Shown here one piece after another: positions 1 to 64,000 of a DNA stretch of 64,000 nucleotides. The stretch lies in the NCBI RefSeq assembly GCF_013044505.1, contig NZ_JABERD010000030.1:1-64000 (forward strand), given 5' to 3'. The stretch's first letter is position 1. Every line of letters starts with the position of its first letter. The DNA comes from Streptomyces sp. S3(2020). GTDB lineage: Bacteria > Actinomycetota > Actinomycetes > Streptomycetales > Streptomycetaceae. A program made the translations under genes and the position numbers. The notes beneath the pieces are model-generated. The model worked only from the letters and a program-made list of their open reading frames with translations. It was not told where the DNA came from and did no database searches.

Positions 1-314
1 CCATGTCGGGCGAGGGCGGGGTGGCCCAGGCGGGGTGCCGAGGGCCGATCCTCGGGCTTACGCCGCGTCGGACCGGGCAGGCCTACCCGGGAGCCGAGCC
101 AGGACGTACCGGATCGCACACCGGGGTTGGCAGGCAAGGGTCCGCTTCGGTGAGGTGCGGGAGGGAGGGCCCGCCCGGACGCCCTTGGGCCCCCGCCTCC
201 TTGGGGCCCCGTACTGTCGCGGGCCCAGCCACACCGCAGGACCGGCCGCACCCCTCTACCCCGCGCATCCAGGCCCTGGCGTGCCCCCAGACCGGCGGAG
301 CACCCCGCGTCCGC
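1..314. other. No gene recognised
   Basis: This stretch is open in several frames, but the translations are low-complexity Arg/Pro/Gly sequences typical of shadow frames in GC-rich DNA, and none resembles a known family. It lies downstream of the minus-strand acetyltransferase gene. I see no clear terminator hairpin. Confidence 0.5.
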
Positions 315-914
315 TCAGCCCCGTGGCTCGCGCCACATCGGCCACATCTGGGGGCCGGCCGGGAGGTCGAGGGCGGGGCCGATGGGCTGGAAGCCGAGGC
401 GTTCGTACAGGGCACGGCTGCGGGCGCTGCTCGCCTCCAGGTAGGCGGAGAGGCCCTCGCGGTCGCAGCGGTCGAGGACCGAGGCTATGAGCGCGGTGCC
501 CAGTCCCTGGCCCTGGCGCTCCGGTGCCACGCCGATCATCCACAGGTACTCGTGGGCGCGGCCGGCGGGGTGGATGTCCGCCGTCAGCCGGCCGATCAGC
601 TCCACGCGCTCGTTCTCCGGGTCGACCTCCGCGCGCAGCTCGGCGGGGCCGTCGGCGTCCTCCTCGGCCGCGTGCTCACCGTCCGGCACCGGAAGCCACA
701 GGGCGCAGGCCGTACCGTCCTCGGTGACGTCGACGCGCCCCTCGGCCAGCACGATGTCGGTGAAGGCGGCCATGAGCCGAGGATGGGCCGTACGACGGTG
801 CTCGTCCCCCGGGAACACCCACCGGCTGACCGGGTCGTCCTGGAACGCCGTGTCCAACAGTCCGACGACCAGCTCACGATCCTCTTCGCTCGCCGCCCGG
901 ATCGCCACACCCAT
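315..914 (-). CDS. GNAT family N-acetyltransferase
   Basis: The 199-residue protein is a GCN5-related N-acetyltransferase, which would transfer an acetyl group from acetyl-CoA to an amine that cannot be deduced. The C-terminal half carries the acetyl-CoA binding signature (GVAPERQGQGLGTAL, the Q/RxxGxG/A loop) followed by a YERLGF motif near the end, both typical of the family. The ATG is preceded by a purine-rich GGGGCGGCGGA stretch. It lies on the same strand as the polyprenyl synthase and encapsulin genes, but a 288 bp gap separates it from the former, so membership in that operon is only possible. Substrate unknown. Confidence 0.85.
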   Translation of the reverse strand: MGVAIRAASEEDRELVVGLLDTAFQDDPVSRWVFPGDEHRRTAHPRLMAAFTDIVLAEGRVDVTEDGTACALWLPVPDGEHAAEEDADGPAELRAEVDPENERVELIGRLTADIHPAGRAHEYLWMIGVAPERQGQGLGTALIASVLDRCDREGLSAYLEASSARSRALYERLGFQPIGPALDLPAGPQMWPMWREPRG

Positions 915-1202
915 GTTCCGCCGCCCCTCAAGTCAACTGACCTCGACCGTACGGTCGTTGACTCTATCGGGGACCAAGTGGCGCGTGCGCCCGGGAGAAG
1001 GGGCGGGGCCCGCACGCCGTGGGGATGTGCGGGACCCGCCTGACCGGAGCCCTTCGGGACCGTGCGGGGTCAGGAGCCGCTCGGCCCCGAGGGCTCCGGG
1101 GTCTGGGGTCTAAGGTCTGGGATCTCTGGGGTCTCTGGGGTCTGGGTCGACTGCTTCGGGCTCGCTTCCGCAGAGCAGTACGGCCTGCTGACGCGCTGAC
1201 GC
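915..1202. other. Intergenic region with GGGGTCT micro-repeats
   Basis: No coding sequence is recognised. Around 1098-1146 the plus strand carries a run of short GGTCT/TCTGGGG units at irregular 7-9 base spacing. This looks like slippage-derived simple sequence downstream of the polyprenyl synthase stop codon. Confidence 0.4.
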
Positions 1203-2279
1203 TCAACTGGTGCGCCGTGTCACGAACTCGGCCAGCGCCAGCAGTCCCCCCGCCGCCGCCGGCTCGGGCACCGCACGGGACAGTTCCCCCATCGCACGGG
1301 CCATCCGGTCGGCCGCCTGGACCTGCGCCCAGTCACGTCCACCGGCCCGCTCTACGGCGAGTGCCGTCCGGTCCAGGTCCTCCCCCGCGTACGGAGACGC
1401 GTAGAGCTCCGCCAGTTCCGCGCCCGCCGGGGTGCCGGAGGCCAGCGCGGCGACCACCGGCAGGGACTTCTTGCGGACCGCGAGGTCGGCCCCGGCCGGT
1501 TTGCCGGTGTGGCGGGGGTCGCCCCATATGCCGATCACGTCGTCGATGAGCTGGAAGGCCAGCCCGGCCTCCCGGCCGAACGCGTCCAGCGCCTCGACGT
1601 CCTCCCGCGCCGCGCCCGCGTAGAGCGCGCCCAGTGCGCAGGCGCACCCGAGCAGCGCGCCCGTCTTGGCCTCGGCCATGGCGAGCACCTCGTCGAGGGT
1701 GACCTCGTCGGGGCCCTGTGTCTCCATGGCCGTGTCCGCGTGCTGGCCGGCGCACAGCTCGACGACACAGGCCGCGAGCCGGGCGGCGGCGGTCCCGGCC
1801 GCCGGGTGCGGGTCCTCGGCGAGCAGCCCGAGGGCCAGCGCCTGGAGGGTGTCCCCGGCGAGGATCGCGTCGGCGTCGCCGAACACCGTCCATGCGGTGG
1901 GCCGGTGCCGTCGGGTGGTGTCCCGGTCCATCACGTCGTCGTGCAGCAGCGTGAAGTTGTGGACCAGCTCCACCGCCGCGGCCGCCCGCACGGCCGCCTC
2001 CCGTGCCGCCGCTCCCCCCAGTGCGGCGGCCGCGGTGAGGACGAGCGCGGGCCGTATCGCCTTGCCGGGGTGGCCCGCCGCCGGGGTGCCGTCGGCGTGC
2101 TCCCAGCCGAAGTGGTAGAGCGCGATCCGGCGCATGGAGCCGGGCAGCGAGTCGATCGCCTCGCGCAGCACGGGGTCGACCGACGCCCGGGCACGCTCCA
2201 GAATCACCGCCGCCTCATGCCCGTCGAGCGGCTCGGTCCCGGCGGGGTGCTGTGTCGCCTCCCTCATGAGCTCGTCCAT
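1203..2279 (-). CDS. Polyprenyl diphosphate synthase, probable encapsulin cargo
   Basis: The 358-residue protein is an all-alpha trans-isoprenyl diphosphate synthase. It would extend allylic diphosphates with isopentenyl diphosphate. The first Asp-rich motif is intact (LLHDDVMDRD, DDxxD). The second is DDVIGIWGD rather than the textbook DDxxD, as in many actinobacterial members. A GKAIRPALVL segment matches the conserved K-xxRP region. The start is the ATG giving MDELMREATQ. The longer open frame upstream would overlap the encapsulin gene and looks non-coding. About 45 residues precede the catalytic core, and in family 2 encapsulin systems an N-terminal extension of the cargo commonly mediates loading. 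The gene lies 113 bp downstream of the encapsulin gene on the same strand. Family 2 encapsulins are known to pair with polyprenyl transferases; encapsulation here is inferred. Chain length is unknown. Confidence 0.9.
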   Translation of the reverse strand: MDELMREATQHPAGTEPLDGHEAAVILERARASVDPVLREAIDSLPGSMRRIALYHFGWEHADGTPAAGHPGKAIRPALVLTAAAALGGAAAREAAVRAAAAVELVHNFTLLHDDVMDRDTTRRHRPTAWTVFGDADAILAGDTLQALALGLLAEDPHPAAGTAAARLAACVVELCAGQHADTAMETQGPDEVTLDEVLAMAEAKTGALLGCACALGALYAGAAREDVEALDAFGREAGLAFQLIDDVIGIWGDPRHTGKPAGADLAVRKKSLPVVAALASGTPAGAELAELYASPYAGEDLDRTALAVERAGGRDWAQVQAADRMARAMGELSRAVPEPAAAGGLLALAEFVTRRTS

Positions 2280-2392
2280 GGGGGTCTCCTCGGAGAGTCC
2301 GCGGACGGTGGCGTTTCCGCTGCGACTGGGCGCATACGACCGGGGTGTACCCGCCCGCGGGGGCGGGGACACGGTTCCCAGCTGCGGAAACG

Positions 2393-3799
2393 TCACCGCC
2401 AGCGGCCGATCTCGACGTTCTCCAGCACACCGAGCGCGTCCGGCACGAGCACCGCGGCCGAGTAGTAGGCCGTCACCAGGTACTTGATGATCGCCTGCTC
2501 GTTGATGCCCATGAAGCGCACCGACAGGCTCGGCTCGATCTCGTCCGGGATACCGGCCTGCTGCAGACCGATGACACCCTGCTCGGCCTCGCCGGTACGC
2601 ATCGCGATGATCGAGGTCGTACGGGCCTCGGTGACCGGGATCTTGTTGCACGGGTAGATCGGCACCCCCCGCCAGGTGGGGATGCGGTTGCCGCCCACGT
2701 CGATGGTCTCGGGGACGAGTCCGCGCTTGTTGAGCTCACGCCCGATCGCGGAGATGGCCCGCGGATGGGCGAGCAGGAACTTGGTGCCGCGCCGCCTGCT
2801 GAGGAGCTCGTCCAGGTCGTCGGGGCTGGGCACACCGTCGTGCGGCTGGAGCCGCTGGTCGTACTCGCAGTTGCTGAGCAGCCCGAACTCCCGGTTGTTG
2901 ACGAGCTCGTGCTCCTGGCGTTCCTTCAACGCCTCCACGGTCAGCCGAAGTTGCTGCTCGGTCTGGTTCATCGGCTGGTTGTAGAGGTCGGCCACGCGCG
3001 AGTGGATGCGCAACACGGTCTGGGCCACGCTCAGTTCGTACTCGCGCGGCCGGGCCTCGTAGTCCACGAAGGTGTGCGGGATGTCCGGCTCGCCGCTGTG
3101 GCCGGCCGCGAGGTCGATCGCCTTCTCCCCGTACCTGTTGGTGCTCTGCTCCGGGATCGAGCGCAGCGCCTGGAGGTGCTCGCGCAGGGAGTCGGTGCGC
3201 TCCGCGACCTGCTCGACGGCGTTCCGCGGCAGGACGAGCACCGTGCAGGCGGTGACCGCGCGTGCGGTGTACTCCCAGATGGCCTCGGGGTCGAGCAGCG
3301 CCTGGTCGCCGAAGTAGGCGCCGTCGGCGAGGACTCCGAGGACGGCGTCGTCGCCGTAGGGGCCCGTGCCGATCGTCTCCACCCTGCCGTGCGCCAGCAG
3401 GAAGACCACGTCGGCCTGGCTGCCGAACGAGGCGATCACGTCCCCCGCCGCGAATTCACGCTGCTCACAGCGGCGGGCGAGTTCGGTGAGCACCTCCTCG
3501 TCCTCGTACGACCGCAACGCCGGCAGTTCGCACAGCTCCTCCGGGATGACCTCGACCCGGTCGCCCGTCTTCACAAAAGTGACCCGGCCGTCCCCCACGG
3601 CGTAGGTCAGCCGCCGGTTCACGCGGTACGTACCGCCTTGAACATTCACCCAGGGCAGCATGCGCAGCAGCCAACGGGAGCTGATCTCCTGCATCTGGGG
3701 TGCGGACTTGGTGGTGGTGGCCAGGTTCCGCGCGGCCGCCGTGCCGAGACTCTGCTGCGGCCGGCCCTGCTCGGTGCGGACCTCTTCGCCTACCGACAT
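2393..3799 (-). CDS. Family 2B encapsulin shell protein with cNMP-binding domain (EshA-like)
   Basis: The 468-residue protein matches the EshA/SrpI group, now classed as family 2B encapsulins: HK97-fold shell proteins that self-assemble into protein nanocompartments. Residues 1-80 form the N-terminal arm and start of the HK97 fold. Roughly residues 90-215 are an inserted cyclic-nucleotide-binding-like domain ([17 protein letters not shown], then YFGDQALL). Residues 240-468 complete the capsid fold ([14 protein letters not shown] and the [20 protein letters not shown] region). The chosen ATG at 3799 follows a GGGAGG ribosome site; a longer frame upstream is unsupported. EshA of S. griseus forms large multimers and affects sporulating hyphae and ppGpp/antibiotic phenotypes. 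The next gene is the probable cargo enzyme. The Arg that normally contacts the cNMP phosphate appears to be Tyr177, so ligand binding is doubtful. Confidence 0.93.
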
Positions 3800-4083
3800 A
3801 TGAGAATTGCCCTCCCGGTCATGCCCCGGCGCCGGTCTGCACCGAGGCATCGAACTGCGGACCAGCCTTCCATCACGGAGCGTGCCGGTGCTATTACACG
3901 AAAGAGTTGGAATGGATCTTCGATAACTGGGCAATACCGAGATCTCGCACACCGTTCCCGGCCCGTTGTCCGAAACGGCTCGCACACCGTACGAACCAGG
4001 TAGTCCCGGTTGTCGGCCTCCGGTACAAGCAGCGGTACGAGCCGATCGCGAAAGGCGGTCGCCGCGCACGCGAAGGAGGCGGC
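3800..4083. promoter_or_regulatory. Divergent promoter region between encapsulin and amidase genes
   Basis: This 284 bp region separates two divergent genes and is clearly richer in A+T than its flanks around 3890-3950. It must hold promoters in both directions. I cannot assign confident -35/-10 elements. A GAAGGAGGCGG ribosome site sits just before the amidase ATG. Confidence 0.4.
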
Positions 4084-4674
4084 ATGGCCCCACCCATGTC
4101 CGCGAGCAGGTTCCTCGACGTACTCCAGGACGAGGGCGTCACCGTCGTCCAGGTCGGCGACTGGAGGCATCACAACCGCAACCACAAGGGCCCTTGGGGC
4201 CCGGTGCACGGCGTGATGATCCACCACACGGTGACCAAGGGCAGCGAACGCACCGTCGAACTCTGCCGCGACGGCTACGAGGACCTCCCCGGCCCGCTCT
4301 GCCACGGTGTGATCACCAAGGACGGCCGCGTCCACCTCGTCGGCTACGGCCGCGCCAACCACGCGGGGCTCGGCGACGACGACGTCCTGCGCGCGGTGAT
4401 CGCCGAGAAGGCCCTCCCGCCGGACAACGAGGCGAACACCGACGGCAACCGCCACTTCTACGGCTTCGAGTGCGAGAACCTCGGCGACGGCGAGGACCCG
4501 TGGCCGGCGGCCCAGCTGGACGCGATCGAGCGGGTCGCCGCCGCGATCTGCCGCCACCACGGCTGGACGGAACGGTCGGTCATCGGCCATCTGGAGTGGC
4601 AGCCCGGGAAGGTCGACCCGCGCGGCTTCACGATGGCATCGATGCGGAAACGGATCAGGGACCGTCTGACGTAA
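4084..4674 (+). CDS. N-acetylmuramoyl-L-alanine amidase / PGRP-type (Amidase_2)
   Basis: The 196-residue protein is an amidase_2/peptidoglycan-recognition-type domain that hydrolyses the bond between N-acetylmuramic acid and L-alanine in peptidoglycan. The zinc-site sequence VMIHHT lies at residues 44-49. Further matching elements are a central [13 protein letters not shown] segment, the YGFECEN strand, and a C-terminal [14 protein letters not shown] with the second conserved His and the Lys/Asp typical of T7-lysozyme-like enzymes. There is no signal peptide, so the route to the wall is unclear; the protein may be cytoplasmic, secreted by another route, or phage-derived. The start is fixed by a strong GAAGGAGG site. 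The next gene begins about 45 bp downstream. Confidence 0.88.
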
Positions 4675-4719
4675 CGGCACGGATGTTCCGGGGGCGACCA
4701 CACAGGCGACAATGAGGGT

Positions 4720-5622
4720 GTGACCAGCACCGACCTCGCCGCCCTGCGCCCCCGGCTCCCGTCGCCGTTGCAGGAGATCGAGGACGACCGGTTCTCCCGC
4801 CGGGGCGTGCGGCTGTCGTTGAAACGCGACGACCTGATCCACCCGGACCTGGTCGGCAACAAGTGGCGCAAGCTCGCGCCGAACCTCGCGGCGGCGGCCG
4901 GTCGTCCGATCCTCACCTTCGGCGGCGCGTACTCCAACCACCTCCGCGCGACCGCGGCCGCGGGACGCTTGCTGGGCCTGCCGACGATCGGTGTGGTCCG
5001 CGGCGACGAACTCGCCGACCGCCCGCTGAACCCCTCCCTCGCCCGCTGCACGGCGGACGGCATGCGCCTGCGTTTCATCGACAGATCGACCTATCGCCGC
5101 AAGACCGAGCGGTCGGTGCTGGAGGGGGTACTGCGGGCCGCGGGGGCCGAGGACGCGTACGTCGTACCGGAAGGTGGCAGCAACACGCTCGCGGTACGAG
5201 GCTGCCAGGCACTCGGCGAGGAACTACGAGGACAGGCCGACGTGATCGCGGCGGCATGCGGCACGGGCGGCACCTTCGCCGGTCTGACGGCGGGACTGGC
5301 GCCGGGTCAGCGGGCGTTGGGAATACCGGTACTCAAGGGCGGTTTCCTGACGGCCGAAATTGAGCGTCTCCAGCGGGAGGCATTCGAGGGCCGTCGCGGC
5401 GACTGGACCCTGGACGACCGGTTCCACTTCGGCGGCTACGCACGGACGACACCCGAACTCGACGCCTTCGCGGAGGACTTCGAGGGGCGGCATGGGGTGG
5501 GGGTGGAGCGGCTGTATGTCGCCAAGTTGCTGTACGGACTTGTGGCCTTGGCGGAGGAGGGGGCGTTCACGACCGGGTCCAGGCTGGTCGCGGTGATCAC
5601 CGGCGCTCCGTTTCCCTGCTGA
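4720..5622 (+). CDS. PLP-dependent ACC deaminase / D-cysteine desulfhydrase family enzyme
   Basis: The 300-residue protein belongs to the fold-type II PLP family that includes 1-aminocyclopropane-1-carboxylate deaminase and D-cysteine desulfhydrase. The PLP lysine lies in VGNKWRKL (about Lys51), followed by the substrate-binding FGGAYSNHLRATAAA (residues 67-81). A glycine-rich phosphate loop is visible in ACGTGGTFAG. These sequences do not decide between ACC and D-cysteine as substrate. The start is GTG. The stop codon directly abuts the stop of the convergent TIR gene, leaving no room for a separate terminator. Confidence 0.85.
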   Translation: MTSTDLAALRPRLPSPLQEIEDDRFSRRGVRLSLKRDDLIHPDLVGNKWRKLAPNLAAAAGRPILTFGGAYSNHLRATAAAGRLLGLPTIGVVRGDELADRPLNPSLARCTADGMRLRFIDRSTYRRKTERSVLEGVLRAAGAEDAYVVPEGGSNTLAVRGCQALGEELRGQADVIAAACGTGGTFAGLTAGLAPGQRALGIPVLKGGFLTAEIERLQREAFEGRRGDWTLDDRFHFGGYARTTPELDAFAEDFEGRHGVGVERLYVAKLLYGLVALAEEGAFTTGSRLVAVITGAPFPC

Positions 5623-8493
5623 TTATCGAGACTTCTTGCGGAAGCCGCGTTTCGTTGCCTTCTTGCCGGTCAGTTTCTGCGCTTGGCGGTGCATTCCCAT
5701 CCGCCGGTAGACCGTGACCAGGGCGCGAACAGTGAGCTTGGTGTCCTTGTGGTCAGGCCCGAGGATCCGGCGCCGCGCGGCCAGCACCGCCTCGAGCAAT
5801 ACGACCGCTTCCCGGGACATACGCATCTCATGCAGGATGAGAGCAAGGTTGTAGCTGGTACGGAGTGTTTCCGGATGCTCCTCCCCGAATGCGCGACGTC
5901 GCCGGTCGAACGCCTCCTCCAGCACACGGCGAGCTTCCCCGAATTCGCGCAGCGCACCAAGAGAGATCGCGAGTTGGTTCATCGTCAGCAGGGTTTCGCC
6001 ATGATCCGGCCCTAGGATCCGGCGCTCCGTGGCCAGGCTGTCCACGAGCAGACCGCGGGCCGCCTCGACCTCGCGCAGGTCGTGCAGGACGCAGGCGTGG
6101 ACATACGCCGTCCTCATCGTGTCGGGATGGTCGTCGCCGTGAACACGACGACTCCGTGCGAACGCGTCCTCGACGATGCTCCTGGCCTCGTGACATCTGC
6201 CCATGTCCTTGAGCGCGTCACTGAGAGTCCGTGCTGCCGAGATGGTCAAAGGGTGGTCGTCCCCAAGAGTGGTCCGGCAACGTTCCCATGTCTCCTGGAC
6301 CAGGCGGTGCGCGGCGCTCACCTCATCCACCTGCAAGAGGGAGGCCCCGAGCTGGAGGGCCGATCGGAGGGTTTCGGGGTGGTCGTCCCCGCGCAGGCGA
6401 CGCCACCCGGCCAGCACGTCCTCCTCCAGTTCACGTGCCGCTACCAGGTCTCCCGCCGCGTGGAGGGACCCGGCAAAGTTGCAGGCCGACTGGAGAGTAT
6501 CGGCGTGGTCGTCGCCCAGCCGGCAGCGTCGACGGGCAAGGGTGTCCCGGTCCATGTCCATCGCCGCCCGGTACTCGCCGTGTTGAAAGAGGATCGCGGC
6601 GAGGTCGTTTGCGGACTGCAGCGTGTCGGGATGATCATCACCCAGTGTCCGGCGGCGACGGGTGTAGGCGTCCTCGATGATCGGCCGGGCAGCCTGGCTG
6701 TCACCCAGATCCGACGTCGCGTGACCGAGGTACTGCGTGCAGGTCAGCACATCAGGATGGTCCGCACCGAGCTGGGCGGTCCATGTCTCGCGCAAGCCGG
6801 CGGCGAGTTCGGCTGCGGCCCTCGGCCGGGCGCTACGGATCAGGAAATACACCGCGTCACTCAGTGTCGGGCGGAGCTCCGCTCTGTCGACCACGTCGAT
6901 GTGCTGCGAGACGAGATGCGAGGCCAGGCTCGCCCAGGCCGGCCAGTCGGTCGGCGTCTGCGGATCTCCCGGGTCGGCGGAAGCCAGAACGGCCGCCACG
7001 TCGTCGTGGATCGCCTCGATCCGCACCGGGTCGACCTGGTCTCTGAGGACGGCCTGCGTGAGGCGGTGGACCTGAAAAGTCCGGCCGTCGACACGGACGA
7101 GGCTGTAGCGGCGCAGAGGTTCGAGAGTGGACCTCATCCACGTCAGCTCGTCCAGGTGGGCCGGGACCGTGGACAACCCGGTGCGGGCGTTCACCATCCA
7201 GTCGATGGGGATCGGATCTGGACCGAGGAACGCGGTGAGCCGGAGCAGGGCCGCGGCGTCGGGGTGCTCGTCCGCGAGGTCCCCCGCCGCGATACCCACC
7301 GCGGCCGCCAGCGGCACCGGATAGTCCGGGTCCTCCCCCTCCCGCAGGATCCTCGTGTTCTCGCGCAGAAGCCTCAGATAGAGCCCGGCATGCGTGCCCT
7401 TCTCGATCATGTCCGCGGCCTGGGCCAACGCCAGCGGAAGATCACCGAGTTCACCGGCCAGCGCGTCGGCCTCGGCCCCGGTCACACTCGGGACACGGTT
7501 GTCGAAGTACGCCAATGAGTCCGCCCGCGTGAACACGTCCAGGGCCATCAGCCTTGCGAGCCGGCGCCAGTTGGGGTTGCGGGACGTGATCAGGACGTGC
7601 CCAGGGCCCTCCGGCAGCCAGCGTTCGACCTGTTCGGGGTCCTCCGCGTTGTCGAGGATGATCAGCCACCGCCGCCGGTCGCGCAGTGACGTCAGCAGCG
7701 TACGGGCGTTGTGCTCGGCGCCCGCCTCCTTCACCGCGACGCCCAGCCGGTCGGCCAGTTCCGTGTAGTGGACGGGGATCTGGTCGGACTGTTCCGCGTC
7801 GATCCACCACACCAGGTCGTACGCGTCGGCGAACCGGTACGCGTACTCCAGGGCGATCTGGGACTTGCCGATACCGCCCATCCCGTGCATGGCGATGACG
7901 GAGTGCCGGTCGGCGGGCAGAGCGTCGCGGAGTTCGGCGAGCTGGGCCGCACGGCCGGAGAAGTCGAGGTTGCGGCGGCGGCTCAGCTTCCGCACCCCGG
8001 GCTCGCCGGTACCGCCGGGCAGCGGCGGCCTCGGGCCATGCGGTACGACCGGCTCCTCAACCGTGTTTCCCGGGAACGCAGGACGTTCCGTAGGCCGCCG
8101 GTTCCCGTTCACCGCCGTCCGCAGCGCCTCGACCGCGGCCTTCTCGTCCAGCCCGTGGAGGTTCTTGCGGATCTTCGCGTCGAGCACGGCGGGTACGTCC
8201 ACGCCGACGAGCGGCTCCACGGCCAGGGGTATCAGCCGGTCCCGCCGGGCGACCACGGCCGACCACTCCTCCTGCGTCCAGCGCCCCCGCTCGAAGTACG
8301 ACGTGGAGAACAGCGCGACGACCGCGTCCGCCCGCCGCAGCCCCTCGTCCATGCGCTGGACGAAGTCGTCCCCGGTGTCCCAGTCCCACACGTCGAGGAC
8401 CGTCGCGTGGCCGCTCTCCTCGAGGTGCCACGCCACCCACTCGGCCCACGGCCGGTCCGCTCCCGCGTAACTGATGAAGTAGGTGTCGGCCAC
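5623..8493 (-). CDS. TIR - NB-ARC - TPR protein (NLR-like STAND ATPase)
   Basis: The 956-residue cytosolic protein has three parts. Residues 1-125 form a TIR domain beginning TYFISYAGADRPWAEW. A Glu pair in GRWTQEEW (residues 70-77) sits where catalytic TIR NADases carry their Glu. Residues 175-560 are an NB-ARC/STAND ATPase with P-loop GMGGIGKS (204-211), Walker B LIILDN (277-282) and an LITSR sensor (301-305). Residues from about 590 to 940 are around eight kinesin-light-chain-like TPRs, each with an LGDDHPDTL-type motif at roughly 42-residue spacing. The architecture resembles bacterial NLR-like defence proteins and TPR proteins of FxSxx-COOH peptide systems. No radical SAM or short peptide gene is visible beside it, so defence is the simpler idea, but it is inference. 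No partner gene is evident. Confidence 0.9.
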   Translation of the reverse strand: MADTYFISYAGADRPWAEWVAWHLEESGHATVLDVWDWDTGDDFVQRMDEGLRRADAVVALFSTSYFERGRWTQEEWSAVVARRDRLIPLAVEPLVGVDVPAVLDAKIRKNLHGLDEKAAVEALRTAVNGNRRPTERPAFPGNTVEEPVVPHGPRPPLPGGTGEPGVRKLSRRRNLDFSGRAAQLAELRDALPADRHSVIAMHGMGGIGKSQIALEYAYRFADAYDLVWWIDAEQSDQIPVHYTELADRLGVAVKEAGAEHNARTLLTSLRDRRRWLIILDNAEDPEQVERWLPEGPGHVLITSRNPNWRRLARLMALDVFTRADSLAYFDNRVPSVTGAEADALAGELGDLPLALAQAADMIEKGTHAGLYLRLLRENTRILREGEDPDYPVPLAAAVGIAAGDLADEHPDAAALLRLTAFLGPDPIPIDWMVNARTGLSTVPAHLDELTWMRSTLEPLRRYSLVRVDGRTFQVHRLTQAVLRDQVDPVRIEAIHDDVAAVLASADPGDPQTPTDWPAWASLASHLVSQHIDVVDRAELRPTLSDAVYFLIRSARPRAAAELAAGLRETWTAQLGADHPDVLTCTQYLGHATSDLGDSQAARPIIEDAYTRRRRTLGDDHPDTLQSANDLAAILFQHGEYRAAMDMDRDTLARRRCRLGDDHADTLQSACNFAGSLHAAGDLVAARELEEDVLAGWRRLRGDDHPETLRSALQLGASLLQVDEVSAAHRLVQETWERCRTTLGDDHPLTISAARTLSDALKDMGRCHEARSIVEDAFARSRRVHGDDHPDTMRTAYVHACVLHDLREVEAARGLLVDSLATERRILGPDHGETLLTMNQLAISLGALREFGEARRVLEEAFDRRRRAFGEEHPETLRTSYNLALILHEMRMSREAVVLLEAVLAARRRILGPDHKDTKLTVRALVTVYRRMGMHRQAQKLTGKKATKRGFRKKSR

Positions 8494-8572
8494 TCCGCCC
8501 CCCGAGTCACCCCGTGCCGATCGTGTCCCGCCTATGATCCCCCGTCATACCGCCGCGGGAGTACGGAAATCG

Positions 8573-10168
8573 TCACGCCGCCTCGCGATACGCCGCCGCC
8601 TCCTCCAGGTCCAGCCTGCGCAGCAGGGTCCGCAGCATCTCGTCGTCGATGTAGCGCCCGTCCCGCAGCTTCACGAACACCTCACGTTCGGCGCCGATCA
8701 TCTCGCGGGACAGTCGGCGGTAGGTGTCGTCGACGGTCTCGCCGGTCACCGGGTTGACCGAGCCGAGGCGTTCCCAGACGGCGTTGCGACGGCGTTCCAG
8801 GACCGTGCGGAGGCGGTCGGCGAGGGGTTGGGGGAGGGCGTTGCGTTCGTCGGCGAGGAGGTCGTCCAGGCGGCGTTCGGCGGCCCGGGAGGCCTGTGCC
8901 TGGGCGTTGGCCTCGGCCAGGGTCTCGGCCTGGGCGTCGCGGCCGGGGAGCTTCAGCATGCGGATGAGCGGGGGGAGCGTGACGCCCTGGACGACCAGGG
9001 TGCCGATGACGGTGGTGAAGGTCAGGAAGAGGATGAGGTTGCGGCCGGGGAACGGCTCGCCGCCGTGCATGGTCTCGGGGATCGAGAAGGCGATGGCCAG
9101 CGAGACCACGCCGCGCATCCCGGCCCAGGCGATGACGAACGGACCCTTCCAGGTGGGGTTGTCCTCGCGTTCCCTGATCCGCGCGGAGAGCAGCCGCGGA
9201 AGGAAGGTAGCGGGGTACACCCAGACGAACCGGGACACGACGACCACGAGGAAGACGGCCACCGCGTACCAGGCGGCGCTGCCGCCCGCGTACTCCCCGA
9301 GGCCCTTCACCACGACGCGCAGCTGAAGGCCGATGAGGGCGAACACCGACGACTCCAGGACGAAGGCGACCATCTTCCACACGGCGTCCTCCTGGAGGCG
9401 CGTGGCGAAGTCGACCTCCCACGCGCGGTGTCCGAGGAAGAGGGCCACGACGACGACCGCGAGGACTCCGGAGGCGTGGAACTGCTCGGCGGCGGCGTAG
9501 GCGACGAAGGGGATCAGCAGGGAGAGGGTGTTCTGGAGGAGGGGTTCCTTGAGGTGGGTGCGCAGCCAGTGGATCGGGACCATCAGCACCAGGCCGACCG
9601 CCACTCCGCCCACCGCCGCCAGCAGGAACTCGCCGATGCCGCCCGCCCAGGACGCGCCCTCGCCGACCGCGGCCGCGAGGGCGACCCGGTAGGCGGTGAT
9701 CGCGGTGGCGTCGTTCACCAGGGACTCGCCCTGGAGGATCGTGGTGATCCGGGACGGCAGCCCCACCCGGCGCGCGACCGCCGTCGCCGCGACCGCGTCC
9801 GGCGGTGCCACCACCGCGCCCAGCACGAGTGCGCCGGTCAGCGACAGGCCGGGGACGATCTGGTAGGCGGCCCAGCCGACGACGAAGGTCGCGAAGAGCA
9901 CGTACCCCACGGACAGCAGCGCCACGGGCCGCAGTTGCGCGCGCAGGTCGAGGTAGGAGCTGTCGGTGGCCGCCGAGTGCAGCAGCGGGGGCAGCACGAG
10001 GGGCAGCACGATGTCCGGGTCGAGGGTGTACTCCGGGACCCCCGGGACGTACGAGAACACCAGCCCCACGGCGACCAGCAGCAGGGGTGCCGGCACCGGG
10101 GTGCGCCGGGCCGCCGCGGCGACCGCAGCGCTGCCCGCGACCAGCAGCAGCAGTGGCATCACGTCCAT
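8573..10168 (-). CDS. Na+/H+ antiporter, CPA1 (NhaP-type)
   Basis: The 531-residue membrane protein is a monovalent cation:proton antiporter of the CPA1 family, exchanging Na+ (or K+) for H+ at the cytoplasmic membrane. About twelve hydrophobic segments fill the first 400 residues. The family's ion-site motifs are visible as GAVVAPPDAVAATAV and GESLVNDATAI. A hydrophilic C-terminal tail of about 120 residues, rich in Arg and Glu, is probably regulatory and cytosolic. The ATG giving MDVMPLLLL was chosen. A longer frame would need a TTG start within a few bases of the divergent zinc-finger gene. Confidence 0.9.
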   Translation of the reverse strand: MDVMPLLLLVAGSAAVAAAARRTPVPAPLLLVAVGLVFSYVPGVPEYTLDPDIVLPLVLPPLLHSAATDSSYLDLRAQLRPVALLSVGYVLFATFVVGWAAYQIVPGLSLTGALVLGAVVAPPDAVAATAVARRVGLPSRITTILQGESLVNDATAITAYRVALAAAVGEGASWAGGIGEFLLAAVGGVAVGLVLMVPIHWLRTHLKEPLLQNTLSLLIPFVAYAAAEQFHASGVLAVVVVALFLGHRAWEVDFATRLQEDAVWKMVAFVLESSVFALIGLQLRVVVKGLGEYAGGSAAWYAVAVFLVVVVSRFVWVYPATFLPRLLSARIREREDNPTWKGPFVIAWAGMRGVVSLAIAFSIPETMHGGEPFPGRNLILFLTFTTVIGTLVVQGVTLPPLIRMLKLPGRDAQAETLAEANAQAQASRAAERRLDDLLADERNALPQPLADRLRTVLERRRNAVWERLGSVNPVTGETVDDTYRRLSREMIGAEREVFVKLRDGRYIDDEMLRTLLRRLDLEEAAAYREAA

Positions 10169-10254
10169 GGTCCTCGCCCGCCCTCGTTCATCGTCGTCCG
10201 CCCGCCCTCGTTTTTCCGCGCGGCCTTCCGCGCGGCCGTCGTAACCTGGCAATC

Positions 10255-10515
10255 ATGAAACAGTGCACGCACGCCGACGCGCTGCCGCACCCGGAACCCG
10301 TCCCGCTGAGCGACACATGTCTCGAGTGTCTGCGCGAGGGCCAGCACCCGGTGCAGCTGCGGCTCTGCCTCGACTGCGGCCACGTCGGCTGCTGCGACTC
10401 CTCCCCGGGCAGGCATGCCACCGAGCACCACAAGGAGGCCGGACACCCGATCATGCGCACTTTCGAGCCCGGTGAGAGCTGGCGTTGGTGCTTCGTCGAC
10501 CATGTTCTCGTGTGA
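10255..10515 (+). CDS. UBP-type zinc finger protein
   Basis: The 86-residue protein is essentially a single zinc-finger UBP domain. Paired Cys and His ligands are visible as CTH, CLEC, CLDCGHVGCC, HATEHH and GHP. In eukaryotes this fold binds the ubiquitin C terminus, whereas the role of small actinobacterial versions is unknown. The ATG is chosen because upstream translation of the same frame is non-coding in character. It is divergent from the antiporter gene with only about 86 bp between start codons. Confidence 0.85.
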   Translation: MKQCTHADALPHPEPVPLSDTCLECLREGQHPVQLRLCLDCGHVGCCDSSPGRHATEHHKEAGHPIMRTFEPGESWRWCFVDHVLV

Positions 10516-10540
10516 GCCGGGACGACTCCGGTTCTCGACG

Positions 10541-10565
10541 GTTCGACCGTCTGACGTCTGGGTAC
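10541..10565 (+). promoter_or_regulatory. Candidate SigB/SigH-type promoter upstream of anti-sigma/sigH
   Basis: GTTC at 10541 and GGGTAC at 10560 are separated by 15 bases. This matches the Streptomyces stress-sigma consensus GTTT-N14-17-GGGTAC/T at all but one position. It lies about 210 bp upstream of the anti-sigma/sigH operon. SigH operons are known to be autoregulated. The motif is short, so a chance match is possible. Confidence 0.4.
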
Positions 10566-10774
10566 GTCAACCCGGCGCGCGTTCTTCCCAATTGGAGCCG
10601 CAGACCCCTAGACACGGAGCGTATCCACAGTTTTACTGTGAGTGACGCCGAGGGGTTGGGGTCCTGGGGACAGGAAAGTTGAGAGCGCGATAGCGTCACC
10701 GCTGAACCACACTTCGCGTTACCCCGGGGGGCGACCCTCGGCCCCGAAAAGCTTGTACCACCTTGGAGGTGAGG

Positions 10775-11188
10775 GTGTCCCAGATCGCAGGCGAGCCCGC
10801 GACCCAGGACTTCGTGGAAGTCCGGCTGCCGGCTGCGGGTGCCTACCTGTCGGTGCTGCGTACGGCGACTGCCGGCCTCGCGGCCCGTTTGGACTTCACC
10901 CTCGACGAGATCGAGGACCTGCGCATCGCGGTGGACGAGGCCTGCGCGATCCTGCTCCAGCAGGCCGTGCCCGGCTCGGTGCTCAGTTGTGTCTTCCGCC
11001 TTGTCGACGACTCACTCGAGGTCACCGTCTCGGCGCCGACCACGGACGGTCACGCCCCCGCGCGTGACACCTTCGCCTGGACCGTCCTGTCCGCTCTCGC
11101 GGGCAAGGTCTCCTCAGCCGTGGACGACGACAAAACCGTTTCGATCAGCCTCTACAAACAGCGCGGCGCGGGACCCGGGCCGGCGTGA
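10775..11188 (+). CDS. Anti-sigma factor of SigH (PrsH/UshX-like, HATPase_c_2 fold)
   Basis: The 137-residue protein resembles the RsbW-type anti-sigma regulatory domain and sits directly upstream of the SigH gene, the arrangement of the known SigH antagonist (called UshX, PrsH or RshA). It would bind and hold SigH until stress releases it. Helix alpha-1 with DEIEDLRIAVDEAC is conserved. The N-box Asn of true kinases (ExxxN) is replaced by Ile59 in DEACAIL, and no clear G-box glycines follow, so kinase activity is doubtful. A GGAGGT site precedes the GTG chosen; a GTG two codons upstream is an alternative. The stop overlaps the sigH start (GTGA), implying translational coupling. Confidence 0.85.
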   Translation: MSQIAGEPATQDFVEVRLPAAGAYLSVLRTATAGLAARLDFTLDEIEDLRIAVDEACAILLQQAVPGSVLSCVFRLVDDSLEVTVSAPTTDGHAPARDTFAWTVLSALAGKVSSAVDDDKTVSISLYKQRGAGPGPA

Positions 11189-12291
11189 GGACAGGGGACG
11201 GGCCGGTGCGTGACGAAGAGCGCGGCACACGGGAGCTGCCGGCCGAGGGCACAGGCGGGTCCCGACGCACAGGGGACGGCGTCAACGGCATCCCCGAACA
11301 GGCCCGGCCGCATCCGGAGGACGACTCGCCGGAGGCCGGCGTCCTGGACGACGGGCAGCGGGATCAGGAAGGTGCCGTGCAGAGCGTGCCTCTGGACGGA
11401 CGGATCGGGGTCTCCCCTGTCCGAGCAGAGACGAGGGCTCGGGGAAGGGCGACGGGCGGGACGATGAGCGAGCACGAGCGAGACGATCAACAGGGCGCGC
11501 AGAGCAGGCAGAGCGGGCAGGCCACGCAGCACGACCCTCAGGACCGCAGCGGGGCGCGTGCGCTGTTCATCGAGCTGCGCAAGCTGCAGGACGGCAGCAC
11601 GGAGTACGCGGACCTGCGCAACCGGCTGGTCCGTATGCACCTGCCGCTCGTCGAGCACCTCGCGCGCCGCTTCCGCAACCGCGGCGAGCCGCTGGACGAC
11701 CTGACCCAGGTCGCCACCATCGGCCTGATCAAGTCGGTCGACCGCTTCGACCCGGAGCGCGGCGTCGAGTTCTCGACGTACGCGACCCCGACGGTCGTCG
11801 GCGAGATCAAGCGGCACTTCCGGGACAAGGGCTGGGCGGTCCGCGTCCCGCGCAGGCTCCAGGAGCTGCGCCTCGCGCTCACCACGGCGACGGCGGAGCT
11901 CTCGCAGCTGCACGGCCGCTCCCCCACGGTCCACGAGCTGGCCGAGAAGCTGGGCATCTCGGAGGAGGAGGTCCTGGAGGGCCTGGAGTCCGCCAACGCG
12001 TACTCCACGCTGTCCCTGGACGTCCCGGACACCGACGACGAGTCCCCGGCGGTGGCGGACACCCTGGGCGCGGAGGACGAGGCGCTGGAAGGCGTCGAGT
12101 ACCGCGAGTCGCTCAAGCCGCTGCTTGAGGATCTGCCGCCGCGCGAGAAGCGGATCCTGCTGCTGCGTTTCTTCGGGAACATGACCCAGTCGCAGATCGC
12201 GCAGGAGGTCGGTATCTCGCAGATGCATGTCTCCCGGCTGCTGGCACGGACGCTGGCACAGCTGCGGGAGAAGCTCCTGGTGGAGGAGTAG
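11185..12291 (+). CDS. sigH: Stress-response sigma factor, SigB/SigF family (SigH)
   Basis: The 368-residue protein is a group 3 sigma-70 factor. Region 2 is visible as RMHLPLVEHLARRFRNRGEP then DLTQVATIGLIKSVDRFDP and YATPTVVGEIKR. Region 3 follows (GRSPTVHELAEKLGIS), then region 4 with LPPREKRILLLRFFGNMTQ and helix-turn-helix QIAQEVGISQMHVSRLL. About 115 residues precede region 2 and are low-complexity and acidic. S. coelicolor SigH is known to be made in several sizes from long and short forms. An internal ATG at 11464 (MSEHERDD) would give a 275-residue product. The long start is GTG, overlapping the upstream anti-sigma stop. In Streptomyces SigH acts in osmotic/general stress and differentiation. 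Confidence 0.93.
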   Translation: MRTGDGPVRDEERGTRELPAEGTGGSRRTGDGVNGIPEQARPHPEDDSPEAGVLDDGQRDQEGAVQSVPLDGRIGVSPVRAETRARGRATGGTMSEHERDDQQGAQSRQSGQATQHDPQDRSGARALFIELRKLQDGSTEYADLRNRLVRMHLPLVEHLARRFRNRGEPLDDLTQVATIGLIKSVDRFDPERGVEFSTYATPTVVGEIKRHFRDKGWAVRVPRRLQELRLALTTATAELSQLHGRSPTVHELAEKLGISEEEVLEGLESANAYSTLSLDVPDTDDESPAVADTLGAEDEALEGVEYRESLKPLLEDLPPREKRILLLRFFGNMTQSQIAQEVGISQMHVSRLLARTLAQLREKLLVEE

Positions 12292-12312
12292 GACCAGCTC
12301 CTGGTGGAGGAG
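12272..12312 (+). repeat. 17-bp direct repeat spanning the sigH stop codon
   Basis: AGCTCCTGGTGGAGGAG occurs at 12272-12288 (last codons of sigH) and again at 12296-12312, with 7 bases between that include the stop. Each copy can fold (CTCC-TGGT-GGAG), so the pair might act as tandem hairpins ending the transcript, or be a simple duplication. Confidence 0.75.
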
Positions 12313-12364
12313 CGGCCGAAGGCCGGGAGCAGTCGAGGGCCAGGAGCACTCGTTCGGCTGGGCC

Positions 12365-12814
12365 CTACTTCTCCGCACCGCCCGCGTTGCCGGGCCCGCG
12401 GATTCCGAGGGCCCGGGTCGTCTCCGGGTTGACGAGCAGGACGAGCGCGGTGACCGCGACGACCGCGAGCACGATCCCCGCGGGGATGGCCACGCTGTCG
12501 GCCTGGAGCAGGTTGTAGGCCACGGGCAGCGCCAGGATCTGGGTGATGACGGCGGGCCCCCTGCTCCAGCCGCGGCGGGCGAGCAGCCCCCGCGCGGCGA
12601 GCAGCGGCAGCAGGGCGAGGATCATCACCGTGATGCCGCCGGTGACACCGGTCGCCCGGTTGTCCGCGTCGCCCGTGAAGGCCGCCACGAGCATCCACAC
12701 ACCCCCGACGAGGAGCGCGAGCCCCTCCAGCGCGGCCAGCGCGGCCGCGTAGGTCAGCCGCCGCGGACGCGGACCGACGGTTTCCTCGGGAACGGGCGTC
12801 TGCTCACTGGTCAC
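12365..12814 (-). CDS. Hypothetical four-helix membrane protein
   Basis: The 149-residue protein has a short hydrophilic N terminus (residues 1-30) and four hydrophobic segments: AALAALEGLALLVGGVWMLV, ITVMILALLPLLAARGLL, PAVITQILALPVAYNLL and IPAGIVLAVVAVTALVLLV. No catalytic motif is visible. Small integral proteins of this kind are common next to lipid genes in Streptomyces, and the function is unknown. The GTG giving VTSEQTPVPE is preferred because residues encoded further upstream are Arg-rich and look non-coding. It is convergent with sigH and divergent from the lipid kinase gene. Confidence 0.75.
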   Translation of the reverse strand: MTSEQTPVPEETVGPRPRRLTYAAALAALEGLALLVGGVWMLVAAFTGDADNRATGVTGGITVMILALLPLLAARGLLARRGWSRGPAVITQILALPVAYNLLQADSVAIPAGIVLAVVAVTALVLLVNPETTRALGIRGPGNAGGAEK

Positions 12815-13034
12815 CCCTGAAGGGTATCGGCCGCCCACGGCTCCCCCATGGCGGGCCCGAGCGTCTCTCCGGCGGATCCGGACCCCGGCCGGCACCCCCT
12901 GCCACTCCGCGGCCCCGCTCCCCGGCGGACCCGGAAACTCCTCCGCGGACCCGGGCGCACCCGGCGGACGCGAGTGCCTCCGTGGCGAGGTTCACGTGGC
13001 GATCTCTTACTTGATCCCTACCTCGGCCTGTGCC

Positions 13035-13056
13035 GGGTACCACCCAGTAGGTACCC
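13035..13056. promoter_or_regulatory. Inverted repeat GGGTACC-N8-GGTACCC upstream of lipid kinase gene
   Basis: Perfect 7-base arms at 13035-13041 and 13050-13056 lie immediately before the start codon at 13065. They could form an operator or a leader hairpin that affects translation. Confidence 0.4.
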
Positions 13057-13064
13057 TGCAACTC

Positions 13065-14033
13065 ATGCGTGCACTTCTCGTGGTCAATCCGGCAGCTACC
13101 ACCACAAGCGCACGTACGCGCGATGTGCTGATCCACGCGCTCGCGAGCGAGATGAAGCTCGAGGCGGTCACCACCGAGTACCGAGGGCACGCACGCGACC
13201 TGGGCAGGCAGGCGGCGGAGAGCCAGGACGTCGACATGGTGGTCGCCCTCGGCGGCGACGGGACGGTCAACGAGGTCGTCAACGGCCTGCTGCACGCCGG
13301 ACCCGATCCGGAGCGGCTCCCGCGTCTCGCCGTGGTCCCCGGCGGCTCCACCAACGTCTTCGCCCGCGCCCTGGGCCTGCCCAACGACGCCGTGGAGGCG
13401 ACCGGCGCGATCCTGGACGCACTGCGCGACGGCAGCGAGCGCACGGTCGGCCTGGGCCTGACCTCGGGCACACCCGGCACCGAGGACGAGGCGGTGCCCG
13501 CGCGCTGGTTCACCTTCAACGCGGGCCTCGGTTTCGACGCCGGCGTGGTCGGCCGGGTCGAGCAGCAGCGCGAGCGCGGCAGGAAGTCGACGCACGCGCT
13601 CTACGTTCGTCAGGCCCTGCGCCAGTTCTTCGGCGAGGCACACCGCCGCCACGGCACGATCACTCTGGAACAGCCCGGCGCCGATCCGGTGACCGATCTG
13701 GTGCTGTCCATAGTGTCGAACACCTCTCCGTGGACGTTCCTGGGCAATCACCCGATGTACGCGTCACCTAAGGCGTCGTTCGATAAAGGCCTCGACGTAC
13801 TCGGTCTCAGCCGGATGACGACGACCGCGATGGCCCGGTATGGCACCCAGTTGCTCACTTCGTCCCCCGAGCGTGGACCGCATGGCAAGCACGCGGTCTC
13901 CCTGCACGACCTGGACCGGTTCACCTTGCATTCCAAGGTGCCCCTGCCCCTTCAGATGGACGGCGACCACCTCGGGCTGCGTACGAGCGTGACGTTCACA
14001 GGCGTACGCCGGGCACTGCGTGTGATTGTGTGA
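13065..14033 (+). CDS. Diacylglycerol kinase family lipid kinase
   Basis: The 322-residue protein belongs to the DagK/YegS/BmrU lipid kinase family, which uses ATP to phosphorylate diacylglycerol or related lipids at the membrane surface. The N-terminal strand is RALLVVNPAA. The nucleotide motif ALGGDGTVNEVVNGLL lies at residues 61-76, and PGGSTNVFARALGLP about 30 residues later completes the active-site loop. The C-terminal beta-rich domain ends with LQMDGDHLG, the conserved DGE/DGD element of the family. The ATG is preferred over the earlier frame opening because the N terminus then aligns with the family. The exact lipid substrate cannot be told. Confidence 0.9.
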   Translation: MRALLVVNPAATTTSARTRDVLIHALASEMKLEAVTTEYRGHARDLGRQAAESQDVDMVVALGGDGTVNEVVNGLLHAGPDPERLPRLAVVPGGSTNVFARALGLPNDAVEATGAILDALRDGSERTVGLGLTSGTPGTEDEAVPARWFTFNAGLGFDAGVVGRVEQQRERGRKSTHALYVRQALRQFFGEAHRRHGTITLEQPGADPVTDLVLSIVSNTSPWTFLGNHPMYASPKASFDKGLDVLGLSRMTTTAMARYGTQLLTSSPERGPHGKHAVSLHDLDRFTLHSKVPLPLQMDGDHLGLRTSVTFTGVRRALRVIV

Positions 14034-14249
14034 GCAGAAAGGGCTGAAGTCCTTTCACTCGAACGTTTAGGCCAGGATCCACCCCATGGAAGTACGGCTG
14101 TGACCTAGTCGACACCGAGGAATCAAAAAAAACTTTCCGGAAGGGGTTGTATCCGCCGCTGAGGTTTGCGAGTCTCTACGTGGCGATCGGGACAGCCCGC
14201 AACACCGGCTCCACAGATCACCGGAACCCCTCTTCAATCACAGGACCTC

Positions 14250-14265
14250 GTCAGGGAAACCTGAC
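14250..14265. promoter_or_regulatory. Perfect inverted repeat in wblE leader
   Basis: GTCAGG-GAAA-CCTGAC is a perfect 6-base dyad with a four-base centre, about 90 bp before the wblE start. It could be a protein-binding operator or a small hairpin (GAAA tetraloop) in the leader RNA. Confidence 0.45.
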
Positions 14266-14293
14266 TGGTGGCCCTTCACTTGTTGAGGGATTC

Positions 14294-14309
14294 GTGAAAG
14301 CGTTCACAT
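14294..14309. promoter_or_regulatory. CRP-like site upstream of wblE
   Basis: CGTGA-AAGCGT-TCACA matches the CRP consensus TGTGA-N6-TCACA at nine of ten positions. It lies 43 bp upstream of the wblE start. The mycobacterial orthologue whiB1 is known to be controlled by the cAMP receptor protein, which makes this site credible, but it is unproven here. Confidence 0.6.
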
Positions 14310-14351
14310 TCACAAGCAACTTGCACGTAATACCAAGGAGAGGTAGCAGCC

Positions 14352-14609
14352 ATGGACTGGCGTCACAACGCCGTTTGCCGCGAGGAAGACCCCGAGCTCT
14401 TCTTCCCCATCGGCAACACCGGTCCTGCGCTGCTGCAGATCGAGGAAGCCAAGGCCGTCTGCCGCCGCTGCCCCGTCATGGAGCAGTGCCTGCAGTGGGC
14501 GCTCGAGTCCGGCCAGGACTCCGGCGTCTGGGGTGGTCTCAGCGAGGACGAGCGTCGCGCCATGAAGCGCCGTGCCGCCCGCAACCGGGCCCGTCAGGCT
14601 TCTGCCTGA
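14352..14609 (+). CDS. wblE: WhiB-like iron-sulfur transcription factor WblE
   Basis: The 85-residue protein is a WhiB-family regulator that binds a [4Fe-4S] cluster and acts with a primary sigma factor at promoters. The four cluster cysteines are Cys9, Cys37, Cys40 and Cys46 (C-Xn-CxxCxxxxxC). The GVWGG turn is at residues 58-62, followed by a basic tail (MKRRAARNRARQ) that contacts DNA. Length and sequence fit WblE, the orthologue of mycobacterial WhiB1. A strong AAGGAGAGG site precedes the ATG. The gene has its own 318 bp leader with a CRP-like box and an inverted repeat, and a strong hairpin terminator downstream. Confidence 0.95.
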   Translation: MDWRHNAVCREEDPELFFPIGNTGPALLQIEEAKAVCRRCPVMEQCLQWALESGQDSGVWGGLSEDERRAMKRRAARNRARQASA

Positions 14610-14721
14610 TCCACCACCCCGCCTGAGCTTGGCGGCGCGTACAGCGAGTACGCATCTCCCGCCCCCGAGCCGCAGCGCGCAGTACCCCCGATGCGCAGCA
14701 CAAGCTGGCAACGAGCATTCG

Positions 14722-14749
14722 AGCCCCGGACCACTTCAGGTCCGGGGCT
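14722..14749. terminator. Bidirectional terminator between wblE and histidine kinase gene
   Basis: Perfect 11-base arms AGCCCCGGACC (14722-14732) and GGTCCGGGGCT (14739-14749) enclose a 6-base loop, between two convergent genes. Streptomyces terminators often lack a long U tract. Confidence 0.8.
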
Positions 14750-14789
14750 TCTTGCTGCGCCCGTGCACTGAACACAGCCCGTTTCACTC

Positions 14790-16256
14790 CTACTTGTTGG
14801 CGCGCACCGGAACGTCCAGGATCACCCGGGTGCCCCCCTCCGGCACCGGAACCATGTCGAAGGTTCCGCCCAACTCGCCCTCCACCAGCGTCCGTACGAT
14901 CTGGAGACCGAGGTTGCCGGCGGTGTGCGGGTCGAAGCCCTCGGGCAGACCGACCCCGTCGTCCTGGACCGTGACGAGGAGGCGGGTCTCCTTCGTCGTA
15001 CCACCGCGGACGGCCGAGACCTCGACCGTGCCGGTCTCGCCCTCACGAAAGCCGTGTTCCAGGGCGTTCTGGAGGATCTCGGTCAGCACCATCGACAGCG
15101 GGGTGGCGACCTCGGCGTCGAGGATGCCGAAGCGGCCGGTGCGCCGGCCGGTGACCTTGCCGGGCGAGATCTCCGCGACCATCGCCAGGACCCGGTCGGC
15201 GATCTCGTCGAACTCCACACGCTCGTCCAGGTTCTGAGACAGCGTCTCATGCACGATCGCGATCGATCCGACCCGTCGTACCGCCTCTTCGAGGGCTTCG
15301 CGGCCGCGATCGGACTCGATGCGGCGGGCCTGGAGGCGCAGCAGGGCGGCGACCGTCTGGAGGTTGTTCTTCACCCGGTGGTGGATCTCCCGGATGGTGG
15401 CGTCCTTGGTGATCAACTCGCGCTCGCGGCGCCGCAGTTCGGTGACATCGCGGAGCAGGACCAGCGAACCGATGCGGGTGCCCTTGGGCTTCAGCGGGAT
15501 CGCCCTGAACTGGATGACCCCGTCGCCCGACTCGATCTCGAACTCGCGCGGGGCCCAGCCGCTGGCGACCTTGGCCAGTGCCTCGTCCACCGGGCCGCGG
15601 GTGGGGGCGAGTTCGGCGGTGGTCATGCCGAGGTGGTGGCCGACCAGGTCGGAGGCGAGGCCGAGGCGGTGGTAGGCGGACAGTGCGTTCGGGGAGGCGT
15701 ACTGGACGACTCCGTCGGCGTCGAGGCGGATGAGGCCGTCGCCGACGCGGGGGGCGGCGTCCATGTCCATCTGCTGGTTCGCGAACGGGAAGGAGCCTGC
15801 CGCGATCATCTGCGCGAGGTCCGACGCGCTCTGGAGATAGGTCAGTTCGAGACGGCTCGGGGTGCGCACGGTGAGCAGGTTGGTGTTGCGCGCGATGACA
15901 CCGAGGACACGCCCCTCCCGTCGTACGGGGATCGACTCGACCCGTACGGGGACCTCTTCGCGCCACTCCGGGTCGCCCTCGCGCACGATCCGGCCCTCGT
16001 CGAGCGCGGCGTCGAGGAGCGGGCGGCGGCCGCGCGGGACGAGGTGGCCGACCATGTCGTCCTGGTAGGAGGTGGGGCCGGTGTTGGGGCGCATCTGCGC
16101 CACGGACACATACCGGGCGCCGTCGCGGGTGGGTACCCACAGCACGAGGTCGGCGAAGGAGAGGTCGGAGAGCAGCTGCCACTCCGACACCAGCAGATGG
16201 AGCCACTCGAGGTCGGAGTCGTCGAGGGCGGTGTGCTGGCGGACCAGTTCGTTCAT
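14790..16256 (-). CDS. Sensor histidine kinase, PdtaS-like (HisKA_2)
   Basis: The 488-residue soluble kinase has an N-terminal GAF-like domain (about residues 1-150, with conserved VGHLVPRGRRP), a PAS domain (about 165-280), a HisKA_2 dimerisation segment with the phospho-accepting motif EIHHRVKNNLQ (about 290-300), and a C-terminal HATPase domain with EILQNALEHGF and DDGVGLPEGFD. The layout matches mycobacterial PdtaS, which partners an RNA-binding ANTAR response regulator (PdtaR). No response regulator is adjacent, so its partner is probably encoded elsewhere. The ATG giving MNELVRQ was chosen over a GTG three codons upstream. A DasR-like box lies in its long upstream region. Confidence 0.9.
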   Translation of the reverse strand: MNELVRQHTALDDSDLEWLHLLVSEWQLLSDLSFADLVLWVPTRDGARYVSVAQMRPNTGPTSYQDDMVGHLVPRGRRPLLDAALDEGRIVREGDPEWREEVPVRVESIPVRREGRVLGVIARNTNLLTVRTPSRLELTYLQSASDLAQMIAAGSFPFANQQMDMDAAPRVGDGLIRLDADGVVQYASPNALSAYHRLGLASDLVGHHLGMTTAELAPTRGPVDEALAKVASGWAPREFEIESGDGVIQFRAIPLKPKGTRIGSLVLLRDVTELRRRERELITKDATIREIHHRVKNNLQTVAALLRLQARRIESDRGREALEEAVRRVGSIAIVHETLSQNLDERVEFDEIADRVLAMVAEISPGKVTGRRTGRFGILDAEVATPLSMVLTEILQNALEHGFREGETGTVEVSAVRGGTTKETRLLVTVQDDGVGLPEGFDPHTAGNLGLQIVRTLVEGELGGTFDMVPVPEGGTRVILDVPVRANK

Positions 16257-16692
16257 GGAGGGCACGGGTGCGAGCGTACCTGGCGGTATGTGGATGGCCT
16301 AAAAACGATGGGAGGAGCGTCGACGGCCCTGAAAAACACCCGCGGGCCGCGGCGCCTGAGAGGGACCCTCAACCCTCTCGGCACCGCAGCCCGGAGCAAT
16401 ATCGGCCGCGGGGTGTGCGGTCCCGGTCGGCCGAAGGATGAGGAGCCGGGGCAGTCAGGGCAGAGAGCACCGGTTCCTCGGTCCGCCTTCCTGTGCGGGG
16501 AAGACGGAAGTCCGTGTATTCAGTTCGCTACAACTCTTACCAACGCATTGTGGACTAGACCACTCTGTGTGTCCATGCGTTGGAGGCTGTTCGTTGTTGT
16601 CAGTTCTCCGAGAGTCCCCGAAGTGGCTCGACCCCCGCTGGAGAACTGATCGGACGCCCTAGCATCCACCACGCAGCCTAACCCGTGTGGGT
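16257..16692. other. 436 bp non-coding region with orphan dre-like site
   Basis: No credible ORF is present. The right half (16500-16620) is markedly richer in A+T than the surroundings, as expected of promoter DNA for the histidine kinase gene. It holds a dre-like box, listed separately. Confidence 0.6.
16549..16564. promoter_or_regulatory. Orphan DasR-responsive element (dre) candidate
   Basis: TGTGGACTAGACCACT matches the dre consensus ACTGGTCTAGACCACT at 13 of 16 positions and retains the CTAGACCA core. It lies about 290 bp upstream of the PdtaS-like kinase start and downstream of the TetR gene. No aminosugar gene is adjacent. Confidence 0.55.
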
Positions 16693-17334
16693 TCATGTGC
16701 GGGGCCAGATGGCCATGGCAATTTCCGCGAGTGCCTCCAACTCCTGCCGGCTCGCCCCGTCCCGCGCCTGTTGGGACATGCCGTTGATGATCGCCCCGGC
16801 GTGACGGGCGAGGGCGGCGGCGTCGGCGCCGGGCGGGAGTTCGCCGGTGGCGATGTCCGCCCGGATACGGCTCTCGAAGGCGGCGATGGTGGCGTTGCGC
16901 CGGTCGCGCAGGGAGTCCGCGACCTCCGGGGTCGCGCAGTTGACGGCCGCGTGGGCGACGAGACAGCCGTGCGGGTGTTCCGGGTCCGTGTACATGGCGG
17001 CGGCTTCCCGCAGGGTCCGTGCCACGACGGCGCGGGCCGTGGGTTCCTCGGCGAGGGCCCGGTCGGCGAAGGCGGCGTAGCGGACGGTGTAGACGCGGAC
17101 GGCTTCGTCGAAGAGGGAGCGCTTGTCGCCGAAGGCGGCGTAGAGACTCGGGGCGCCGATGTCCATGACCCGGGTGAGGTCGGAGACCGAGGTGGCCTCG
17201 TAGCCGTGCTCCCAGAAGGCGAGGATCGCCTTCTCCAGGGCGGTCTCCCGGTCGAAGGAACGGGGCCGGCCGCGGGGCTTGACCACGGGTCCGGCCTTCG
17301 CCTTCGTCTCCTCGCTGTTCACCATGGAGTGCAT
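16693..17334 (-). CDS. TetR family transcriptional regulator
   Basis: The 213-residue protein is a one-component repressor. After a basic leader (KPRGRPRSFDRETAL), residues 29-75 form the TetR helix-turn-helix (ILAFWEHGYEATSVSDLTRVMDIG then SLYAAFGDKRSLF). The C-terminal ligand domain is of the TetR_C_16 or related AcrR-like type; a Cys in HPHGCLVAHAAVN is typical of the subgroup that regulates adjacent oxidoreductases. It is divergent from the SDR gene, which it probably controls together with itself. Start alternatives are ATG at 17334 or ATG at 17325, with no strong ribosome site for either. Confidence 0.85.
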   Translation of the reverse strand: MHSMVNSEETKAKAGPVVKPRGRPRSFDRETALEKAILAFWEHGYEATSVSDLTRVMDIGAPSLYAAFGDKRSLFDEAVRVYTVRYAAFADRALAEEPTARAVVARTLREAAAMYTDPEHPHGCLVAHAAVNCATPEVADSLRDRRNATIAAFESRIRADIATGELPPGADAAALARHAGAIINGMSQQARDGASRQELEALAEIAMAIWPRT

Positions 17335-17420
17335 TTTATAGCGGGTGCTAGAGAATTGTCGGCAGGCTGTTGTACGGTCTTTCTGTATCGATCGCTAGGG
17401 AATTTCGAGGGGGCGTCGGC
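17335..17420. promoter_or_regulatory. Divergent TetR/SDR promoter
   Basis: The 86 bp between the divergent starts is AT-rich near 17335-17395. A short dyad-like GCGGGTGCTAGAG element near 17340-17354 could be a TetR operator, but the symmetry is imperfect. A CGAGGGGGCG ribosome site serves the SDR gene. Confidence 0.4.
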
Positions 17421-18182
17421 ATGGGTGGCACGGGTGTGCTCGCGGGCAGGACGGCACTGGTCACGGGGGCGAGCAGGGGGATCGGGCGGGCGGTGGCCGA
17501 GCGGCTGGCGCGCGACGGGGCGCGGGTCGCCGTGCACTACGGCAGCGATGAGGCGGCGGCGAAGGAGACGGTCGCCGCGATCGGGGCGGCGGGCGGGAGC
17601 GCCTTCGCGATCCGTACCGAGCTGGGCGTGCCCGGTGACGCGGAGTCCTTGTGGGAGGCCTTCGACCGGCATGCGCAGGGGCTGGACATCCTGGTCAACA
17701 ACGCGGGCATGGCGCTCTTCGCGACCGTCGAGGAGACGGACGAGGAGCTCTACGACCGGACGCAGGCGGTCAACGCCAAGGCACCGTTCTTCATCGCCAA
17801 GCACGGCCTGCGGCGACTGCGCGACCAAGGGCGGATCATCAACGTCACGGCGGTGACGGACGCCGCCATCTCCCCCATCGCCGCCACCCACATGGCCAAG
17901 GGAGCGGTCACCACCCTGACCCGCTCCCTCGCGGCCGAGCTCGCACCGCGCGGCATCACCGCCAACTCGGTCGGGCCCGGCTTCATCGACACCGACCTGA
18001 CCAGCGCGGCCCTTGCCGACCCCGCGATACGGGCGCACGCGGAGTCCGTATCGGTCTTCAAGCGCGTCGGCACCACGTCCGACGTGGCCGATGTGGTGGC
18101 GTTCCTGGCATCACCGGACTCCCGCTGGGTCACGGGGCAGCACATCGACGCGACCGGGGGGTCCTTGCTGAGCCTGCATTAG
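17421..18182 (+). CDS. Short-chain dehydrogenase/reductase family protein with altered active site
   Basis: The 253-residue protein has the classical SDR fold: TGASRGIGRAVAERLA near the N terminus (Rossmann TGxxxGxG), ILVNNAGMALF (NNAG), and INVTAVTDA. The catalytic YxxxK motif is not intact. At the expected position it reads THMAKGAV, so the general-acid Tyr is replaced by Thr while the Lys remains, and the preceding Ser region reads TAVTDA. It may be a divergent enzyme, or bind NAD(P) without classical catalysis. The ATG after CGAGGGGGCG was chosen. Its partner is the divergent TetR gene. Confidence 0.88.
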   Translation: MGGTGVLAGRTALVTGASRGIGRAVAERLARDGARVAVHYGSDEAAAKETVAAIGAAGGSAFAIRTELGVPGDAESLWEAFDRHAQGLDILVNNAGMALFATVEETDEELYDRTQAVNAKAPFFIAKHGLRRLRDQGRIINVTAVTDAAISPIAATHMAKGAVTTLTRSLAAELAPRGITANSVGPGFIDTDLTSAALADPAIRAHAESVSVFKRVGTTSDVADVVAFLASPDSRWVTGQHIDATGGSLLSLH

Positions 18183-18183
18183 T

Positions 18184-18245
18184 CACTAGTCGGTCGTTAC
18201 TCGTTACTCGTCACCCGTTACCCGTCACTCGTCACTTGTTACTCG
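18184..18245. repeat. Degenerate short tandem repeat (GTTACTC / GTCACCC units)
   Basis: Between the SDR stop and the SIS gene stop, the plus strand is made of repeated 6-8 base units such as CGTTACT, CGTCACC and CGTTACC. It is non-coding simple sequence between convergent genes. Confidence 0.7.
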
Positions 18246-18288
18246 GACGGCGACGGTGCATGCTCCCGAGCCGATCCCGCCCCGCTCC

Positions 18289-19359
18289 TCACCGCGTCTC
18301 GGTCACCTTCGCCAGGGCGCGCGGTGCGTCCGGGTCCTGGCCGCGGGCGATGGTGACCTCGTAAGCGAGTAGTTGCAGCGGGATGATCTCCAGGACGGGC
18401 TGGAGCTCCTCGGCGATGCCCTCGGTGGGCAGGACGAAGCCGGCCGAGGCCTGTTCGACCTGGCCGGCGGGGCCGATGACGACCAGGTCCGCGCCGCGGC
18501 CGCGCAGCCGGTCCAGGACGGGCTGAAGTGCCTCGCCGCCCTGGCCGTCGGTGACGACCGCGATGACCGGGGAGACGTTGTCGACCATGGCGAGGGGGCC
18601 GTGCAGAAGGTCGGCGCCTGAGTAGGAAAGGGCGGGGATGTAGCTGGTCTCCATCAGCTTGAGGGCGGCCTCCTTGGCCGTGGGGTAGCCGTAGCCGCGT
18701 GAGGTGATCACCATGCGCTCGGCGAAGCGGTAGCGGGAAGCGAGGGCGCGGACCTCGTCCTGCCGGGCCAGGAGCTGTTCGGCGAGGTCGGGCAGGGTTT
18801 TCGCGGCGGCGCCGTCGCCGCCGCGCAGGCCCTCGACGAAGAGATAGAGCGCGAGGAGGGAGGCGGTGTAGGTCTTGGTCGCGGGGAGGGCCTTCTCCGG
18901 TCCGGCCATGATGTCGATGTGGTACTCGGAGACGCCGGCCAGCGGTGAGTCGGGGTTGTTGGTGACGGCGAGGGTGATCGCGCCGGCCTCGCGGGCGGCC
19001 CGGGTCGAGGCGACGAGGTCCGGGGAGCCGCCGGACTGGCTGACGGTGACGACCAGGACGTCGGTGAGGTCGGGGCGGGCGCCGTAGGCGGTGGTGGTCG
19101 ACATCGAGGTCAGACCGCAGGGCAGGCCGAGGCGGATCTCCAGGAGGTACTTGGCATAGAGCGCGGCGTTGTCGGAGGTGCCGCGGGCGGTGAGCAGGAC
19201 GAAGCGCGGGGTGCGGGCGGCGATCTCCTGGGCGACCCGCTGGATGCCGGGGGCGCCCTCCTCCAGGATCCGGCGGAGCACGGCAGGCTGCTCGGCCATC
19301 TCGCGGGCCATGATCCGGCCGGGGAGTTCGCTCTGGGGCTCCGGTGTCGTGGCGGTCAT
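18289..19359 (-). CDS. SIS-domain sugar isomerase/deaminase (GlmS C-terminal-like, AgaS-type)
   Basis: The 356-residue protein consists of two sugar isomerase (SIS) domains, like the isomerase half of glucosamine-6-phosphate synthase without its glutaminase. The first domain has LTARGTSDNAALYAKYLLE and the phosphate-site VVTVSQSGGSPD. The second has VITSRGYGYPTAKEAALKLMETSY and LHGPLAMVD. Such proteins usually interconvert or deaminate aminosugar phosphates. Its position back-to-back with nagB, with a dre box between, supports an aminosugar role under DasR. The ATG was chosen for its AGGAGG site; upstream residues in the same frame look non-coding. Confidence 0.88.
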   Translation of the reverse strand: MTATTPEPQSELPGRIMAREMAEQPAVLRRILEEGAPGIQRVAQEIAARTPRFVLLTARGTSDNAALYAKYLLEIRLGLPCGLTSMSTTTAYGARPDLTDVLVVTVSQSGGSPDLVASTRAAREAGAITLAVTNNPDSPLAGVSEYHIDIMAGPEKALPATKTYTASLLALYLFVEGLRGGDGAAAKTLPDLAEQLLARQDEVRALASRYRFAERMVITSRGYGYPTAKEAALKLMETSYIPALSYSGADLLHGPLAMVDNVSPVIAVVTDGQGGEALQPVLDRLRGRGADLVVIGPAGQVEQASAGFVLPTEGIAEELQPVLEIIPLQLLAYEVTIARGQDPDAPRALAKVTETR

Positions 19360-19429
19360 ACGGGGGTCCTCCTGGGTGGTGCCGTGCGGCTCGTGCTGCG
19401 GTGGCGCGATGGGTCGGCGGTTCGGTCGT

Positions 19430-19479
19430 TCGGCGGTTGGCGGTTCGGCTGCTGGCAGATCGGCGGTTGGCGGTTCGGC
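19430..19479. repeat. 20-bp direct repeat in SIS-gene leader
   Basis: TCGGCGGTTGGCGGTTCGGC occurs twice, 30 bp apart start to start, with a partial third copy (GGTCGGCGGTTCGG) just upstream near 19413. The unit is itself built of GGCGGTT steps, so slippage is likely. Confidence 0.75.
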
Positions 19480-19629
19480 GGCCACTCCTATTCCACTCCC
19501 CCGGGCTCGGGGACGCCTCTGCGGGGTGCGGATCGGTGCGTCTCGGCGTTCCCGGCGTCTCGTCCACACCTGTTCGTGGCCGCCCTGTAGGGGCCGCTTC
19601 ACCTGGGCAGGGAATGCTGATTCTGATAA

Positions 19630-19645
19630 ATTGGTCTAAACCACA
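19630..19645. promoter_or_regulatory. DasR-responsive element (dre) of nagB
   Basis: ATTGGTCTAAACCACA matches the dre consensus ACTGGTCTAGACCACT at 13 of 16 positions. It lies 28 bp before the nagB start. DasR is known to repress nagB through a dre site in S. coelicolor, with glucosamine-6-phosphate releasing it. Confidence 0.8.
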
Positions 19646-19672
19646 TAGCCCTTTCAGATCGGCAGGCCCAGC

Positions 19673-20458
19673 GTGGAAGTTGTCATCGTTCCGGACGCCA
19701 AGTCGGGCGGCGAGCTCATCGCCGAGGCCATGGCTCAGCTCCTGCGGCGCAAGCCCGACGCGCTGCTCGGCGTGGCCACCGGCTCGACTCCGCTGCCGAT
19801 CTACCAGGCGCTGACGGCGAAGGTGCGGGCCGGTGCGGTGGACGCCTCGCGGGCGCGGGTCGCCCAGCTCGACGAGTACGTGGGGCTGCCGGCCGAGCAT
19901 CCGGAGTCGTACCGGTCGGTGCTGCGGCGCGAGGTGCTGGAGCCGCTGGGGATCGGGATGTCCTCCTTCATCGGGCCGGACGGTACGGCGGAGGACGTGC
20001 AGGGGGCGTGCGAGGCGTACGACGCGGCGCTGGCCAACGCCGGGGGTGTGGATCTGCAGGTGCTCGGGATCGGCACCGACGGGCACATCGGGTTCAACGA
20101 GCCGTGCTCGTCGCTGGTCTCGCGGACCCGGATCAAGACGTTGACCGAGCAGACCCGGGTGGACAATGCGCGGTTCTTCGACGGGGACATCTCGCAGGTG
20201 CCGCATCACGTGATCACTCAGGGGATCGGGACGATCCTGGAGGCTCGGCATCTGGTGCTGCTCGCCACGGGTGAGGGGAAGGCGGATGCGGTGGCGGCGA
20301 CGGTGGAGGGGCCGGTTGCCGCGGTGTGTCCTGCGTCGGCGTTGCAGATGCATCGGCACGCGACGGTTGTCGTCGACGAGGGGGCCGCGTCCAAGTTGAA
20401 GCTGGCGGACTATTTCCGGCACACGTTCGCCAACAAGCCGGATTGGCAGGGCATTTAG
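19673..20458 (+). CDS. nagB: Glucosamine-6-phosphate deaminase
   Basis: The 261-residue enzyme converts glucosamine-6-phosphate to fructose-6-phosphate and ammonia, the step that brings chitin-derived N-acetylglucosamine into glycolysis. Visible signatures are the phosphate loop GVATGSTPLPIY (33-44), the catalytic Asp in LDEYVG (Asp67), and GIGTDGHIGFNEP (132-144) with the ring-opening His138 and Glu143. Length matches bacterial NagB. The start is GTG. A dre site precedes it and a strong hairpin terminator follows. Its product balance sets the glucosamine-6-phosphate level that DasR senses. Confidence 0.97.
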   Translation: MEVVIVPDAKSGGELIAEAMAQLLRRKPDALLGVATGSTPLPIYQALTAKVRAGAVDASRARVAQLDEYVGLPAEHPESYRSVLRREVLEPLGIGMSSFIGPDGTAEDVQGACEAYDAALANAGGVDLQVLGIGTDGHIGFNEPCSSLVSRTRIKTLTEQTRVDNARFFDGDISQVPHHVITQGIGTILEARHLVLLATGEGKADAVAATVEGPVAAVCPASALQMHRHATVVVDEGAASKLKLADYFRHTFANKPDWQGI

Positions 20459-20469
20459 TCCGGGGGCAC

Positions 20470-20510
20470 AGACAGGCGCCGGTTCCTTCCAACGGAACCG
20501 GCGCCTGTCT
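20470..20510. terminator. Strong bidirectional terminator after nagB
   Basis: Perfect 17-base arms at 20470-20486 and 20494-20510 (AGACAGGCGCCGGTTCC and its complement) with a 7-base loop. It lies between convergent nagB and dasD. Confidence 0.92.
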
Positions 20511-20521
20511 CGTCGTACCCG

Positions 20522-22027
20522 CTACTCCCCCGCGATGACCTCCGCCGCCGCCACGCCGCACACCCTGGCCGCGCCGTGGGTCGCGATGTGCAGGGCGCCG
20601 CGTGTGGGTGCCTGGGGGACGCCCATCTCGACCACGATCGTGTCGGGGCGGCTGCGCAGAACGCTGTCCAGGGCTGACGTCATCCAGGGGTGGCGGTGTT
20701 CGTCGCGGACGACGGCGACGATGCGGCGGCGGCCCGCTGCCGCCAGTGCGGCCATGCCGGCGCCCTCGCCCGCGAAGCTGCCCGTTTCCGTGCCCGGCAG
20801 GAGACGGGAGAGTTCCGCGGCCACGCCCCATGGGGTCTCGTCGCCCACCGCGAAGTTCGCGACCGGGGTGAAGGCGGCGACATAGGGCGCCTCGGTGAGG
20901 GGGGTGAAGTCTCCTGTCCCCGTCAGCCTGACCGCCCGGCGGGCCGCGCGCAGGCCGACCTCCGGGTCGCCGCGCGTCTCCGTCTCCGCCGCGGAGGCGG
21001 CCGCCGTCCAGCGGGCCAGGGAACGGACCCGTTCCGCCGCGTCCGCCAGGCGCTCCTCGGGGAGTTCGCCCGAGTGGACCGCCGACACCAGCGCGTCGCG
21101 CAGTCGGCGTACCGTCTCGTCGTCCGCCAGGCCGCCGCCCACGCAGATCGCGTCCGCGCCGGCGGCGATGGCCAGCACGCTGCCGCGTTCGATGCCGTAG
21201 GTGCCCGCGATGGCCTGCATCTCCATGCCGTCGGTGACGATCAGGCCGTCGTAGCCGAGTTCGCCGCGCAGAAGGTCCGTCAGCACCTTGTGGGACAGCG
21301 TCGCCGGGTGGTCGGGGTCCAGGGCCGGGACCAGGATGTGGGCGCTCATCACCGCGCGGGAGCCGGCGGCGATCGCGGCGCGGAACGGGGAGAGTTCACG
21401 GGACATCAGCACCGGGAGGTCCGCGTCGATGCGCGGCAGCGCGTGGTGGGAGTCGATCGCCGTGTCACCGTGGCCCGGGAAGTGCTTGGTGCAGGCGGCC
21501 ACTCCGGACGACTGGAGGCCGGTGACGTAGGCCGCGGTGTGCCGGGCGACCAGGTCCGCGGTGGCGCCGAAGGAGCGGACGCCGATCACCGGGTTGTCCG
21601 GGTCCGAGTTCACGTCGGCCGACGGGGCCCAGTTGAGGTTGACCCCGCAGGCGGCGAGGCGGCGGCCCAGCTCGGAGGCCACCTCGCGCGTCAGGTCCAC
21701 GTCGTCGACCGCGCCCAGCGCGTGGTTGCCGGGGAAGGAGGACCCTGTCCGCACCTCCAGGCGGGTGACGTCGCCGCCCTCCTCGTCGATGGCGACCAGG
21801 ACGTCGTCACGCTCGGCGCGCAACTGGGCGGTGAGGGCGGACAGTTGCTCCGGGGAGGTGATGTTGCGGCCGAACAGGCCGACCGAGGCGAGCCCCTCCC
21901 CCAGGCGGCGCAGCAGCCAGTCGGGGGCGGTGGTGCCGGTGAAGCCGGGCTGGAGGACGGTCAGGGCGTCGCGGGTCAGTACGTCTTTTGCGTTGGACCC
22001 GGTTGTACCGCTGGCGAAAGTCGTCAT
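20522..22027 (-). CDS. dasD: Family 3 beta-N-acetylglucosaminidase (DasD-like)
   Basis: The 501-residue cytoplasmic enzyme is a glycoside hydrolase family 3 beta-N-acetylhexosaminidase. It would split imported chitobiose into N-acetylglucosamine. The NagZ-type motif KHFPGHGDT (181-189) with the DSHH that follows (His194) supplies the catalytic dyad. The nucleophile Asp is in VTDGMEM (Asp266). There is no signal peptide. A C-terminal domain of about 130 residues follows the barrel. The ATG lies 9 bp after the dasC stop, so it is the last gene of dasABCD. In S. coelicolor DasD is known as an intracellular N-acetylglucosaminidase linked to DasABC. Confidence 0.92.
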   Translation of the reverse strand: MTTFASGTTGSNAKDVLTRDALTVLQPGFTGTTAPDWLLRRLGEGLASVGLFGRNITSPEQLSALTAQLRAERDDVLVAIDEEGGDVTRLEVRTGSSFPGNHALGAVDDVDLTREVASELGRRLAACGVNLNWAPSADVNSDPDNPVIGVRSFGATADLVARHTAAYVTGLQSSGVAACTKHFPGHGDTAIDSHHALPRIDADLPVLMSRELSPFRAAIAAGSRAVMSAHILVPALDPDHPATLSHKVLTDLLRGELGYDGLIVTDGMEMQAIAGTYGIERGSVLAIAAGADAICVGGGLADDETVRRLRDALVSAVHSGELPEERLADAAERVRSLARWTAAASAAETETRGDPEVGLRAARRAVRLTGTGDFTPLTEAPYVAAFTPVANFAVGDETPWGVAAELSRLLPGTETGSFAGEGAGMAALAAAGRRRIVAVVRDEHRHPWMTSALDSVLRSRPDTIVVEMGVPQAPTRGALHIATHGAARVCGVAAAEVIAGE

Positions 22028-22036
22028 CGGGTGGCG

Positions 22037-22888
22037 TTATCCCTTCACCGCGCCGGCGGTCAGGCCCGCGGCCATCTTGCGCTGGACGAGGAGGAACAGG
22101 ACGACGATCGGCACGGCCATCAGGGTGGATCCGGCCATCATCGGGGCGTATTCGGTGCCGTGCTTGGTGGTGAAGTTGCCCAGCCAGACGGTCGCCGTCT
22201 GGTTCTCCTGGCTGAGCAGCATGAGGGCGTAGAGGTACTCGTTCCAGGCCTGGATGAAGCCGTAGACCGAGGTGGCGACCATGCCGGGGGCGAGGAGCGG
22301 GAAGACCACGCGCAGGAACGCGGTGGTGCGGGAGCAGCCGTCCACCATCGCCGCCTCCTCCAGTTCCTTGGGGATGTTGACGATGAAGCCGCGCAGCGTC
22401 CACACCGTGAAGGGGAGGATGAAGGTCAGATAGGTGAGGACCAGGCCGGACAGCCGGTCGTACTGGCCGAGGTCGTTGAGCAGCAGGAAGACCGGGATGA
22501 TCATCGCGACCAGCGGGACCATCTGGACCGCCAGGATGCCGACGATCACGATCTTGCGGCCGCGGAAGGCGAACCGGGAGATGGCGAGCGCGGCCAGCAG
22601 ACCGATGACGATGCCGATCGCCACCACCGACAGCGAGACGATCAGGCTGCGGCCGACCGGGCCCCAGAAGTCCGCGATGTTCAGCGCGCGGTCGAAGTTG
22701 GAGAACGTGATGGCGGTCGGCAGCAGGCTCGGGTCCGGGTCGATGGCGTCCTTGGCCGGCTTGAAGGCCGTGTTGAGCATCCAGTAGACGGGGAAGCCGG
22801 CGGTGACGAAGACGAGGAGACCGAGGAGGTTCCAGCCGAGCCGGGACCTGCCGCGCCCCCGCGCGGTCGCCGTACTCATGGCACTCAT
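22037..22888 (-). CDS. dasC: Chitobiose ABC transporter permease DasC
   Basis: The 283-residue integral membrane permease has six hydrophobic segments and the binding-protein-dependent transport EAA loop ELEEAAMVDGCSRTTAFLRVVFPLL, the site that contacts the ATPase. With DasB it forms the channel for N,N'-diacetylchitobiose. The ATG overlaps the dasB stop (ATGA at 22885-22888), which indicates translational coupling. A second ATG three codons later is an alternative start. No ATPase gene is present here; the shared ATPase MsiK, encoded elsewhere, is known to power this transporter. Confidence 0.95.
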   Translation of the reverse strand: MSAMSTATARGRGRSRLGWNLLGLLVFVTAGFPVYWMLNTAFKPAKDAIDPDPSLLPTAITFSNFDRALNIADFWGPVGRSLIVSLSVVAIGIVIGLLAALAISRFAFRGRKIVIVGILAVQMVPLVAMIIPVFLLLNDLGQYDRLSGLVLTYLTFILPFTVWTLRGFIVNIPKELEEAAMVDGCSRTTAFLRVVFPLLAPGMVATSVYGFIQAWNEYLYALMLLSQENQTATVWLGNFTTKHGTEYAPMMAGSTLMAVPIVVLFLLVQRKMAAGLTAGAVKG

Positions 22889-23874
22889 TCGACTTCCCCG
22901 ATCTTCAGCATCTGACGCATGTAGACCGCGACCACGCCGAGCAGGAGCAGCACGGTGAGCAGGGCGATCGCCGAGCCCTGGGCGTAGTCGTTGACCACGA
23001 AGGCACGGTCGTAGGAGTACGTGGTGAGGAGCTGGAACTCGGCTTCCGGATGGCCGTTGCGCATCACGAAGACCTGCGGGAAGACACCCATGTCCCAGAT
23101 GACCGACAGCGTCGTGAGCATCACGATGATCGGCTTGAGGATGGGGAGGGTGACGAACCGGAAGACGCCCCAGGCGCCCGCGCCGTCGAGGCGGGCCGCC
23201 TCCTCCAGCTCGGCCGGGACCTGGGTCAGTCCGGCGCTGAGGGTGATGACGACGAAGGGGACGGCTCCCCAGACCACCAGGAGCATGATCACGGCCAGCC
23301 CCTGCGGCCCGCTCGCGAACCAGTTGTGGCCGACCATCTCGACCCCGGGCAACTTGCTGAGCAGCGCGTTGAGGATGCCGTAGTCCGCGTCGAACAGCCA
23401 CTTGAAGACCGTGGTGGCGACGATGATCGGCATGCCCCAGCTGGCCACGAGGGCGATGTTGACGAGGGTCTTCACCCAGCCGGAGACCCGCTGCAGGAGC
23501 AGTGCGATCAGCATGCCGGCGACCATCGTGAAGATGACGCAGCCGGCCGCGAAGACGACCGTGCGCACGACGACCGCCCAGAACTCGCTGTCGCCCAGCA
23601 CCTTGCTGAAGTTGTCGAACCCGACCGACTCGGCCGGCTTGAAGCCCCACAGCTGGGACTGCCCGAACTCCTGGAAGGACAGGGTGACCAGGCGGACCAG
23701 CGGATAGCCGAGCACGAGCGCCAGGATCAGCAGACAGGGGGCGAGCAGCAGCCAGGGGGTGCCGGAGCCGGCCGAAGTCCGGCCTCTGCGCGGCTGTCTG
23801 GCGACCGCGGACGGCGGTGGCGCCTGCCGCGGCGGCGGCACCTTGGCAGGGGTGGTGGTGTCTGCGGCACTCAT
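22885..23874 (-). CDS. dasB: Chitobiose ABC transporter permease DasB
   Basis: The 329-residue permease begins with a Pro/Arg-rich cytoplasmic segment of about 40 residues, then six membrane segments (first PWLLLAPCLLILALVLGYPL). The EAA loop is ELEEAARLDGAGAWGVFRFVTLPIL. It is the MalF-type partner of DasC in the chitobiose importer. It starts 75 bp after the dasA stop. A stem-loop in that gap probably reduces readthrough, so that the binding protein is made in excess over the permeases. Confidence 0.95.
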   Translation of the reverse strand: MSAADTTTPAKVPPPRQAPPPSAVARQPRRGRTSAGSGTPWLLLAPCLLILALVLGYPLVRLVTLSFQEFGQSQLWGFKPAESVGFDNFSKVLGDSEFWAVVVRTVVFAAGCVIFTMVAGMLIALLLQRVSGWVKTLVNIALVASWGMPIIVATTVFKWLFDADYGILNALLSKLPGVEMVGHNWFASGPQGLAVIMLLVVWGAVPFVVITLSAGLTQVPAELEEAARLDGAGAWGVFRFVTLPILKPIIVMLTTLSVIWDMGVFPQVFVMRNGHPEAEFQLLTTYSYDRAFVVNDYAQGSAIALLTVLLLLGVVAVYMRQMLKIGEVE

Positions 23875-23914
23875 CGCGCGCTCCTCAGCGGTCCTTCAGG
23901 TCGTACGAGAAGCA

Positions 23915-23940
23915 GGGCCCCGTCACTCTCAACGGGGCCC
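23915..23940. terminator. Stem-loop between dasA and dasB
   Basis: Perfect 8-base arms GGGCCCCG (23915-23922) and CGGGGCCC (23933-23940) with a 10-base loop lie just after the dasA stop. It is probably a partial terminator or 3' stabiliser rather than an operon end, since dasBC follow. Confidence 0.7.
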
Positions 23941-23949
23941 CGCCGATGG

Positions 23950-25233
23950 TCACTTGGTGTTGATGACCTTGTCGATCGCGGCGTCCGCCTCCTTCGCGGC
24001 GTCCTCGACCGACTTCTTGCCGGTACCGATGGACTGCAGCATGGTCTGAAGGACCTGGGCCTTCTCGACCTGGCCCCAGCCGGGCGCCATCGGGACGAAC
24101 CAGTTGGACTCGGCCGCGGTGGCCGGGACCGCCGTCGCCGGGTCGTTCTTCAGGGTGGCGAGGTCGGTCTTGTTGTTGGGCAGGTTGCCCTTGGCCATCA
24201 GGCCCTTCTGGCCGGAGGAGCCCGCGAAGGCGTTGATCCACTCGGCGGCGACGGCCTGTGCGTCGGACTTCACCGGGACGGCGAGGTCGGAGCCGCCCAG
24301 GAAGACGGGGAGGTTCTTGCCGGACGGGCCGGGCATCACGAAGTTCTCGACGTTGTTCGCGAGCTTGCCGGTCTTGTCGTTCTCCTTCGCCGCGGCGGTG
24401 GCGCCTTCCCAGGCGGGGGCGAAGATCATGCCGGACTTGCCCTGGCCGTAGACGATGTAACGGTCGGACTCGTCCTTGGTCTTGTCGCCGTGCATGTACT
24501 TGTCGACGACGTTCTGGAACGCCTTCAGGCCCTTGATGGACTCGGGCGAGGAGAGGTTGGCCTTCCACTGGCCGCCGGACTCGACGGCGATGGAGCCGCC
24601 GGCGTCGTAGACGAAGGACATGGCCGCGTACCAGTCACGGGTGGGCTGGTACCAGGCGTTGAACTTGTCGCCCTCCTTCTTCTGGACCTTGTCCAGGGCG
24701 GCGGTGAGCTCGTCGTACGTCTTCGGCGTGGACTTGACGCCGACCGAGGCGAAGAGGTCCTTGCGCCAGTTGGCGACGCGGCCGCCGGCGTAGTAGGGGA
24801 CGCCGTAGGTCTTGCCGTCGTAGCTCACCGAGGCCTTGAGGCCGTCCAGCCAGGCGTCGGAGTTGTCGAACTTCGACGGGTCGACGGGGGCGAAGGCGCC
24901 CTTGACCATGTAGCTGAGCATCTCGGTGTTGCCCATCTCGACCACGTCGGGGGCCTTGTCGGTGGCGAGGACCGCGTCGAGCTTGGCGTTCTTGTCCGGC
25001 CAGCCGTAGTACTCGTGCTTGATCTTGATGCCGGGGTGCTTCTTCGTCACCGCCGCGTCGGCGGCCTTCACCAGCTCGGGCCAGTTGTTCTGCGCGTCCA
25101 CGGTGAGCCAGACGGTCAGTTCCTTGGCGTCCGCGCCGCTGTTGTCCGAGCTTCCGCTGTCACTGTCGCCACACGCCGCGATCGAGACCATCATGCCCGC
25201 GATACCGATCGCGGCTATCAGCTTGCGCTTCAC
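23950..25233 (-). CDS. dasA: Chitobiose-binding lipoprotein DasA
   Basis: The 427-residue protein is the extracellular substrate-binding lipoprotein of the chitobiose importer. A signal peptide (VKRKLIAAIGIAGMMVSIAAC) ends in a lipobox with Cys21. A Ser/Asp/Gly-rich linker follows, then a family 1 solute-binding fold (LTVWLTVDAQNNWPELV, APDVVEMGNTEM, GVPYYAGGRVANWRKDLF). The GTG start has a GAGGAGGG site. In S. coelicolor DasA binds chito-oligosaccharides and is repressed by DasR through dre sites, which are visible upstream here. Confidence 0.96.
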   Translation of the reverse strand: MKRKLIAAIGIAGMMVSIAACGDSDSGSSDNSGADAKELTVWLTVDAQNNWPELVKAADAAVTKKHPGIKIKHEYYGWPDKNAKLDAVLATDKAPDVVEMGNTEMLSYMVKGAFAPVDPSKFDNSDAWLDGLKASVSYDGKTYGVPYYAGGRVANWRKDLFASVGVKSTPKTYDELTAALDKVQKKEGDKFNAWYQPTRDWYAAMSFVYDAGGSIAVESGGQWKANLSSPESIKGLKAFQNVVDKYMHGDKTKDESDRYIVYGQGKSGMIFAPAWEGATAAAKENDKTGKLANNVENFVMPGPSGKNLPVFLGGSDLAVPVKSDAQAVAAEWINAFAGSSGQKGLMAKGNLPNNKTDLATLKNDPATAVPATAAESNWFVPMAPGWGQVEKAQVLQTMLQSIGTGKKSVEDAAKEADAAIDKVINTK

Positions 25234-25288
25234 GCCACCCTCCTCAGGGATGCCCACACCCCCCGCCCATGGAGCTGGGACCTGGACC

Positions 25289-25304
25289 AATGGTGTAGAC
25301 CAGT
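25289..25304. promoter_or_regulatory. dre site 1 upstream of dasA
   Basis: AATGGTGTAGACCAGT matches ACTGGTCTAGACCAGT at 14 of 16 positions. It lies 56 bp upstream of the dasA start. Confidence 0.85.
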
Positions 25305-25312
25305 ACCGGGAG

Positions 25313-25328
25313 CTTGGACCAGACCAGG
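25313..25328. promoter_or_regulatory. dre site 2 upstream of dasA
   Basis: CTTGGACCAGACCAGG keeps the AGACCAG half-site and 11 of 16 consensus positions. It lies 24 bp beyond site 1, centre to centre, which suggests cooperative DasR binding on one DNA face. Confidence 0.6.
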
Positions 25329-25436
25329 AGGCCTGTCAAGGGTGCGCGAATAGGCTCTGACCAGCCGTTATCCGACCTACATATGCAAGAACCTTTAAGT
25401 AAGAAGCCAGCGAAATCAGCACCGCCGGAGTACTGT

Positions 25437-26305
<869 letters not shown>

Positions 26306-26403
26306 CGGCATTCGAATACCGCACGTGGTGTAGCGCAACCGCGCATCCTGCTCTACGGTCCTCCCGTCTCCGTACGTCTCCGTATGGACGGGAGGACCGC
26401 GCT

Positions 26404-28516
<2,113 letters not shown>

Positions 28517-28545
<29 letters not shown>

Positions 28546-28717
28546 GGGCGTGCGCTGGTACGTGCGGGAGCTGACCGACGAGTCGGCCTACGACCGCTAT
28601 GTCGCGCACGTCCGCCGGGACCATCCGCAGGCGGACGTGCCGACCCGGCGGGCGTTCGAACGGATGCGGACGGACCGGCAGGAGGCGGATCCGCGCCAGG
28701 GATTCCGCTGCTGCTGA
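28517..28717 (+). CDS. YbdD/YjiX family small protein
   Basis: The 66-residue basic protein resembles the YbdD/YjiX (DUF466) partners encoded next to cstA/btsT genes, with the typical core YDRYVAHVRRDHPQADVPTRRAFERMRTDRQ. Its first 29 bases lie inside the cstA coding sequence, so the two are translationally coupled. The molecular role is not well defined; it is thought to assist the transporter. It ends with a Cys pair. Confidence 0.9.
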
Positions 28718-28719
28718 CA

Positions 28720-28751
28720 CCGTTGTCGGAGCCGTTGTCAGACCCGTTGTC
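28720..28751. repeat. Three CCGTTGTC iterons at 12-bp spacing
   Basis: Identical octamers start at 28720, 28732 and 28744, just beyond the YbdD stop. The exact 12-bp period suggests either local duplication or a repeated protein-binding half-site upstream of the DUF3311/symporter operon. Confidence 0.7.
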
Positions 28752-28803
28752 CGACCTTCACGGAATCGACATACCGATATACGGATGAGCCCTTCCTCTC
28801 CTG

Positions 28804-28842
28804 TCACACCGTGACCTAGATTGCCTGCGCGTTACACGGTGA
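28804..28842. promoter_or_regulatory. Paired 11-mer operator candidates upstream of symporter operon
   Basis: TCACACCGTGA (28804-28814) and TTACACGGTGA (28832-28842) agree at 9 of 11 positions, have internal dyad character and are 28 bp apart. They sit just before the DUF3311 gene start and could bind a carbon-source regulator. Confidence 0.4.
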
Positions 28843-28867
28843 TCAGCGAGGGGATCGGAGCCGCCGC

Positions 28868-29125
28868 ATGTCAACAGATTCACCCGAGGCCGGACCACCG
28901 GTGGTGACACCCGTGCGGGTCGTCATCGCCCTGTGCCTGCTGGCACCGTTCGTCGCCATGCTGTGGGTCGGCTCGTACGCCAAGGTGGACCCCACGTTCA
29001 TCGGCATCCCGTTCTTCTACTGGTACCAGATGCTGTGGGTGCTCATCTCCACCGCGCTGACGATGGTCGCGTACAAGCTGTGGCAGCGTGACCAGCGCGC
29101 CCGCCGGGAAGGTGCGTCCACATGA
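28868..29125 (+). CDS. DUF3311 small membrane protein (symporter partner)
   Basis: The 85-residue protein has two hydrophobic segments (VRVVIALCLLAPFVAMLWVG and FYWYQMLWVLISTALTMVAY) and the basic C-terminal stretch typical of DUF3311. Such proteins occur directly upstream of SSS-family monocarboxylate/acetate symporters and act as a likely accessory subunit. Its stop overlaps the symporter start by four bases (ATGA). Confidence 0.9.
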   Translation: MSTDSPEAGPPVVTPVRVVIALCLLAPFVAMLWVGSYAKVDPTFIGIPFFYWYQMLWVLISTALTMVAYKLWQRDQRARREGAST

Positions 29126-30732
29126 ACGACGGCGTGAACGGCGTGGCACTCGCCGTCTTCATCATCTTCTTCCTGGCCGTCACGGTCATGGGCTTCCTCG
29201 CCTCGCGCTGGCGCAAGGCCGAGAACGAGCACACCCTGGACGAATGGGGCCTGGGCGGCCGGTCGTTCGGCACCTGGATCACCTGGTTCCTGCTCGGCGG
29301 CGACCTCTACACGGCGTATACGTTCGTGGCGGTCCCGGCGGCGATCTACGCGGCGGGCGCGGCCGGCTTCTTCGCGGTGCCGTACACGATCCTCGTCTAC
29401 CCGCTGATCTTCACCTTCCTGCCCCGCCTCTGGTCGGTCTCCCACAAGCACGGCTATGTGACGACGTCCGACTTCGTGCGCGGCCGGTGGGGTTCCAAGG
29501 GCCTGTCGCTGGCGGTGGCCGTCACCGGCATCCTGGCGACGATGCCCTACATCGCCCTCCAACTCGTCGGCATCCAGGCGGTGCTGGACGTGATGGGCGT
29601 CGGCGGCGGGGAGGACACCAACTGGTTCGTCAAGGACCTCCCGCTCCTCATCGCCTTCGGTGTGCTGGCGGCGTACACCTACTCCTCGGGCCTTCGCGCC
29701 CCCGCGATGATCGCGTTCGTGAAGGACACGCTGATCTACGTCGTCATCGCGGTGGCGATCATCTACATCCCGATCAAGCTGGGCGGGTTCGACGAGATCT
29801 TCGGCGCGGCGAACGACAAGTACACCGCCGCCAAGGCGGGCGGCCTGATCCCGCCCGAGGCGGGCCAATGGACCTACGCCACACTCGCGTTGGGCTCCGC
29901 GCTCGCGCTGTTCATGTACCCGCACTCGATCACCGCGACGCTCTCGTCCAAGAGCCGTGAGGTGATCCGCCGCAACACCACGATCCTGCCGCTGTACTCG
30001 CTGATGCTGGGCCTGCTCGCCCTGCTGGGCTTCATGGCGATCGCCTCCGGAGTCGACGTCACCAACCCGCAGTTGGCGATCCCGCAGCTCTTCGAGGACA
30101 TGTTCCCGAGCTGGTTCGCGGGCGTGGCCTTCGCGGCGATCGGCATCGGCGCGCTGGTCCCGGCGGCGATCATGTCCATCGCGGCCGCGAACCTCTTCAC
30201 CCGCAACATCTACAAGGACTTCATCAAGCCGGACGCGACACCGCAGCAGGAGACGAAGGTCTCCAAGCTGGTCTCGCTGCTGGTGAAGGTGGGCGCCCTG
30301 GTCTTCGTCCTCACCATGGACAAGACGGTCGCCATCAACTTCCAGCTGCTGGGCGGCATCTGGATCCTCCAGACCTTCCCGGCACTGGTGGGCGGCCTGT
30401 TCACCCGCTGGTTCCACCGCTGGGCACTGCTCGCCGGCTGGGCGGTCGGCATGATCTACGGCACGGTCGCGGCGTACGGCGTGGCCTCCCCCACCCAGAA
30501 GCACTTCGGCGGCTCGTCGAAGGAGATCCCGGGCATCGGTGAGATCGGCTACATCGGCCTGACGGCGTTCGTGCTCAACGTCGTGGTCACCGTCGTCCTC
30601 ACCTTCGTCCTGAGGGCCGCGAAGGCCCCCGAGGGCGTCGACGAGACGAGCCCGGCGGACTACACGGCGGACGCGGGCGACCCGGGCGTCGAGGTGGAGC
30701 TGCCGCCGGCGACGGCGGGTGCCTCGCACTGA
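29122..30732 (+). CDS. Sodium:solute symporter family, MctP-like monocarboxylate permease
   Basis: The 536-residue protein has about thirteen membrane segments and SSS-family features such as DEWGLGGRSFGTWITWFLLGGDLYTAYTFV near the N terminus and FGIGALVPAAIMSIAAANLFTRNIYK-like sequence in the second half (AIGIGALVPAAIMSIA). It groups with monocarboxylate permeases that take up lactate, pyruvate, acetate or alanine with a cation. Exact substrate cannot be read from the sequence. It is translationally coupled to the DUF3311 gene and followed by a hairpin at 30749-30775. Confidence 0.9.
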   Translation: MNDGVNGVALAVFIIFFLAVTVMGFLASRWRKAENEHTLDEWGLGGRSFGTWITWFLLGGDLYTAYTFVAVPAAIYAAGAAGFFAVPYTILVYPLIFTFLPRLWSVSHKHGYVTTSDFVRGRWGSKGLSLAVAVTGILATMPYIALQLVGIQAVLDVMGVGGGEDTNWFVKDLPLLIAFGVLAAYTYSSGLRAPAMIAFVKDTLIYVVIAVAIIYIPIKLGGFDEIFGAANDKYTAAKAGGLIPPEAGQWTYATLALGSALALFMYPHSITATLSSKSREVIRRNTTILPLYSLMLGLLALLGFMAIASGVDVTNPQLAIPQLFEDMFPSWFAGVAFAAIGIGALVPAAIMSIAAANLFTRNIYKDFIKPDATPQQETKVSKLVSLLVKVGALVFVLTMDKTVAINFQLLGGIWILQTFPALVGGLFTRWFHRWALLAGWAVGMIYGTVAAYGVASPTQKHFGGSSKEIPGIGEIGYIGLTAFVLNVVVTVVLTFVLRAAKAPEGVDETSPADYTADAGDPGVEVELPPATAGASH

Positions 30733-30748
30733 GGGTCACGGTGGTCAG

Positions 30749-30775
30749 CGGGCCGTCGGAACATCCGGCGGCCCG
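30749..30775. terminator. Terminator candidate after symporter gene
   Basis: CGGGCCG (30749-30755) and CGGCCCG (30769-30775) form a 7-base stem with a 13-base loop shortly after the symporter stop. Confidence 0.5.
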
Positions 30776-30805
30776 TTGCCGTACCGGTCGGGCACACTCG
30801 CCCTC

Positions 30806-31312
30806 ATGGACATCGAGATCCGGGCGGCGGACCCCGCCGAATACGACACCATCGGCGAGCTCACAGCCCAGGCCTACCTGCTGGACGACCTCCTCACCTT
30901 CGGCGAGAGCGACTGGTACCTGGGCGAGTTGAGAGACGTCGCCAAACGGGCCACCGCGGCCGAGGTCCTCGTGGCCGTGCCCGACGGCGGCGAGCCGATC
31001 GGCACCGTCACCTACGTCCCCGCCGGCGGCCCCATGGCCGACCTCGCCCGCCCCGGCGAGGCCGAGATCCGCATGCTGGCCGTGTCCCGGGCGGCCCGCG
31101 GCAGAGGAGCCGGCGAAGCCCTGGTCCGCGCCTGTGTCGACCGGGCGAAGGCCGCCGACGGCTGCACCGGCATCGTCCTGTCGACCCAGCAGATCATGCA
31201 CGCCGCCCACCGCATCTACGAACGCCTCGGCTTCGTCCGCGCCCCCGCACGCGACTGGAACCCGATCGAGGGCGACGAGTTCACGCTCCTCACCTACGAG
31301 TTGACTCTCTGA
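30806..31312 (+). CDS. GNAT family N-acetyltransferase
   Basis: The 168-residue protein is a GNAT acetyltransferase. The acetyl-CoA motif is MLAVSRAARGRGAGEALVRACVDRA (motif A, R/GxGxA/G), and the C-terminal IYERLGFVRAPARDW is the usual closing strand/helix. The acceptor is unknown. The ATG giving MDIEIRAADPAEYD is chosen because the family begins with this strand; upstream in-frame residues overlap the terminator of the symporter gene. The gene stands alone, with the cobalamin riboswitch beginning just downstream. Confidence 0.88.
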   Translation: MDIEIRAADPAEYDTIGELTAQAYLLDDLLTFGESDWYLGELRDVAKRATAAEVLVAVPDGGEPIGTVTYVPAGGPMADLARPGEAEIRMLAVSRAARGRGAGEALVRACVDRAKAADGCTGIVLSTQQIMHAAHRIYERLGFVRAPARDWNPIEGDEFTLLTYELTL

Positions 31313-31334
31313 AGTCGCCGCGACACAACATCTA

Positions 31335-31493
31335 GGGGTGCCAACACGACCCGGCACAAGATGTATGCTCATGCTCGCTGTCGCCGCAGGGGAATCCGGT
31401 GCGAATCCGGAACTGTCCCGCAACGGTGTACTCATGCGTGCAAACACACCCATGTTCGCGCACATGAGCGTCAGTCCGAGGACCTGTCGACAG
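31335..31493 (+). ncRNA. Adenosylcobalamin riboswitch
   Basis: The leader carries the conserved core GGGGAATCCGGTGCGAATCC followed by GGAACTGTCCCGCAACGGT (about 31389-31427), and the B12 box GTCCGAGGACCTGTC at 31474-31488. The outer ends are approximate. In S. coelicolor a B12 riboswitch represses the class Ia nrdABS operon when cobalamin is present, leaving DNA precursor synthesis to the B12-dependent class II enzyme. The nrdA start is about 140 bp further on. Confidence 0.95.
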
Positions 31494-31510
31494 TGCGCCC
31501 AGGCCGCCGT

Positions 31511-31536
31511 GGCCCGGGTGCCAAGACGTCCGGGCC
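31511..31536 (+). terminator. Possible riboswitch expression-platform hairpin
   Basis: GGCCCGG (31511-31517) and CCGGGCC (31530-31536) form a perfect 7-bp stem with a 12-base loop, 18 bases after the aptamer. It may act as the terminator formed in the cobalamin-bound state. There is no U tract. Confidence 0.45.
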
Positions 31537-31632
31537 TCGTGGAGTGGGCCGGTGGACGCGACGCCCCGTGCGCTCGTGTGCTGCCCCCTGCCCTGCGCAA
31601 GGCCCCCGTGCCGAGCGAGGGAGAGCCCCCAC

Positions 31633-33990
31633 GTGACCATCGCGCCAGTCGACCCGGCTTCAGTGACGCAGGCGGAGACCGACGGTCCCGGTACCGCGCT
31701 GCTGCGGACCCTGACCGAGCTGACCGCCGACCTCCCCGACGCCGATCCCGGACGGGTCGCCGCCGCCGCGCTGCGCGGCCGGTCCGCGCGGGCCGACGAG
31801 TCGGAGCTGCGCGAGCTGGCGACGGAGGCCGCCGCGGGGCTGATCTCCGAGGACCCGGCGTACTCCCGGCTGGCCGCGCGGCTGCTGACGATCAGTATCG
31901 CCGCCGAGGCCGCCTCGCAGGGCGTCACGACCTTCACCCAGTCGGTCGCGGTCGGCCACCGCGAGGGCCTGGTCGCGGACCGCACGGCGGAGTTCGTCCG
32001 TATCCACGCGGCCCGTCTGGACGCGCTGATCGACCCGGCCGGCGACGACCGCTTCGGCTACTTCGGCCTGCGCACCCTGCACAGCCGCTACCTCCTGAGG
32101 CACCCGATCACCCGCCAGGTGATCGAGACGCCCCAGCACTTCATGCTCCGGGTGGCGTCCGGCCTCGCCGAGGACGACACCGCGCGCGCACTCGAAGAAG
32201 TCGGGGCCCTCTACGGGCTCATGAGCCGCCTCGACTACCTGCCCTCCTCCCCCACGCTCTTCAACTCCGGCACCCGGCACCCCCAGATGTCGTCCTGCTA
32301 CCTCCTCGACTCCCCGCTGGACGAGCTGGACTCCATCTACGACCGCTACCACCAGGTCGCCCGTCTCTCGAAGCACGCCGGCGGCATCGGCCTTTCGTAC
32401 TCCCGTATCCGCAGCCGCGGTTCGCTGATCCGCGGCACCAACGGGCACTCCAACGGCATCGTCCCGTTCCTGAAGACGCTCGACGCCTCGGTCGCCGCGG
32501 TGAACCAGGGTGGCCGGCGCAAGGGCGCGGCCGCGGTGTACCTGGAGACCTGGCACTCCGACATCGAGGAGTTCCTGGAGCTGCGGGACAACACCGGTGA
32601 GGACGCCCGGCGTACGCACAACCTGAACCTCGCGCACTGGATCCCGGACGAGTTCATGCGCCGCGTGAACGCCGACGAGCAGTGGTCCCTGTTCTCCCCC
32701 GCCGACGTGCCCGAGCTGGTCGACCTGTGGGGCGAGGAGTTCGAGGCCGCCTACCGCAAGGCCGAGGCGAACGGGCTGGCCAAGAAGACCATCCCGGCCC
32801 GTGACCTGTACGGCCGCATGATGCGCACGCTCGCGCAGACCGGCAACGGCTGGATGACCTTCAAGGACGCCGCCAACCGGACCGCCAACCAGACGGCCGA
32901 GGCGGGCAGTGTCGTCCACTCGTCCAACCTGTGCACGGAGATCCTGGAGGTGACCGACGACGGGGAGACGGCGGTCTGCAACCTGGGCTCGGTCAACCTC
33001 GGTGCCTTCGTCGACCAGCGGGCCGGCGACATCGACTGGGAGCGGCTGGACGAGACCGTCCGCACGGCCGTCACCTTCCTGGACCGCGTGGTCGACATCA
33101 ACTTCTACCCGACCGAGCAGGCGGGCCGCTCCAACGCCCGCTGGCGCCCGGTGGGCCTGGGCGCGATGGGCCTCCAGGACGTCTTCTTCAAGCTGCGGCT
33201 GCCCTTCGACTCCCCCGCCGCCAAGGCTCTTTCGACCCGCATCGCCGAGCGCATCATGCTCGCCGCGTACGAGGCCTCCGCGGACCTGGCCGAGCGCAAC
33301 GGCCCGCTGCCGGCCTGGGAGAAGACACGTACCGCGAAGGGTGTCCTGCACCCCGACCACTACGACGTGGAGCTCACCTGGCCGGAGCGCTGGGCGGCGC
33401 TGCGCGAGCGGATCGCGACGGTCGGCATGCGCAACAGCCTCCTCCTCGCCATCGCCCCCACGGCCACCATCGCGTCCATCGCGGGCGTGTACGAGTGCAT
33501 CGAGCCGCAGGTCTCGAACCTCTTCAAGCGCGAGACGCTGTCCGGTGAGTTCCTCCAGGTCAACTCCTACCTGGTGGCCGAGCTGAAGAGGCTCGGCGTC
33601 TGGGACGCGCAGACCCGGGAGGCGCTGCGCGAGTCCAACGGCTCGGTGCAGGGCTTCACCTGGGTGCCGCAGGACGTCCGCGACCTGTACCGCACGGCGT
33701 GGGAGATCCCGCAGCGCGGTCTGATCGACATGGCGGCGGACCGGACCCCGTTCCTCGACCAGTCCCAGTCCCTGAACCTGTTCCTGGAGACGCCGACCAT
33801 CGGCAAGCTCTCCTCGATGTACTCGTACGCCTGGAAGCAGGGCCTGAAGACGACGTACTACCTGCGTTCGCGCCCGGCGACGAGGATCGCCCGCGCGGCC
33901 CGAGCAACCGTCCCCGTGCAGCAGGTCGTGGACCCCGAAGCGGTCGCCTGCTCCCTTGAGAACCCCGAGTCCTGCGAGGCCTGCCAGTAA
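31633..33990 (+). CDS. nrdA: Class Ia ribonucleoside-diphosphate reductase, large subunit
   Basis: The 785-residue enzyme reduces ribonucleoside diphosphates to deoxyribonucleotides together with NrdB. Visible features include SSPTLFNSGTRHPQMSSCYLL with a redox Cys, KHAGGIGLSYSRIRSRG, the catalytic loop SSNLCTEI with active-site Cys, and the C-terminal ESCEACQ, whose CxxC passes electrons from thioredoxin or glutaredoxin. The N-terminal ~85 residues are the usual ATP-cone-like or variable region. The GTG start (VTIAPVDPA) follows a GAGGGAG stretch. The cobalamin riboswitch sits in the leader, and the stop shares one base with the nrdB start (TAATG). Confidence 0.96.
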   Translation: MTIAPVDPASVTQAETDGPGTALLRTLTELTADLPDADPGRVAAAALRGRSARADESELRELATEAAAGLISEDPAYSRLAARLLTISIAAEAASQGVTTFTQSVAVGHREGLVADRTAEFVRIHAARLDALIDPAGDDRFGYFGLRTLHSRYLLRHPITRQVIETPQHFMLRVASGLAEDDTARALEEVGALYGLMSRLDYLPSSPTLFNSGTRHPQMSSCYLLDSPLDELDSIYDRYHQVARLSKHAGGIGLSYSRIRSRGSLIRGTNGHSNGIVPFLKTLDASVAAVNQGGRRKGAAAVYLETWHSDIEEFLELRDNTGEDARRTHNLNLAHWIPDEFMRRVNADEQWSLFSPADVPELVDLWGEEFEAAYRKAEANGLAKKTIPARDLYGRMMRTLAQTGNGWMTFKDAANRTANQTAEAGSVVHSSNLCTEILEVTDDGETAVCNLGSVNLGAFVDQRAGDIDWERLDETVRTAVTFLDRVVDINFYPTEQAGRSNARWRPVGLGAMGLQDVFFKLRLPFDSPAAKALSTRIAERIMLAAYEASADLAERNGPLPAWEKTRTAKGVLHPDHYDVELTWPERWAALRERIATVGMRNSLLLAIAPTATIASIAGVYECIEPQVSNLFKRETLSGEFLQVNSYLVAELKRLGVWDAQTREALRESNGSVQGFTWVPQDVRDLYRTAWEIPQRGLIDMAADRTPFLDQSQSLNLFLETPTIGKLSSMYSYAWKQGLKTTYYLRSRPATRIARAARATVPVQQVVDPEAVACSLENPESCEACQ

Positions 33991-35003
33991 TGAGTTCCAC
34001 CGAGAAGAACCTGCTCGACCCGGGCTTCGAGCTGACTCTCCGTCCCATGCGCTACCCGGACTTCTACGAGCGCTACCGGGACGCGATCAAGAACACCTGG
34101 ACCGTCGAGGAGGTCGACCTCCACTCGGACGTCGCCGACCTGGCGAAGCTGTCCGAGGGTGAGCAGCACATGATCGGCCGGCTGGTCGCGTTCTTCGCGA
34201 CGGGCGACTCGATCGTGGCGAACAACCTGGTGCTGACCCTCTACAAGCACATCAACTCCCCGGAGGCGCGCCTGTACCTGTCGCGCCAGCTCTTCGAGGA
34301 GGCCGTGCACGTCCAGTTCTATCTGACGCTGCTCGACACCTACCTCCCCGACCCCCAGGACCGCGCGGCCGCCTTCGACGCGGTGGAGAACATCCCCTCC
34401 ATCCGTGAGAAGGCGGAGTTCTGCTTCAAGTGGATCAACGAGGTCGAGAAGCTGGAGAGCCTTCAGACGCAGGCCGACCGCCGCCGCTTCCTCCTCAACC
34501 TGATCTGCTTCGCCGCGTGCATCGAGGGCCTGTTCTTCTACGGCGCCTTCGCGTACGTCTACTGGTTCCGCAGCCGGGGTCTGCTGCACGGCCTCGCCAC
34601 CGGCACCAACTGGGTGTTCCGCGACGAGACCATGCACATGTCCTTCGCGTTCGAGGTCGTCGACACCGTCCGCAAGGAGGAGCCGGAGCTCTTCGACGAC
34701 CAGCTCGAACAGCAGGTCACCGACATGCTGAAGGAGGCCGTCGAGGCCGAGCTCCAGTTCGGGCGCGACCTGTGCGGTGACGGTCTGCCGGGCATGAACA
34801 CCGAGTCGATGCGCCAGTACCTCGAGTGCGTCGCCGACCAGCGCCTGACCCGCCTCGGCTTCGCCCCGGTCTACGGCTCCGAGAACCCCTTCTCCTTCAT
34901 GGAGCTCCAGGGCGTCCAGGAGCTGACCAACTTCTTCGAGCGGCGGCCGTCCGCGTACCAGGTCGCCGTGGAGGGCACGGTCGATCTGGACGAGGACTTC
35001 TGA
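33990..35003 (+). CDS. nrdB: Class Ia ribonucleotide reductase, small (radical) subunit
   Basis: The 337-residue protein is the R2 subunit that houses the di-iron centre and tyrosyl radical. The ligand motifs EEAVHVQFY (ExxH, with the radical Tyr four residues after His) and RDETMHMSF (ExxH) are visible, plus the early acidic ligand region EGEQHMIGRLVAFF. The C-terminal tail LDEDF is the usual NrdA-binding end. The start overlaps the nrdA stop by one base, so the two are translationally coupled. Confidence 0.96.
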   Translation: MSSTEKNLLDPGFELTLRPMRYPDFYERYRDAIKNTWTVEEVDLHSDVADLAKLSEGEQHMIGRLVAFFATGDSIVANNLVLTLYKHINSPEARLYLSRQLFEEAVHVQFYLTLLDTYLPDPQDRAAAFDAVENIPSIREKAEFCFKWINEVEKLESLQTQADRRRFLLNLICFAACIEGLFFYGAFAYVYWFRSRGLLHGLATGTNWVFRDETMHMSFAFEVVDTVRKEEPELFDDQLEQQVTDMLKEAVEAELQFGRDLCGDGLPGMNTESMRQYLECVADQRLTRLGFAPVYGSENPFSFMELQGVQELTNFFERRPSAYQVAVEGTVDLDEDF

Positions 35004-35063
35004 CCGGAGTTCATGGATCCCTCCTCGCCGCTGGTACGTCACATCGGTGAGGAGGGATTCTTC

Positions 35064-35495
35064 ATGCGCCGTATCGCGATTCTCACCGTCACGGCCCTGC
35101 TGCTGGCCGGGTGCGGAACCCGGACCGGCGGCGACGAGGGTGACAGCGGTGCCTCCGTGTCACCGTCGCCCACCGGCTGTACGTCCGTGGCGGAACTCCA
35201 CGCCGCCGACAGTGGCCGCACGGTGTGCCTGGCGGTCGGCGGCACGGTCCGGGTCGCCCTGGACGGGGCGGAGAACCGACCGTGGGCGCCGGTCACCGCC
35301 GAGGGCGGCGGCCTGGAGGCCGCCAACAGCGGCATCGTGCTGCTGCCGGGCGACGCGAACGCGGCGTTCCCGGCGGTCTCGGCGGGCCGCACGGAACTCA
35401 CTTCCTCGCGACCGCTGTGCGCCGCCGAGACCGGCAAGGTGTCCTGCAAGGGCCTTCAGGACTGGTCGGTCACCGTGGTGGTCACTTCAACGTGA
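35064..35495 (+). CDS. Putative lipoprotein
   Basis: The 143-residue protein has a lipoprotein signal, MRRIAILTVTALLLAGC, with lipobox Cys17. An acidic Ser/Gly linker follows, then a roughly 90-residue beta-rich domain with four cysteines that could form two disulfides. No family is recognised. A GAGGAGGG site precedes the ATG. It lies 60 bp after nrdB in the same direction and could be cotranscribed, though a role in nucleotide reduction is not expected. Its 3' end overlaps the convergent gene by 14 bp. Confidence 0.75.
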   Translation: MRRIAILTVTALLLAGCGTRTGGDEGDSGASVSPSPTGCTSVAELHAADSGRTVCLAVGGTVRVALDGAENRPWAPVTAEGGGLEAANSGIVLLPGDANAAFPAVSAGRTELTSSRPLCAAETGKVSCKGLQDWSVTVVVTST

Positions 35496-35760
35496 CCGCG
35501 TCCCCCGCCGACACGATCCGCGCGGTCGTCGTCGTACCGGGGAAGTACCAGCGCCAGCTGCCGGCCGTGCTGTGGTGGGCAGCGCCGGCCGGGCGGTACT
35601 GGAGCTTGACCTCCTGGCCGGTGAAACCGTGGTATTTGAGGTCCTCCCAGTCGGCACGGTCCGTGATCTTCCTGACGCCCGAGTCGTCCTTGATGGTGAT
35701 CACGATCGGGTACTCGACGGTCTTCGCGGTACCGACGATGACGTTCTTGCCGTCGTTCAC
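35482..35760 (-). CDS. Fragment-like secreted protein domain (DUF5707-like), possibly 5' truncated
   Basis: The 92-residue reading frame has the character of a secreted beta-rich domain (VVNDGKNVIVGTAKTVEYPIVITIKDDSGV, then a Trp-rich WRWYFPG end), resembling DUF5707-type actinobacterial exoproteins. There is no signal peptide. The homologous sequence continues upstream of the GTG start (the KGDIRVTKTVV stretch), but runs into the end of the small membrane protein gene. The gene is therefore probably truncated, or starts at an unrecognised codon. The family assignment is tentative. Confidence 0.5.
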   Translation of the reverse strand: MNDGKNVIVGTAKTVEYPIVITIKDDSGVRKITDRADWEDLKYHGFTGQEVKLQYRPAGAAHHSTAGSWRWYFPGTTTTARIVSAGDAVTLK

Positions 35761-35791
35761 GACCGTCTTCGTGACCCGGATGTCGCCCTTG

Positions 35792-35965
35792 CTAGACGGT
35801 GCGGGCCACCCGGCGTGAGGTGCCCCTGTGCTGCTGTGCCTCCTTGATCTGGCGGTCGATGCGCCGGTCGCGGACGATGCCGGTCACGGCGGGGGCGACC
35901 AGCAGGACCAGGATGGCGAGAACGATGAGCATTCCGATCAGTCCTTCTGTCTGTGCGGTAGTCAT
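35792..35965 (-). CDS. Small single-pass membrane protein
   Basis: The 57-residue protein has one membrane helix (GMLIVLAILVLLVAPAVTGIV) after a short N terminus, and a basic hydrophilic tail (RDRRIDRQIKEAQQHRGTSRR). The ATG gives MTTAQTEGLI; residues further upstream look non-coding. No function is known. It is divergent from the AraC-type regulator, and both promoters share an operator-like region near 36001-36037. Confidence 0.65.
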   Translation of the reverse strand: MTTAQTEGLIGMLIVLAILVLLVAPAVTGIVRDRRIDRQIKEAQQHRGTSRRVARTV

Positions 35966-36000
35966 GACACCACTGTCGCGCCGGACACTCCTTACGAACA

Positions 36001-36037
36001 GTGGCAGGACTGCCGTACAACCTCGATTTACTGCCAC
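36001..36037. promoter_or_regulatory. Operator-like CTGCC repeats upstream of AraC/GlxA gene
   Basis: GTGGCAG (36001-36007) and CTGCCAC (36031-36037) are perfect inverted 7-mers. Inside them GGCAG-GA-CTGCC (36003-36014) forms a compact dyad. This gives three half-sites in the 57 bp before the regulator's start, which suggests autoregulation. Confidence 0.5.
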
Positions 36038-36057
36038 TTCCGAGGCATACTGAGTAC

Positions 36058-37023
36058 ATGCTGAAAAACGTGGCTGCCGTACTGCTCGACGGCGTGCACC
36101 CCTTCGAACTCGGGGTGATCTGCGAGGTGTTCGGCATCGACCGCAGCGACGAGGGACTGCCGACGTACGACTTCGCGGTCGCCTCGGCCGAGGGCCCGTC
36201 GCTCACCACCCATGTCGGCGGCCTCACCGTGGGCACGCCGTACGGCCTCGAACGGCTGGAGGAGGCCGACCTGATCGCGGTACCGGCGGGGGCGGACTAC
36301 GTCGTGCGCGACTACCCGCCCGAGCTGCTCGACGCGCTCAGAAGGGCCGTCGACCGGGGCTCCCGGGTGCTCAGCGTCTGCTCCGGCGTCTTCGTGCTCG
36401 GCGCCGCCGGACTGCTCGACGGGCGGCGGTGCAGTGTGCACTGGCGGCAGGCGGACGAGCTCGCCGTACGCAACCCGCGCGCGGTCATCGAGCCCGACGT
36501 CCTGTACGTCGACGAGGACCCGGTGATCACCTCCGCGGGGACCGCCGCCGGCATCGACGCCTGTCTGCACATCGTCCGCAAGGAACAGGGCCCCGAGGTC
36601 GCCAACAAGATCGCCCGGCGCATGGTCGTACCGCCGCACCGGGACGGCGGACAGGCGCAGTACATCGAACGGCCCCTGCCGAAGGACTCGTGTGACACCG
36701 TCGGCGAGGTGCTGGTGTGGATGGAGCAGCACCTCGACGAGGACGTCACCGTCGAGCAGCTCGCCGACCGCGCCCACATGTCCCCGCGCACCTTCGCCCG
36801 CCGCTTCCAGCAGGAGACGGGCACCACCCCCTACCGCTGGATCCTGCGCCAACGCGTCCTGCTGGCCCAGGGACTGCTGGAGGGCACCGACGAGACGGTG
36901 GACGCGGTCGCGGGCCGAACGGGGTTCGGCACCGCGGCCGCGCTGCGCCACCAGTTCGTGCGGGCGCTCGGGACCACCCCGAACGCCTACCGCCGGGCGT
37001 TCAGGGGACCGGAAGCGGCCTGA
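36058..37023 (+). CDS. nrdS: AraC/GlxA family regulator, probable NrdS
   Basis: The 321-residue protein has an N-terminal DJ-1/PfpI-like domain (KNVAAVLLDGVHPFELGVICEVFG, then VLSVCSGVFVLGAAGLLDGRRC with the family's nucleophile-elbow Cys) and a C-terminal AraC double helix-turn-helix (VEQLADRAHMSPRTFARRFQQETGTTPYRWIL). In S. coelicolor the third gene of nrdABS encodes an AraC-like regulator, and this gene holds the same position next to the terpene synthase/P450 operon. Here three small genes, two on the opposite strand, separate it from nrdB, so co-transcription with nrdAB is doubtful. The nrdS name is from context. Confidence 0.8.
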   Translation: MLKNVAAVLLDGVHPFELGVICEVFGIDRSDEGLPTYDFAVASAEGPSLTTHVGGLTVGTPYGLERLEEADLIAVPAGADYVVRDYPPELLDALRRAVDRGSRVLSVCSGVFVLGAAGLLDGRRCSVHWRQADELAVRNPRAVIEPDVLYVDEDPVITSAGTAAGIDACLHIVRKEQGPEVANKIARRMVVPPHRDGGQAQYIERPLPKDSCDTVGEVLVWMEQHLDEDVTVEQLADRAHMSPRTFARRFQQETGTTPYRWILRQRVLLAQGLLEGTDETVDAVAGRTGFGTAAALRHQFVRALGTTPNAYRRAFRGPEAA

Positions 37024-37026
37024 GCC

Positions 37027-38403
37027 TCACCTCGCGACCGGCCGCAGCAGCAGCTTGTGCGGACGGAGCGTGATGCCCACCCGCGTCCCGTCGTCGGAGC
37101 CCGACACCTGCTCGAAGCGGTACTTCGTCGAGACCGCCGCCGTGATCAGCGACAGCTGCGCCATCGAGAAGTGGTCGCTCGGGCACTTGCGGTTGCCCAC
37201 GCTGAACGGGCTCATGGCGTATTTCGGCACCTCCTTGACCCGCCCCGGAAGCCAGCGGTCGGGGTCGAACTCCAGGTTGCCCTCGTACGACTTCGCATCG
37301 CGCTGGATCGCGTACGGGCTGTACACGATGTCGGCACCGGCCGGAATGCGATACCCACCGAGTTCGGTGTCGGCGACCGCCCGGCGCGTCAATATCCACA
37401 CGGCGGGGCGCAAACGCATGGCCTCGACGACGACATTGTTCGTGTGGGTGAGCGCCCGGACATCCTCGAATGCGACAGGACGGCCGCCCGTTACGGATTG
37501 AACCTCCTCGCGCACCCTGTCCGCGTGTTCCGGATGTTCCGCGAGCACTTGGAGCAGCCACATGATCGTGGAGGCCACTGTTTCGCTGCCCGGGGTGAGT
37601 ATGGCGACCACCTGGTCGTGGATCTCCTGTTCCCCGATGGGGTCGCCATTGTCGTCCTTCGCCTCCAGCAATGCCGTCAGCAAATCGTCCGGCTTTTGAC
37701 CAGATGCGCGGCGCTCGGCGACGATCTCGTCGACGAGCAGATGCAAATCGGCCAGGGCCGCGTTGAATTTGCGGTTGGGCGGCAGGGGCAGGTTGTACAG
37801 CGGTCCGAGCGGGACCACCATCCGCCGGTACATACCGCGGAAGACGGTGGCGAGCGCGACGCACAGCCGCTCGGCCCGCTCGTCCATGAAGTCGCCGCGC
37901 AGCAGACAGCGGGCCGCGATGCGCACCGCCACCCGGAAGGACTCGGAGGTGCAGTCGATGGTCTCGCCGGGCCGCCAGCGCGTCGTCAGCGCGTGCGCCT
38001 CCTCCTCCATGATCGGCCCGTATCCGGGGATCGCGTCCAGCCGGAACGCGGGCTGGATGGTGCGCCGCTGACGCCGGTGGCGCGGACCGTTGGCGGTGGC
38101 CACGCCCTCCTTGCCGAGCAGGCCCTCCAGGGACTGCCACAGCGGTCCGTCGATGACGTAGTCGGGGTTGAGGGCCATGGCCCCGGTGAGGGCCGGTGTG
38201 GTGACGGCGTACACCGTCTTGGGGCCGAGCTTGAGCCGTACGACATCGCCGTGGTCACGCAGCTGGGACATGAAGGCCAGCGGATCCCGCAGCAGCTTCA
38301 GCCCGTGCCCGAGGACCGGAACGGCCCCTCCCGCGAGGACCGGCTCACGCAGCCCTGGCACCGGTGTCAGCGGGGCCTCGGGCTTCACAGACTCGACGGT
38401 CAT
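37027..38403 (-). CDS. Albaflavenone synthase, cytochrome P450 CYP170A1-like
   Basis: The 458-residue cytochrome P450 oxidises epi-isozizaene in two steps to the sesquiterpene antibiotic albaflavenone. The K-helix EAMR is at 327-330, and the heme loop is [14 protein letters not shown] with Cys407. This reads CPSD rather than the usual CxG, which is characteristic of CYP170. The I-helix is TPGSETVAS, with GSET in place of the usual AGxDT. A DDNGD stretch (250-254) corresponds to the moonlighting terpene-synthase metal site described for CYP170A1 (farnesene synthesis). The start overlaps the synthase stop by four bases (ATGA). Electrons would come from ferredoxins encoded elsewhere. The stop lies 3 bp from the stop of the convergent AraC gene. 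Confidence 0.95.
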
Positions 38404-39485
38404 TTCTCACCTGCCGCTTCGTTGTCGACGTACGGGGGTGTGGACCGGTCGTCCCAGCTGTCGACCATGTAACGGCCGGACTCGTGGTGGAACCAGTAGA
38501 CGGTGCTGAACCAGTTGCGCATATTGCCGACACAGGCCCGCACGGTGGCGCTCAGGTCTTTTCCGCACAGGGTTCCGTCGTCGAGCGACGCGGCGAAACG
38601 CAGGGCCGACTTCTCGGCGACGAGGAATTCACTGATGCATTCCTCGACCCTCCGCCGGACTTCCCTTATGGCCTCTTCGAGTGTCAGCCCCTCGTGTTTG
38701 ATGAGGCTGATTCCGAGATTGTGGACCTCGTCGCCCGCTATTTCCTTCGGCAGCGAACAGAGGTCGTTGTACCAGGCGGCGAATTCCTGGCTCAGGAGTG
38801 CCGCCCGCCGATATGCCGGGTGTTTCCGCACCCGGTCCGGGAGTTCCCGGCCCGCGCTCGGCTCCAGCAGATCGGTCCAGATCCAGTGCGCGAAAGTGAG
38901 GCGCCGGAGCGCGAGGTATTCCTCGACGGTCGGCACGACACCTTCGGTGCGGTTGTGGAATTCCCGGTCGTAGGCCTCGATCACCGAGTGGAAGTGCCGG
39001 GCGAACCGCGCGTTCCAGGTGCCGGGCAGGAACCCGCGCAGCCGCACCATGGTGTCGGCGAACGCGGCGACCAGGGGATCCTCGTGGTGCAGGTGCTCCT
39101 CGGGGGAGTCGAGTGCCGCGTGCAGCCGGTACCTGAGCCGCCGCCAGGCCCCGCGCCGGTGGTGGACGATGTCGCGGTCGTGCCGGTCGTCCCAGACGAA
39201 GAACCACGCGCTGTAGTCCGCTATCGCCTGGAGGACCTCGTCCGGGGCGCCCAGGTAGTAGCCCGCCATGAGGTCCGTGTAGCAAAGACCGTCGGCATAT
39301 TCCTCCACCTTGTCCGCCGGCATGAGCCGCTTTTCCAGCAGCCAGGTACGTGTCTTCTCCTGGAGCTGGGGCCAATACGAGTGGAGTTGCCGGGGAAACG
39401 CCGCCTCGATCACCGGAAGAGAGAGCGACGGTGGGACCGCGATCGCTGTCGGTGTCGATGTGGTGCCGTGTGAGAAAGCATGCAC
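38400..39485 (-). CDS. epi-Isozizaene synthase
   Basis: The 361-residue class I sesquiterpene cyclase converts farnesyl diphosphate to the tricyclic hydrocarbon epi-isozizaene. The Mg-binding motif is DDRHD (99-103), the second is NDLCSLPKE (Asn240, Ser244, Glu248), and RY near the C terminus follows the usual pattern. Length and sequence agree with the S. coelicolor enzyme. The start is GTG with a GAGAGGGG site. It is the first gene of the two-gene albaflavenone operon. Confidence 0.97.
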
Positions 39486-39774
39486 GAACTAACCCCTCTC
39501 AGCCGCCAGTTGCGCACGCCCTCCCGCTGTGCCGGGCGTGCGCCGTTGCGTATCCCCGCACTTCCCATTCAGCACCACAACTGACCGATCTGGGAACGGA
39601 TTTGCACCCTTCACTACCCCACAGTGCCGAGAATCTCCCCTTGTGTGACTGAATCTGGATCACTAAGGGAGCACATACGATCGAACGTGCGACGGACAGA
39701 CGAACGGCGCCTGGTCAGGGAGGTGAACCCGAACAGACGCCGTGCGCAAGGGATCTGTGTGATCCCGAGAGGTC
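39486..39774. promoter_or_regulatory. Promoter region of the terpene operon
   Basis: No gene is seen. The region between the synthase start and the deformylase stop is comparatively AT-rich around 39550-39680 and should hold the operon promoter. I cannot assign defined boxes. Confidence 0.4.
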
Positions 39775-40425
39775 TCAGTCGTTGGCGACCACGGGGTAGC
39801 GGGGCTCGTTCTCGGCCATCTGCCGCAGCGCGTCCTTGCGCTCCCGCTTGGAGAGCCGGTCGATGTAGAGGTACCCGTAGAGATGATCGGTCTCATGCTG
39901 CAAACACCGAGCGAAGTACCCGGTGCCGCGGACCTTGATCGGGTTGCCCTTCTCGTCCTGCCCGGTCAGCTCGGCGTAGTCGGGGCGGGCGAGCGGCGCG
40001 TACGCGGTCGGCACGGACAGGCAGCCCTCGTTGCTGTCGTCCAGGACGCGCCGGTCGGCGGGCAGGTCGACGAGCTTAGGGTTGCAGACCACGCCGACGT
40101 GCCGCTTGCCCTCGTCGTCCATGCAGTCGTACACGAAGACCTTCAGGTCGACACCGATCTGGTTGGCGGCCAGGCCCACGCCCTCGGCGGTGCGCTGCGA
40201 GGCGAACATGTCCGCCACCAGCTGGTCCAGCTCCGCGCCGAACTCGGTGACGTCCTTGCACTCCTTGTGCAGCACCGGGTTGCCGACGACGGTGATGGGC
40301 CGCGAGGTCCCACGCTCCCGCCAGCCGTTCTCCCGCTCCTCGGCCTCCCCGGTGTCGATGACGAAGCCCTCGTCGTCCACGGGAAGCACGCCCGCGTGCT
40401 GCTGATCGGTGTCCTGCTGCGCCAT
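39775..40425 (-). CDS. def: Peptide deformylase
   Basis: The 216-residue metalloenzyme removes the formyl group from nascent polypeptides. All three family motifs are present: [10 protein letters not shown] (82-91), EGCLS with metal ligand Cys135, and QHETDH (176-181) with His177, Glu178 and His181. The N-terminal extension of about 40 residues is longer than in E. coli, as usual in actinobacteria. The ATG has an AGGAAGG site. Streptomyces genomes carry several def genes, so this may be one of a set. Confidence 0.95.
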
Positions 40426-40486
40426 GACCGACGTATGCCTTCCTAAACCAAAACAAGGTGGAGTTGCTGATACAGAGTAAGGGGAG

Positions 40487-40504
40487 GCGCCCCTTTAGGG
40501 GCGC
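40487..40504. terminator. Hairpin at the edge of an intergenic repeat
   Basis: GCGCCCC-TTTA-GGGGCGC, a perfect 7-bp stem with tetraloop. It lies between the TPR gene and def on the minus strand and overlaps the start of a dispersed repeat. Confidence 0.6.
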
Positions 40505-40556
40505 GGGGCAGTGTCCGATATGCGGCTCCGCCGCGTGGGCGCGACCAGCCACAACG
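40498..40556. repeat. Dispersed Streptomyces intergenic repeat, copy 1
   Basis: A roughly 59 bp element beginning GGGGCGCGGGGC, with a GCGGCTCCGCCGC hairpin core and ending GGCGCGACCAGCCACAACG. A second copy occurs at 47806-47862 with few differences. Both are intergenic and lie at gene 3' ends. Confidence 0.85.
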
Positions 40557-40577
40557 AACCGGCAGCCGAAAACGGAC

Positions 40578-41615
40578 CTAGCAGACCTCTTCCAAATCCC
40601 GCCAGTCCCGGGAATCAGGGCTGTCGGCAACCCACCCGTCCAGCAACCCCCGCACCAGCCCAGCCGGCGCAGCCACCCCGCACTCCCGCTCCGGCACCCA
40701 CAGCTGCCCGTCCGTCCGATGCCCCAGCGGCCCCGGATGCCCCGGCTCACTGTGATCGTGCGGATCCAGATGCTCCCCGTCCCCCTCGTCCGACGGCATC
40801 CGCGACTCCGAACACATCCGGCACAGCAGCCGCACCGAAGAAGACCAGTCCTCCGCCGCGAACCCCGCGTCGGCCGCGAGCTGCTCCAGCGCGTCCCGGT
40901 CCGCCTCGGTCGCCGCCTCCAGCAGCACCACCCACGTCGGCACCGGCGACGGCGCCCACAGCTCGATCTCGTCGAACACGGGATACGAGTGCCCGGCGGC
41001 GGTGGTCCGCTCCCCGTGCGGCACCCCGTCGTGGAGCACGACCTCACCCCAGCGCCGCCCGGAGGACGGCAACGGAATCGACAGGACCTCGATGCGCGCC
41101 GGATCCAGCCGCCGGCCCCACACCACCTCGGCCTCCCCCTCCGGGGACAGCCGTACGGCAGCGCTGCCGAGGTCCATGCCGACGGGCTCCCCGGGGTCCG
41201 CGGCGCCGCCCGGCACCCGCAGCCCGTAGGCCTGCCAGGCCCGCCGGGCCAGCGGCCAGTCCTGGAGCGCGGTGGCCGCGATGCCGACGTTCCACCAGTC
41301 GGGTGCGCCCGTCTCCCGGTCGAGCAGCGCGACGGCCCTGAGGCCCGCCGCCCGCGCCTGCTCCCAGTCGTGCCGGAACTTGTGCAGCAGGGCGAGGTTG
41401 AACCAGGACTCGGACAGCCACGGCTCCAGGTCGGCGGCCCGCGTCAGCAGCGCGCCCGCGTCCTCGTACCGGCCGTCGCCGATCAGCGTGAACGCGCGGT
41501 CTGTGGCCTGCCGCCAGGAGGCGGAGGGCCGGTGCCGTCCCTTGCCGAAGATCCTCACGATTCCCGCCTGCCAGTTCCGTTCAGTGGGCTGGCCACTGCC
41601 CCCGGACGCCCTCAT
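40578..41615 (-). CDS. Tetratricopeptide repeat protein
   Basis: The 345-residue cytosolic protein has two or three TPR-like helices in its first 120 residues (WRQATDRAFTLIGDGRYEDAGALLTRAADLEPW, then SWFNLALLHKFRHDWEQARAAGLRAVALLDRE). A beta-rich C-terminal domain follows with a CxxC (LLCRMCSES) and several His in HLDPHDHSEPGHP that could bind metal. No named family is recognised. The ATG giving MRASGGSGQP is chosen for its GGAAG site and because upstream residues look non-coding. It is upstream of def with the dispersed repeat between. Confidence 0.75.
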   Translation of the reverse strand: MRASGGSGQPTERNWQAGIVRIFGKGRHRPSASWRQATDRAFTLIGDGRYEDAGALLTRAADLEPWLSESWFNLALLHKFRHDWEQARAAGLRAVALLDRETGAPDWWNVGIAATALQDWPLARRAWQAYGLRVPGGAADPGEPVGMDLGSAAVRLSPEGEAEVVWGRRLDPARIEVLSIPLPSSGRRWGEVVLHDGVPHGERTTAAGHSYPVFDEIELWAPSPVPTWVVLLEAATEADRDALEQLAADAGFAAEDWSSSVRLLCRMCSESRMPSDEGDGEHLDPHDHSEPGHPGPLGHRTDGQLWVPERECGVAAPAGLVRGLLDGWVADSPDSRDWRDLEEVC

Positions 41616-41675
41616 TCTCGGGTCTTCCTTCGCATCCAACCATGCGCGGCTGGAAGGGCGCTCATTACCCATGGG

Positions 41676-42908
41676 TTACCCAACCGAGGGCAGGGTAAGA
41701 CAGTCCCTCGCCAGCACCCGGGCCAGCGCCTCCACGACCTCGGGCGCGTAGTCCCCCGCGGTGGCGAGCCGCAGCTCCTCCAGCGCGGTGAGGGGCCCGC
41801 CGGGCCCGGCGTCCCGTGCCTTCTCCTCGTAGGCGTTCACCGCCCGCACGATCCGCGCGGCGACGGGCTGCTGCCGATAGGGGTCGGCCTGCCGCTCCAC
41901 GACCACGGCCACCGTGCCGTCCACCCCCGTCTGCCGTACGACGGCCCCGCCGAGCAGGGCGATCCGCCGCTGCTCCTCGGTGGGCAGCCCCGCGGTGGCC
42001 CCCGCCGGCACCGGATCGATCAGGCTGAGCTGTCCGATGTCGTGCATGAGGGCGGCGTACTCCAGGACGGTGAGATCGGGCCCGGTCAGCCCCAGGTCCC
42101 GCCCCACGGCCTTGCTGAGCTCGGCGACGCGGCGGGCGTGGCCCGCAGGGGTGTACCCGGCGATCTCGGTGGCCCGGGCGAGCGAGGCGATGGTCTGCCG
42201 GTAGGTGGTCCGTACGGCGGCGTACCGCCGGAAGGCCAGCTGGGTGAGGAGCAGCGGCACGGAGAAGACGGGCAGCGCCCACAGCCCGGCGACGGCGACC
42301 GCGAGGGCCATCACCGCGCCGGTCGCGCAGACGGCGGACCCGATGCCGAGCAGGGCCCGCAGTTCGTGCCTCAGCAGCGGGGCGAAGGGCCAGCGGGTGC
42401 GGGAGTGCGCGAGCGCGGCGGCGAGCACGGCGTCGCAGAGCGCGGTGAGGGCGAGGAGCGCGATCAGCACGAGGGCGTACGCCGGTCCGCCCCAGGTGTC
42501 GAGGACGCCCCGGTTGTAGAGGGGCTGGAAGCAGACGGCGCAGAACGCGGTGCTGAGCAGGCGGCGCGAGAGATGGTCGACCATCGGGCCCTGCCCGCGC
42601 GCGATGTGCGGCACGCTACCGAGGAGCGCTGCGGCGAGCACGACGGCGACCACCTGGAGGACCCCGTGCGTGGTGGGCCGTCCGGCGTCCGCCCCGAGCA
42701 GCGCGTACGCCAGCGCCCCGGCGGCCCCGAGCGGAGCGGCCTCCCGGACCCGGGCGCCGGTCCACCGCGCGAGCTCACCGACGGTGATCAGCACCCCGAA
42801 GGCCAGCGCGGCCCCGCGCTCCTCCAGGCCCGTCCAGAGGATGACGGCGAGCGAGACGAGGGCGAGCAGCCCCGCCGAGCCGTGCACGAGCAGCCGGGGC
42901 CATCTCAT
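41676..42908 (-). CDS. Membrane HD-domain protein, degenerate HD-GYP
   Basis: The 410-residue protein has about seven to eight hydrophobic segments in residues 1-220 and a cytosolic HD-type domain. The first His is in GHARRVAELS and the HD pair in ALMHDIGQLSLID. The GYP half (HHExxDGxGYP) is replaced by VVERQADPYRQQP. The metal and c-di-GMP residues of a true HD-GYP phosphodiesterase are therefore partly missing, so it may sense or bind c-di-GMP rather than degrade it. The start overlaps the stop of the canonical HD-GYP gene (ATGA at 42905-42908), indicating joint expression and perhaps a heteromer. Confidence 0.85.
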   Translation of the reverse strand: MRWPRLLVHGSAGLLALVSLAVILWTGLEERGAALAFGVLITVGELARWTGARVREAAPLGAAGALAYALLGADAGRPTTHGVLQVVAVVLAAALLGSVPHIARGQGPMVDHLSRRLLSTAFCAVCFQPLYNRGVLDTWGGPAYALVLIALLALTALCDAVLAAALAHSRTRWPFAPLLRHELRALLGIGSAVCATGAVMALAVAVAGLWALPVFSVPLLLTQLAFRRYAAVRTTYRQTIASLARATEIAGYTPAGHARRVAELSKAVGRDLGLTGPDLTVLEYAALMHDIGQLSLIDPVPAGATAGLPTEEQRRIALLGGAVVRQTGVDGTVAVVVERQADPYRQQPVAARIVRAVNAYEEKARDAGPGGPLTALEELRLATAGDYAPEVVEALARVLARDCLTLPSVG

Positions 42909-44194
42909 CGGCGCGCTCCGGAACGGCCGGCGACCGGTCGCCGGGGCCCCGGCGGGCGCTCCTCGTCCGCGGTCACGGCGGGGTGCCAGCCGTGCCTGCC
43001 CAACGCCTGGACGAGAGCCGTGACCATGCGGGGATCGAACTGCGACCCGGCACAGCGCTCCAGCTCCTCCAGAGCGGCGGAGACCGGCCGCGCCCGCCGG
43101 TACGACCGCGTCGACGTCATGGCGTCGAAGGCGTCGGCGACCGCCACCACCCGTGCGGACTCGGGGATCTGGCTCCCCATCAGCCCGTACGGATACCCGC
43201 TCCCGTCCAGCCGCTCGTGATGATGCAGTACGGCCGCCCGCGCCTCCCCCAGGAACGAGATCCCCCGCACCATCTCGTGCCCGTACTCGGGATGCAGTTC
43301 GATGACGCGCCGCTCCTGCGGAGTCAGCGGGCCGTCCTTGCGCAGCAGCCGCGTGGGCACGCCCAGTTTGCCGACGTCATGCAGGATCCCGGCGAACCGG
43401 AGCACCTCGGTGCGGCCCTCGTCCATGCCGAGCTCGCGGGCGATCATCATCGAGGCCTGTCCGACGCGCTCACTGTGCCCGCGGGTGTACTCGTCCTTGA
43501 TGTCGACGGCCTGCACCAGTGCGCGGATCGTGGCCTGATGGGCGGCCTGCTCGCGGTGGTACTGGGCGAAGGCCCACCAGGACACACACATCGGCAGCAG
43601 CACGAGCAGCGCGGCGACGGGCCCGTACGGGCTGCGCCACAGCACGGCCATCATCAGCCCGGCGAGCCCGTGCACGGCGATCGGTGCGAGGGAACGCAGG
43701 AACAGACCGCGCCAGGCCAGTCGTAGGGGCACCCGCTCGGCAAGCGCCAGGATGCCGCCGTCCAGGACCGTCAGCACCAGACAGAAGGCGATGACGGCCG
43801 CCCCGGCCGGGACGAGCACATAGGGAAAGTCCGGGGCCACGACGGCGTCCCGGCCGCCCAGCGCCCAGTGCACCCGCGATGCCGCCCAGACGGCGACGGC
43901 GAGTTGGGCGGCCCGCCAGATCCGGCGGATCGAGCGCGGCCTCTGCGTGACCGGGGAGAGCAGCGCCCCCGGCAGCGCGACGAGCGCGGCGGCGGGGGGC
44001 GGCAGCAGGAAGGCCCCGGCGAGCAGCACGGGATAGAAGGTGCCGGAGAGCCGCTCGCCCCCGGCGTAGAGGGCGGCGAGCAGGGCCACCGCCCACCAGG
44101 GGGCGGTCACCGCCGGCAGCGCGTGCACGCAGTACAGGGCAGCGAGGACGACACCGACCACGTACACGCGTGCCCGTGCCGCTGTCCCCTCCAT
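42905..44194 (-). CDS. Membrane HD-GYP c-di-GMP phosphodiesterase
   Basis: The 429-residue protein has about six to eight membrane segments (residues 1-215) followed by a complete HD-GYP domain. GHSERVGQASMMIARELG, LHDVGKLGVPTRLLRKDG and HHERLDGSGYPYGL hold the HD and GYP motifs, and DAFDAMTSTRSYR follows as in active enzymes. Such proteins hydrolyse cyclic di-GMP, the signal controlling Streptomyces development through BldD. It lies downstream of sigR-rsrA on the same strand after a 127 bp gap, and is coupled to the degenerate HD gene. Confidence 0.92.
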   Translation of the reverse strand: MEGTAARARVYVVGVVLAALYCVHALPAVTAPWWAVALLAALYAGGERLSGTFYPVLLAGAFLLPPPAAALVALPGALLSPVTQRPRSIRRIWRAAQLAVAVWAASRVHWALGGRDAVVAPDFPYVLVPAGAAVIAFCLVLTVLDGGILALAERVPLRLAWRGLFLRSLAPIAVHGLAGLMMAVLWRSPYGPVAALLVLLPMCVSWWAFAQYHREQAAHQATIRALVQAVDIKDEYTRGHSERVGQASMMIARELGMDEGRTEVLRFAGILHDVGKLGVPTRLLRKDGPLTPQERRVIELHPEYGHEMVRGISFLGEARAAVLHHHERLDGSGYPYGLMGSQIPESARVVAVADAFDAMTSTRSYRRARPVSAALEELERCAGSQFDPRMVTALVQALGRHGWHPAVTADEERPPGPRRPVAGRSGARR

Positions 44195-44321
44195 GACGCC
44201 CCTTTGAGATCTCCCGAGCCGGCTCAGCTTCGGAGCCTAGGAGGGCGGGAGGGGGTTCCGCGGGCCGATTACCCGCGGATTAGCACGTTCGAGTGACGAC
44301 AGCCCGTTCCCAGAAGGGAGT

Positions 44322-44627
44322 TCAGGCCTCCTGGACCGGTGCCGCGGTGATGTCGTGCTCGGGCACCGCCTGTCCGGAGCGGATCAGGTCGAGCCGCCCC
44401 AGGACCTTGGAACGCAGGTCGCTGGGCACGTCGTCATGGCCGCAGCACCGCTTGACCAGCTTCTTCACGGCCTCTTCCAGGCCGTACTTCTCCAGGCACG
44501 GCGAGCACTCCGTGAAGTGCTGCTTGAACTTGTCGCGGTCGACGTCCGGCATCTCACTGTCGAGGAACTCGTAGAGATGATCGAGTACCTCACTGCAGTC
44601 CGTCTCGTGCGGCTCTCCGCAGCTCAT
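44322..44627 (-). CDS. rsrA: Zinc-containing anti-sigma factor RsrA
   Basis: The 101-residue ZAS-family anti-sigma factor binds SigR in the reduced state and releases it on thiol oxidation. Zinc and redox residues are in the expected places: Cys3, Cys11, His37, Cys41 and Cys44 (HFTECSPC). The Cys61-Cys62 pair (KRCCGH) is as in S. coelicolor RsrA. In that organism an oxidation-induced disulfide between Cys11 and Cys44 ejects zinc. The ATG overlaps the sigR stop (ATGA), so the two proteins are made together. Confidence 0.97.
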
Positions 44628-45472
44628 GAGCCCGAACCTTTCGCTTCGTTCGACTCTCCGGCGCCGGCCGGGACCAGCCCGCGCTCACGGGCGTAGTCCT
44701 CGAGCATGCCGCGCAGTTGGCGACGGCCCCGGTGCAGCCGGGACATCACCGTACCGATGGGTGTCCCCATGATGTCCGCGATCTCCTTGTACGCAAAGCC
44801 CTCGACGTCCGCCAGATAGACGGCGATGCGGAATTCCTCGGGGATCGCCTGGAGCGCTTCCTTCACGTCCGAGTCGGGCAGGTGGTCGAGCGCCTGCGAC
44901 TCGGCGGAGCGCAGACCGGTCGACATGTGCGACTCGGCGCGCGCGAGCTGCCAGTCCTCGATCTCCTCGGCCGCGGAGCGCTGGGGTTCGCGCTGCTTCT
45001 TGCGGTACGAGTTGATGAACGTGTTGGTCAGGATCCGGTACAGCCAGGCCTTCAGGTTGGTGCCCTCGCGGAACTGGTGGAAGGACGCGTACGCCTTGGC
45101 GTACGTCTCCTGCACCAGGTCCTCGGCGTCGGCCGGGTTGCGCGTCATGCGCAGGGCGGCCGAGTACATCTGGTCGAGGAATTCGAGCGCGTCCCGCTCG
45201 AAGCGCGCGCTGCGCTGCGAGGTGGTCTCCGTGCTCGTGCCCTGGCCCTCGGGCTGCTCCGCCTGGCCGTGATCGGTCCCTGCGTCGGTACCGGGAACCG
45301 GACCCACCTCCTCAAGATCGCGGGCAGGACCGAAACCGATCCCACCAGAATCGGAGGATAGAACACGATCCGGTCCGCCCGCCGCCCGAATAGGGCCGGT
45401 CTTGGCAGCGTGCAGCACCGACCAGTCCAGGTCAGCACGGCTGCTGCGGCTCGGGCAGATGGTCGAACCCAT
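44624..45472 (-). CDS. sigR: Thiol-oxidative-stress ECF sigma factor SigR, long and short forms
   Basis: SigR directs transcription of thioredoxin, mycothiol and protein-quality genes during disulfide stress. Region 2 ([31 protein letters not shown]) and region 4 ([53 protein letters not shown]) are clear. Two starts are plausible. The ATG at 45472 gives 282 residues, and the GTG at 45307 ([16 protein letters not shown] site) gives 227. In S. coelicolor the same arrangement is known: an unstable SigR' with a 55-residue extension is made from the SigR-dependent promoter. The extension here is also exactly 55 residues. Confidence 0.97.
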
Positions 45473-45531
45473 GCGGCGGACTTCCTCTCCATGACGGTCG
45501 GTGCCGGTTCTTCAGCACTTCTGTCCGCCAC

Positions 45532-45557
45532 AACAGAGCTCCGGGGCTCAGCATTCC
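45532..45557 (-). promoter_or_regulatory. SigR-dependent promoter of sigR
   Basis: Read on the minus strand, GGAAT (45557-45553) and GTT (45534-45532) are separated by exactly 18 bases, the SigR consensus GGAAT-N18-19-GTT. It lies 60 bp upstream of the long sigR start, consistent with positive autoregulation. Confidence 0.88.
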
Positions 45558-45564
45558 CGAGCCG

Positions 45565-46197
45565 TTACCCGAGTGACCCGGCCCACTCCACCACCGCGTC
45601 GGTGACGATCGTCACGGCCTGCTCCTGGCCGATCCCCGCCTTCTTCGGCACGGCGAACCCATGGTCGCCGTACGCCACCTCGACCAGCTCATGAGCACCG
45701 TCCGGGAACTCGTCCGGCTTCCCGAAGGGGTCGTTGCCGCCCTGTACGACCAGCGTGGGCACCCCGGAGCCGAGCAGTTCGTCGGCGCGGGACTTCTCGG
45801 GCCTGCCGGGCGGATGCAGCGGGAAGCTGAGGGCGAGCACCGCGGCGGCGCCCAGCTCGACGGCGGTACGGCAGGCGACCCGTGCCCCGGCGCTGCGCCC
45901 GCCGGAGATCACGGGCGGTCCCGGCTTCGCGACCGCGGGCCAGATCCCGCGCCACCCGATGTCGAGGGTCTTCGGCGCGGGCGCCATCTTCTTGCCCGCC
46001 ACCCGCCAGGGCTGCTCGACGAGGGCGACCGTCACGCCGTGCGCGGGCAGCACCCGGGCGAGTGCCTGGAGGTCCCGCGCCTCGATGCCGCCCCCGGCGC
46101 CATGGCCGACGGCGAGGACGAGCCGCGCCTTCTTCGCCCTGTGCCAGGTGATGCGGGCGTCACCGGCGTCCGTGCTGACGATCTCAGTGGTGGTCAC
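45565..46197 (-). CDS. Alpha/beta hydrolase (Tex30/KANL3-like, dienelactone-hydrolase type)
   Basis: The 210-residue protein is a small alpha/beta hydrolase. VLAVGHGAGGGIEARDL forms the oxyanion region, the nucleophile Ser102 is in GGRSAGARVA, the acid is in VVQGGNDPFG, and the His in YGDHGF completes the triad. The substrate is unknown. The GTG start lies 1 bp after the SRAP gene stop, so they form an operon. The sigR promoter follows its stop closely, so the operon may read through toward sigR. Confidence 0.85.
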   Translation of the reverse strand: MTTTEIVSTDAGDARITWHRAKKARLVLAVGHGAGGGIEARDLQALARVLPAHGVTVALVEQPWRVAGKKMAPAPKTLDIGWRGIWPAVAKPGPPVISGGRSAGARVACRTAVELGAAAVLALSFPLHPPGRPEKSRADELLGSGVPTLVVQGGNDPFGKPDEFPDGAHELVEVAYGDHGFAVPKKAGIGQEQAVTIVTDAVVEWAGSLG

Positions 46198-46198
46198 G

Positions 46199-47014
46199 TC
46201 AGAAGAGTGTGCCCTCTTCGGGTCCCTCCAGCTCGGTCAGCAGCTCCGGTCCGTTGTTGCGGACGTTGCTGACGGCGGTGGAGACGGGGTAGGCGCGCAT
46301 GAGCCCCTCGGGCGGGGGCGCGAGCAGCGAGCGAAGGTCCTCGGTGTCCGTGCGGGAGGGGTCCAGCCAGGAGTCCCAGCGGTCCGGGGTGAGCATCAGC
46401 GGCATCCGGGGGTGGATGTCGGCCAGCGCGTGCGGTCCGTCGGCGGGGGCCACGGCGAGCGGGGTCGTCTCGGCCTCGGTGGTGATGACCGAGCAGGTGA
46501 CCCACCAGGCCTGCGGGTGGTCGTCGGGGAGGGTGCGGTCGCGCCAGAACTCGTACAGCCCGGCCATCGCGAAGACGGACCCGTCGGCCGGCAGCACGAA
46601 GTACGGCTGCTTCCGCGGCCGCTTCTTCTTCCCCTCGACCTCCAGCTCCCGCTCGGCGGCGGCGGTGACCCACTCGTAGTAGCCGTCGGCGGGGATGATG
46701 CAGCGGCGGGAGGAGAAGGCCCGCTTGAACGACGGCTTCTCGTGGACGGTCTCGGCGCGCGCGTTGATCATCCGGGCACCGCCCTCGGGGGTCTTCGACC
46801 AGCTCGGCACCAGTCCCCACCTGAGCGTGCGCAGCTGGCGAACCGGGCTCGGATCATCCGCGTCCTTAAGAGGACGGTCGAGGACGGCGTAGACCTGCTT
46901 GGTCGGGGCCACGTTGTAGTCGGGGGCCAATGTCTCCTCGGGCTCCCACTTCTCGATCTCAAAGATTCCTGCGAGATCCTCGGGCCTACGACTCGCTGCA
47001 TACCGTCCGCACAT
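46199..47014 (-). CDS. SRAP domain protein (YedK/HMCES family, abasic-site DNA-protein crosslinker)
   Basis: The 271-residue protein is an SOS-response-associated peptidase family member that forms a covalent thiazolidine link to abasic sites in single-stranded DNA. The N-terminal MCGRY exposes catalytic Cys2. Asn34 (YNVAPT), Glu114 (GYYEW) and His201 (IHPRMPLML) are the other conserved residues. The internal ATG giving MCGRY was chosen over a longer frame because Cys2 must become the N terminus. It is followed directly by the hydrolase gene. Confidence 0.93.
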   Translation of the reverse strand: MCGRYAASRRPEDLAGIFEIEKWEPEETLAPDYNVAPTKQVYAVLDRPLKDADDPSPVRQLRTLRWGLVPSWSKTPEGGARMINARAETVHEKPSFKRAFSSRRCIIPADGYYEWVTAAAERELEVEGKKKRPRKQPYFVLPADGSVFAMAGLYEFWRDRTLPDDHPQAWWVTCSVITTEAETTPLAVAPADGPHALADIHPRMPLMLTPDRWDSWLDPSRTDTEDLRSLLAPPPEGLMRAYPVSTAVSNVRNNGPELLTELEGPEEGTLF

Positions 47015-47064
47015 ACGTGCCACACTGCCAGACTCCGTACGACCAGAGGGAGCCACCGCCGAAC

Positions 47065-47778
47065 ATGGACACCAGCACAGCGACCTCTCTCTGGGACGAG
47101 CTGATCGGCACCCAGCCCGACCCCGACCTGTGGGTGGTCCTGGCCACCTCGGTCGCGGCGCTCGCCCTCGTGGTCCCGCACAGCCTGTGGCGGGTCTCGC
47201 GCAACGCGATCACCATCGCCCACGAGGGCGGCCACGGTCTGATCGCCCTGCTCACCGGCCGCCAGCTCACCGGTATCCGGCTGCACTCCGACACCAGCGG
47301 GCTCACGGTCAGCCGGGGCAAGCCGCACGGCATCGGCATGATCCTCACCGCGGCGGCCGGTTACACCGCTCCCCCCTTGCTGGGCCTGGGCGGCGCGGCC
47401 CTCCTCGCCGCGGGCCGCATCACGCTGCTGCTGTGGCTGGCGACGGCCCTGCTCATCGCGATGCTGGTGATGATCCGCAACGCGTACGGCGCCCTGACGG
47501 TGGTCGTCACCGGCGGCACGTTCGTGGTGGTGTCGTGGCTGGCGGGTCCCCAGGTGCAGGCGGCGTTCGCGTACGCGGTGGTGTGGTTCCTGCTGCTGGG
47601 CGGCGTCCGTCCCGCTTTCGAGTTGCAGGCGAAGAGGGTGCGGGGAGGCGCGGGCGACTCGGACGCGGACCAGCTGTCCCGCCTGACGCATGTACCGGCG
47701 GGCTTGTGGTTGTTCCTGTTCCACGCGGTGAGCCTGTGCTCCCTGATAGGCGGCGGCAGGTGGATGTTGGAGGTGTGA
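47065..47778 (+). CDS. M50B-like membrane metalloprotease
   Basis: The 237-residue membrane protein has about six hydrophobic segments. The zinc motif HEGGH (His53-Glu54-His57) lies within a helix, and NAYGALTVVVTGG further on resembles the third-ligand region of peptidase M50B proteins. Such proteases cut membrane-embedded substrates. The target is unknown. The ATG giving MDTSTATSL was chosen; upstream residues in frame overlap the divergent SRAP gene. A GGCCC-GAA-GGGCC hairpin and a dispersed repeat follow. Confidence 0.85.
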   Translation: MDTSTATSLWDELIGTQPDPDLWVVLATSVAALALVVPHSLWRVSRNAITIAHEGGHGLIALLTGRQLTGIRLHSDTSGLTVSRGKPHGIGMILTAAAGYTAPPLLGLGGAALLAAGRITLLLWLATALLIAMLVMIRNAYGALTVVVTGGTFVVVSWLAGPQVQAAFAYAVVWFLLLGGVRPAFELQAKRVRGGAGDSDADQLSRLTHVPAGLWLFLFHAVSLCSLIGGGRWMLEV

Positions 47779-47782
47779 CGCC

Positions 47783-47795
47783 GGCCCGAAGGGCC
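47783..47795. terminator. Short hairpin after the M50B gene
   Basis: GGCCC-GAA-GGGCC, a 5-bp stem with a 3-base loop, lies directly beyond the stop codon. Confidence 0.4.
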
Positions 47796-47805
47796 GCGTC
47801 ACACA

Positions 47806-47862
47806 GGGGCGCGGGGCTGTATCGATCAGCGGCTCCGCCGCGGGGCGCGACCAGCCACAACG
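47806..47862. repeat. Dispersed Streptomyces intergenic repeat, copy 2
   Basis: Second copy of the element at 40498-40556, again beginning GGGGCGCGGGGC and ending CGCGACCAGCCACAACG with a GCGGCTCCGCCGC core. It lies between the M50B gene and aroA. Confidence 0.85.
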
Positions 47863-47902
47863 CTGCCGCACCCGAAACTCAACCCCCTACTAAAGTGGAC
47901 CC

Positions 47903-49228
47903 ATGGCTTTGAACCCCTCAGAAACCACCCTCTGGCCCGCCCCCCACGCGAGCGGAGCCGTAGACGCAACGGTCCACGTCCCGGGGTCGAAGTCAGTCAC
48001 CAACCGCGCCCTCGTCCTCGCGGCCCTCGCCAGCGAGCCCGGCTGGCTCCGCCGCCCTCTCCGCTCCCGTGACACCCTCCTCATGGCAGCCGCCCTCCGC
48101 GAGATGGGCGTGGGCATCGAGGAGGGCGTGGGTCCCGACGGCACGGGCGAGACCTGGCGCGTCCTCCCGGCAGGGCTCCGCGGCCCCGCCACGGTGCACG
48201 TGGGCAACGCCGGCACCGTCATGCGCTTCCTCCCCCCCGTCGCCGCCCTCGCCGACGGCGAGATCCGTTTCGACGGCGACCCGAGGTCGTACGAGCGCCC
48301 CCTGAACGGTGTCATCGACGCCCTGCGCGTCCTCGGCGCCCGTATCGACGACGACGGCCGCGGCGCGCTGCCGCTGACGGTCCACGGCGGCGGCGCGCTG
48401 GACGGCGGCCCGGTGGAGATCGACGCTTCGAGCTCTTCCCAGTTCGTGAGCGCCCTCCTCCTGTCCGGCCCCCGCTTCAACCAGGGCGTGGAGGTCCGTC
48501 ACGTGGGCTCCACCCTCCCCTCGCTCCCCCACATCCGCATGACGGTCGACATGCTGCGCGCGGTCGGCGCCCAGGTCGACACCCCGGAGTCGGGCGGCGA
48601 GCCGAATGTCTGGCGGGTCACGCCGGGCGCGCTGCTCGGCCGGGACCTGACGATCGAGCCGGACCTGTCCAACGCCCAGCCGTTCCTGGCGGCGGCCCTG
48701 GTGACCGGTGGCAAGGTCGTCGTCCCGGACTGGCCGAGCCGCACCACCCAGCCCGGTGACAAGCTGCGGGAGATCTTCACCGAGATGGGCGGTTCCTGTG
48801 AACTCACCGAGTACGGCCTGGTGTTCACCGGCTCGGGCGCGATCCACGGCATCGACGTGGACCTGAGCGAGGTCGGCGAGCTGACCCCCGGCATCGCGGC
48901 GGTGGCGGCGCTGGCCGACTCCCCCTCGACGCTGCGCGGCGTGGCCCATCTGCGCCTGCACGAGACGGACCGGCTGGCCGCGCTCACCAAGGAGATCAAT
49001 GAGCTCGGCGGTGATGTGACCGAGACGGCCGACGGACTGCACATCCGCCCGCGCCGTCTGCACGGCGGGATCTTCCACACGTACGAGGACCACCGTATGG
49101 CGACGGCCGGCGCGATCATCGGTCTCGCGGTGGAGGGTGTGCAGATCGAGAACGTGGCGACGACGGCGAAGACGCTGCCGGACTTCCCCGACCTGTGGAC
49201 CGGGATGCTCGGGAGCGGTGGGGCGTAG
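47903..49228 (+). CDS. aroA: 3-Phosphoshikimate 1-carboxyvinyltransferase (EPSP synthase)
   Basis: The 441-residue enzyme joins phosphoenolpyruvate to shikimate-3-phosphate in aromatic amino acid synthesis. Signature regions are [17 protein letters not shown] (N-terminal Lys/Ser/Arg substrate site), [30 protein letters not shown], the catalytic [12 protein letters not shown], and the C-terminal [15 protein letters not shown]. Both inverse alpha/beta domains are complete. The ATG is preceded by only a modest ribosome site. It is followed 12 bp later by rsgA, an arrangement seen in other actinobacteria. Confidence 0.97.
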
Positions 49229-49240
49229 GGGACTCACGCC

Positions 49241-50251
49241 ATGCGTCGCTACGGCAAGCACACCGACGAGGACGACATCCGCAGCCGCCCGAACCGCAAG
49301 GGCAACCGGCCGCGGACACACATCCGTCCCAAGCACGAGGAAGCGGTCGAGGGCATGGTCCTCACCGTCGACCGGGGCCGTCTGACCTGTCTGGTCGAGG
49401 ACCGGGTCGTGATGGCGATGAAGGCCCGGGAACTGGGCCGCAAGGCCGCCGTCGTCGGGGACCGGGTGGCCATCGTCGGCGACCTGTCCGGCCAGAAGGA
49501 CACCCTGGCCCGTATCGTCCGCATCGAGCCGCGCGTCTCGGTCCTGCGCCGTACCGCGGACGACGACGACCCGTACGAGCGGGTGGTCGTCGCCAACGCC
49601 GACCAGTTGGCGATCGTCACGGCCCTCGCCGACCCCGAACCCCGCCCGCGCCTCATCGACCGCTGTCTGGTCGCGGCGTTCGACGGCGGTCTGAGCCCCC
49701 TCCTGGTCCTGACGAAGTCGGACCTCGCCCAGCCCGACAAACTCCTTGAGCTCTACGGCCACCTGGACATCCCGTACGTCGTCACCAGCCGCGAGGAGCT
49801 GGAGAACGGCGACGCGGCGGGCCGGGTGCGCGAGCAACTCGACGGCAGGATCACGGCGTTCGTCGGGCACTCGGGCGTCGGCAAGACGACATTGGTCAAC
49901 GCACTGGTGCCGGAGGACCGCCGCCGGGTGACGGGCCATGTGAACGCGGTGACCGGCCGCGGCCGCCACACCACGACCTCGGCGCTGGCGCTGCCCCTGG
50001 CGGGCGACGACGGCTGGGTGATCGACACTCCGGGCGTACGGTCGTTCGGTCTGCACCACGTCGACCCGTCCCGCGTGATCCTCGCGTTCCCCGACCTGGT
50101 GCCGGGAACCGAAGGCTGTCCCCGTGCGTGCAGTCATGATGAGCCGGACTGCGCGCTGGACGAGTGGGTAGCAGAAGGGCACGCGGACCCGGCACGCCTG
50201 TACTCGCTCCGCCGTCTGTTGGCGACCAGGGAACGCAAGGAAGGCGACTGA
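49241..50251 (+). CDS. rsgA: Ribosome small subunit-dependent GTPase A
   Basis: The 336-residue circularly permuted GTPase aids 30S ribosome maturation. An OB-fold (about residues 35-100) is followed by the permuted GTPase with order G4-G1-G3: TKSD (158-161), GHSGVGKTT (209-217) and DTPG (262-265). The C-terminal zinc finger uses Cys293, Cys297, His299 and Cys304. It starts 12 bp after aroA and is probably cotranscribed. Confidence 0.96.
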   Translation: MRRYGKHTDEDDIRSRPNRKGNRPRTHIRPKHEEAVEGMVLTVDRGRLTCLVEDRVVMAMKARELGRKAAVVGDRVAIVGDLSGQKDTLARIVRIEPRVSVLRRTADDDDPYERVVVANADQLAIVTALADPEPRPRLIDRCLVAAFDGGLSPLLVLTKSDLAQPDKLLELYGHLDIPYVVTSREELENGDAAGRVREQLDGRITAFVGHSGVGKTTLVNALVPEDRRRVTGHVNAVTGRGRHTTTSALALPLAGDDGWVIDTPGVRSFGLHHVDPSRVILAFPDLVPGTEGCPRACSHDEPDCALDEWVAEGHADPARLYSLRRLLATRERKEGD

Positions 50252-50327
50252 CCTCAGCGTTGTTTGTCTCCGTACAGGTGAGGTAAAGGCATAATCGCAC
50301 CGAGCCGGACATACGGGAGGACAGCAC

Positions 50328-50651
50328 ATGGCGTGGCTGCTGGTGGTGGTCGCCGGGTTGTTGGAGACCGGTTTCGCCGTGTGCCTCAAGCTTTCGCACG
50401 GTTTCACTCGACTGTGGCCCACGGTCGCGTTCTGCATCTTCGCGCTGGGCAGCTTCGGTCTGCTGACCCTGGCGCTGAGGAAGCTCGACGTGGGCCCGGC
50501 GTACGCGGTGTGGACCGGCATCGGCGCGGCGGGCACCGCGATCTACGGCATGGTCTTCCTCGGCGACCTGGTGTCGACGCTGAAGCTCGTCTCGATCAGC
50601 CTGGTCATCGTGGGCGTGATCGGCCTCCAGCTGTCCGGCTCGGCGCACTGA
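50328..50651 (+). CDS. Small multidrug resistance family transporter (SugE/Gdx subgroup)
   Basis: The 107-residue protein has four membrane helices. The first contains VAGLLETGFAVCLKLSHGF with the essential Glu of SMR proteins. The second contains FGLLTLALRKLDVGPAYAVWTGIGAAGTAIYG. The ETGFAVCLK sequence places it nearer SugE/Gdx guanidinium exporters than EmrE, so guanidinium/H+ antiport is the favoured role, at moderate confidence. A GGGAGGAC ribosome site is present. Directly downstream is a convergent TetR gene. Confidence 0.88.
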   Translation: MAWLLVVVAGLLETGFAVCLKLSHGFTRLWPTVAFCIFALGSFGLLTLALRKLDVGPAYAVWTGIGAAGTAIYGMVFLGDLVSTLKLVSISLVIVGVIGLQLSGSAH

Positions 50652-50798
50652 GCGCTCCGCTGGACGAGCGGTGATGTGCCGTCGTTCGGCTGCGGCGCCG
50701 TCGTGGCCGGTCGCGCCCGCGCGGCGGTGGCCGCACATCGATACGGCCCCACGCCCCTTCGGGACGCGCCCGACCCGCTTGGACCTGCGGCGGTCGAC

Positions 50799-51410
50799 TC
50801 ACACCTGCTGCCGGTGCAGTGCGCTGCGCACCAGGTCCGCGACCCCGCCCTCACCCGGCGGGGCCGCCACGCAGGACAGCGCGATCCGCACGGTCAGCTC
50901 GCAGGAGCGGGCGAGGTCGGCGAGGTCCGACTTGTTGTGCGCACCGGGTCCGGCGAGCACCGCCACGGCCCGGTCGCGGACCATTGCCACGAAGTCGCCG
51001 GGCGACGGCAGCGGTCCGTCCGCCCGGCGCTGTGCCGGTACGGCCGAGGAGGACGGCACCGCGGACAACGTCGGGGAGGGCAGCCGTTCGCTCCAGCAGC
51101 CGGTGAGCATGGCCCGTACGAGCGCGTTGTCCTTGGCGGTGACGGCGGTCCACTCGGCGGTCGCGGTCAGCCGCTCACGCGCGTCGCTGTGCGTGGCGAG
51201 GGCGCGCTCGACGCCGGCGAGAAATCCGTCGGCCTCCCTTCTCACCAGCGCGCGGGCCAGCCCTTCCTTGCTCCCGAACTCGTTGTAAAGCGTCTGCCGG
51301 GACACTCCTGCCGCCGCGGCGACATCCACCATCCGCACGGTGGACCACGGCCGGCGGGCCAGCGCCGTGTACGCGGCGTCCAGCAGGGATTCCCTCGCTG
51401 CAGGCATCAT
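50799..51410 (-). CDS. TetR family transcriptional regulator
   Basis: The 203-residue regulator has the TetR helix-turn-helix at residues 8-55 (LLDAAYTALARRPWSTVRMVDVAAAAGVSRQTLYNEFGSKEGL split across two helices). The C-terminal domain is of a type widespread in actinobacteria with unknown ligand. ATG at 51410 follows CTAGGAGGCG. It is convergent with the SMR transporter and could regulate it or the divergent hisN, but no operator is obvious. Confidence 0.85.
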   Translation of the reverse strand: MMPAARESLLDAAYTALARRPWSTVRMVDVAAAAGVSRQTLYNEFGSKEGLARALVRREADGFLAGVERALATHSDARERLTATAEWTAVTAKDNALVRAMLTGCWSERLPSPTLSAVPSSSAVPAQRRADGPLPSPGDFVAMVRDRAVAVLAGPGAHNKSDLADLARSCELTVRIALSCVAAPPGEGGVADLVRSALHRQQV

Positions 51411-51586
51411 CGCCTCCTAGGGGCGAGCGGCTCTGGGCCCAGATTTGACGCGCGTGAGGGCACTGTCAAGGGTTCGCGAAGGCATCGGGGGGCGCCCTTG
51501 ATCCACCGCACGCCGTCCGCGCCGGGGCCGTCCGCGCCTTGGTCCCGTGTAGCCCCGCACCGACCACGGCAGATACCGTTCGCCCC

Positions 51587-52387
51587 ATGCCGGACTACCT
51601 TGACGACCTCCGCTTCGCCCACGTCCTCGCGGACGCGGCCGACGCCACCACCATGGACCGCTTCAAGGCGCTGGACCTCAAGGTCGAGACGAAGCCGGAC
51701 ATGACCCCGGTGAGCGAGGCGGACAAGGCGGCGGAGGAAATCATCCGCACCCACCTCCAGCGCGCCCGCCCGCGGGACGCGATCCTCGGCGAGGAGTACG
51801 GCGTCCAGGGCACCGGCCCCCGCCGCTGGGTGATCGACCCGATCGACGGCACCAAGAACTACGTCCGCGGCGTCCCCGTCTGGGCCACCCTGATCTCCCT
51901 GATGGAGGCGGCGGAGGGCGGCTACCGGCCCGTCGTCGGCGTCGTCTCCGCCCCCGCGCTCAACCGCCGCTGGTGGGCCGCGAAGGGGCACGGCGCCTTC
52001 ACCGGGCGCAGCCTCACCTCGGCCTCGCGGCTGCGTGTCTCCCGTGTCTCGAAGATGGCGGACGCGTCCTTCGCGTACTCCTCCCTGAGCGGCTGGGAGG
52101 AGCAGAGCCGCCTCAACGGCTTCCTGGACCTGACCCGCGATGTGTGGCGCACGCGCGCGTACGGCGACTTCTGGCCCTACATGCTGGTCGCCGAGGGCGC
52201 GGTGGACCTCTGCGCCGAACCGGAGCTCTCCCTCTGGGACATGGCCGCCAACGCGATCATCGTGACGGAGGCCGGCGGCTCCTTCACCGGCCTCGACGGC
52301 CGTCCCGGCCCGCACAGCGGCAACGCGGCCGCCTCCAACGGGCTGCTCCACGACGAGATGCTGGGATACCTCAACCAGCGGTACTGA
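51587..52387 (+). CDS. hisN: Histidinol-phosphatase HisN (inositol monophosphatase family)
   Basis: The 266-residue enzyme dephosphorylates histidinol phosphate, the penultimate step of histidine synthesis. It is of the inositol-monophosphatase type used by actinobacteria. Metal-binding motifs are [26 protein letters not shown] and the C-terminal [15 protein letters not shown]. The start is the ATG giving MPDYLDDL; the frame opens earlier but overlaps the divergent promoter. The closest alternative, a generic inositol monophosphatase, is less likely given the close match to HisN. Confidence 0.93.
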
Positions 52388-52449
52388 TCGCGCACGCCCT
52401 CAATCGGCCCCGCGCGCCCTCTTGTTGACCCTCGCTTTACCTGCGACTC

Positions 52450-52463
52450 TGAGGGGACCCTCA
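52450..52463. promoter_or_regulatory. Palindrome TGAGGG-GA-CCCTCA upstream of CBS gene
   Basis: A perfect 6-base dyad with a 2-base centre, followed by tandem TTGTGAA units at 52464-52480. It lies 60 bp upstream of the CBS-pair gene and could be an operator or the hisN terminator. Confidence 0.4.
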
Positions 52464-52523
52464 TTTGTGAACTTGTGAATCCTCGAACTATCCCGGGGAT
52501 TCGTAGGAGGTGACTCCGCACCC

Positions 52524-52916
52524 ATGCTCGTCCGTGACGCCATGAGCACAGTGGTCCTCACCATCGGCCCCGCCCACACCCTCCGCCAAGCCGCCGCACT
52601 GATGTCCGCCCGGCGCGTCGGCGCGGCCGTGATCCTCGACCCCGATGCCGGCGGCATCGGCATCCTCACCGAACGCGACGTCCTCAACGCCGTGGGACTG
52701 GGCCAGAGTCCGGACACGGAACGCGTCCACGACCACACCACCACCGACGTCGTCTTCGCGGCACCGTCCTGGACCCTGGAGGAGGCGGCCCGGGCCATGG
52801 CCCACGGCGGCTTCCGGCACCTCATCGTCCTGGACCGCGGCGAGCCGGTCGGCATCGTCTCGGTCCGCGACATCATCCGCTGCTGGGCACCGGCCAGACA
52901 GCACGTCCCCGCCTGA
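52524..52916 (+). CDS. CBS-domain pair protein
   Basis: The 130-residue protein consists of two CBS motifs: VRDAMSTVVLTIGPAHTLRQAAALMSARRVGAAVILD with GILTERDVLNAVG, then WTLEEAARAMAHGGFRHLIVLD with GIVSVRDIIR. CBS pairs bind adenosine nucleotides such as AMP, ATP or S-adenosylmethionine and act as energy sensors. No fused output domain is present, so the partner is unknown. A GTAGGAGGTGA site precedes the ATG and a strong terminator follows. Confidence 0.92.
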   Translation: MLVRDAMSTVVLTIGPAHTLRQAAALMSARRVGAAVILDPDAGGIGILTERDVLNAVGLGQSPDTERVHDHTTTDVVFAAPSWTLEEAARAMAHGGFRHLIVLDRGEPVGIVSVRDIIRCWAPARQHVPA

Positions 52917-52923
52917 ACACACG

Positions 52924-52960
52924 GATGGGCCGGACTCCTCACGCAGGGGTCCGGCCCATC
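52924..52960. terminator. Terminator after the CBS gene
   Basis: Perfect 12-base arms GATGGGCCGGAC (52924-52935) and GTCCGGCCCATC (52949-52960) with a 13-base loop, 8 bases beyond the stop. Confidence 0.9.
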
Positions 52961-53054
52961 TGTTCACGGCAAGCGGTCCAGTGCCGGGGTGGCCGCACAG
53001 GGCCTGGACGGCGACCTCCCGGCCACTTGCCGCAGCTTTCGTCACTCCGGGCAC

Positions 53055-53099
53055 TTGGCCAAGAGCATGCTCGATCCTACAATGGACTATGTCTAAGTC
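53055..53099 (+). promoter_or_regulatory. Promoter and Fur-type operator of the Fur-family gene
   Basis: TTGGCC (53055-53060) and TACAAT (53078-53083) with a 17-base spacer form a sound housekeeping-type promoter. Immediately downstream, GACTATG-T-CTAAGTC (53085-53099) has the 7-1-7 layout of Fur/PerR boxes, with 5 of 7 arm positions paired, so autorepression is likely. Confidence 0.65.
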
Positions 53100-53162
53100 A
53101 AGCAAGGCTCTAAAATCACACCTCTTCGGGACCTTGGTCCCCCTGCTGTTAAGGTGACCCCT

Positions 53163-53579
53163 ATGAGTGACCTTCTGGAACGACTGCGCGGCCGCGGATG
53201 GCGAATGACCGCGCAGCGGCGCGTCGTGGCCGAGGTCCTCGACGGCGATCACGTCCACCTGACGGCCGACGAGGTCCACGCCCGGGCCGTCGTCAAGCTG
53301 CCCGAGATCTCCCGCGCGACCGTCTACAACACGCTGGGCGAACTGGTCTCCCTGGGCGAGGTGCTCGAGGTCGCCACCGACAAGCGCGCCAAGCGGTACG
53401 ACCCGAACGCGCACCGTCCGCACCACCACCTGGTCTGCGCCCAGTGCGGCGCGATCCGCGACGTCCACCCGAGCGGCGACCCGCTCACCGACCTCCCCGA
53501 CTCGGAGCGCTTCGGCTTCGCGGTCTCGGGCGTCGAGGTCACGTACCGCGGCATCTGCCCGAACTGCGCGGCGGCATAA
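53163..53579 (+). CDS. catR: Fur-family metalloregulator (CatR/PerR-like)
   Basis: The 138-residue protein has an N-terminal winged helix (RMTAQRRVVAEVL, then LTADEVHARAVVKLPEISRATVYNTLGELVSLGEV) and a C-terminal dimerisation domain. HRPHHHLVC forms the regulatory metal site, and two CxxC pairs (CAQC and CPNC) form the structural zinc site. Its position next to hisN and the CBS gene agrees with S. coelicolor catR, the peroxide-sensing repressor of catalase A; the identity rests on memory of gene order. No catalase gene is adjacent. ATG at 53163 is preferred over GTG three codons earlier. Confidence 0.88.
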   Translation: MSDLLERLRGRGWRMTAQRRVVAEVLDGDHVHLTADEVHARAVVKLPEISRATVYNTLGELVSLGEVLEVATDKRAKRYDPNAHRPHHHLVCAQCGAIRDVHPSGDPLTDLPDSERFGFAVSGVEVTYRGICPNCAAA

Positions 53580-53591
53580 GCCTGTTCCCCC

Positions 53592-53622
53592 GAGCCCCGG
53601 CCCCTCTTGGGCGCCGGGGCTC
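53592..53622. terminator. Terminator after the Fur-family gene
   Basis: GAGCCCCGG (53592-53600) and CCGGGGCTC (53614-53622) form a perfect 9-bp stem with a 13-base loop. Confidence 0.75.
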
Positions 53623-53671
53623 TGCGCTGCCCGCGCACAACGGACGACAGAGCACACACCACGGACAAACA

Positions 53672-53707
53672 CCGAGGGCCGGAACCCTTTCGGATTCCGG
53701 CCCTCGG
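53672..53707 (-). terminator. Terminator of tRNA-fMet copy 1
   Basis: Perfect 13-base arms CCGAGGGCCGGAA (53672-53684) and TTCCGGCCCTCGG (53695-53707), loop 10 bases, 7 bases after the tRNA 3' end on the minus strand. Confidence 0.88.
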
Positions 53708-53714
53708 CCTTCAG

Positions 53715-53788
53715 TAGCGGGGACAGGATTTGAACCTGCGACCTCTGGGTTATGAGCCCAGCGAGCTACCGAGCTGCTCCACCCCGCG
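53715..53788 (-). tRNA. Initiator tRNA-fMet (CAT), copy 1
   Basis: Read on the minus strand the gene begins CGCGGGGTGGAGCAG and folds into a full cloverleaf with anticodon CAT. Initiator traits are visible: a 1-72 mismatch (C1 opposite U72) and three consecutive G:C pairs in the anticodon stem (GGG/CCC). CCA is not encoded. It is identical to the second copy at 55907-55980. Confidence 0.96.
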
Positions 53789-53867
53789 TCGGTGAAATGA
53801 ACACTACGTCAACGGGGAGGACGGAAGCAAATCGCTTGTCCGGCGCCTGCGCCGCGCGACCCCACCG

Positions 53868-55700
53868 TCAAGCCGACAGTTCCTGCCGCAGCGCGTCCCG
53901 CAGCCGAGCCGCCCGCTCCGACACCTCTCCCGGCCCCAGCGTCACCGCCAGGTCGGCCCACCGCTGCCCCTCCGCGAGCTCCCCACGACGCGCGTAGACC
54001 AGGGCCAGCCGCAACGCCGCCCGCCCGTGCCCCGCATCGGCCGCACGAGTCCACCACACGGCCGCCTCGGGCTCGCTGCCCTCCCGGGCCAGCAGCAGCC
54101 CGAGATTGAAGGCGCCGTTCCGGGACCCGGCCTCGGCCGCCTCCCGGTACCAGCGAGCCGCCTCGACGACATCCCCGCGCGCGGCGGCCAGCATCCCCAC
54201 CCGCACCTGCGCCCGCCGGTGCCCCTGGGAAGCCGCCCGCTCGTACCACTCCTCACACTCGCTCTTGGACAGGTGCACGGGCTCCCCCAGCTCATGGGCG
54301 GGCGCGGGCGGGCGCCGGGCGTCCAGCACGGTCGCCAGCCGATACGCCGCCTCCGCACTGCCACCCCCCGCCGCACACCGCAGATGCCGCTCCGCCGCGG
54401 CCTCGTCCCCGTCCCGCAACCGCGCGATCCCGACCTGGAGCGCCGCCTCGGTGTGCCCGGCCGCCGCGGCCCGCTCGTACCACCGCAGCGCGACCACGTC
54501 CTCACCCCGCCCGGCGAAGAGAATCCCGAGGTTGAACGCCGCGTCCACGCTCCCGGCCTCGGCCGCCTTGGAGAACCACGGCTCGGACCCGGCGGTGTCC
54601 CCGCCCTGCAACAGCAGGATCGCCAGCGCGTTCGCCGCCTCACGGTGCCCGGCGTACGCCGCCCGCCGGTACCACTGCTCGGCCTGCGCGGTCCGGGCCT
54701 GCTCGGCACAGAGCAGCCCGAGGTTGTACGCGCCGTTGACATCACCGGCGTCCATCGCGGCCCGGTACCAGCGCTCGGCGGTCTGCGTCTCGCCCCGCTC
54801 GGCGTGCAGCGCGCCCAGCGCGTTCGCCGCGTTGCCGTCGCCGTCCTGCGCGGCCCGCAGCCACCAGAGGGCGGCGCTCTCGACGTCTCCCGCGTCACGC
54901 AGCAGGAACCCGAGCGCACAGGCGGCCCGCGCCTCGCCGTCCTTGGCGGAGGTCAGGTACCAGCGCCCGGCCTCCTTGAGCTCACCGCGCCGCTCCAGGA
55001 TCGCACCGAGCTGCAGCGCGGCCCGCCGGTGTCCGCGCGCGGCGGCCTGCCGGTACCACTGCTCGGCGTCCTGGGAGACACCGTTGTCGGCCCCGGCGTC
55101 CCCCTCGGCCGGCGTCTCGCGGTCGAGAGCGCGCGCCAGTCGGTAGGCCGCCTCGCGGTGCCCCCGCTCGGCCGCGGCCCGCATCCACTGCCCGGCCGCC
55201 GCGTCCCCGCGGTGCTCCAGCAGATCGGCGAGCGCGTACGCGCCGAGGGCGTGTCCCTGCTCGGCGGACTGGCGCAGCCAGTACTCGGCGGCGGGCTCGT
55301 CGCCCTTCTCCCGGCGGTGACGCCCCAGCGCGTGCGCGGCCGCGGCGGACCCGGCGACGGCGGCGATCCGCCACCATCCGGCGGCCTCGTCGGCGTATCC
55401 GCGCTGGTGCAGAAGGACACCCAGGTTGTTGGCGGCGGCCCGGTCGCCCGCGGCGGTGGCAGCACGCAGCAGGGGTTCGGCTCCGTCGAGATCACCGCGG
55501 CGCAGCAGCATGGCCCCGAGGACGCTCATCGCCTCGACATCGCCGGCTTCCGCGGCGAGCCGCTGCCTTGCTTCCTCGGCGGCCTCACCGGTCTCGTCCC
55601 GGTCGGAAGGCTGCACAAGATCGGCAGACTGCACAAAGTCAGCAGACTGCTCAAACCGCCCTGTCTCCAACAGAGTTGCCTTGTCCCCCATAACGTCCAT
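53868..55700 (-). CDS. Sel1/TPR repeat protein
   Basis: The 610-residue cytosolic protein is almost entirely Sel1-like repeats of about 35 residues, with units such as AERWYRAAMDAGDVNGAYNLGLLCAEQ, WYERAAAAGHTEAALQVGIA and WYREAAEAGSRNGAFNLGLLLAREG. I count about 14 units. The first 35 residues contain a small internal repeat (EQSADFVQSADLVQPSD). Such superhelices scaffold protein complexes. The partner is unknown. ATG at 55700 or three codons later at 55691 could be the start. The gene sits between two identical initiator tRNA genes on the same strand. Confidence 0.88.
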   Translation of the reverse strand: MDVMGDKATLLETGRFEQSADFVQSADLVQPSDRDETGEAAEEARQRLAAEAGDVEAMSVLGAMLLRRGDLDGAEPLLRAATAAGDRAAANNLGVLLHQRGYADEAAGWWRIAAVAGSAAAAHALGRHRREKGDEPAAEYWLRQSAEQGHALGAYALADLLEHRGDAAAGQWMRAAAERGHREAAYRLARALDRETPAEGDAGADNGVSQDAEQWYRQAAARGHRRAALQLGAILERRGELKEAGRWYLTSAKDGEARAACALGFLLRDAGDVESAALWWLRAAQDGDGNAANALGALHAERGETQTAERWYRAAMDAGDVNGAYNLGLLCAEQARTAQAEQWYRRAAYAGHREAANALAILLLQGGDTAGSEPWFSKAAEAGSVDAAFNLGILFAGRGEDVVALRWYERAAAAGHTEAALQVGIARLRDGDEAAAERHLRCAAGGGSAEAAYRLATVLDARRPPAPAHELGEPVHLSKSECEEWYERAASQGHRRAQVRVGMLAAARGDVVEAARWYREAAEAGSRNGAFNLGLLLAREGSEPEAAVWWTRAADAGHGRAALRLALVYARRGELAEGQRWADLAVTLGPGEVSERAARLRDALRQELSA

Positions 55701-55861
55701 CGTCGCACCACCTGCAACCTGGGTACACCTGGTATACCGCAGCCAGTGAGGTCACTTCAGCGTTTTGTCGACATGCCCACAGAGAGACAAGTCAAACACA
55801 GTTCCCCCAACTCCCCACGGCGGCACGTCCATCCCTCCCCCGGCACATGCGTTCGCACATC

Positions 55862-55900
55862 ACGAAGGCCCGGATCCTTGATCAGGATCCGGGCCTTCGT
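55862..55900 (-). terminator. Terminator of tRNA-fMet copy 2
   Basis: Perfect 16-base arms at 55862-55877 and 55885-55900 (ACGAAGGCCCGGATCC and its complement) with a 7-base loop, 6 bases after the tRNA 3' end on the minus strand. Confidence 0.92.
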
Positions 55901-55906
55901 TTTCAG

Positions 55907-55980
55907 TAGCGGGGACAGGATTTGAACCTGCGACCTCTGGGTTATGAGCCCAGCGAGCTACCGAGCTGCTCCACCCCGCG
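55907..55980 (-). tRNA. Initiator tRNA-fMet (CAT), copy 2
   Basis: Sequence identical to copy 1 across all 74 bases, with anticodon CAT, C1-U72 mismatch and GGG/CCC anticodon stem. The two flanks differ apart from a few bases (TTCAG on the 3' side). Each copy has its own terminator, so they are separate transcription units. Confidence 0.96.
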
Positions 55981-56039
55981 CCGTTGTGTTCCAACCGTAC
56001 CACGGCGCGGGAGGGGCATTTGACCAGCTCAGGAACCGG

Positions 56040-58970
56040 TCAGCCGCTGGGACTGCTGCTCGGACTCGGACTGCCGCTCGGACTCGGACTGGCGCCGCCG
56101 GACTTGTCCTCCTCGGCCTGTGCGTCCTCGGCCCGTTGCAGGGCGTCCTCCAGGTCCTTCTGCGCCTGGCCGTACGCCTCCCAGTCGCCCTTCTTCAGGG
56201 CCGCCTGGCCCTCCTCGAAGGCCTTCTGGGCGTCGTTCAACGCCTCTTGGACCGTCGGGTTGTCGGAGGTCGGTGGCGGAGTCGTGGTGCCCCCGCCGTC
56301 GTCCTCCGGTGGCGTGGTGGTCTCGCCGTCCGCTCCGAAGACCTTGTTGAGGGCCTCGTCGAGAGTGTCCTCGAAGGCGGTGTTGCCTCCGTAGGTCACC
56401 AACACCTTCCGCAGCAGCGGGTACTTCAGTCCACCACCGCGTACGTAGACCGGCTCCACGTACAGCAGTCCTCCGTCGAGCGGCACCGTCAGCAGGTTGC
56501 CGTACTCGACGCTGGAATCACCTCTGTTGAGGAGGCTGATGGTCTCGGCGATGTCCTGTTCGGAGTTGAACGTGCTCTGCACCTGTTTGGGGCCGCTGAC
56601 CGTGGTGTTCGTCGGCAGTTTCAGGATTCTGATCTTGCCGTAGTCCGAGGTGCCCGCCTCGGCGTCCACCGACATGAACGCACTGAGGTTGTCCCGGCCG
56701 TTGGGCGTGAACGTCGTCGTGAGCGAGAACGCCTGGTCCTTCTGGTCGGGCATCTTCATGCTGAGGTAGTACGGCGGCACCGCGTCGCCCGACTTGTTGG
56801 TGGGGTCGTCCGGCACCTGCCACACCTCGGAGCCGCTGAGGAACGTCGTGGCGTCCTCCACGTGGTAGCGGCTGAGCAGTTCGCGCTGGACCTTGAACAG
56901 GTCCTGCGGGTACCGCAGATGGTCCATCAGCGACTGCGTGATGGCGGTCTTCGGCTCCACCGTGCCCGGGAACGCCTTCATCCAGGTCTTCAGGACCGGG
57001 TCCTTGGTGTCCCACTGGTAGAGCTTGACCTCGCCGGTGTACGCGTCGACGGTCGCCTTCACCGAGTTGCGGATGTAGTTGACCTGGTTCTGCTGGGCCA
57101 CCACCGCACGCGAGTTGTTCGTCGCGGTCAGCGAGTCGGCCGTGGTGTCACCGAGGGTCGTACGGGACGAGTACGGGTAGCCGTTCGTCGTCGTGTACGC
57201 GTCGACGATCCACTGGATCTCGCCGTCGACGACCGCCGGGTAGGCGTCGCCGTCGATGGTCAGCCACGGGGCGACCGCCTCGACGCGCTCCTTGGGCGTG
57301 CGGTTGTACAGGATCCGCGAGCCCTCGCCGATCGCGCCGGAGTAGAGGATCTGCGGCTCGTTGAACGCCACCGCGTACGCGGCCCGGTTGACCGGGTTGG
57401 AGAGGTTGACCCCGCTCTTGCCGGTGTAGCTGAAGGTCTTCTCGCCGTTGTCGTCGGAGTAGTCGATCTCCTTCTGGGGACCGCCGACGATCGAGTACTC
57501 GGTGGTCTTCTCGCCGTAGTAGACCCGCTGCTGATACGTCCCGAGGTCACCCTGCGACGGCAGGTTGGACTCGGTGAAGACCGGGCGGCCCTCGGAGTCG
57601 GCGGTGGTGCCCTTGGCGGCGACCACGCCGTAGCCGTGGGTGTAGCGGAAGTGGTCGTTGATCCAGTTGTTCTTCGGGATGCCGGCGAGGTTCAGCTCGC
57701 GCAGACCGATGACCGTGTCCTGGTCCTTGCCGTCCTTGCTGTAGCGGTCGACGTCCAGGTTGGTCGGGAACGCGTAGTAGTTACGCATCTGCTGGAGCTG
57801 CTGGAACGTCGGGGAGACGATGTTCGGGTCCATCACGCGGATGCTGGCCGTGCTGTCGACGTCGTCGCGCAGCTTGGTCTTGTCCGTGGTGGTGGACGCG
57901 CCCCCGTACTCGGTGACCTGGGCGTCGTCGATGCCGTAGGCCTCACGCGTCGCCTTGAGGTTCTTGGAGACGTACGGCGCCTCCTTGGCCTGCTCGTTCG
58001 GCTGGACCTGGAACTTCTGGACGATCGCCGGGTACAGCCCGCCGATGAGGATCGCCGAGAGGACCATCAGGCCGAAGCCGATGACGGGCAGCTGCCAGGT
58101 GCGCCGCCACAGGGTGGCGAAGAACAGCAGGGCGCAGATGACGGCGATGCAGAACAGGATCGTCTTGGCCGGCAGATAGGCGTTCGCGTCGACGTACCTC
58201 AGGCCGGTCCAGTTGTCGGTCGCCTTGAAGTCGCTGGACTTGACCGCGAGGCCGTACCGGTCGAGCCAGTAGGCCACCGCCTTCAGGGCGACGAAGATGC
58301 CCATCAGGACGGACAGGTGCCCCGTGGCGGCGGCCGTGGCGCGCGCTCCCGGGCTGGTGATCCTGAGCCCGCCGTACAGGTAGTGCGTCAGCGCGGCGGC
58401 GATCACGGACAGGATCGCGGCTGCGAAGCCGAAGCCGAGCAGGAACCGGTACCAGGGCAGGTCGAAGGTGAAGAAGGAGATGTCGAGCTTGAACTGCGGG
58501 TCCTTCTCACCGAAGGAGACGCCGTTGACCCACATCAGCCAGGTCCGCCACTGGCTCGACGCCGAGGCGCCGGCGATGAGGCCGACCAGCGCGGTGATCC
58601 CCAGCAGCAGCCACTTCTTGTAGGGCGCGATGCCCATCCGGTAGCGGTCGAGGTTCTGCTGCTCCATCGACATGGCGCTCAGCGGCGGCCGCAGCCGGTG
58701 CGCCAGCCAGATGTTGAAGCCGACCGCAAGGGCCATCAGCAGACCGAAGACGAAGAACAGCCCGATCTTCGTCCACAGGGTCGTCGTGAACACGGACGAG
58801 TAGTTCACCGACCGGTACCAGAGCCAGTCCGTCCAGAACCCGGCGAACATCGTGAACGCCATGCCGAGCACGGCAAGGACGCCCAGTGTCATGAGCAGGG
58901 TCCGGACGCGCCGGGACGGGCGGCCCACTCTGATCCGTGGCCCCGTCGGGCCTCCGCCGCGGTCCGGCAT
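56040..58970 (-). CDS. UPF0182 family large membrane protein
   Basis: The roughly 976-residue protein has seven membrane segments in the first 330 residues, with conserved [24 protein letters not shown] and [17 protein letters not shown] elements. A large extracytoplasmic domain of about 550 residues ([15 protein letters not shown] through [21 protein letters not shown]) follows. The C-terminal tail of about 130 residues is acidic, includes a short coiled-coil-like [21 protein letters not shown], and ends in Ser/Pro repeats. The family is widespread in actinobacteria with unknown function. The start is uncertain: ATG at 58970 is used, and GTG at 58991 is possible. Confidence 0.92.
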
Positions 58971-59133
58971 CTGGAAAGCCAAGGTGCGCACCTCGAAAGT
59001 CGCTGTTGGTCCGTCAGACCCGCGTCCCCGCGGGCCGTCCGTGGGCCACGTGATCGTAGGCCCTCACCTATGCAACTTACTCACGCTTTACTCGGTTCCC
59101 GATTCCGGCCATGAACGAGGCAGGATTGTGACT

Positions 59134-59676
59134 ATGTCCAACACTCCCATGGCAGCGAGCCCTCTGACCCGGGCCGTACTCGAGATCGACGAGTACGTGT
59201 CCGGCCTCGGCTGGGACCAGCCCGCTCGCCTCTTCGCCCTCGTAGACACCGCCCGGCTGCGTGCTCAGGAACCCGGCCTCGCGGCCCAGCTCGGCCTGGA
59301 GGACGAGCAGGAGACCACCGGTCTCACCCCGATCGAGCAGGAGGAGATCCCGGCGGGCAAGCCGCTGGACGATTTCCTCGGCACGATCGCCTGGCCCGAC
59401 CCGGTGGTCGGCTGCGCCCTGACGGTGGAGCGCCTGATGCTCCCGCCGTCCGCCGAGGCGTCCGTCCCGGAGGGCCTGAGCGACAAGAAGCTCGCCCAGT
59501 GGGTCGCGAAGCACCCCGACCGCCAGGAGGTCCGCATGACGGTCGCGGTCCTGCGCGACGGCACCCGCGACTCGGCCCTGCGCCTGCGTGAGAAGGACTC
59601 CCCGACAGAGGTCCTCACGGGCGGCGACCTGGTGCCGGGGCTGGCGGAGGCGCTGTCGGCGACGTTCGAGGACTGA
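59134..59676 (+). CDS. PPA1309 family protein
   Basis: The 180-residue cytosolic protein belongs to a conserved actinobacterial family of unknown function, named PPA1309. It shows the family pattern SPLTRAVLEIDEYVSGLGWDQPARLFALVDT at the N terminus and WPDPVVGCALTVERLMLPP in the middle. There are no enzyme motifs or membrane segments. It is divergent from the UPF0182 gene, a pairing seen in other Streptomyces. GTG two codons earlier is an alternative start. It is convergent with the PDZ protease gene across a strong terminator. Confidence 0.88.
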   Translation: MSNTPMAASPLTRAVLEIDEYVSGLGWDQPARLFALVDTARLRAQEPGLAAQLGLEDEQETTGLTPIEQEEIPAGKPLDDFLGTIAWPDPVVGCALTVERLMLPPSAEASVPEGLSDKKLAQWVAKHPDRQEVRMTVAVLRDGTRDSALRLREKDSPTEVLTGGDLVPGLAEALSATFED

Positions 59677-59722
59677 GTTCTTCTTCCACGTCGTTGTTCC
59701 GCGGGACTTCTTCTCGTACGAC

Positions 59723-59758
59723 AACGGGGGCGCCCTCGGTCCTGGGGGCGCCCCCGTT
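59723..59758. terminator. Bidirectional terminator between PPA1309 and PDZ protease genes
   Basis: Perfect 12-base arms AACGGGGGCGCC (59723-59734) and GGCGCCCCCGTT (59747-59758) with a 12-base loop between convergent genes. Confidence 0.9.
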
Positions 59759-59782
59759 CACGTACGCGCGCGTGTCTTCGCG

Positions 59783-60880
59783 TCAGCCCTTGGTCGTGCA
59801 CTTGGGCAGGTCGGCGGTGTCGCCGGAGCGGATGTCCTTGAGGGCGCCCAGGGCGTCCTCGATGGTGTCCACCTTGACCAGCGTGAGCCCGCTGGGGGTG
59901 TCCTTGGCGGCCGCCGAGCAGTTGTCGGCCGGGGTCAGGAAGTACTGGGCGCCCTTGTCGCGGGCGCCGACGGTCTTCATCTCGATGCCGCCGATCGGGC
60001 CGACCTTGCCGTCGTCGTCGATGGTGCCGGTGCCGGCCACGAACTTGCCTCCGGTGAGACTGCCCGGGGTGAGCTTGTCGTAGATGCCGAGCGCGAACAT
60101 GAGCCCGGCACTCGGACCTCCGACATCGGCGAGCTTGATGTCGATGGTGAACGGGAAGGTGTGGTCGGTCCCGGCGGAGATCCCGACGACGGCGCGCTTC
60201 TCACCGTCGTCGTCGGACTCCTTGGTCGTGACGGTCACGTCCTCGGTCTTGGTCGCCGTCCGCTGCTCCTTCTCGGCGGCGGCCTGCTCCTTGGCGGGCA
60301 CGATGGTGAAGACGACCTTCTCGCCGGCCTTGTGCTTCGTGACCAGTTCGGCGACGTCGGCGGGCTCCTTGACGGTGGTCCCGTCGACGGCCTTGATGAC
60401 GTCACCGGCGTGCAGCCTGCCCTGGGACGGGGAGTCCTTGACGACCGTGGAGACGATCACGAAGGACTTCACGGGGACGTCCAGCTCCTTCAGGGCGGCG
60501 ACCTTGGCGCTCTCCTGGGACTGGCTGAACTCCTCGGCGTTCTCCTGGGTGGACTGCTCCTCGGTCTTGCCGTCCGGGTAGAGCGTGTCGTGCGGCACGA
60601 CCTTGTTGTCGTGGGCGAGCCACCCGTACACGGCCTCGACGATGTTCATCTTGTAGTCGGCGCTGGTGACCCGGACGGTGGTCATGTTCAGATGCCCGCT
60701 CGTCGCGTACGTCTTGCGACCGGAGATCTGGAGCACCGGCTCGCCGTCGTGATCGCCCAGGGTGTTCACCGTCGGGCCCGGGGACATCTCCGCGTACGGC
60801 ACGGGGATCAACACACCCGCGCACAGGAGCGCGATCAGCATCAGGGTGGAGGCGAGCATCGTCGCGGTGCGGCGTGGCAT
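59783..60880 (-). CDS. Membrane-anchored PDZ / Lon-like (S16) serine protease, YlbL family
   Basis: The 365-residue protein has one N-terminal membrane helix (TATMLASTLMLIALLCAGVLI) and an extracytoplasmic body. A PDZ domain (VVKDSPSQGRLHAGDVIKAVDGTTV) is followed by a Lon-type catalytic domain with the nucleophile Ser in VGGPSAGLMFALG and the Lys downstream in GGIEMKTVGARDKGA, forming the Ser-Lys dyad. YlbL-type proteases work in envelope protein turnover and, in Bacillus, removal of a cell-division inhibitor. The substrate here is unknown. Confidence 0.93.
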   Translation of the reverse strand: MPRRTATMLASTLMLIALLCAGVLIPVPYAEMSPGPTVNTLGDHDGEPVLQISGRKTYATSGHLNMTTVRVTSADYKMNIVEAVYGWLAHDNKVVPHDTLYPDGKTEEQSTQENAEEFSQSQESAKVAALKELDVPVKSFVIVSTVVKDSPSQGRLHAGDVIKAVDGTTVKEPADVAELVTKHKAGEKVVFTIVPAKEQAAAEKEQRTATKTEDVTVTTKESDDDGEKRAVVGISAGTDHTFPFTIDIKLADVGGPSAGLMFALGIYDKLTPGSLTGGKFVAGTGTIDDDGKVGPIGGIEMKTVGARDKGAQYFLTPADNCSAAAKDTPSGLTLVKVDTIEDALGALKDIRSGDTADLPKCTTKG

Positions 60881-60916
60881 GCCACGACAGTACGGGACGC
60901 CCCTGTCAGCGACCCG

Positions 60917-61072
60917 TCAGGGCTGCCTCTCCATGGCCTCGCGGAAGCGGGCGTACCCGTCCAGCTCAGGCCCGTCGCTGCGCACCCTGCGGGTCCGGTT
61001 GGCCCAACTGCCCCACAGACCGGCACCGATCGCAGCCAACAGCGGAATCAGCAACCAGGCGAGCGCCGCCAT
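60917..61072 (-). CDS. Small single-pass membrane protein
   Basis: The 51-residue protein has one membrane helix (LAWLLIPLLAAIGAGLWGSWA) followed by a basic and acidic tail (NRTRRVRSDGPELDGYARFREAMER). The ATG follows a clear GGGAGG site; a longer frame upstream is unlikely. It lies directly upstream of the PDZ protease gene on the same strand (36 bp gap) and may be cotranscribed. No function is known. Confidence 0.75.
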   Translation of the reverse strand: MAALAWLLIPLLAAIGAGLWGSWANRTRRVRSDGPELDGYARFREAMERQP

Positions 61073-61204
61073 ACCGACCTCCCGACCCCCGATGAGCGAC
61101 CGCAACTGACTGATCAGCAGATTAACCATCCGCACTGACAACGCTCATGCCAGGGGGGCGGTTACGCAACCGGAGCTCTGTGGCGGCTGAGGCTGTCGGG
61201 GGGG

Positions 61205-61666
61205 TCAGCAGGCTCCGACCCACTCCTCGGTGCCGTCGGAGAACTTCTGGTGCTTCCAGATGGGCACCTCGTGCTTGAGGTCGTCGATCAGCTTCCGGCA
61301 GGCCTCGAAGGCCTCCCCGCGATGCGGACACGACACGGCGACGACGACGGCGAGATCCCCGACGCTCAGATCGCCCACGCGATGCACCGCGGCCAGCGCC
61401 CGCACGGGGTACTCGGCGACGACCTTCTCGGCGATCCGCCGCATCTCCGCCTCGGCGCTGGGATGACACGAATACCCGAGCTCGTCGACGTCGGCTCCGC
61501 CGTCGTGATTCCGCACGGTCCCCACGAACAGCGCCGTCCCCCCGGCCGCGTCGTCCCCGACGGCCTTGAAGACTTCGTCCAGGGAGAGCGCGGTCTCACG
61601 AATGGCGATGAGCTTGATGGGGTCCTGCGCGCCCCGCTCACCGGGGTGATCGTCGATGGCTGCCAT
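61205..61666 (-). CDS. moaE: Molybdopterin synthase catalytic subunit
   Basis: The 153-residue protein is the large subunit of molybdopterin synthase, which adds sulfur from MoaD to precursor Z in molybdenum cofactor synthesis. It shows FVGTVRNHDGG, the LGYSCHPSAE segment, VHRVGDLSVGDLAVVVAVSCPHR, and the catalytic Lys region PIWKHQKFSDG. The ATG giving MAAIDDHPGE was chosen because its length then matches MoaE. No other moa genes are adjacent. Confidence 0.93.
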   Translation of the reverse strand: MAAIDDHPGERGAQDPIKLIAIRETALSLDEVFKAVGDDAAGGTALFVGTVRNHDGGADVDELGYSCHPSAEAEMRRIAEKVVAEYPVRALAAVHRVGDLSVGDLAVVVAVSCPHRGEAFEACRKLIDDLKHEVPIWKHQKFSDGTEEWVGAC

Positions 61667-61768
61667 GCCCCCATCGTGCCCCATGCCCGTGACCACACGG
61701 AATAGCGTCATCCCCCGGCACACACGCGTGGGCGTTTGGAGCCTCCTACAAGTCCGGACCTCCCGGCC

Positions 61769-62881
61769 TCAGATCCGCCGCCGGGCCTTCCGGGCCCGCC
61801 GCACCACTGCGGCCGCACCCAGCAGCGCCACCGTCGCACCCGCGGCGCCCGCGGCCGTCGCGTCCTTGCGGCCCAGTCGGCGTCCCGCGACCGTGTGCCG
61901 CCCGGAGACCTCCTCCAGCAGCTCCGAGAGCACCTCCTCGTTGGTCCACTGCGGCCGCCATCCGGCGTCGTGGAGCCGGCTGCCGCTCACCACCCAGGGG
62001 TACATCGTGTAGGCGAGATCCCCGGCCGGGGACGGTGTGAGCCCGATCCGGTGCAGCCGGGCCGCGGCGCCCAGCGCGACGGCCGACGGCAGCTCCATCC
62101 GCCGGATCCCGCTGAGCTCCTCGACCTCCTCCTGCTCCAGCCACCCGTCGCACCCGACGGCGAGCTCACCCTCGACCTTCTCCAGGACGGCGTACTCCAG
62201 GGCACTGCACAGATCCTCGACGTGGCAGAACTGCCAGGCGGGCCGCGACCCGGCCACGACCAGCAGCCGGGGCGACTCGAAGTACCTGGTCAGCGCGGTG
62301 TCGGTGCCCCCGACGAGGACAGCGGGCCGCACCACGGTGACATTGAGCCCGGGGTGCGCCCGCGGAGCGCGCCGCGCGAGCCGCTCGACCTCCAGCAGGT
62401 CCCCGACCCCGGTCGCCTCCGCCGTCGCCCGCAGTTCCGCGTCCTCGGACAGCGGCAGCGCGTTGTCCGGAAGGGCGCCGTAGACCATGGCGGACGTGCA
62501 CAGCACGACCCGGTGCACGCCGGCCGCGGCCGCGGCGGTCAGCACGGTCTGGGTACCGCGCACGTTGTACGCCGTACGGGCGGCGCCGTCGGTCTCCAGG
62601 TCGAGATCGAGGGCCAGGTGCACCACCACGTCCGCGCCCCGCAGCTTCTCCGCGATCGCCGGATCCCGTACATCCAGGATGTGCCACTGCGCCGCCGCGC
62701 ACTCGCCCCGCCGCTCGTCGATGGCGATGACCTGCTTGATCTCCTCCGAAGCGGCGAGCCGCTCGGTGAGCAGCGCGCCGACACCGGAGGCGGCGCCGGT
62801 CACGGCGACGACCGGCCCGCGCAGGCCGGGATTGGTTGACTGGTTTCGCGCTGCGCGAACCTGTGGATCAGGGGAACTCAC
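61769..62881 (-). CDS. NAD-dependent epimerase/dehydratase (extended SDR)
   Basis: The 370-residue protein has the extended-SDR Rossmann start VVAVTGAASGVGALLTERLA, ADVVVHLALDLD, and VVLCTSAMVYGA. The last is the usual Ser/Tyr region, but no clear YxxxK follows (the expected place reads ...GDLLEVERLARR), so catalysis is uncertain. The C terminus has a single membrane-like segment (GAAGATVALLGAAAVV) followed by an Arg/Lys tail, suggesting membrane anchoring. The GTG start has a GGAGA site; an ATG 22 codons upstream is an alternative. The substrate is unknown. Confidence 0.85.
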   Translation of the reverse strand: MSSPDPQVRAARNQSTNPGLRGPVVAVTGAASGVGALLTERLAASEEIKQVIAIDERRGECAAAQWHILDVRDPAIAEKLRGADVVVHLALDLDLETDGAARTAYNVRGTQTVLTAAAAAGVHRVVLCTSAMVYGALPDNALPLSEDAELRATAEATGVGDLLEVERLARRAPRAHPGLNVTVVRPAVLVGGTDTALTRYFESPRLLVVAGSRPAWQFCHVEDLCSALEYAVLEKVEGELAVGCDGWLEQEEVEELSGIRRMELPSAVALGAAARLHRIGLTPSPAGDLAYTMYPWVVSGSRLHDAGWRPQWTNEEVLSELLEEVSGRHTVAGRRLGRKDATAAGAAGATVALLGAAAVVRRARKARRRI

Positions 62882-63074
62882 CGGGCGTCTCCAGCGGTTG
62901 TCTTCAGTACGGGCGCGAGTGACGCGTACGTACCAGGTGGCATCCATCCTGCCGCAGGCCGAGAGTCGGCGGAGCACCGAGGCCCGATCCGCCCACGGTG
63001 TCTACGCTGGGTGGTGTTATCGGGCAGTCGCGCCGCCGGAGAGACACCGGTGGCCTTACCAGCCGAGGAATCCC

Positions 63075-64000
63075 GTGAGTGACACCCCATTCGGATTCGG
63101 CCTTCCGCCGGAGGAGCCGGACGACGGCGACGAGGGCAAGAAGAAGGACCAGCAGAGCGGTGGTGGTCAGGGCCCGGCCAACCCGTTCGGTTTCGGCGGG
63201 CTGCCCGGAGCCGGCGGCTTCGGTGCCCCTGGTGCCGACAACCCGTTCGCTGCCATGTTCGGTTCCCTGAACCCCAACGACCTGGGCGCCGCGTTCCAGC
63301 AACTGGGCCAGATGCTCTCGTACGAGGGCGGCCCGGTGAACTGGGACATGGCCAAGCAGATCGCCCGCCAGACGGTCTCCCAGGGCACCGCGGACGGCAC
63401 CAAGGACGCGAGCGTCGGCCCCGCCGAGCGCACCGCGGTCGAGGAGGCCGTCCGCCTGGCCGACCTGTGGCTCGACGACGCGACGTCCCTGCCGTCCGGC
63501 GCGGGCTCCGCCGTGGCGTGGTCCCGCGCGGAGTGGGTCGAGGCGACCCTGCCCGCGTGGAAGGAGCTCGTCGACCCGGTCGCCGAGCGCGTCGGCACCG
63601 CCATGGGCGACGTGCTGCCGGAGGAGATGCAGGCCATGGCGGGCCCGCTGATCGGCATGATGCGCTCGATGGGCGGCGCCATGTTCGGCCAGCAGATCGG
63701 GCAGGCCGTCGGCGTGCTCGCGGGCGAGGTCGTCGGCTCCACCGACATCGGCCTGCCGCTGGGCCCGTCCGGCCGGGCCGCGCTGCTGCCGGTGAACATC
63801 GAGGCGTTCGGCAAGGACCTCGGTGTGGCCAAGGAGGAGGTGCGGCTGTATCTCGCCCTGCGCGAGGCCGCCCACCAGCGCCTCTTCGCGCACGTGCCGT
63901 GGCTGCGCTCGCACCTGTTCGGCGCTGTCGAGGGGTACGCGCGCGGGATCAAGGTCGACACCGCCAAGCTGGAGGACGTGGTCGGCCAGTTCGACCCGCA
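63075..64000 (+). CDS. Zinc-dependent metalloprotease family protein (DUF2342), 3' end outside window
   Basis: The reading frame opens at GTG 63075 (VSDTPFGFGLPPEEP) after a GAGGAA site and runs to the window end, giving at least 308 residues. Gly/Phe-rich, intrinsically disordered sequence (residues 1-60) precedes the DUF2342/zinc-dependent metalloprotease domain, recognisable by WLDDATSLPSG, MAGPLIGMMRSMGGAMFGQQIGQAVG and LALREAAHQRLFAHVPWL. The EAAHQ sequence is the family's conserved core, and the rest of the domain is cut off. Function is unknown. It is divergent from the epimerase gene. Confidence 0.88.
   Translation, partial: MSDTPFGFGLPPEEPDDGDEGKKKDQQSGGGQGPANPFGFGGLPGAGGFGAPGADNPFAAMFGSLNPNDLGAAFQQLGQMLSYEGGPVNWDMAKQIARQTVSQGTADGTKDASVGPAERTAVEEAVRLADLWLDDATSLPSGAGSAVAWSRAEWVEATLPAWKELVDPVAERVGTAMGDVLPEEMQAMAGPLIGMMRSMGGAMFGQQIGQAVGVLAGEVVGSTDIGLPLGPSGRAALLPVNIEAFGKDLGVAKEEVRLYLALREAAHQRLFAHVPWLRSHLFGAVEGYARGIKVDTAKLEDVVGQFDP

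Follow-up and report, generated by a model that had tools for sequence, protein, structure and literature searches.

Does the shell gene near the end of this Streptomyces contig, which is followed on the same strand by an isoprenyl diphosphate synthase and a GNAT acetyltransferase, encode a compartment that encloses the product of its neighbour? The window, that is, the whole stretch of 64,000 nucleotides analysed here, carries the following features of the locus:

2393..3799, minus strand: family 2B encapsulin shell protein, EshB type, 468 aa (NF041163; PF19307 and PF00027; 9bhu)
3197..3460, minus strand: cNMP-binding-like domain inserted in the shell protein, residues 114-201 (PF00027)
2402..3154, minus strand: HK97-type shell domain, C-terminal part, residues 216-466 (PF19307)
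1203..2279, minus strand: polyprenyl (possibly geranylgeranyl) diphosphate synthase, 358 aa, likely cargo (NF041169; motifs)
1926..1940, minus strand: first aspartate-rich motif DDVMD, synthase residues 114-118 (sequence)
1530..1544, minus strand: second aspartate-rich motif DDVIG, synthase residues 246-250 (sequence)
2394..2396, minus strand: possible earlier synthase start at a GTG that overlaps the stop codon of the shell gene (GTGA), +39 residues (sequence)
315..914, minus strand: GNAT acetyltransferase, optional third gene (PF00583)
3861..3915, minus strand: conserved element upstream of the shell gene, about -112 to -62 from the ATG (alignment of 90 upstream regions)

The genes lie in the order shell, synthase, GNAT, all on the minus strand, just as the initial annotation had placed them, and since the window starts at the contig end, no genes are visible beyond the GNAT. 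A simple scan of positions 1-4200 returned no sigma-70-like promoter, and a terminator scan of the same region returned a single terminator-like site, on the plus strand within the shell gene, which does not exceed chance expectation.

The reading of the cNMP-domain capsid protein as a family 2B shell held up. The protein matches NF041163 ("family 2B encapsulin nanocompartment shell protein") with 772.3 bits against a cut-off of 400, and it contains both the SrpI-related HK97-type domain (PF19307, SrpI-like, 450.7 bits, residues 216-466) and the inserted cNMP-binding-like domain (PF00027 cNMP_binding, 63.6 bits, residues 114-201); solved family 2B shells match it nearly end to end, the best being 9bhu (651 bits, residues 6-467). 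The inserted domain had been called a sensor. A cNMP-binding-like domain is indeed present, but the Arg of the phosphate-binding cassette, which belongs to a cNMP-binding domain proper, is found in none of the 90 synthase-linked shells, all of which carry Trp where cNMP binders carry Arg. In the window shell, Trp175-Glu176-Tyr177 occupies the expected place of the phosphate-contacting Arg, and three solved 2B shells have the same Trp. In an ungapped comparison, this Trp would correspond to Arg82 of CRP; in the HMMER alignment of the domain to cGMP kinases, the kinase Arg faces a gap, and either way there is no Arg at this place. The invariant Trp fits the published report that the inserted domain of family 2B does not bind cyclic nucleotides (PMC12407261), which speaks against a sensor of that kind.

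The second gene encodes a trans-prenyl diphosphate synthase (PF00348, 196 bits), which matches NF041169 ("family 2 encapsulin nanocompartment cargo protein polyprenyl transferase") with 485.3 bits against a cut-off of 450. Both metal motifs previously noticed in it are there (DDVMD and DDVIG), and they are kept in all 90 loci, the first as DDxxD and the second as a DD pair. The FARM context is HNFTLLHDDVMD, without an insertion; under the chain-length rule for this context, and together with the score for IdsB (NF045549, geranylgeranyl diphosphate synthase), it suggests geranylgeranyl diphosphate (GGPP) as the product, but as that score of 363 bits lies below the cut-off of 475, a C20 product stays a prediction. 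The N-terminal extension of the synthase measures about 20 residues from the likelier start and about 60 from the overlapping GTG, and is variable over the 90 loci, the stretch before the first helix running from about 10 to more than 100 residues by the start chosen and differing between genomes. A long hidden N-terminus, read from the GTGA overlap, was considered as a general rule and rejected because the spacer frame is not fixed over the 90 loci (37:30:23). In five of them (L050, L051, L052, L054 and L060), no in-frame ATG, GTG or TTG follows the shell stop, so that the overlapping start is the natural choice there.

The shell-synthase pairing is not new as an idea. It was published in 2021 (PMC8049743, PMC8346489), with 900 operons of a family 2B encapsulin and a polyprenyl transferase (PMC8346489), and thus the description of such a compartment as scarcely characterised is right as to experiments but not as to the pairing itself. 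The window locus shares with the system of PMC8346489 the shell family and the neighbour, and both of its proteins pass the NCBIfam models named for that system; it differs in lacking a terpene cyclase and in having a single shell gene, and, if the likelier start is the true one, in a shorter synthase extension (about 20 residues, or about 60 from the overlapping GTG, versus long disordered ones of 50-100 there). Judged from names and gene order rather than sequence, it appears to match SCO5249 (eshB)-SCO5250-SCO5251 of S. coelicolor, whose three loci are numbered consecutively, as would be expected from this gene order; in S. coelicoflavus, too, shell, synthase and GNAT follow one another in this way. 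SCO5250 appears in a list of MEP/DOXP pathway genes (PMC7494193), and SCO5251 is given as an N-acetyltransferase (PMC5069765). The EshA / 2-methylisoborneol encapsulin belongs to the same shell family, and a copy in the genome of the window (C25), 63% identical to the window shell, is accompanied by an NF041167 cyclase and a GPP methyltransferase; however, the cargo class is another one, and the C25 cyclase frame has a GPxGLGT-type motif that the window synthase lacks. The family 2B shell of Streptomyces lydicus (PMC12407261) likewise shares the shell family and the inserted domain, whereas two shell proteins co-assemble there and the window locus has one shell gene.

Is the pair conserved across genomes? 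In 121 Streptomyces genomes, with up to 13 shell candidates scored per genome, we retained the 99 best shells (at least 700 bits, 67-100% identity; lower-scoring ones, some also 67-68% identical, were left out), and 90 of these 99 are followed, in the same orientation and after 30-442 bp, by a synthase match, the spacings being measured between matches and not start codons. Among the best 80 of at least 585 synthase relatives in named genomes, the shell precedes the synthase in the same orientation in all 80, at a distance of up to 700 bp in 78 and of 702 and 857 bp in the other two. The gene pair, whose joint conservation had been proposed as a check, is therefore kept together with few exceptions. 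Outside Streptomyces, the synthase adjoins the shells in three two-shell loci (G188, G234 and G302). Based on 79 sites flanked by an amidase gene, of which 66 have both genes, 10 neither, two the shell only and one the synthase only, the odds ratio for joint presence or absence is 330, genomes being counted as independent. The 66 pairs were chosen by eye and then measured, and represent a lower bound (at least 66 of the 90); a script recovered the 48 that fall within fetched segments, and the other 24 of the 90 pairs have no amidase among the matches listed. A "neither" site required a second flank gene, which a "both" site did not; this gene is kept at 10 of the 16 fetched amidase sites (14 in genomes from the set of 25 that lack an orthologous shell, the other two in G043 and G051, whose shell lies elsewhere). 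As for the remaining 11 shell-less genomes, G076 has the synthase-only site and ten were not placed. In short, there is a strong tendency for synthase and shell to be present or absent together, and the sequence comparisons support a conserved two-gene module that is linked more tightly than the flanking synteny.

How would such a synthase be loaded? The cargo motif of the terpene-cyclase type, GPxGLGT(SAAR), was found in none of the 90 synthases, GPxG alone occurring in 10 of the 90 frames without the rest of the motif; the same pattern search recovered the GPxGLGT-type pattern (GPxG/GLGT core) in 10 of 12 shell-linked terpene cyclases, and three of the 12 have the full LGTSAAR. The cyclase motif GLGTSAAR resembles the near-invariant N-terminal arm of the shell, SLGT(A/S)AARNLA, a loose form of which is present in 113 of 117 shells. 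No N-terminal core shared among the 90 synthases was found by side-by-side comparison; the nearer clade repeatedly shows "MAEFMTET"-like starts, the other clade "MTSTDAATEGHEAA". Two candidates were set aside: the shell-arm-like GTAAAR of the window synthase (residues 162-167) occurs in one of the 90 and was taken as chance, and the luminal loop (motif 2 of PMC12407261), as a cargo-specific site, varies within the synthase-linked shells and gives no clean split from the cyclase-linked ones. The loading of the synthase is not accounted for by the terpene-cyclase motif.

This absence, together with the very short N-terminus of many synthases, would agree with the synthase being a cytosolic operon partner, the shell enclosing something else or taking up and holding the lipid product, so that the two genes stay together although the enzyme is not cargo; we regard this as unlikely. 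Exceptions to the pairing also speak for it: G076 has a full-length synthase frame without a shell at an amidase-flanked site, G006 has a shell alone, in G101 a shell frame of full length adjoins what remains of a synthase, and in G112, where shell and synthase are on different contigs, a different gene lies behind the shell and the synthase begins another contig. Among the 23 class-level genomes with a synthase above the NF041169 cut-off, five have no adjacent shell, one of which (G214) ends at the contig edge in an apparent shell 3' end. However, one-gene sites amount to three of the 79 amidase-flanked sites, and in five genomes (G043, G051, G010, G052 and G053) a shell of EshB or near type that lacks the synthase adjoins a different enzyme, itself from a known cargo class. 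The partner enzyme is above the NF041168 cut-off in G043 and below it in G051 and G010 (the G010 gene being broken and on the opposite strand); that of G052 is an NF041167 cyclase above cut-off, to which the G053 partner is 80% identical. In a shell tree that took in 46 of the 90 synthase-linked shells, the end branches leading to two cyclase-linked shells, those of G051 (0.32) and G010 (0.41), exceed the median of 0.083, but these were not counted as evidence for shell change after partner change, because equally long branches (0.33 to 0.55) occur among other thinly sampled shells and the placement of G010 is unsure.

The GNAT had been suggested as a third component. A PF00583 gene (315-914, 52 bits) is indeed present downstream, but it adjoins 60 of the 90 shell-synthase pairs and is missing beside the other 30, as it is in 34 of the 80 segments (best 80 of at least 585 relatives; three of the 34 end right behind the synthase), and it is accessory at best. 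That it is enclosed, or modifies the shell or its enzyme, is improbable, even if it occurs in none of the 10 emptied sites (Fisher 4.9e-5, genomes counted as independent) and acetyltransferases are among the genes enriched in polyprenyl-transferase operons (PMC8346489), as it is also found without the pair in G008, G060 and G073 (51-59% identity), and SCO5251 of S. coelicolor has its own computed OsdR box (PMC5069765). The GNAT would be an optional cytosolic partner.

Plain synteny, in which the genes adjoin without functional meaning because this part of the Streptomyces chromosome is conserved, is hardly credible, for although the upstream neighbours are common too (an amidase near at least 66 of the 90 pairs and in 57 of the best 80 segments from at least 585 relatives, a PLP enzyme in 73 of these 80), the shell-synthase linkage exceeds that of the flanks and both genes are absent together from the otherwise kept site in 10 genomes.

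On balance, the window probably holds an EshB-type family 2B encapsulin locus with the synthase as enclosed cargo. The shell protein would form a T=1 particle some 28 nm in size, like that of a family 2B relative, and IPP and an allylic primer would enter it through the two-fold pores; the enclosed synthase would make a short prenyl diphosphate, perhaps geranylgeranyl diphosphate (C20). The outer cNMP-like domains over these pores may modulate the traffic and respond to a ligand other than a cyclic nucleotide. The prenyl product would probably be used by enzymes encoded elsewhere, because none of the nine neighbour families that recur was assigned to a terpene-consuming enzyme by Pfam, within a view that took in about 1.6 kb on the upstream side of the shell and 3 kb past the downstream end of the synthase. 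It is a more doubtful proposal, put forward tentatively, that family 2B shells have two docking modes, in which the cyclases copy the shell arm and the EshB polyprenyl synthase, having no arm copy (0/90), must use another surface, and that EshB-type shells exchanged a synthase partner for a cyclase on more than one occasion.

Should the synthase prove to be cargo despite lacking the cyclase motif, the loading rule for family 2B shells would need widening. The natural variants (shell without synthase, synthase without shell, and shell with cyclase) are ready-made controls, and this type of locus, being widespread, offers a clean setting in which to study what bacteria would gain by packing a prenyl-chain enzyme into a protein shell.

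The window opens at one end of contig C30 in the source assembly, and here a shell gene, a synthase gene and a GNAT gene follow one another on the minus strand. All three had been proposed in the initial annotation, and their identities are supported by profile models:

2393-3799, minus strand: family 2B encapsulin shell protein (468 aa, EshB type), which passes the NCBI family 2B encapsulin shell model (NF041163) by a wide margin
1203-2279, minus strand: polyprenyl diphosphate synthase (358 aa), which passes the model "family 2 encapsulin cargo protein polyprenyl transferase" (NF041169)
315-914, minus strand: GNAT protein, matched by general GNAT models

Three family 2B shells of solved structure align with almost the entire shell protein, scoring 620-652 bits.

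The neighborhood of shell and synthase, whose conservation the initial annotation had proposed to examine, is retained when viewed from either gene. Among 121 Streptomyces genomes, 99 shell rows of at least 700 bits were found in 96 genomes (the window's own counted in), and in 90 of these rows a synthase match in the same orientation follows 30-442 bp further downstream. Conversely, all 80 synthases from named genomes (the best 80 of at least 585 relatives) have a shell upstream on the same strand, at a distance of 700 bp or less in 78 loci. The GNAT, suggested earlier as a third component, follows the synthase in 60 of the 90 loci, and is an accessory gene of the locus and not a constant member. 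The divergent amidase gene, which marks the usual chromosomal site, served as a control; at least 66 of the 90 pairs have it no more than 6 kb away (48 of the 66 were re-found by script inside the fetched segments). At sites defined by the amidase plus one further flank gene, neither shell nor synthase was found in 10 genomes, the shell only in two and the synthase only in one; therefore, the two genes tend to be gained or lost as one unit. The odds ratio of their co-occurrence, 330, is descriptive only, because the genomes are related and not all of them were placed.

Nine of the 99 shell rows lack a paired synthase. In genome G101, a 112-residue synthase remnant (fetched locus L035, 3727-4062), which keeps the start and end of the gene and has lost its middle, is flanked by a full-length shell frame and the GNAT; G006 has a shell without a synthase; and in G112 the shell is followed by another gene, the synthase standing at the start of a different contig. 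The shells of G043 and G051 adjoin a two-domain terpene cyclase, and that of G010 a broken cyclase on the opposite strand. The remaining rows are second shell copies, within 2-methylisoborneol loci (G052 and G053) or close to a contig end (G114). Three synthase rows have no adjoining shell: G076, where a full-length frame of 349 aa (L043, 3510-4556) keeps its usual flank genes and the shell is absent; G112; and G102, a partial match only. A tree was built from 73 shells, comprising 46 of the 90 linked to a synthase and 27 others. The shells beside cyclases in G051 and G010 nest inside its synthase-linked clade (support 100/99), as does the group formed by the 2-methylisoborneol-linked shells of G052 and G053. 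The G010 row is long and its placement unsure. Since the G051 and G010 shells stand away from the usual site, they are relocated or acquired copies and not swaps in place.

Across the class, a synthase above the NF041169 cut-off is found in 23 of 197 genomes; 18 of these synthases adjoin a family 2B shell by comparison with the shell rows, among them those of three loci with two shells outside Streptomyces (G188, G234 and G302). The other five (G136, G138, G203, G214 and G254) have no adjoining shell, G214 ending at a contig edge in an apparent shell 3' end; thus, passing this model does not prove cargo status.

The N-terminal stretches of the synthases vary in length between about 10 and more than 100 residues, and no common motif was found in them among the 90 loci, in agreement, for this clade, with PMC8346489, in which no targeting motif was found for polyprenyl transferases. 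For terpene cyclases, that paper proposes a GPxGLGT-type motif. A single pattern search recognized it in none of the 90 synthase frames and in 10 of the 12 cyclase frames that adjoin family 2B shells (the exceptions being L038, a broken gene, and L161). The cyclase motif GLGTSAAR is similar to the N-terminal arm of the shell, SLGT(A/S)AARNLA (window 3728-3751, shell residues 17-24), and the cargo may mimic the shell arm. The strict arm form LGT[SAD]A[AG]R exists in 99 of 117 shells (a loose form in 113) and in only three of the 12 cyclases (L040, L162 and L172). This resemblance may already be in print; work cited in PMC12407261 reportedly deals with the 2-methylisoborneol shell. A search of the available literature for the motif together with encapsulin returned PMC8346489 alone, and the resemblance was not found stated in the available passages.

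The DDxxD of the first motif and the DD pair of the second are conserved in all 90 synthase loci. In the first-motif context, HNFTLLHDDVMD, an aromatic residue stands five positions ahead of the first Asp and there is no insertion, an arrangement that the usual chain-length rule associates with geranylgeranyl diphosphate. This product stays a prediction because the synthase scores below the cut-off of the IdsB model (NF045549). In the 90 loci, the survey of neighbors extended upstream of the shell for about 1.6 kb and downstream of the synthase for 3 kb. Within this range, the nine commonest families beyond the window's five (RibD-like, Rrf2, DUF6304, TetR, flavohaemoglobin-like, M7 peptidase, YCII, glyoxalase-like and DUF952) include no terpene-consuming enzyme, so that the product is probably used elsewhere.

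In the cNMP-like domain of the shell, Trp replaces the phosphate-contacting Arg in all 90 loci and in all three solved relatives, at a position that we take, by ungapped comparison, to pair with CRP Arg82. In a HMMER alignment to cGMP kinases the kinase Arg falls opposite a gap in the shell, which likewise has no Arg there. According to PMC12407261, the fold is retained in the family 2B domain, which does not bind cyclic nucleotides and sits above the two-fold pores. The "sensor domain" of the initial annotation is weakened by these results; a pore-covering domain with another ligand is a better reading than a sensor of cNMP, which should be dropped.

Upstream of the shell gene, the stretch 3861-3915 is strongly conserved across the 90 loci; its minus strand contains TTCCAACTCTTTCGTGTAATAGCAC and, nearer the shell gene, GATGGAAGGCTGG, and it is probably a regulatory site. 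An ATGA overlap of the shell stop with a possible in-frame synthase start (L060, L067 and L069) suggests translational coupling in some species. One clade (L103, L106 and similar loci) has extra Rrf2 regulator and flavohaemoglobin-like genes upstream of the shell, fitting its wider amidase-shell gaps of about 2 kb. The source strain has three encapsulin systems, counting the window locus, a 2-methylisoborneol-type family 2B shell (L044, contig C25) and a family 2A shell paired with a cysteine desulfurase that matches the cargo1 model (L045, contig C14). The window also encodes, at 5623-8493, a 956-aa protein of TIR - NB-ARC - TPR architecture, which matches the NCBIfam FxSxx-COOH system TPR protein at 655 bits.

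Polyprenyl diphosphate synthase is reported as the most frequent neighbor of family 2b shell genes (PMC8049743), and 900 shell-polyprenyl transferase operons, with acetyltransferases among the enriched genes, were counted in PMC8346489. In S. coelicolor, SCO5249 is eshB (PMC3878966), and SCO5250 is named among MEP/DOXP genes with changed expression (PMC7494193). A targeted literature search, with most subscription journals outside its scope, returned no publication showing a polyprenyl synthase inside a shell. The synthase is probably cargo of the shell. In short, the locus is a real and well-conserved example of an already catalogued system.
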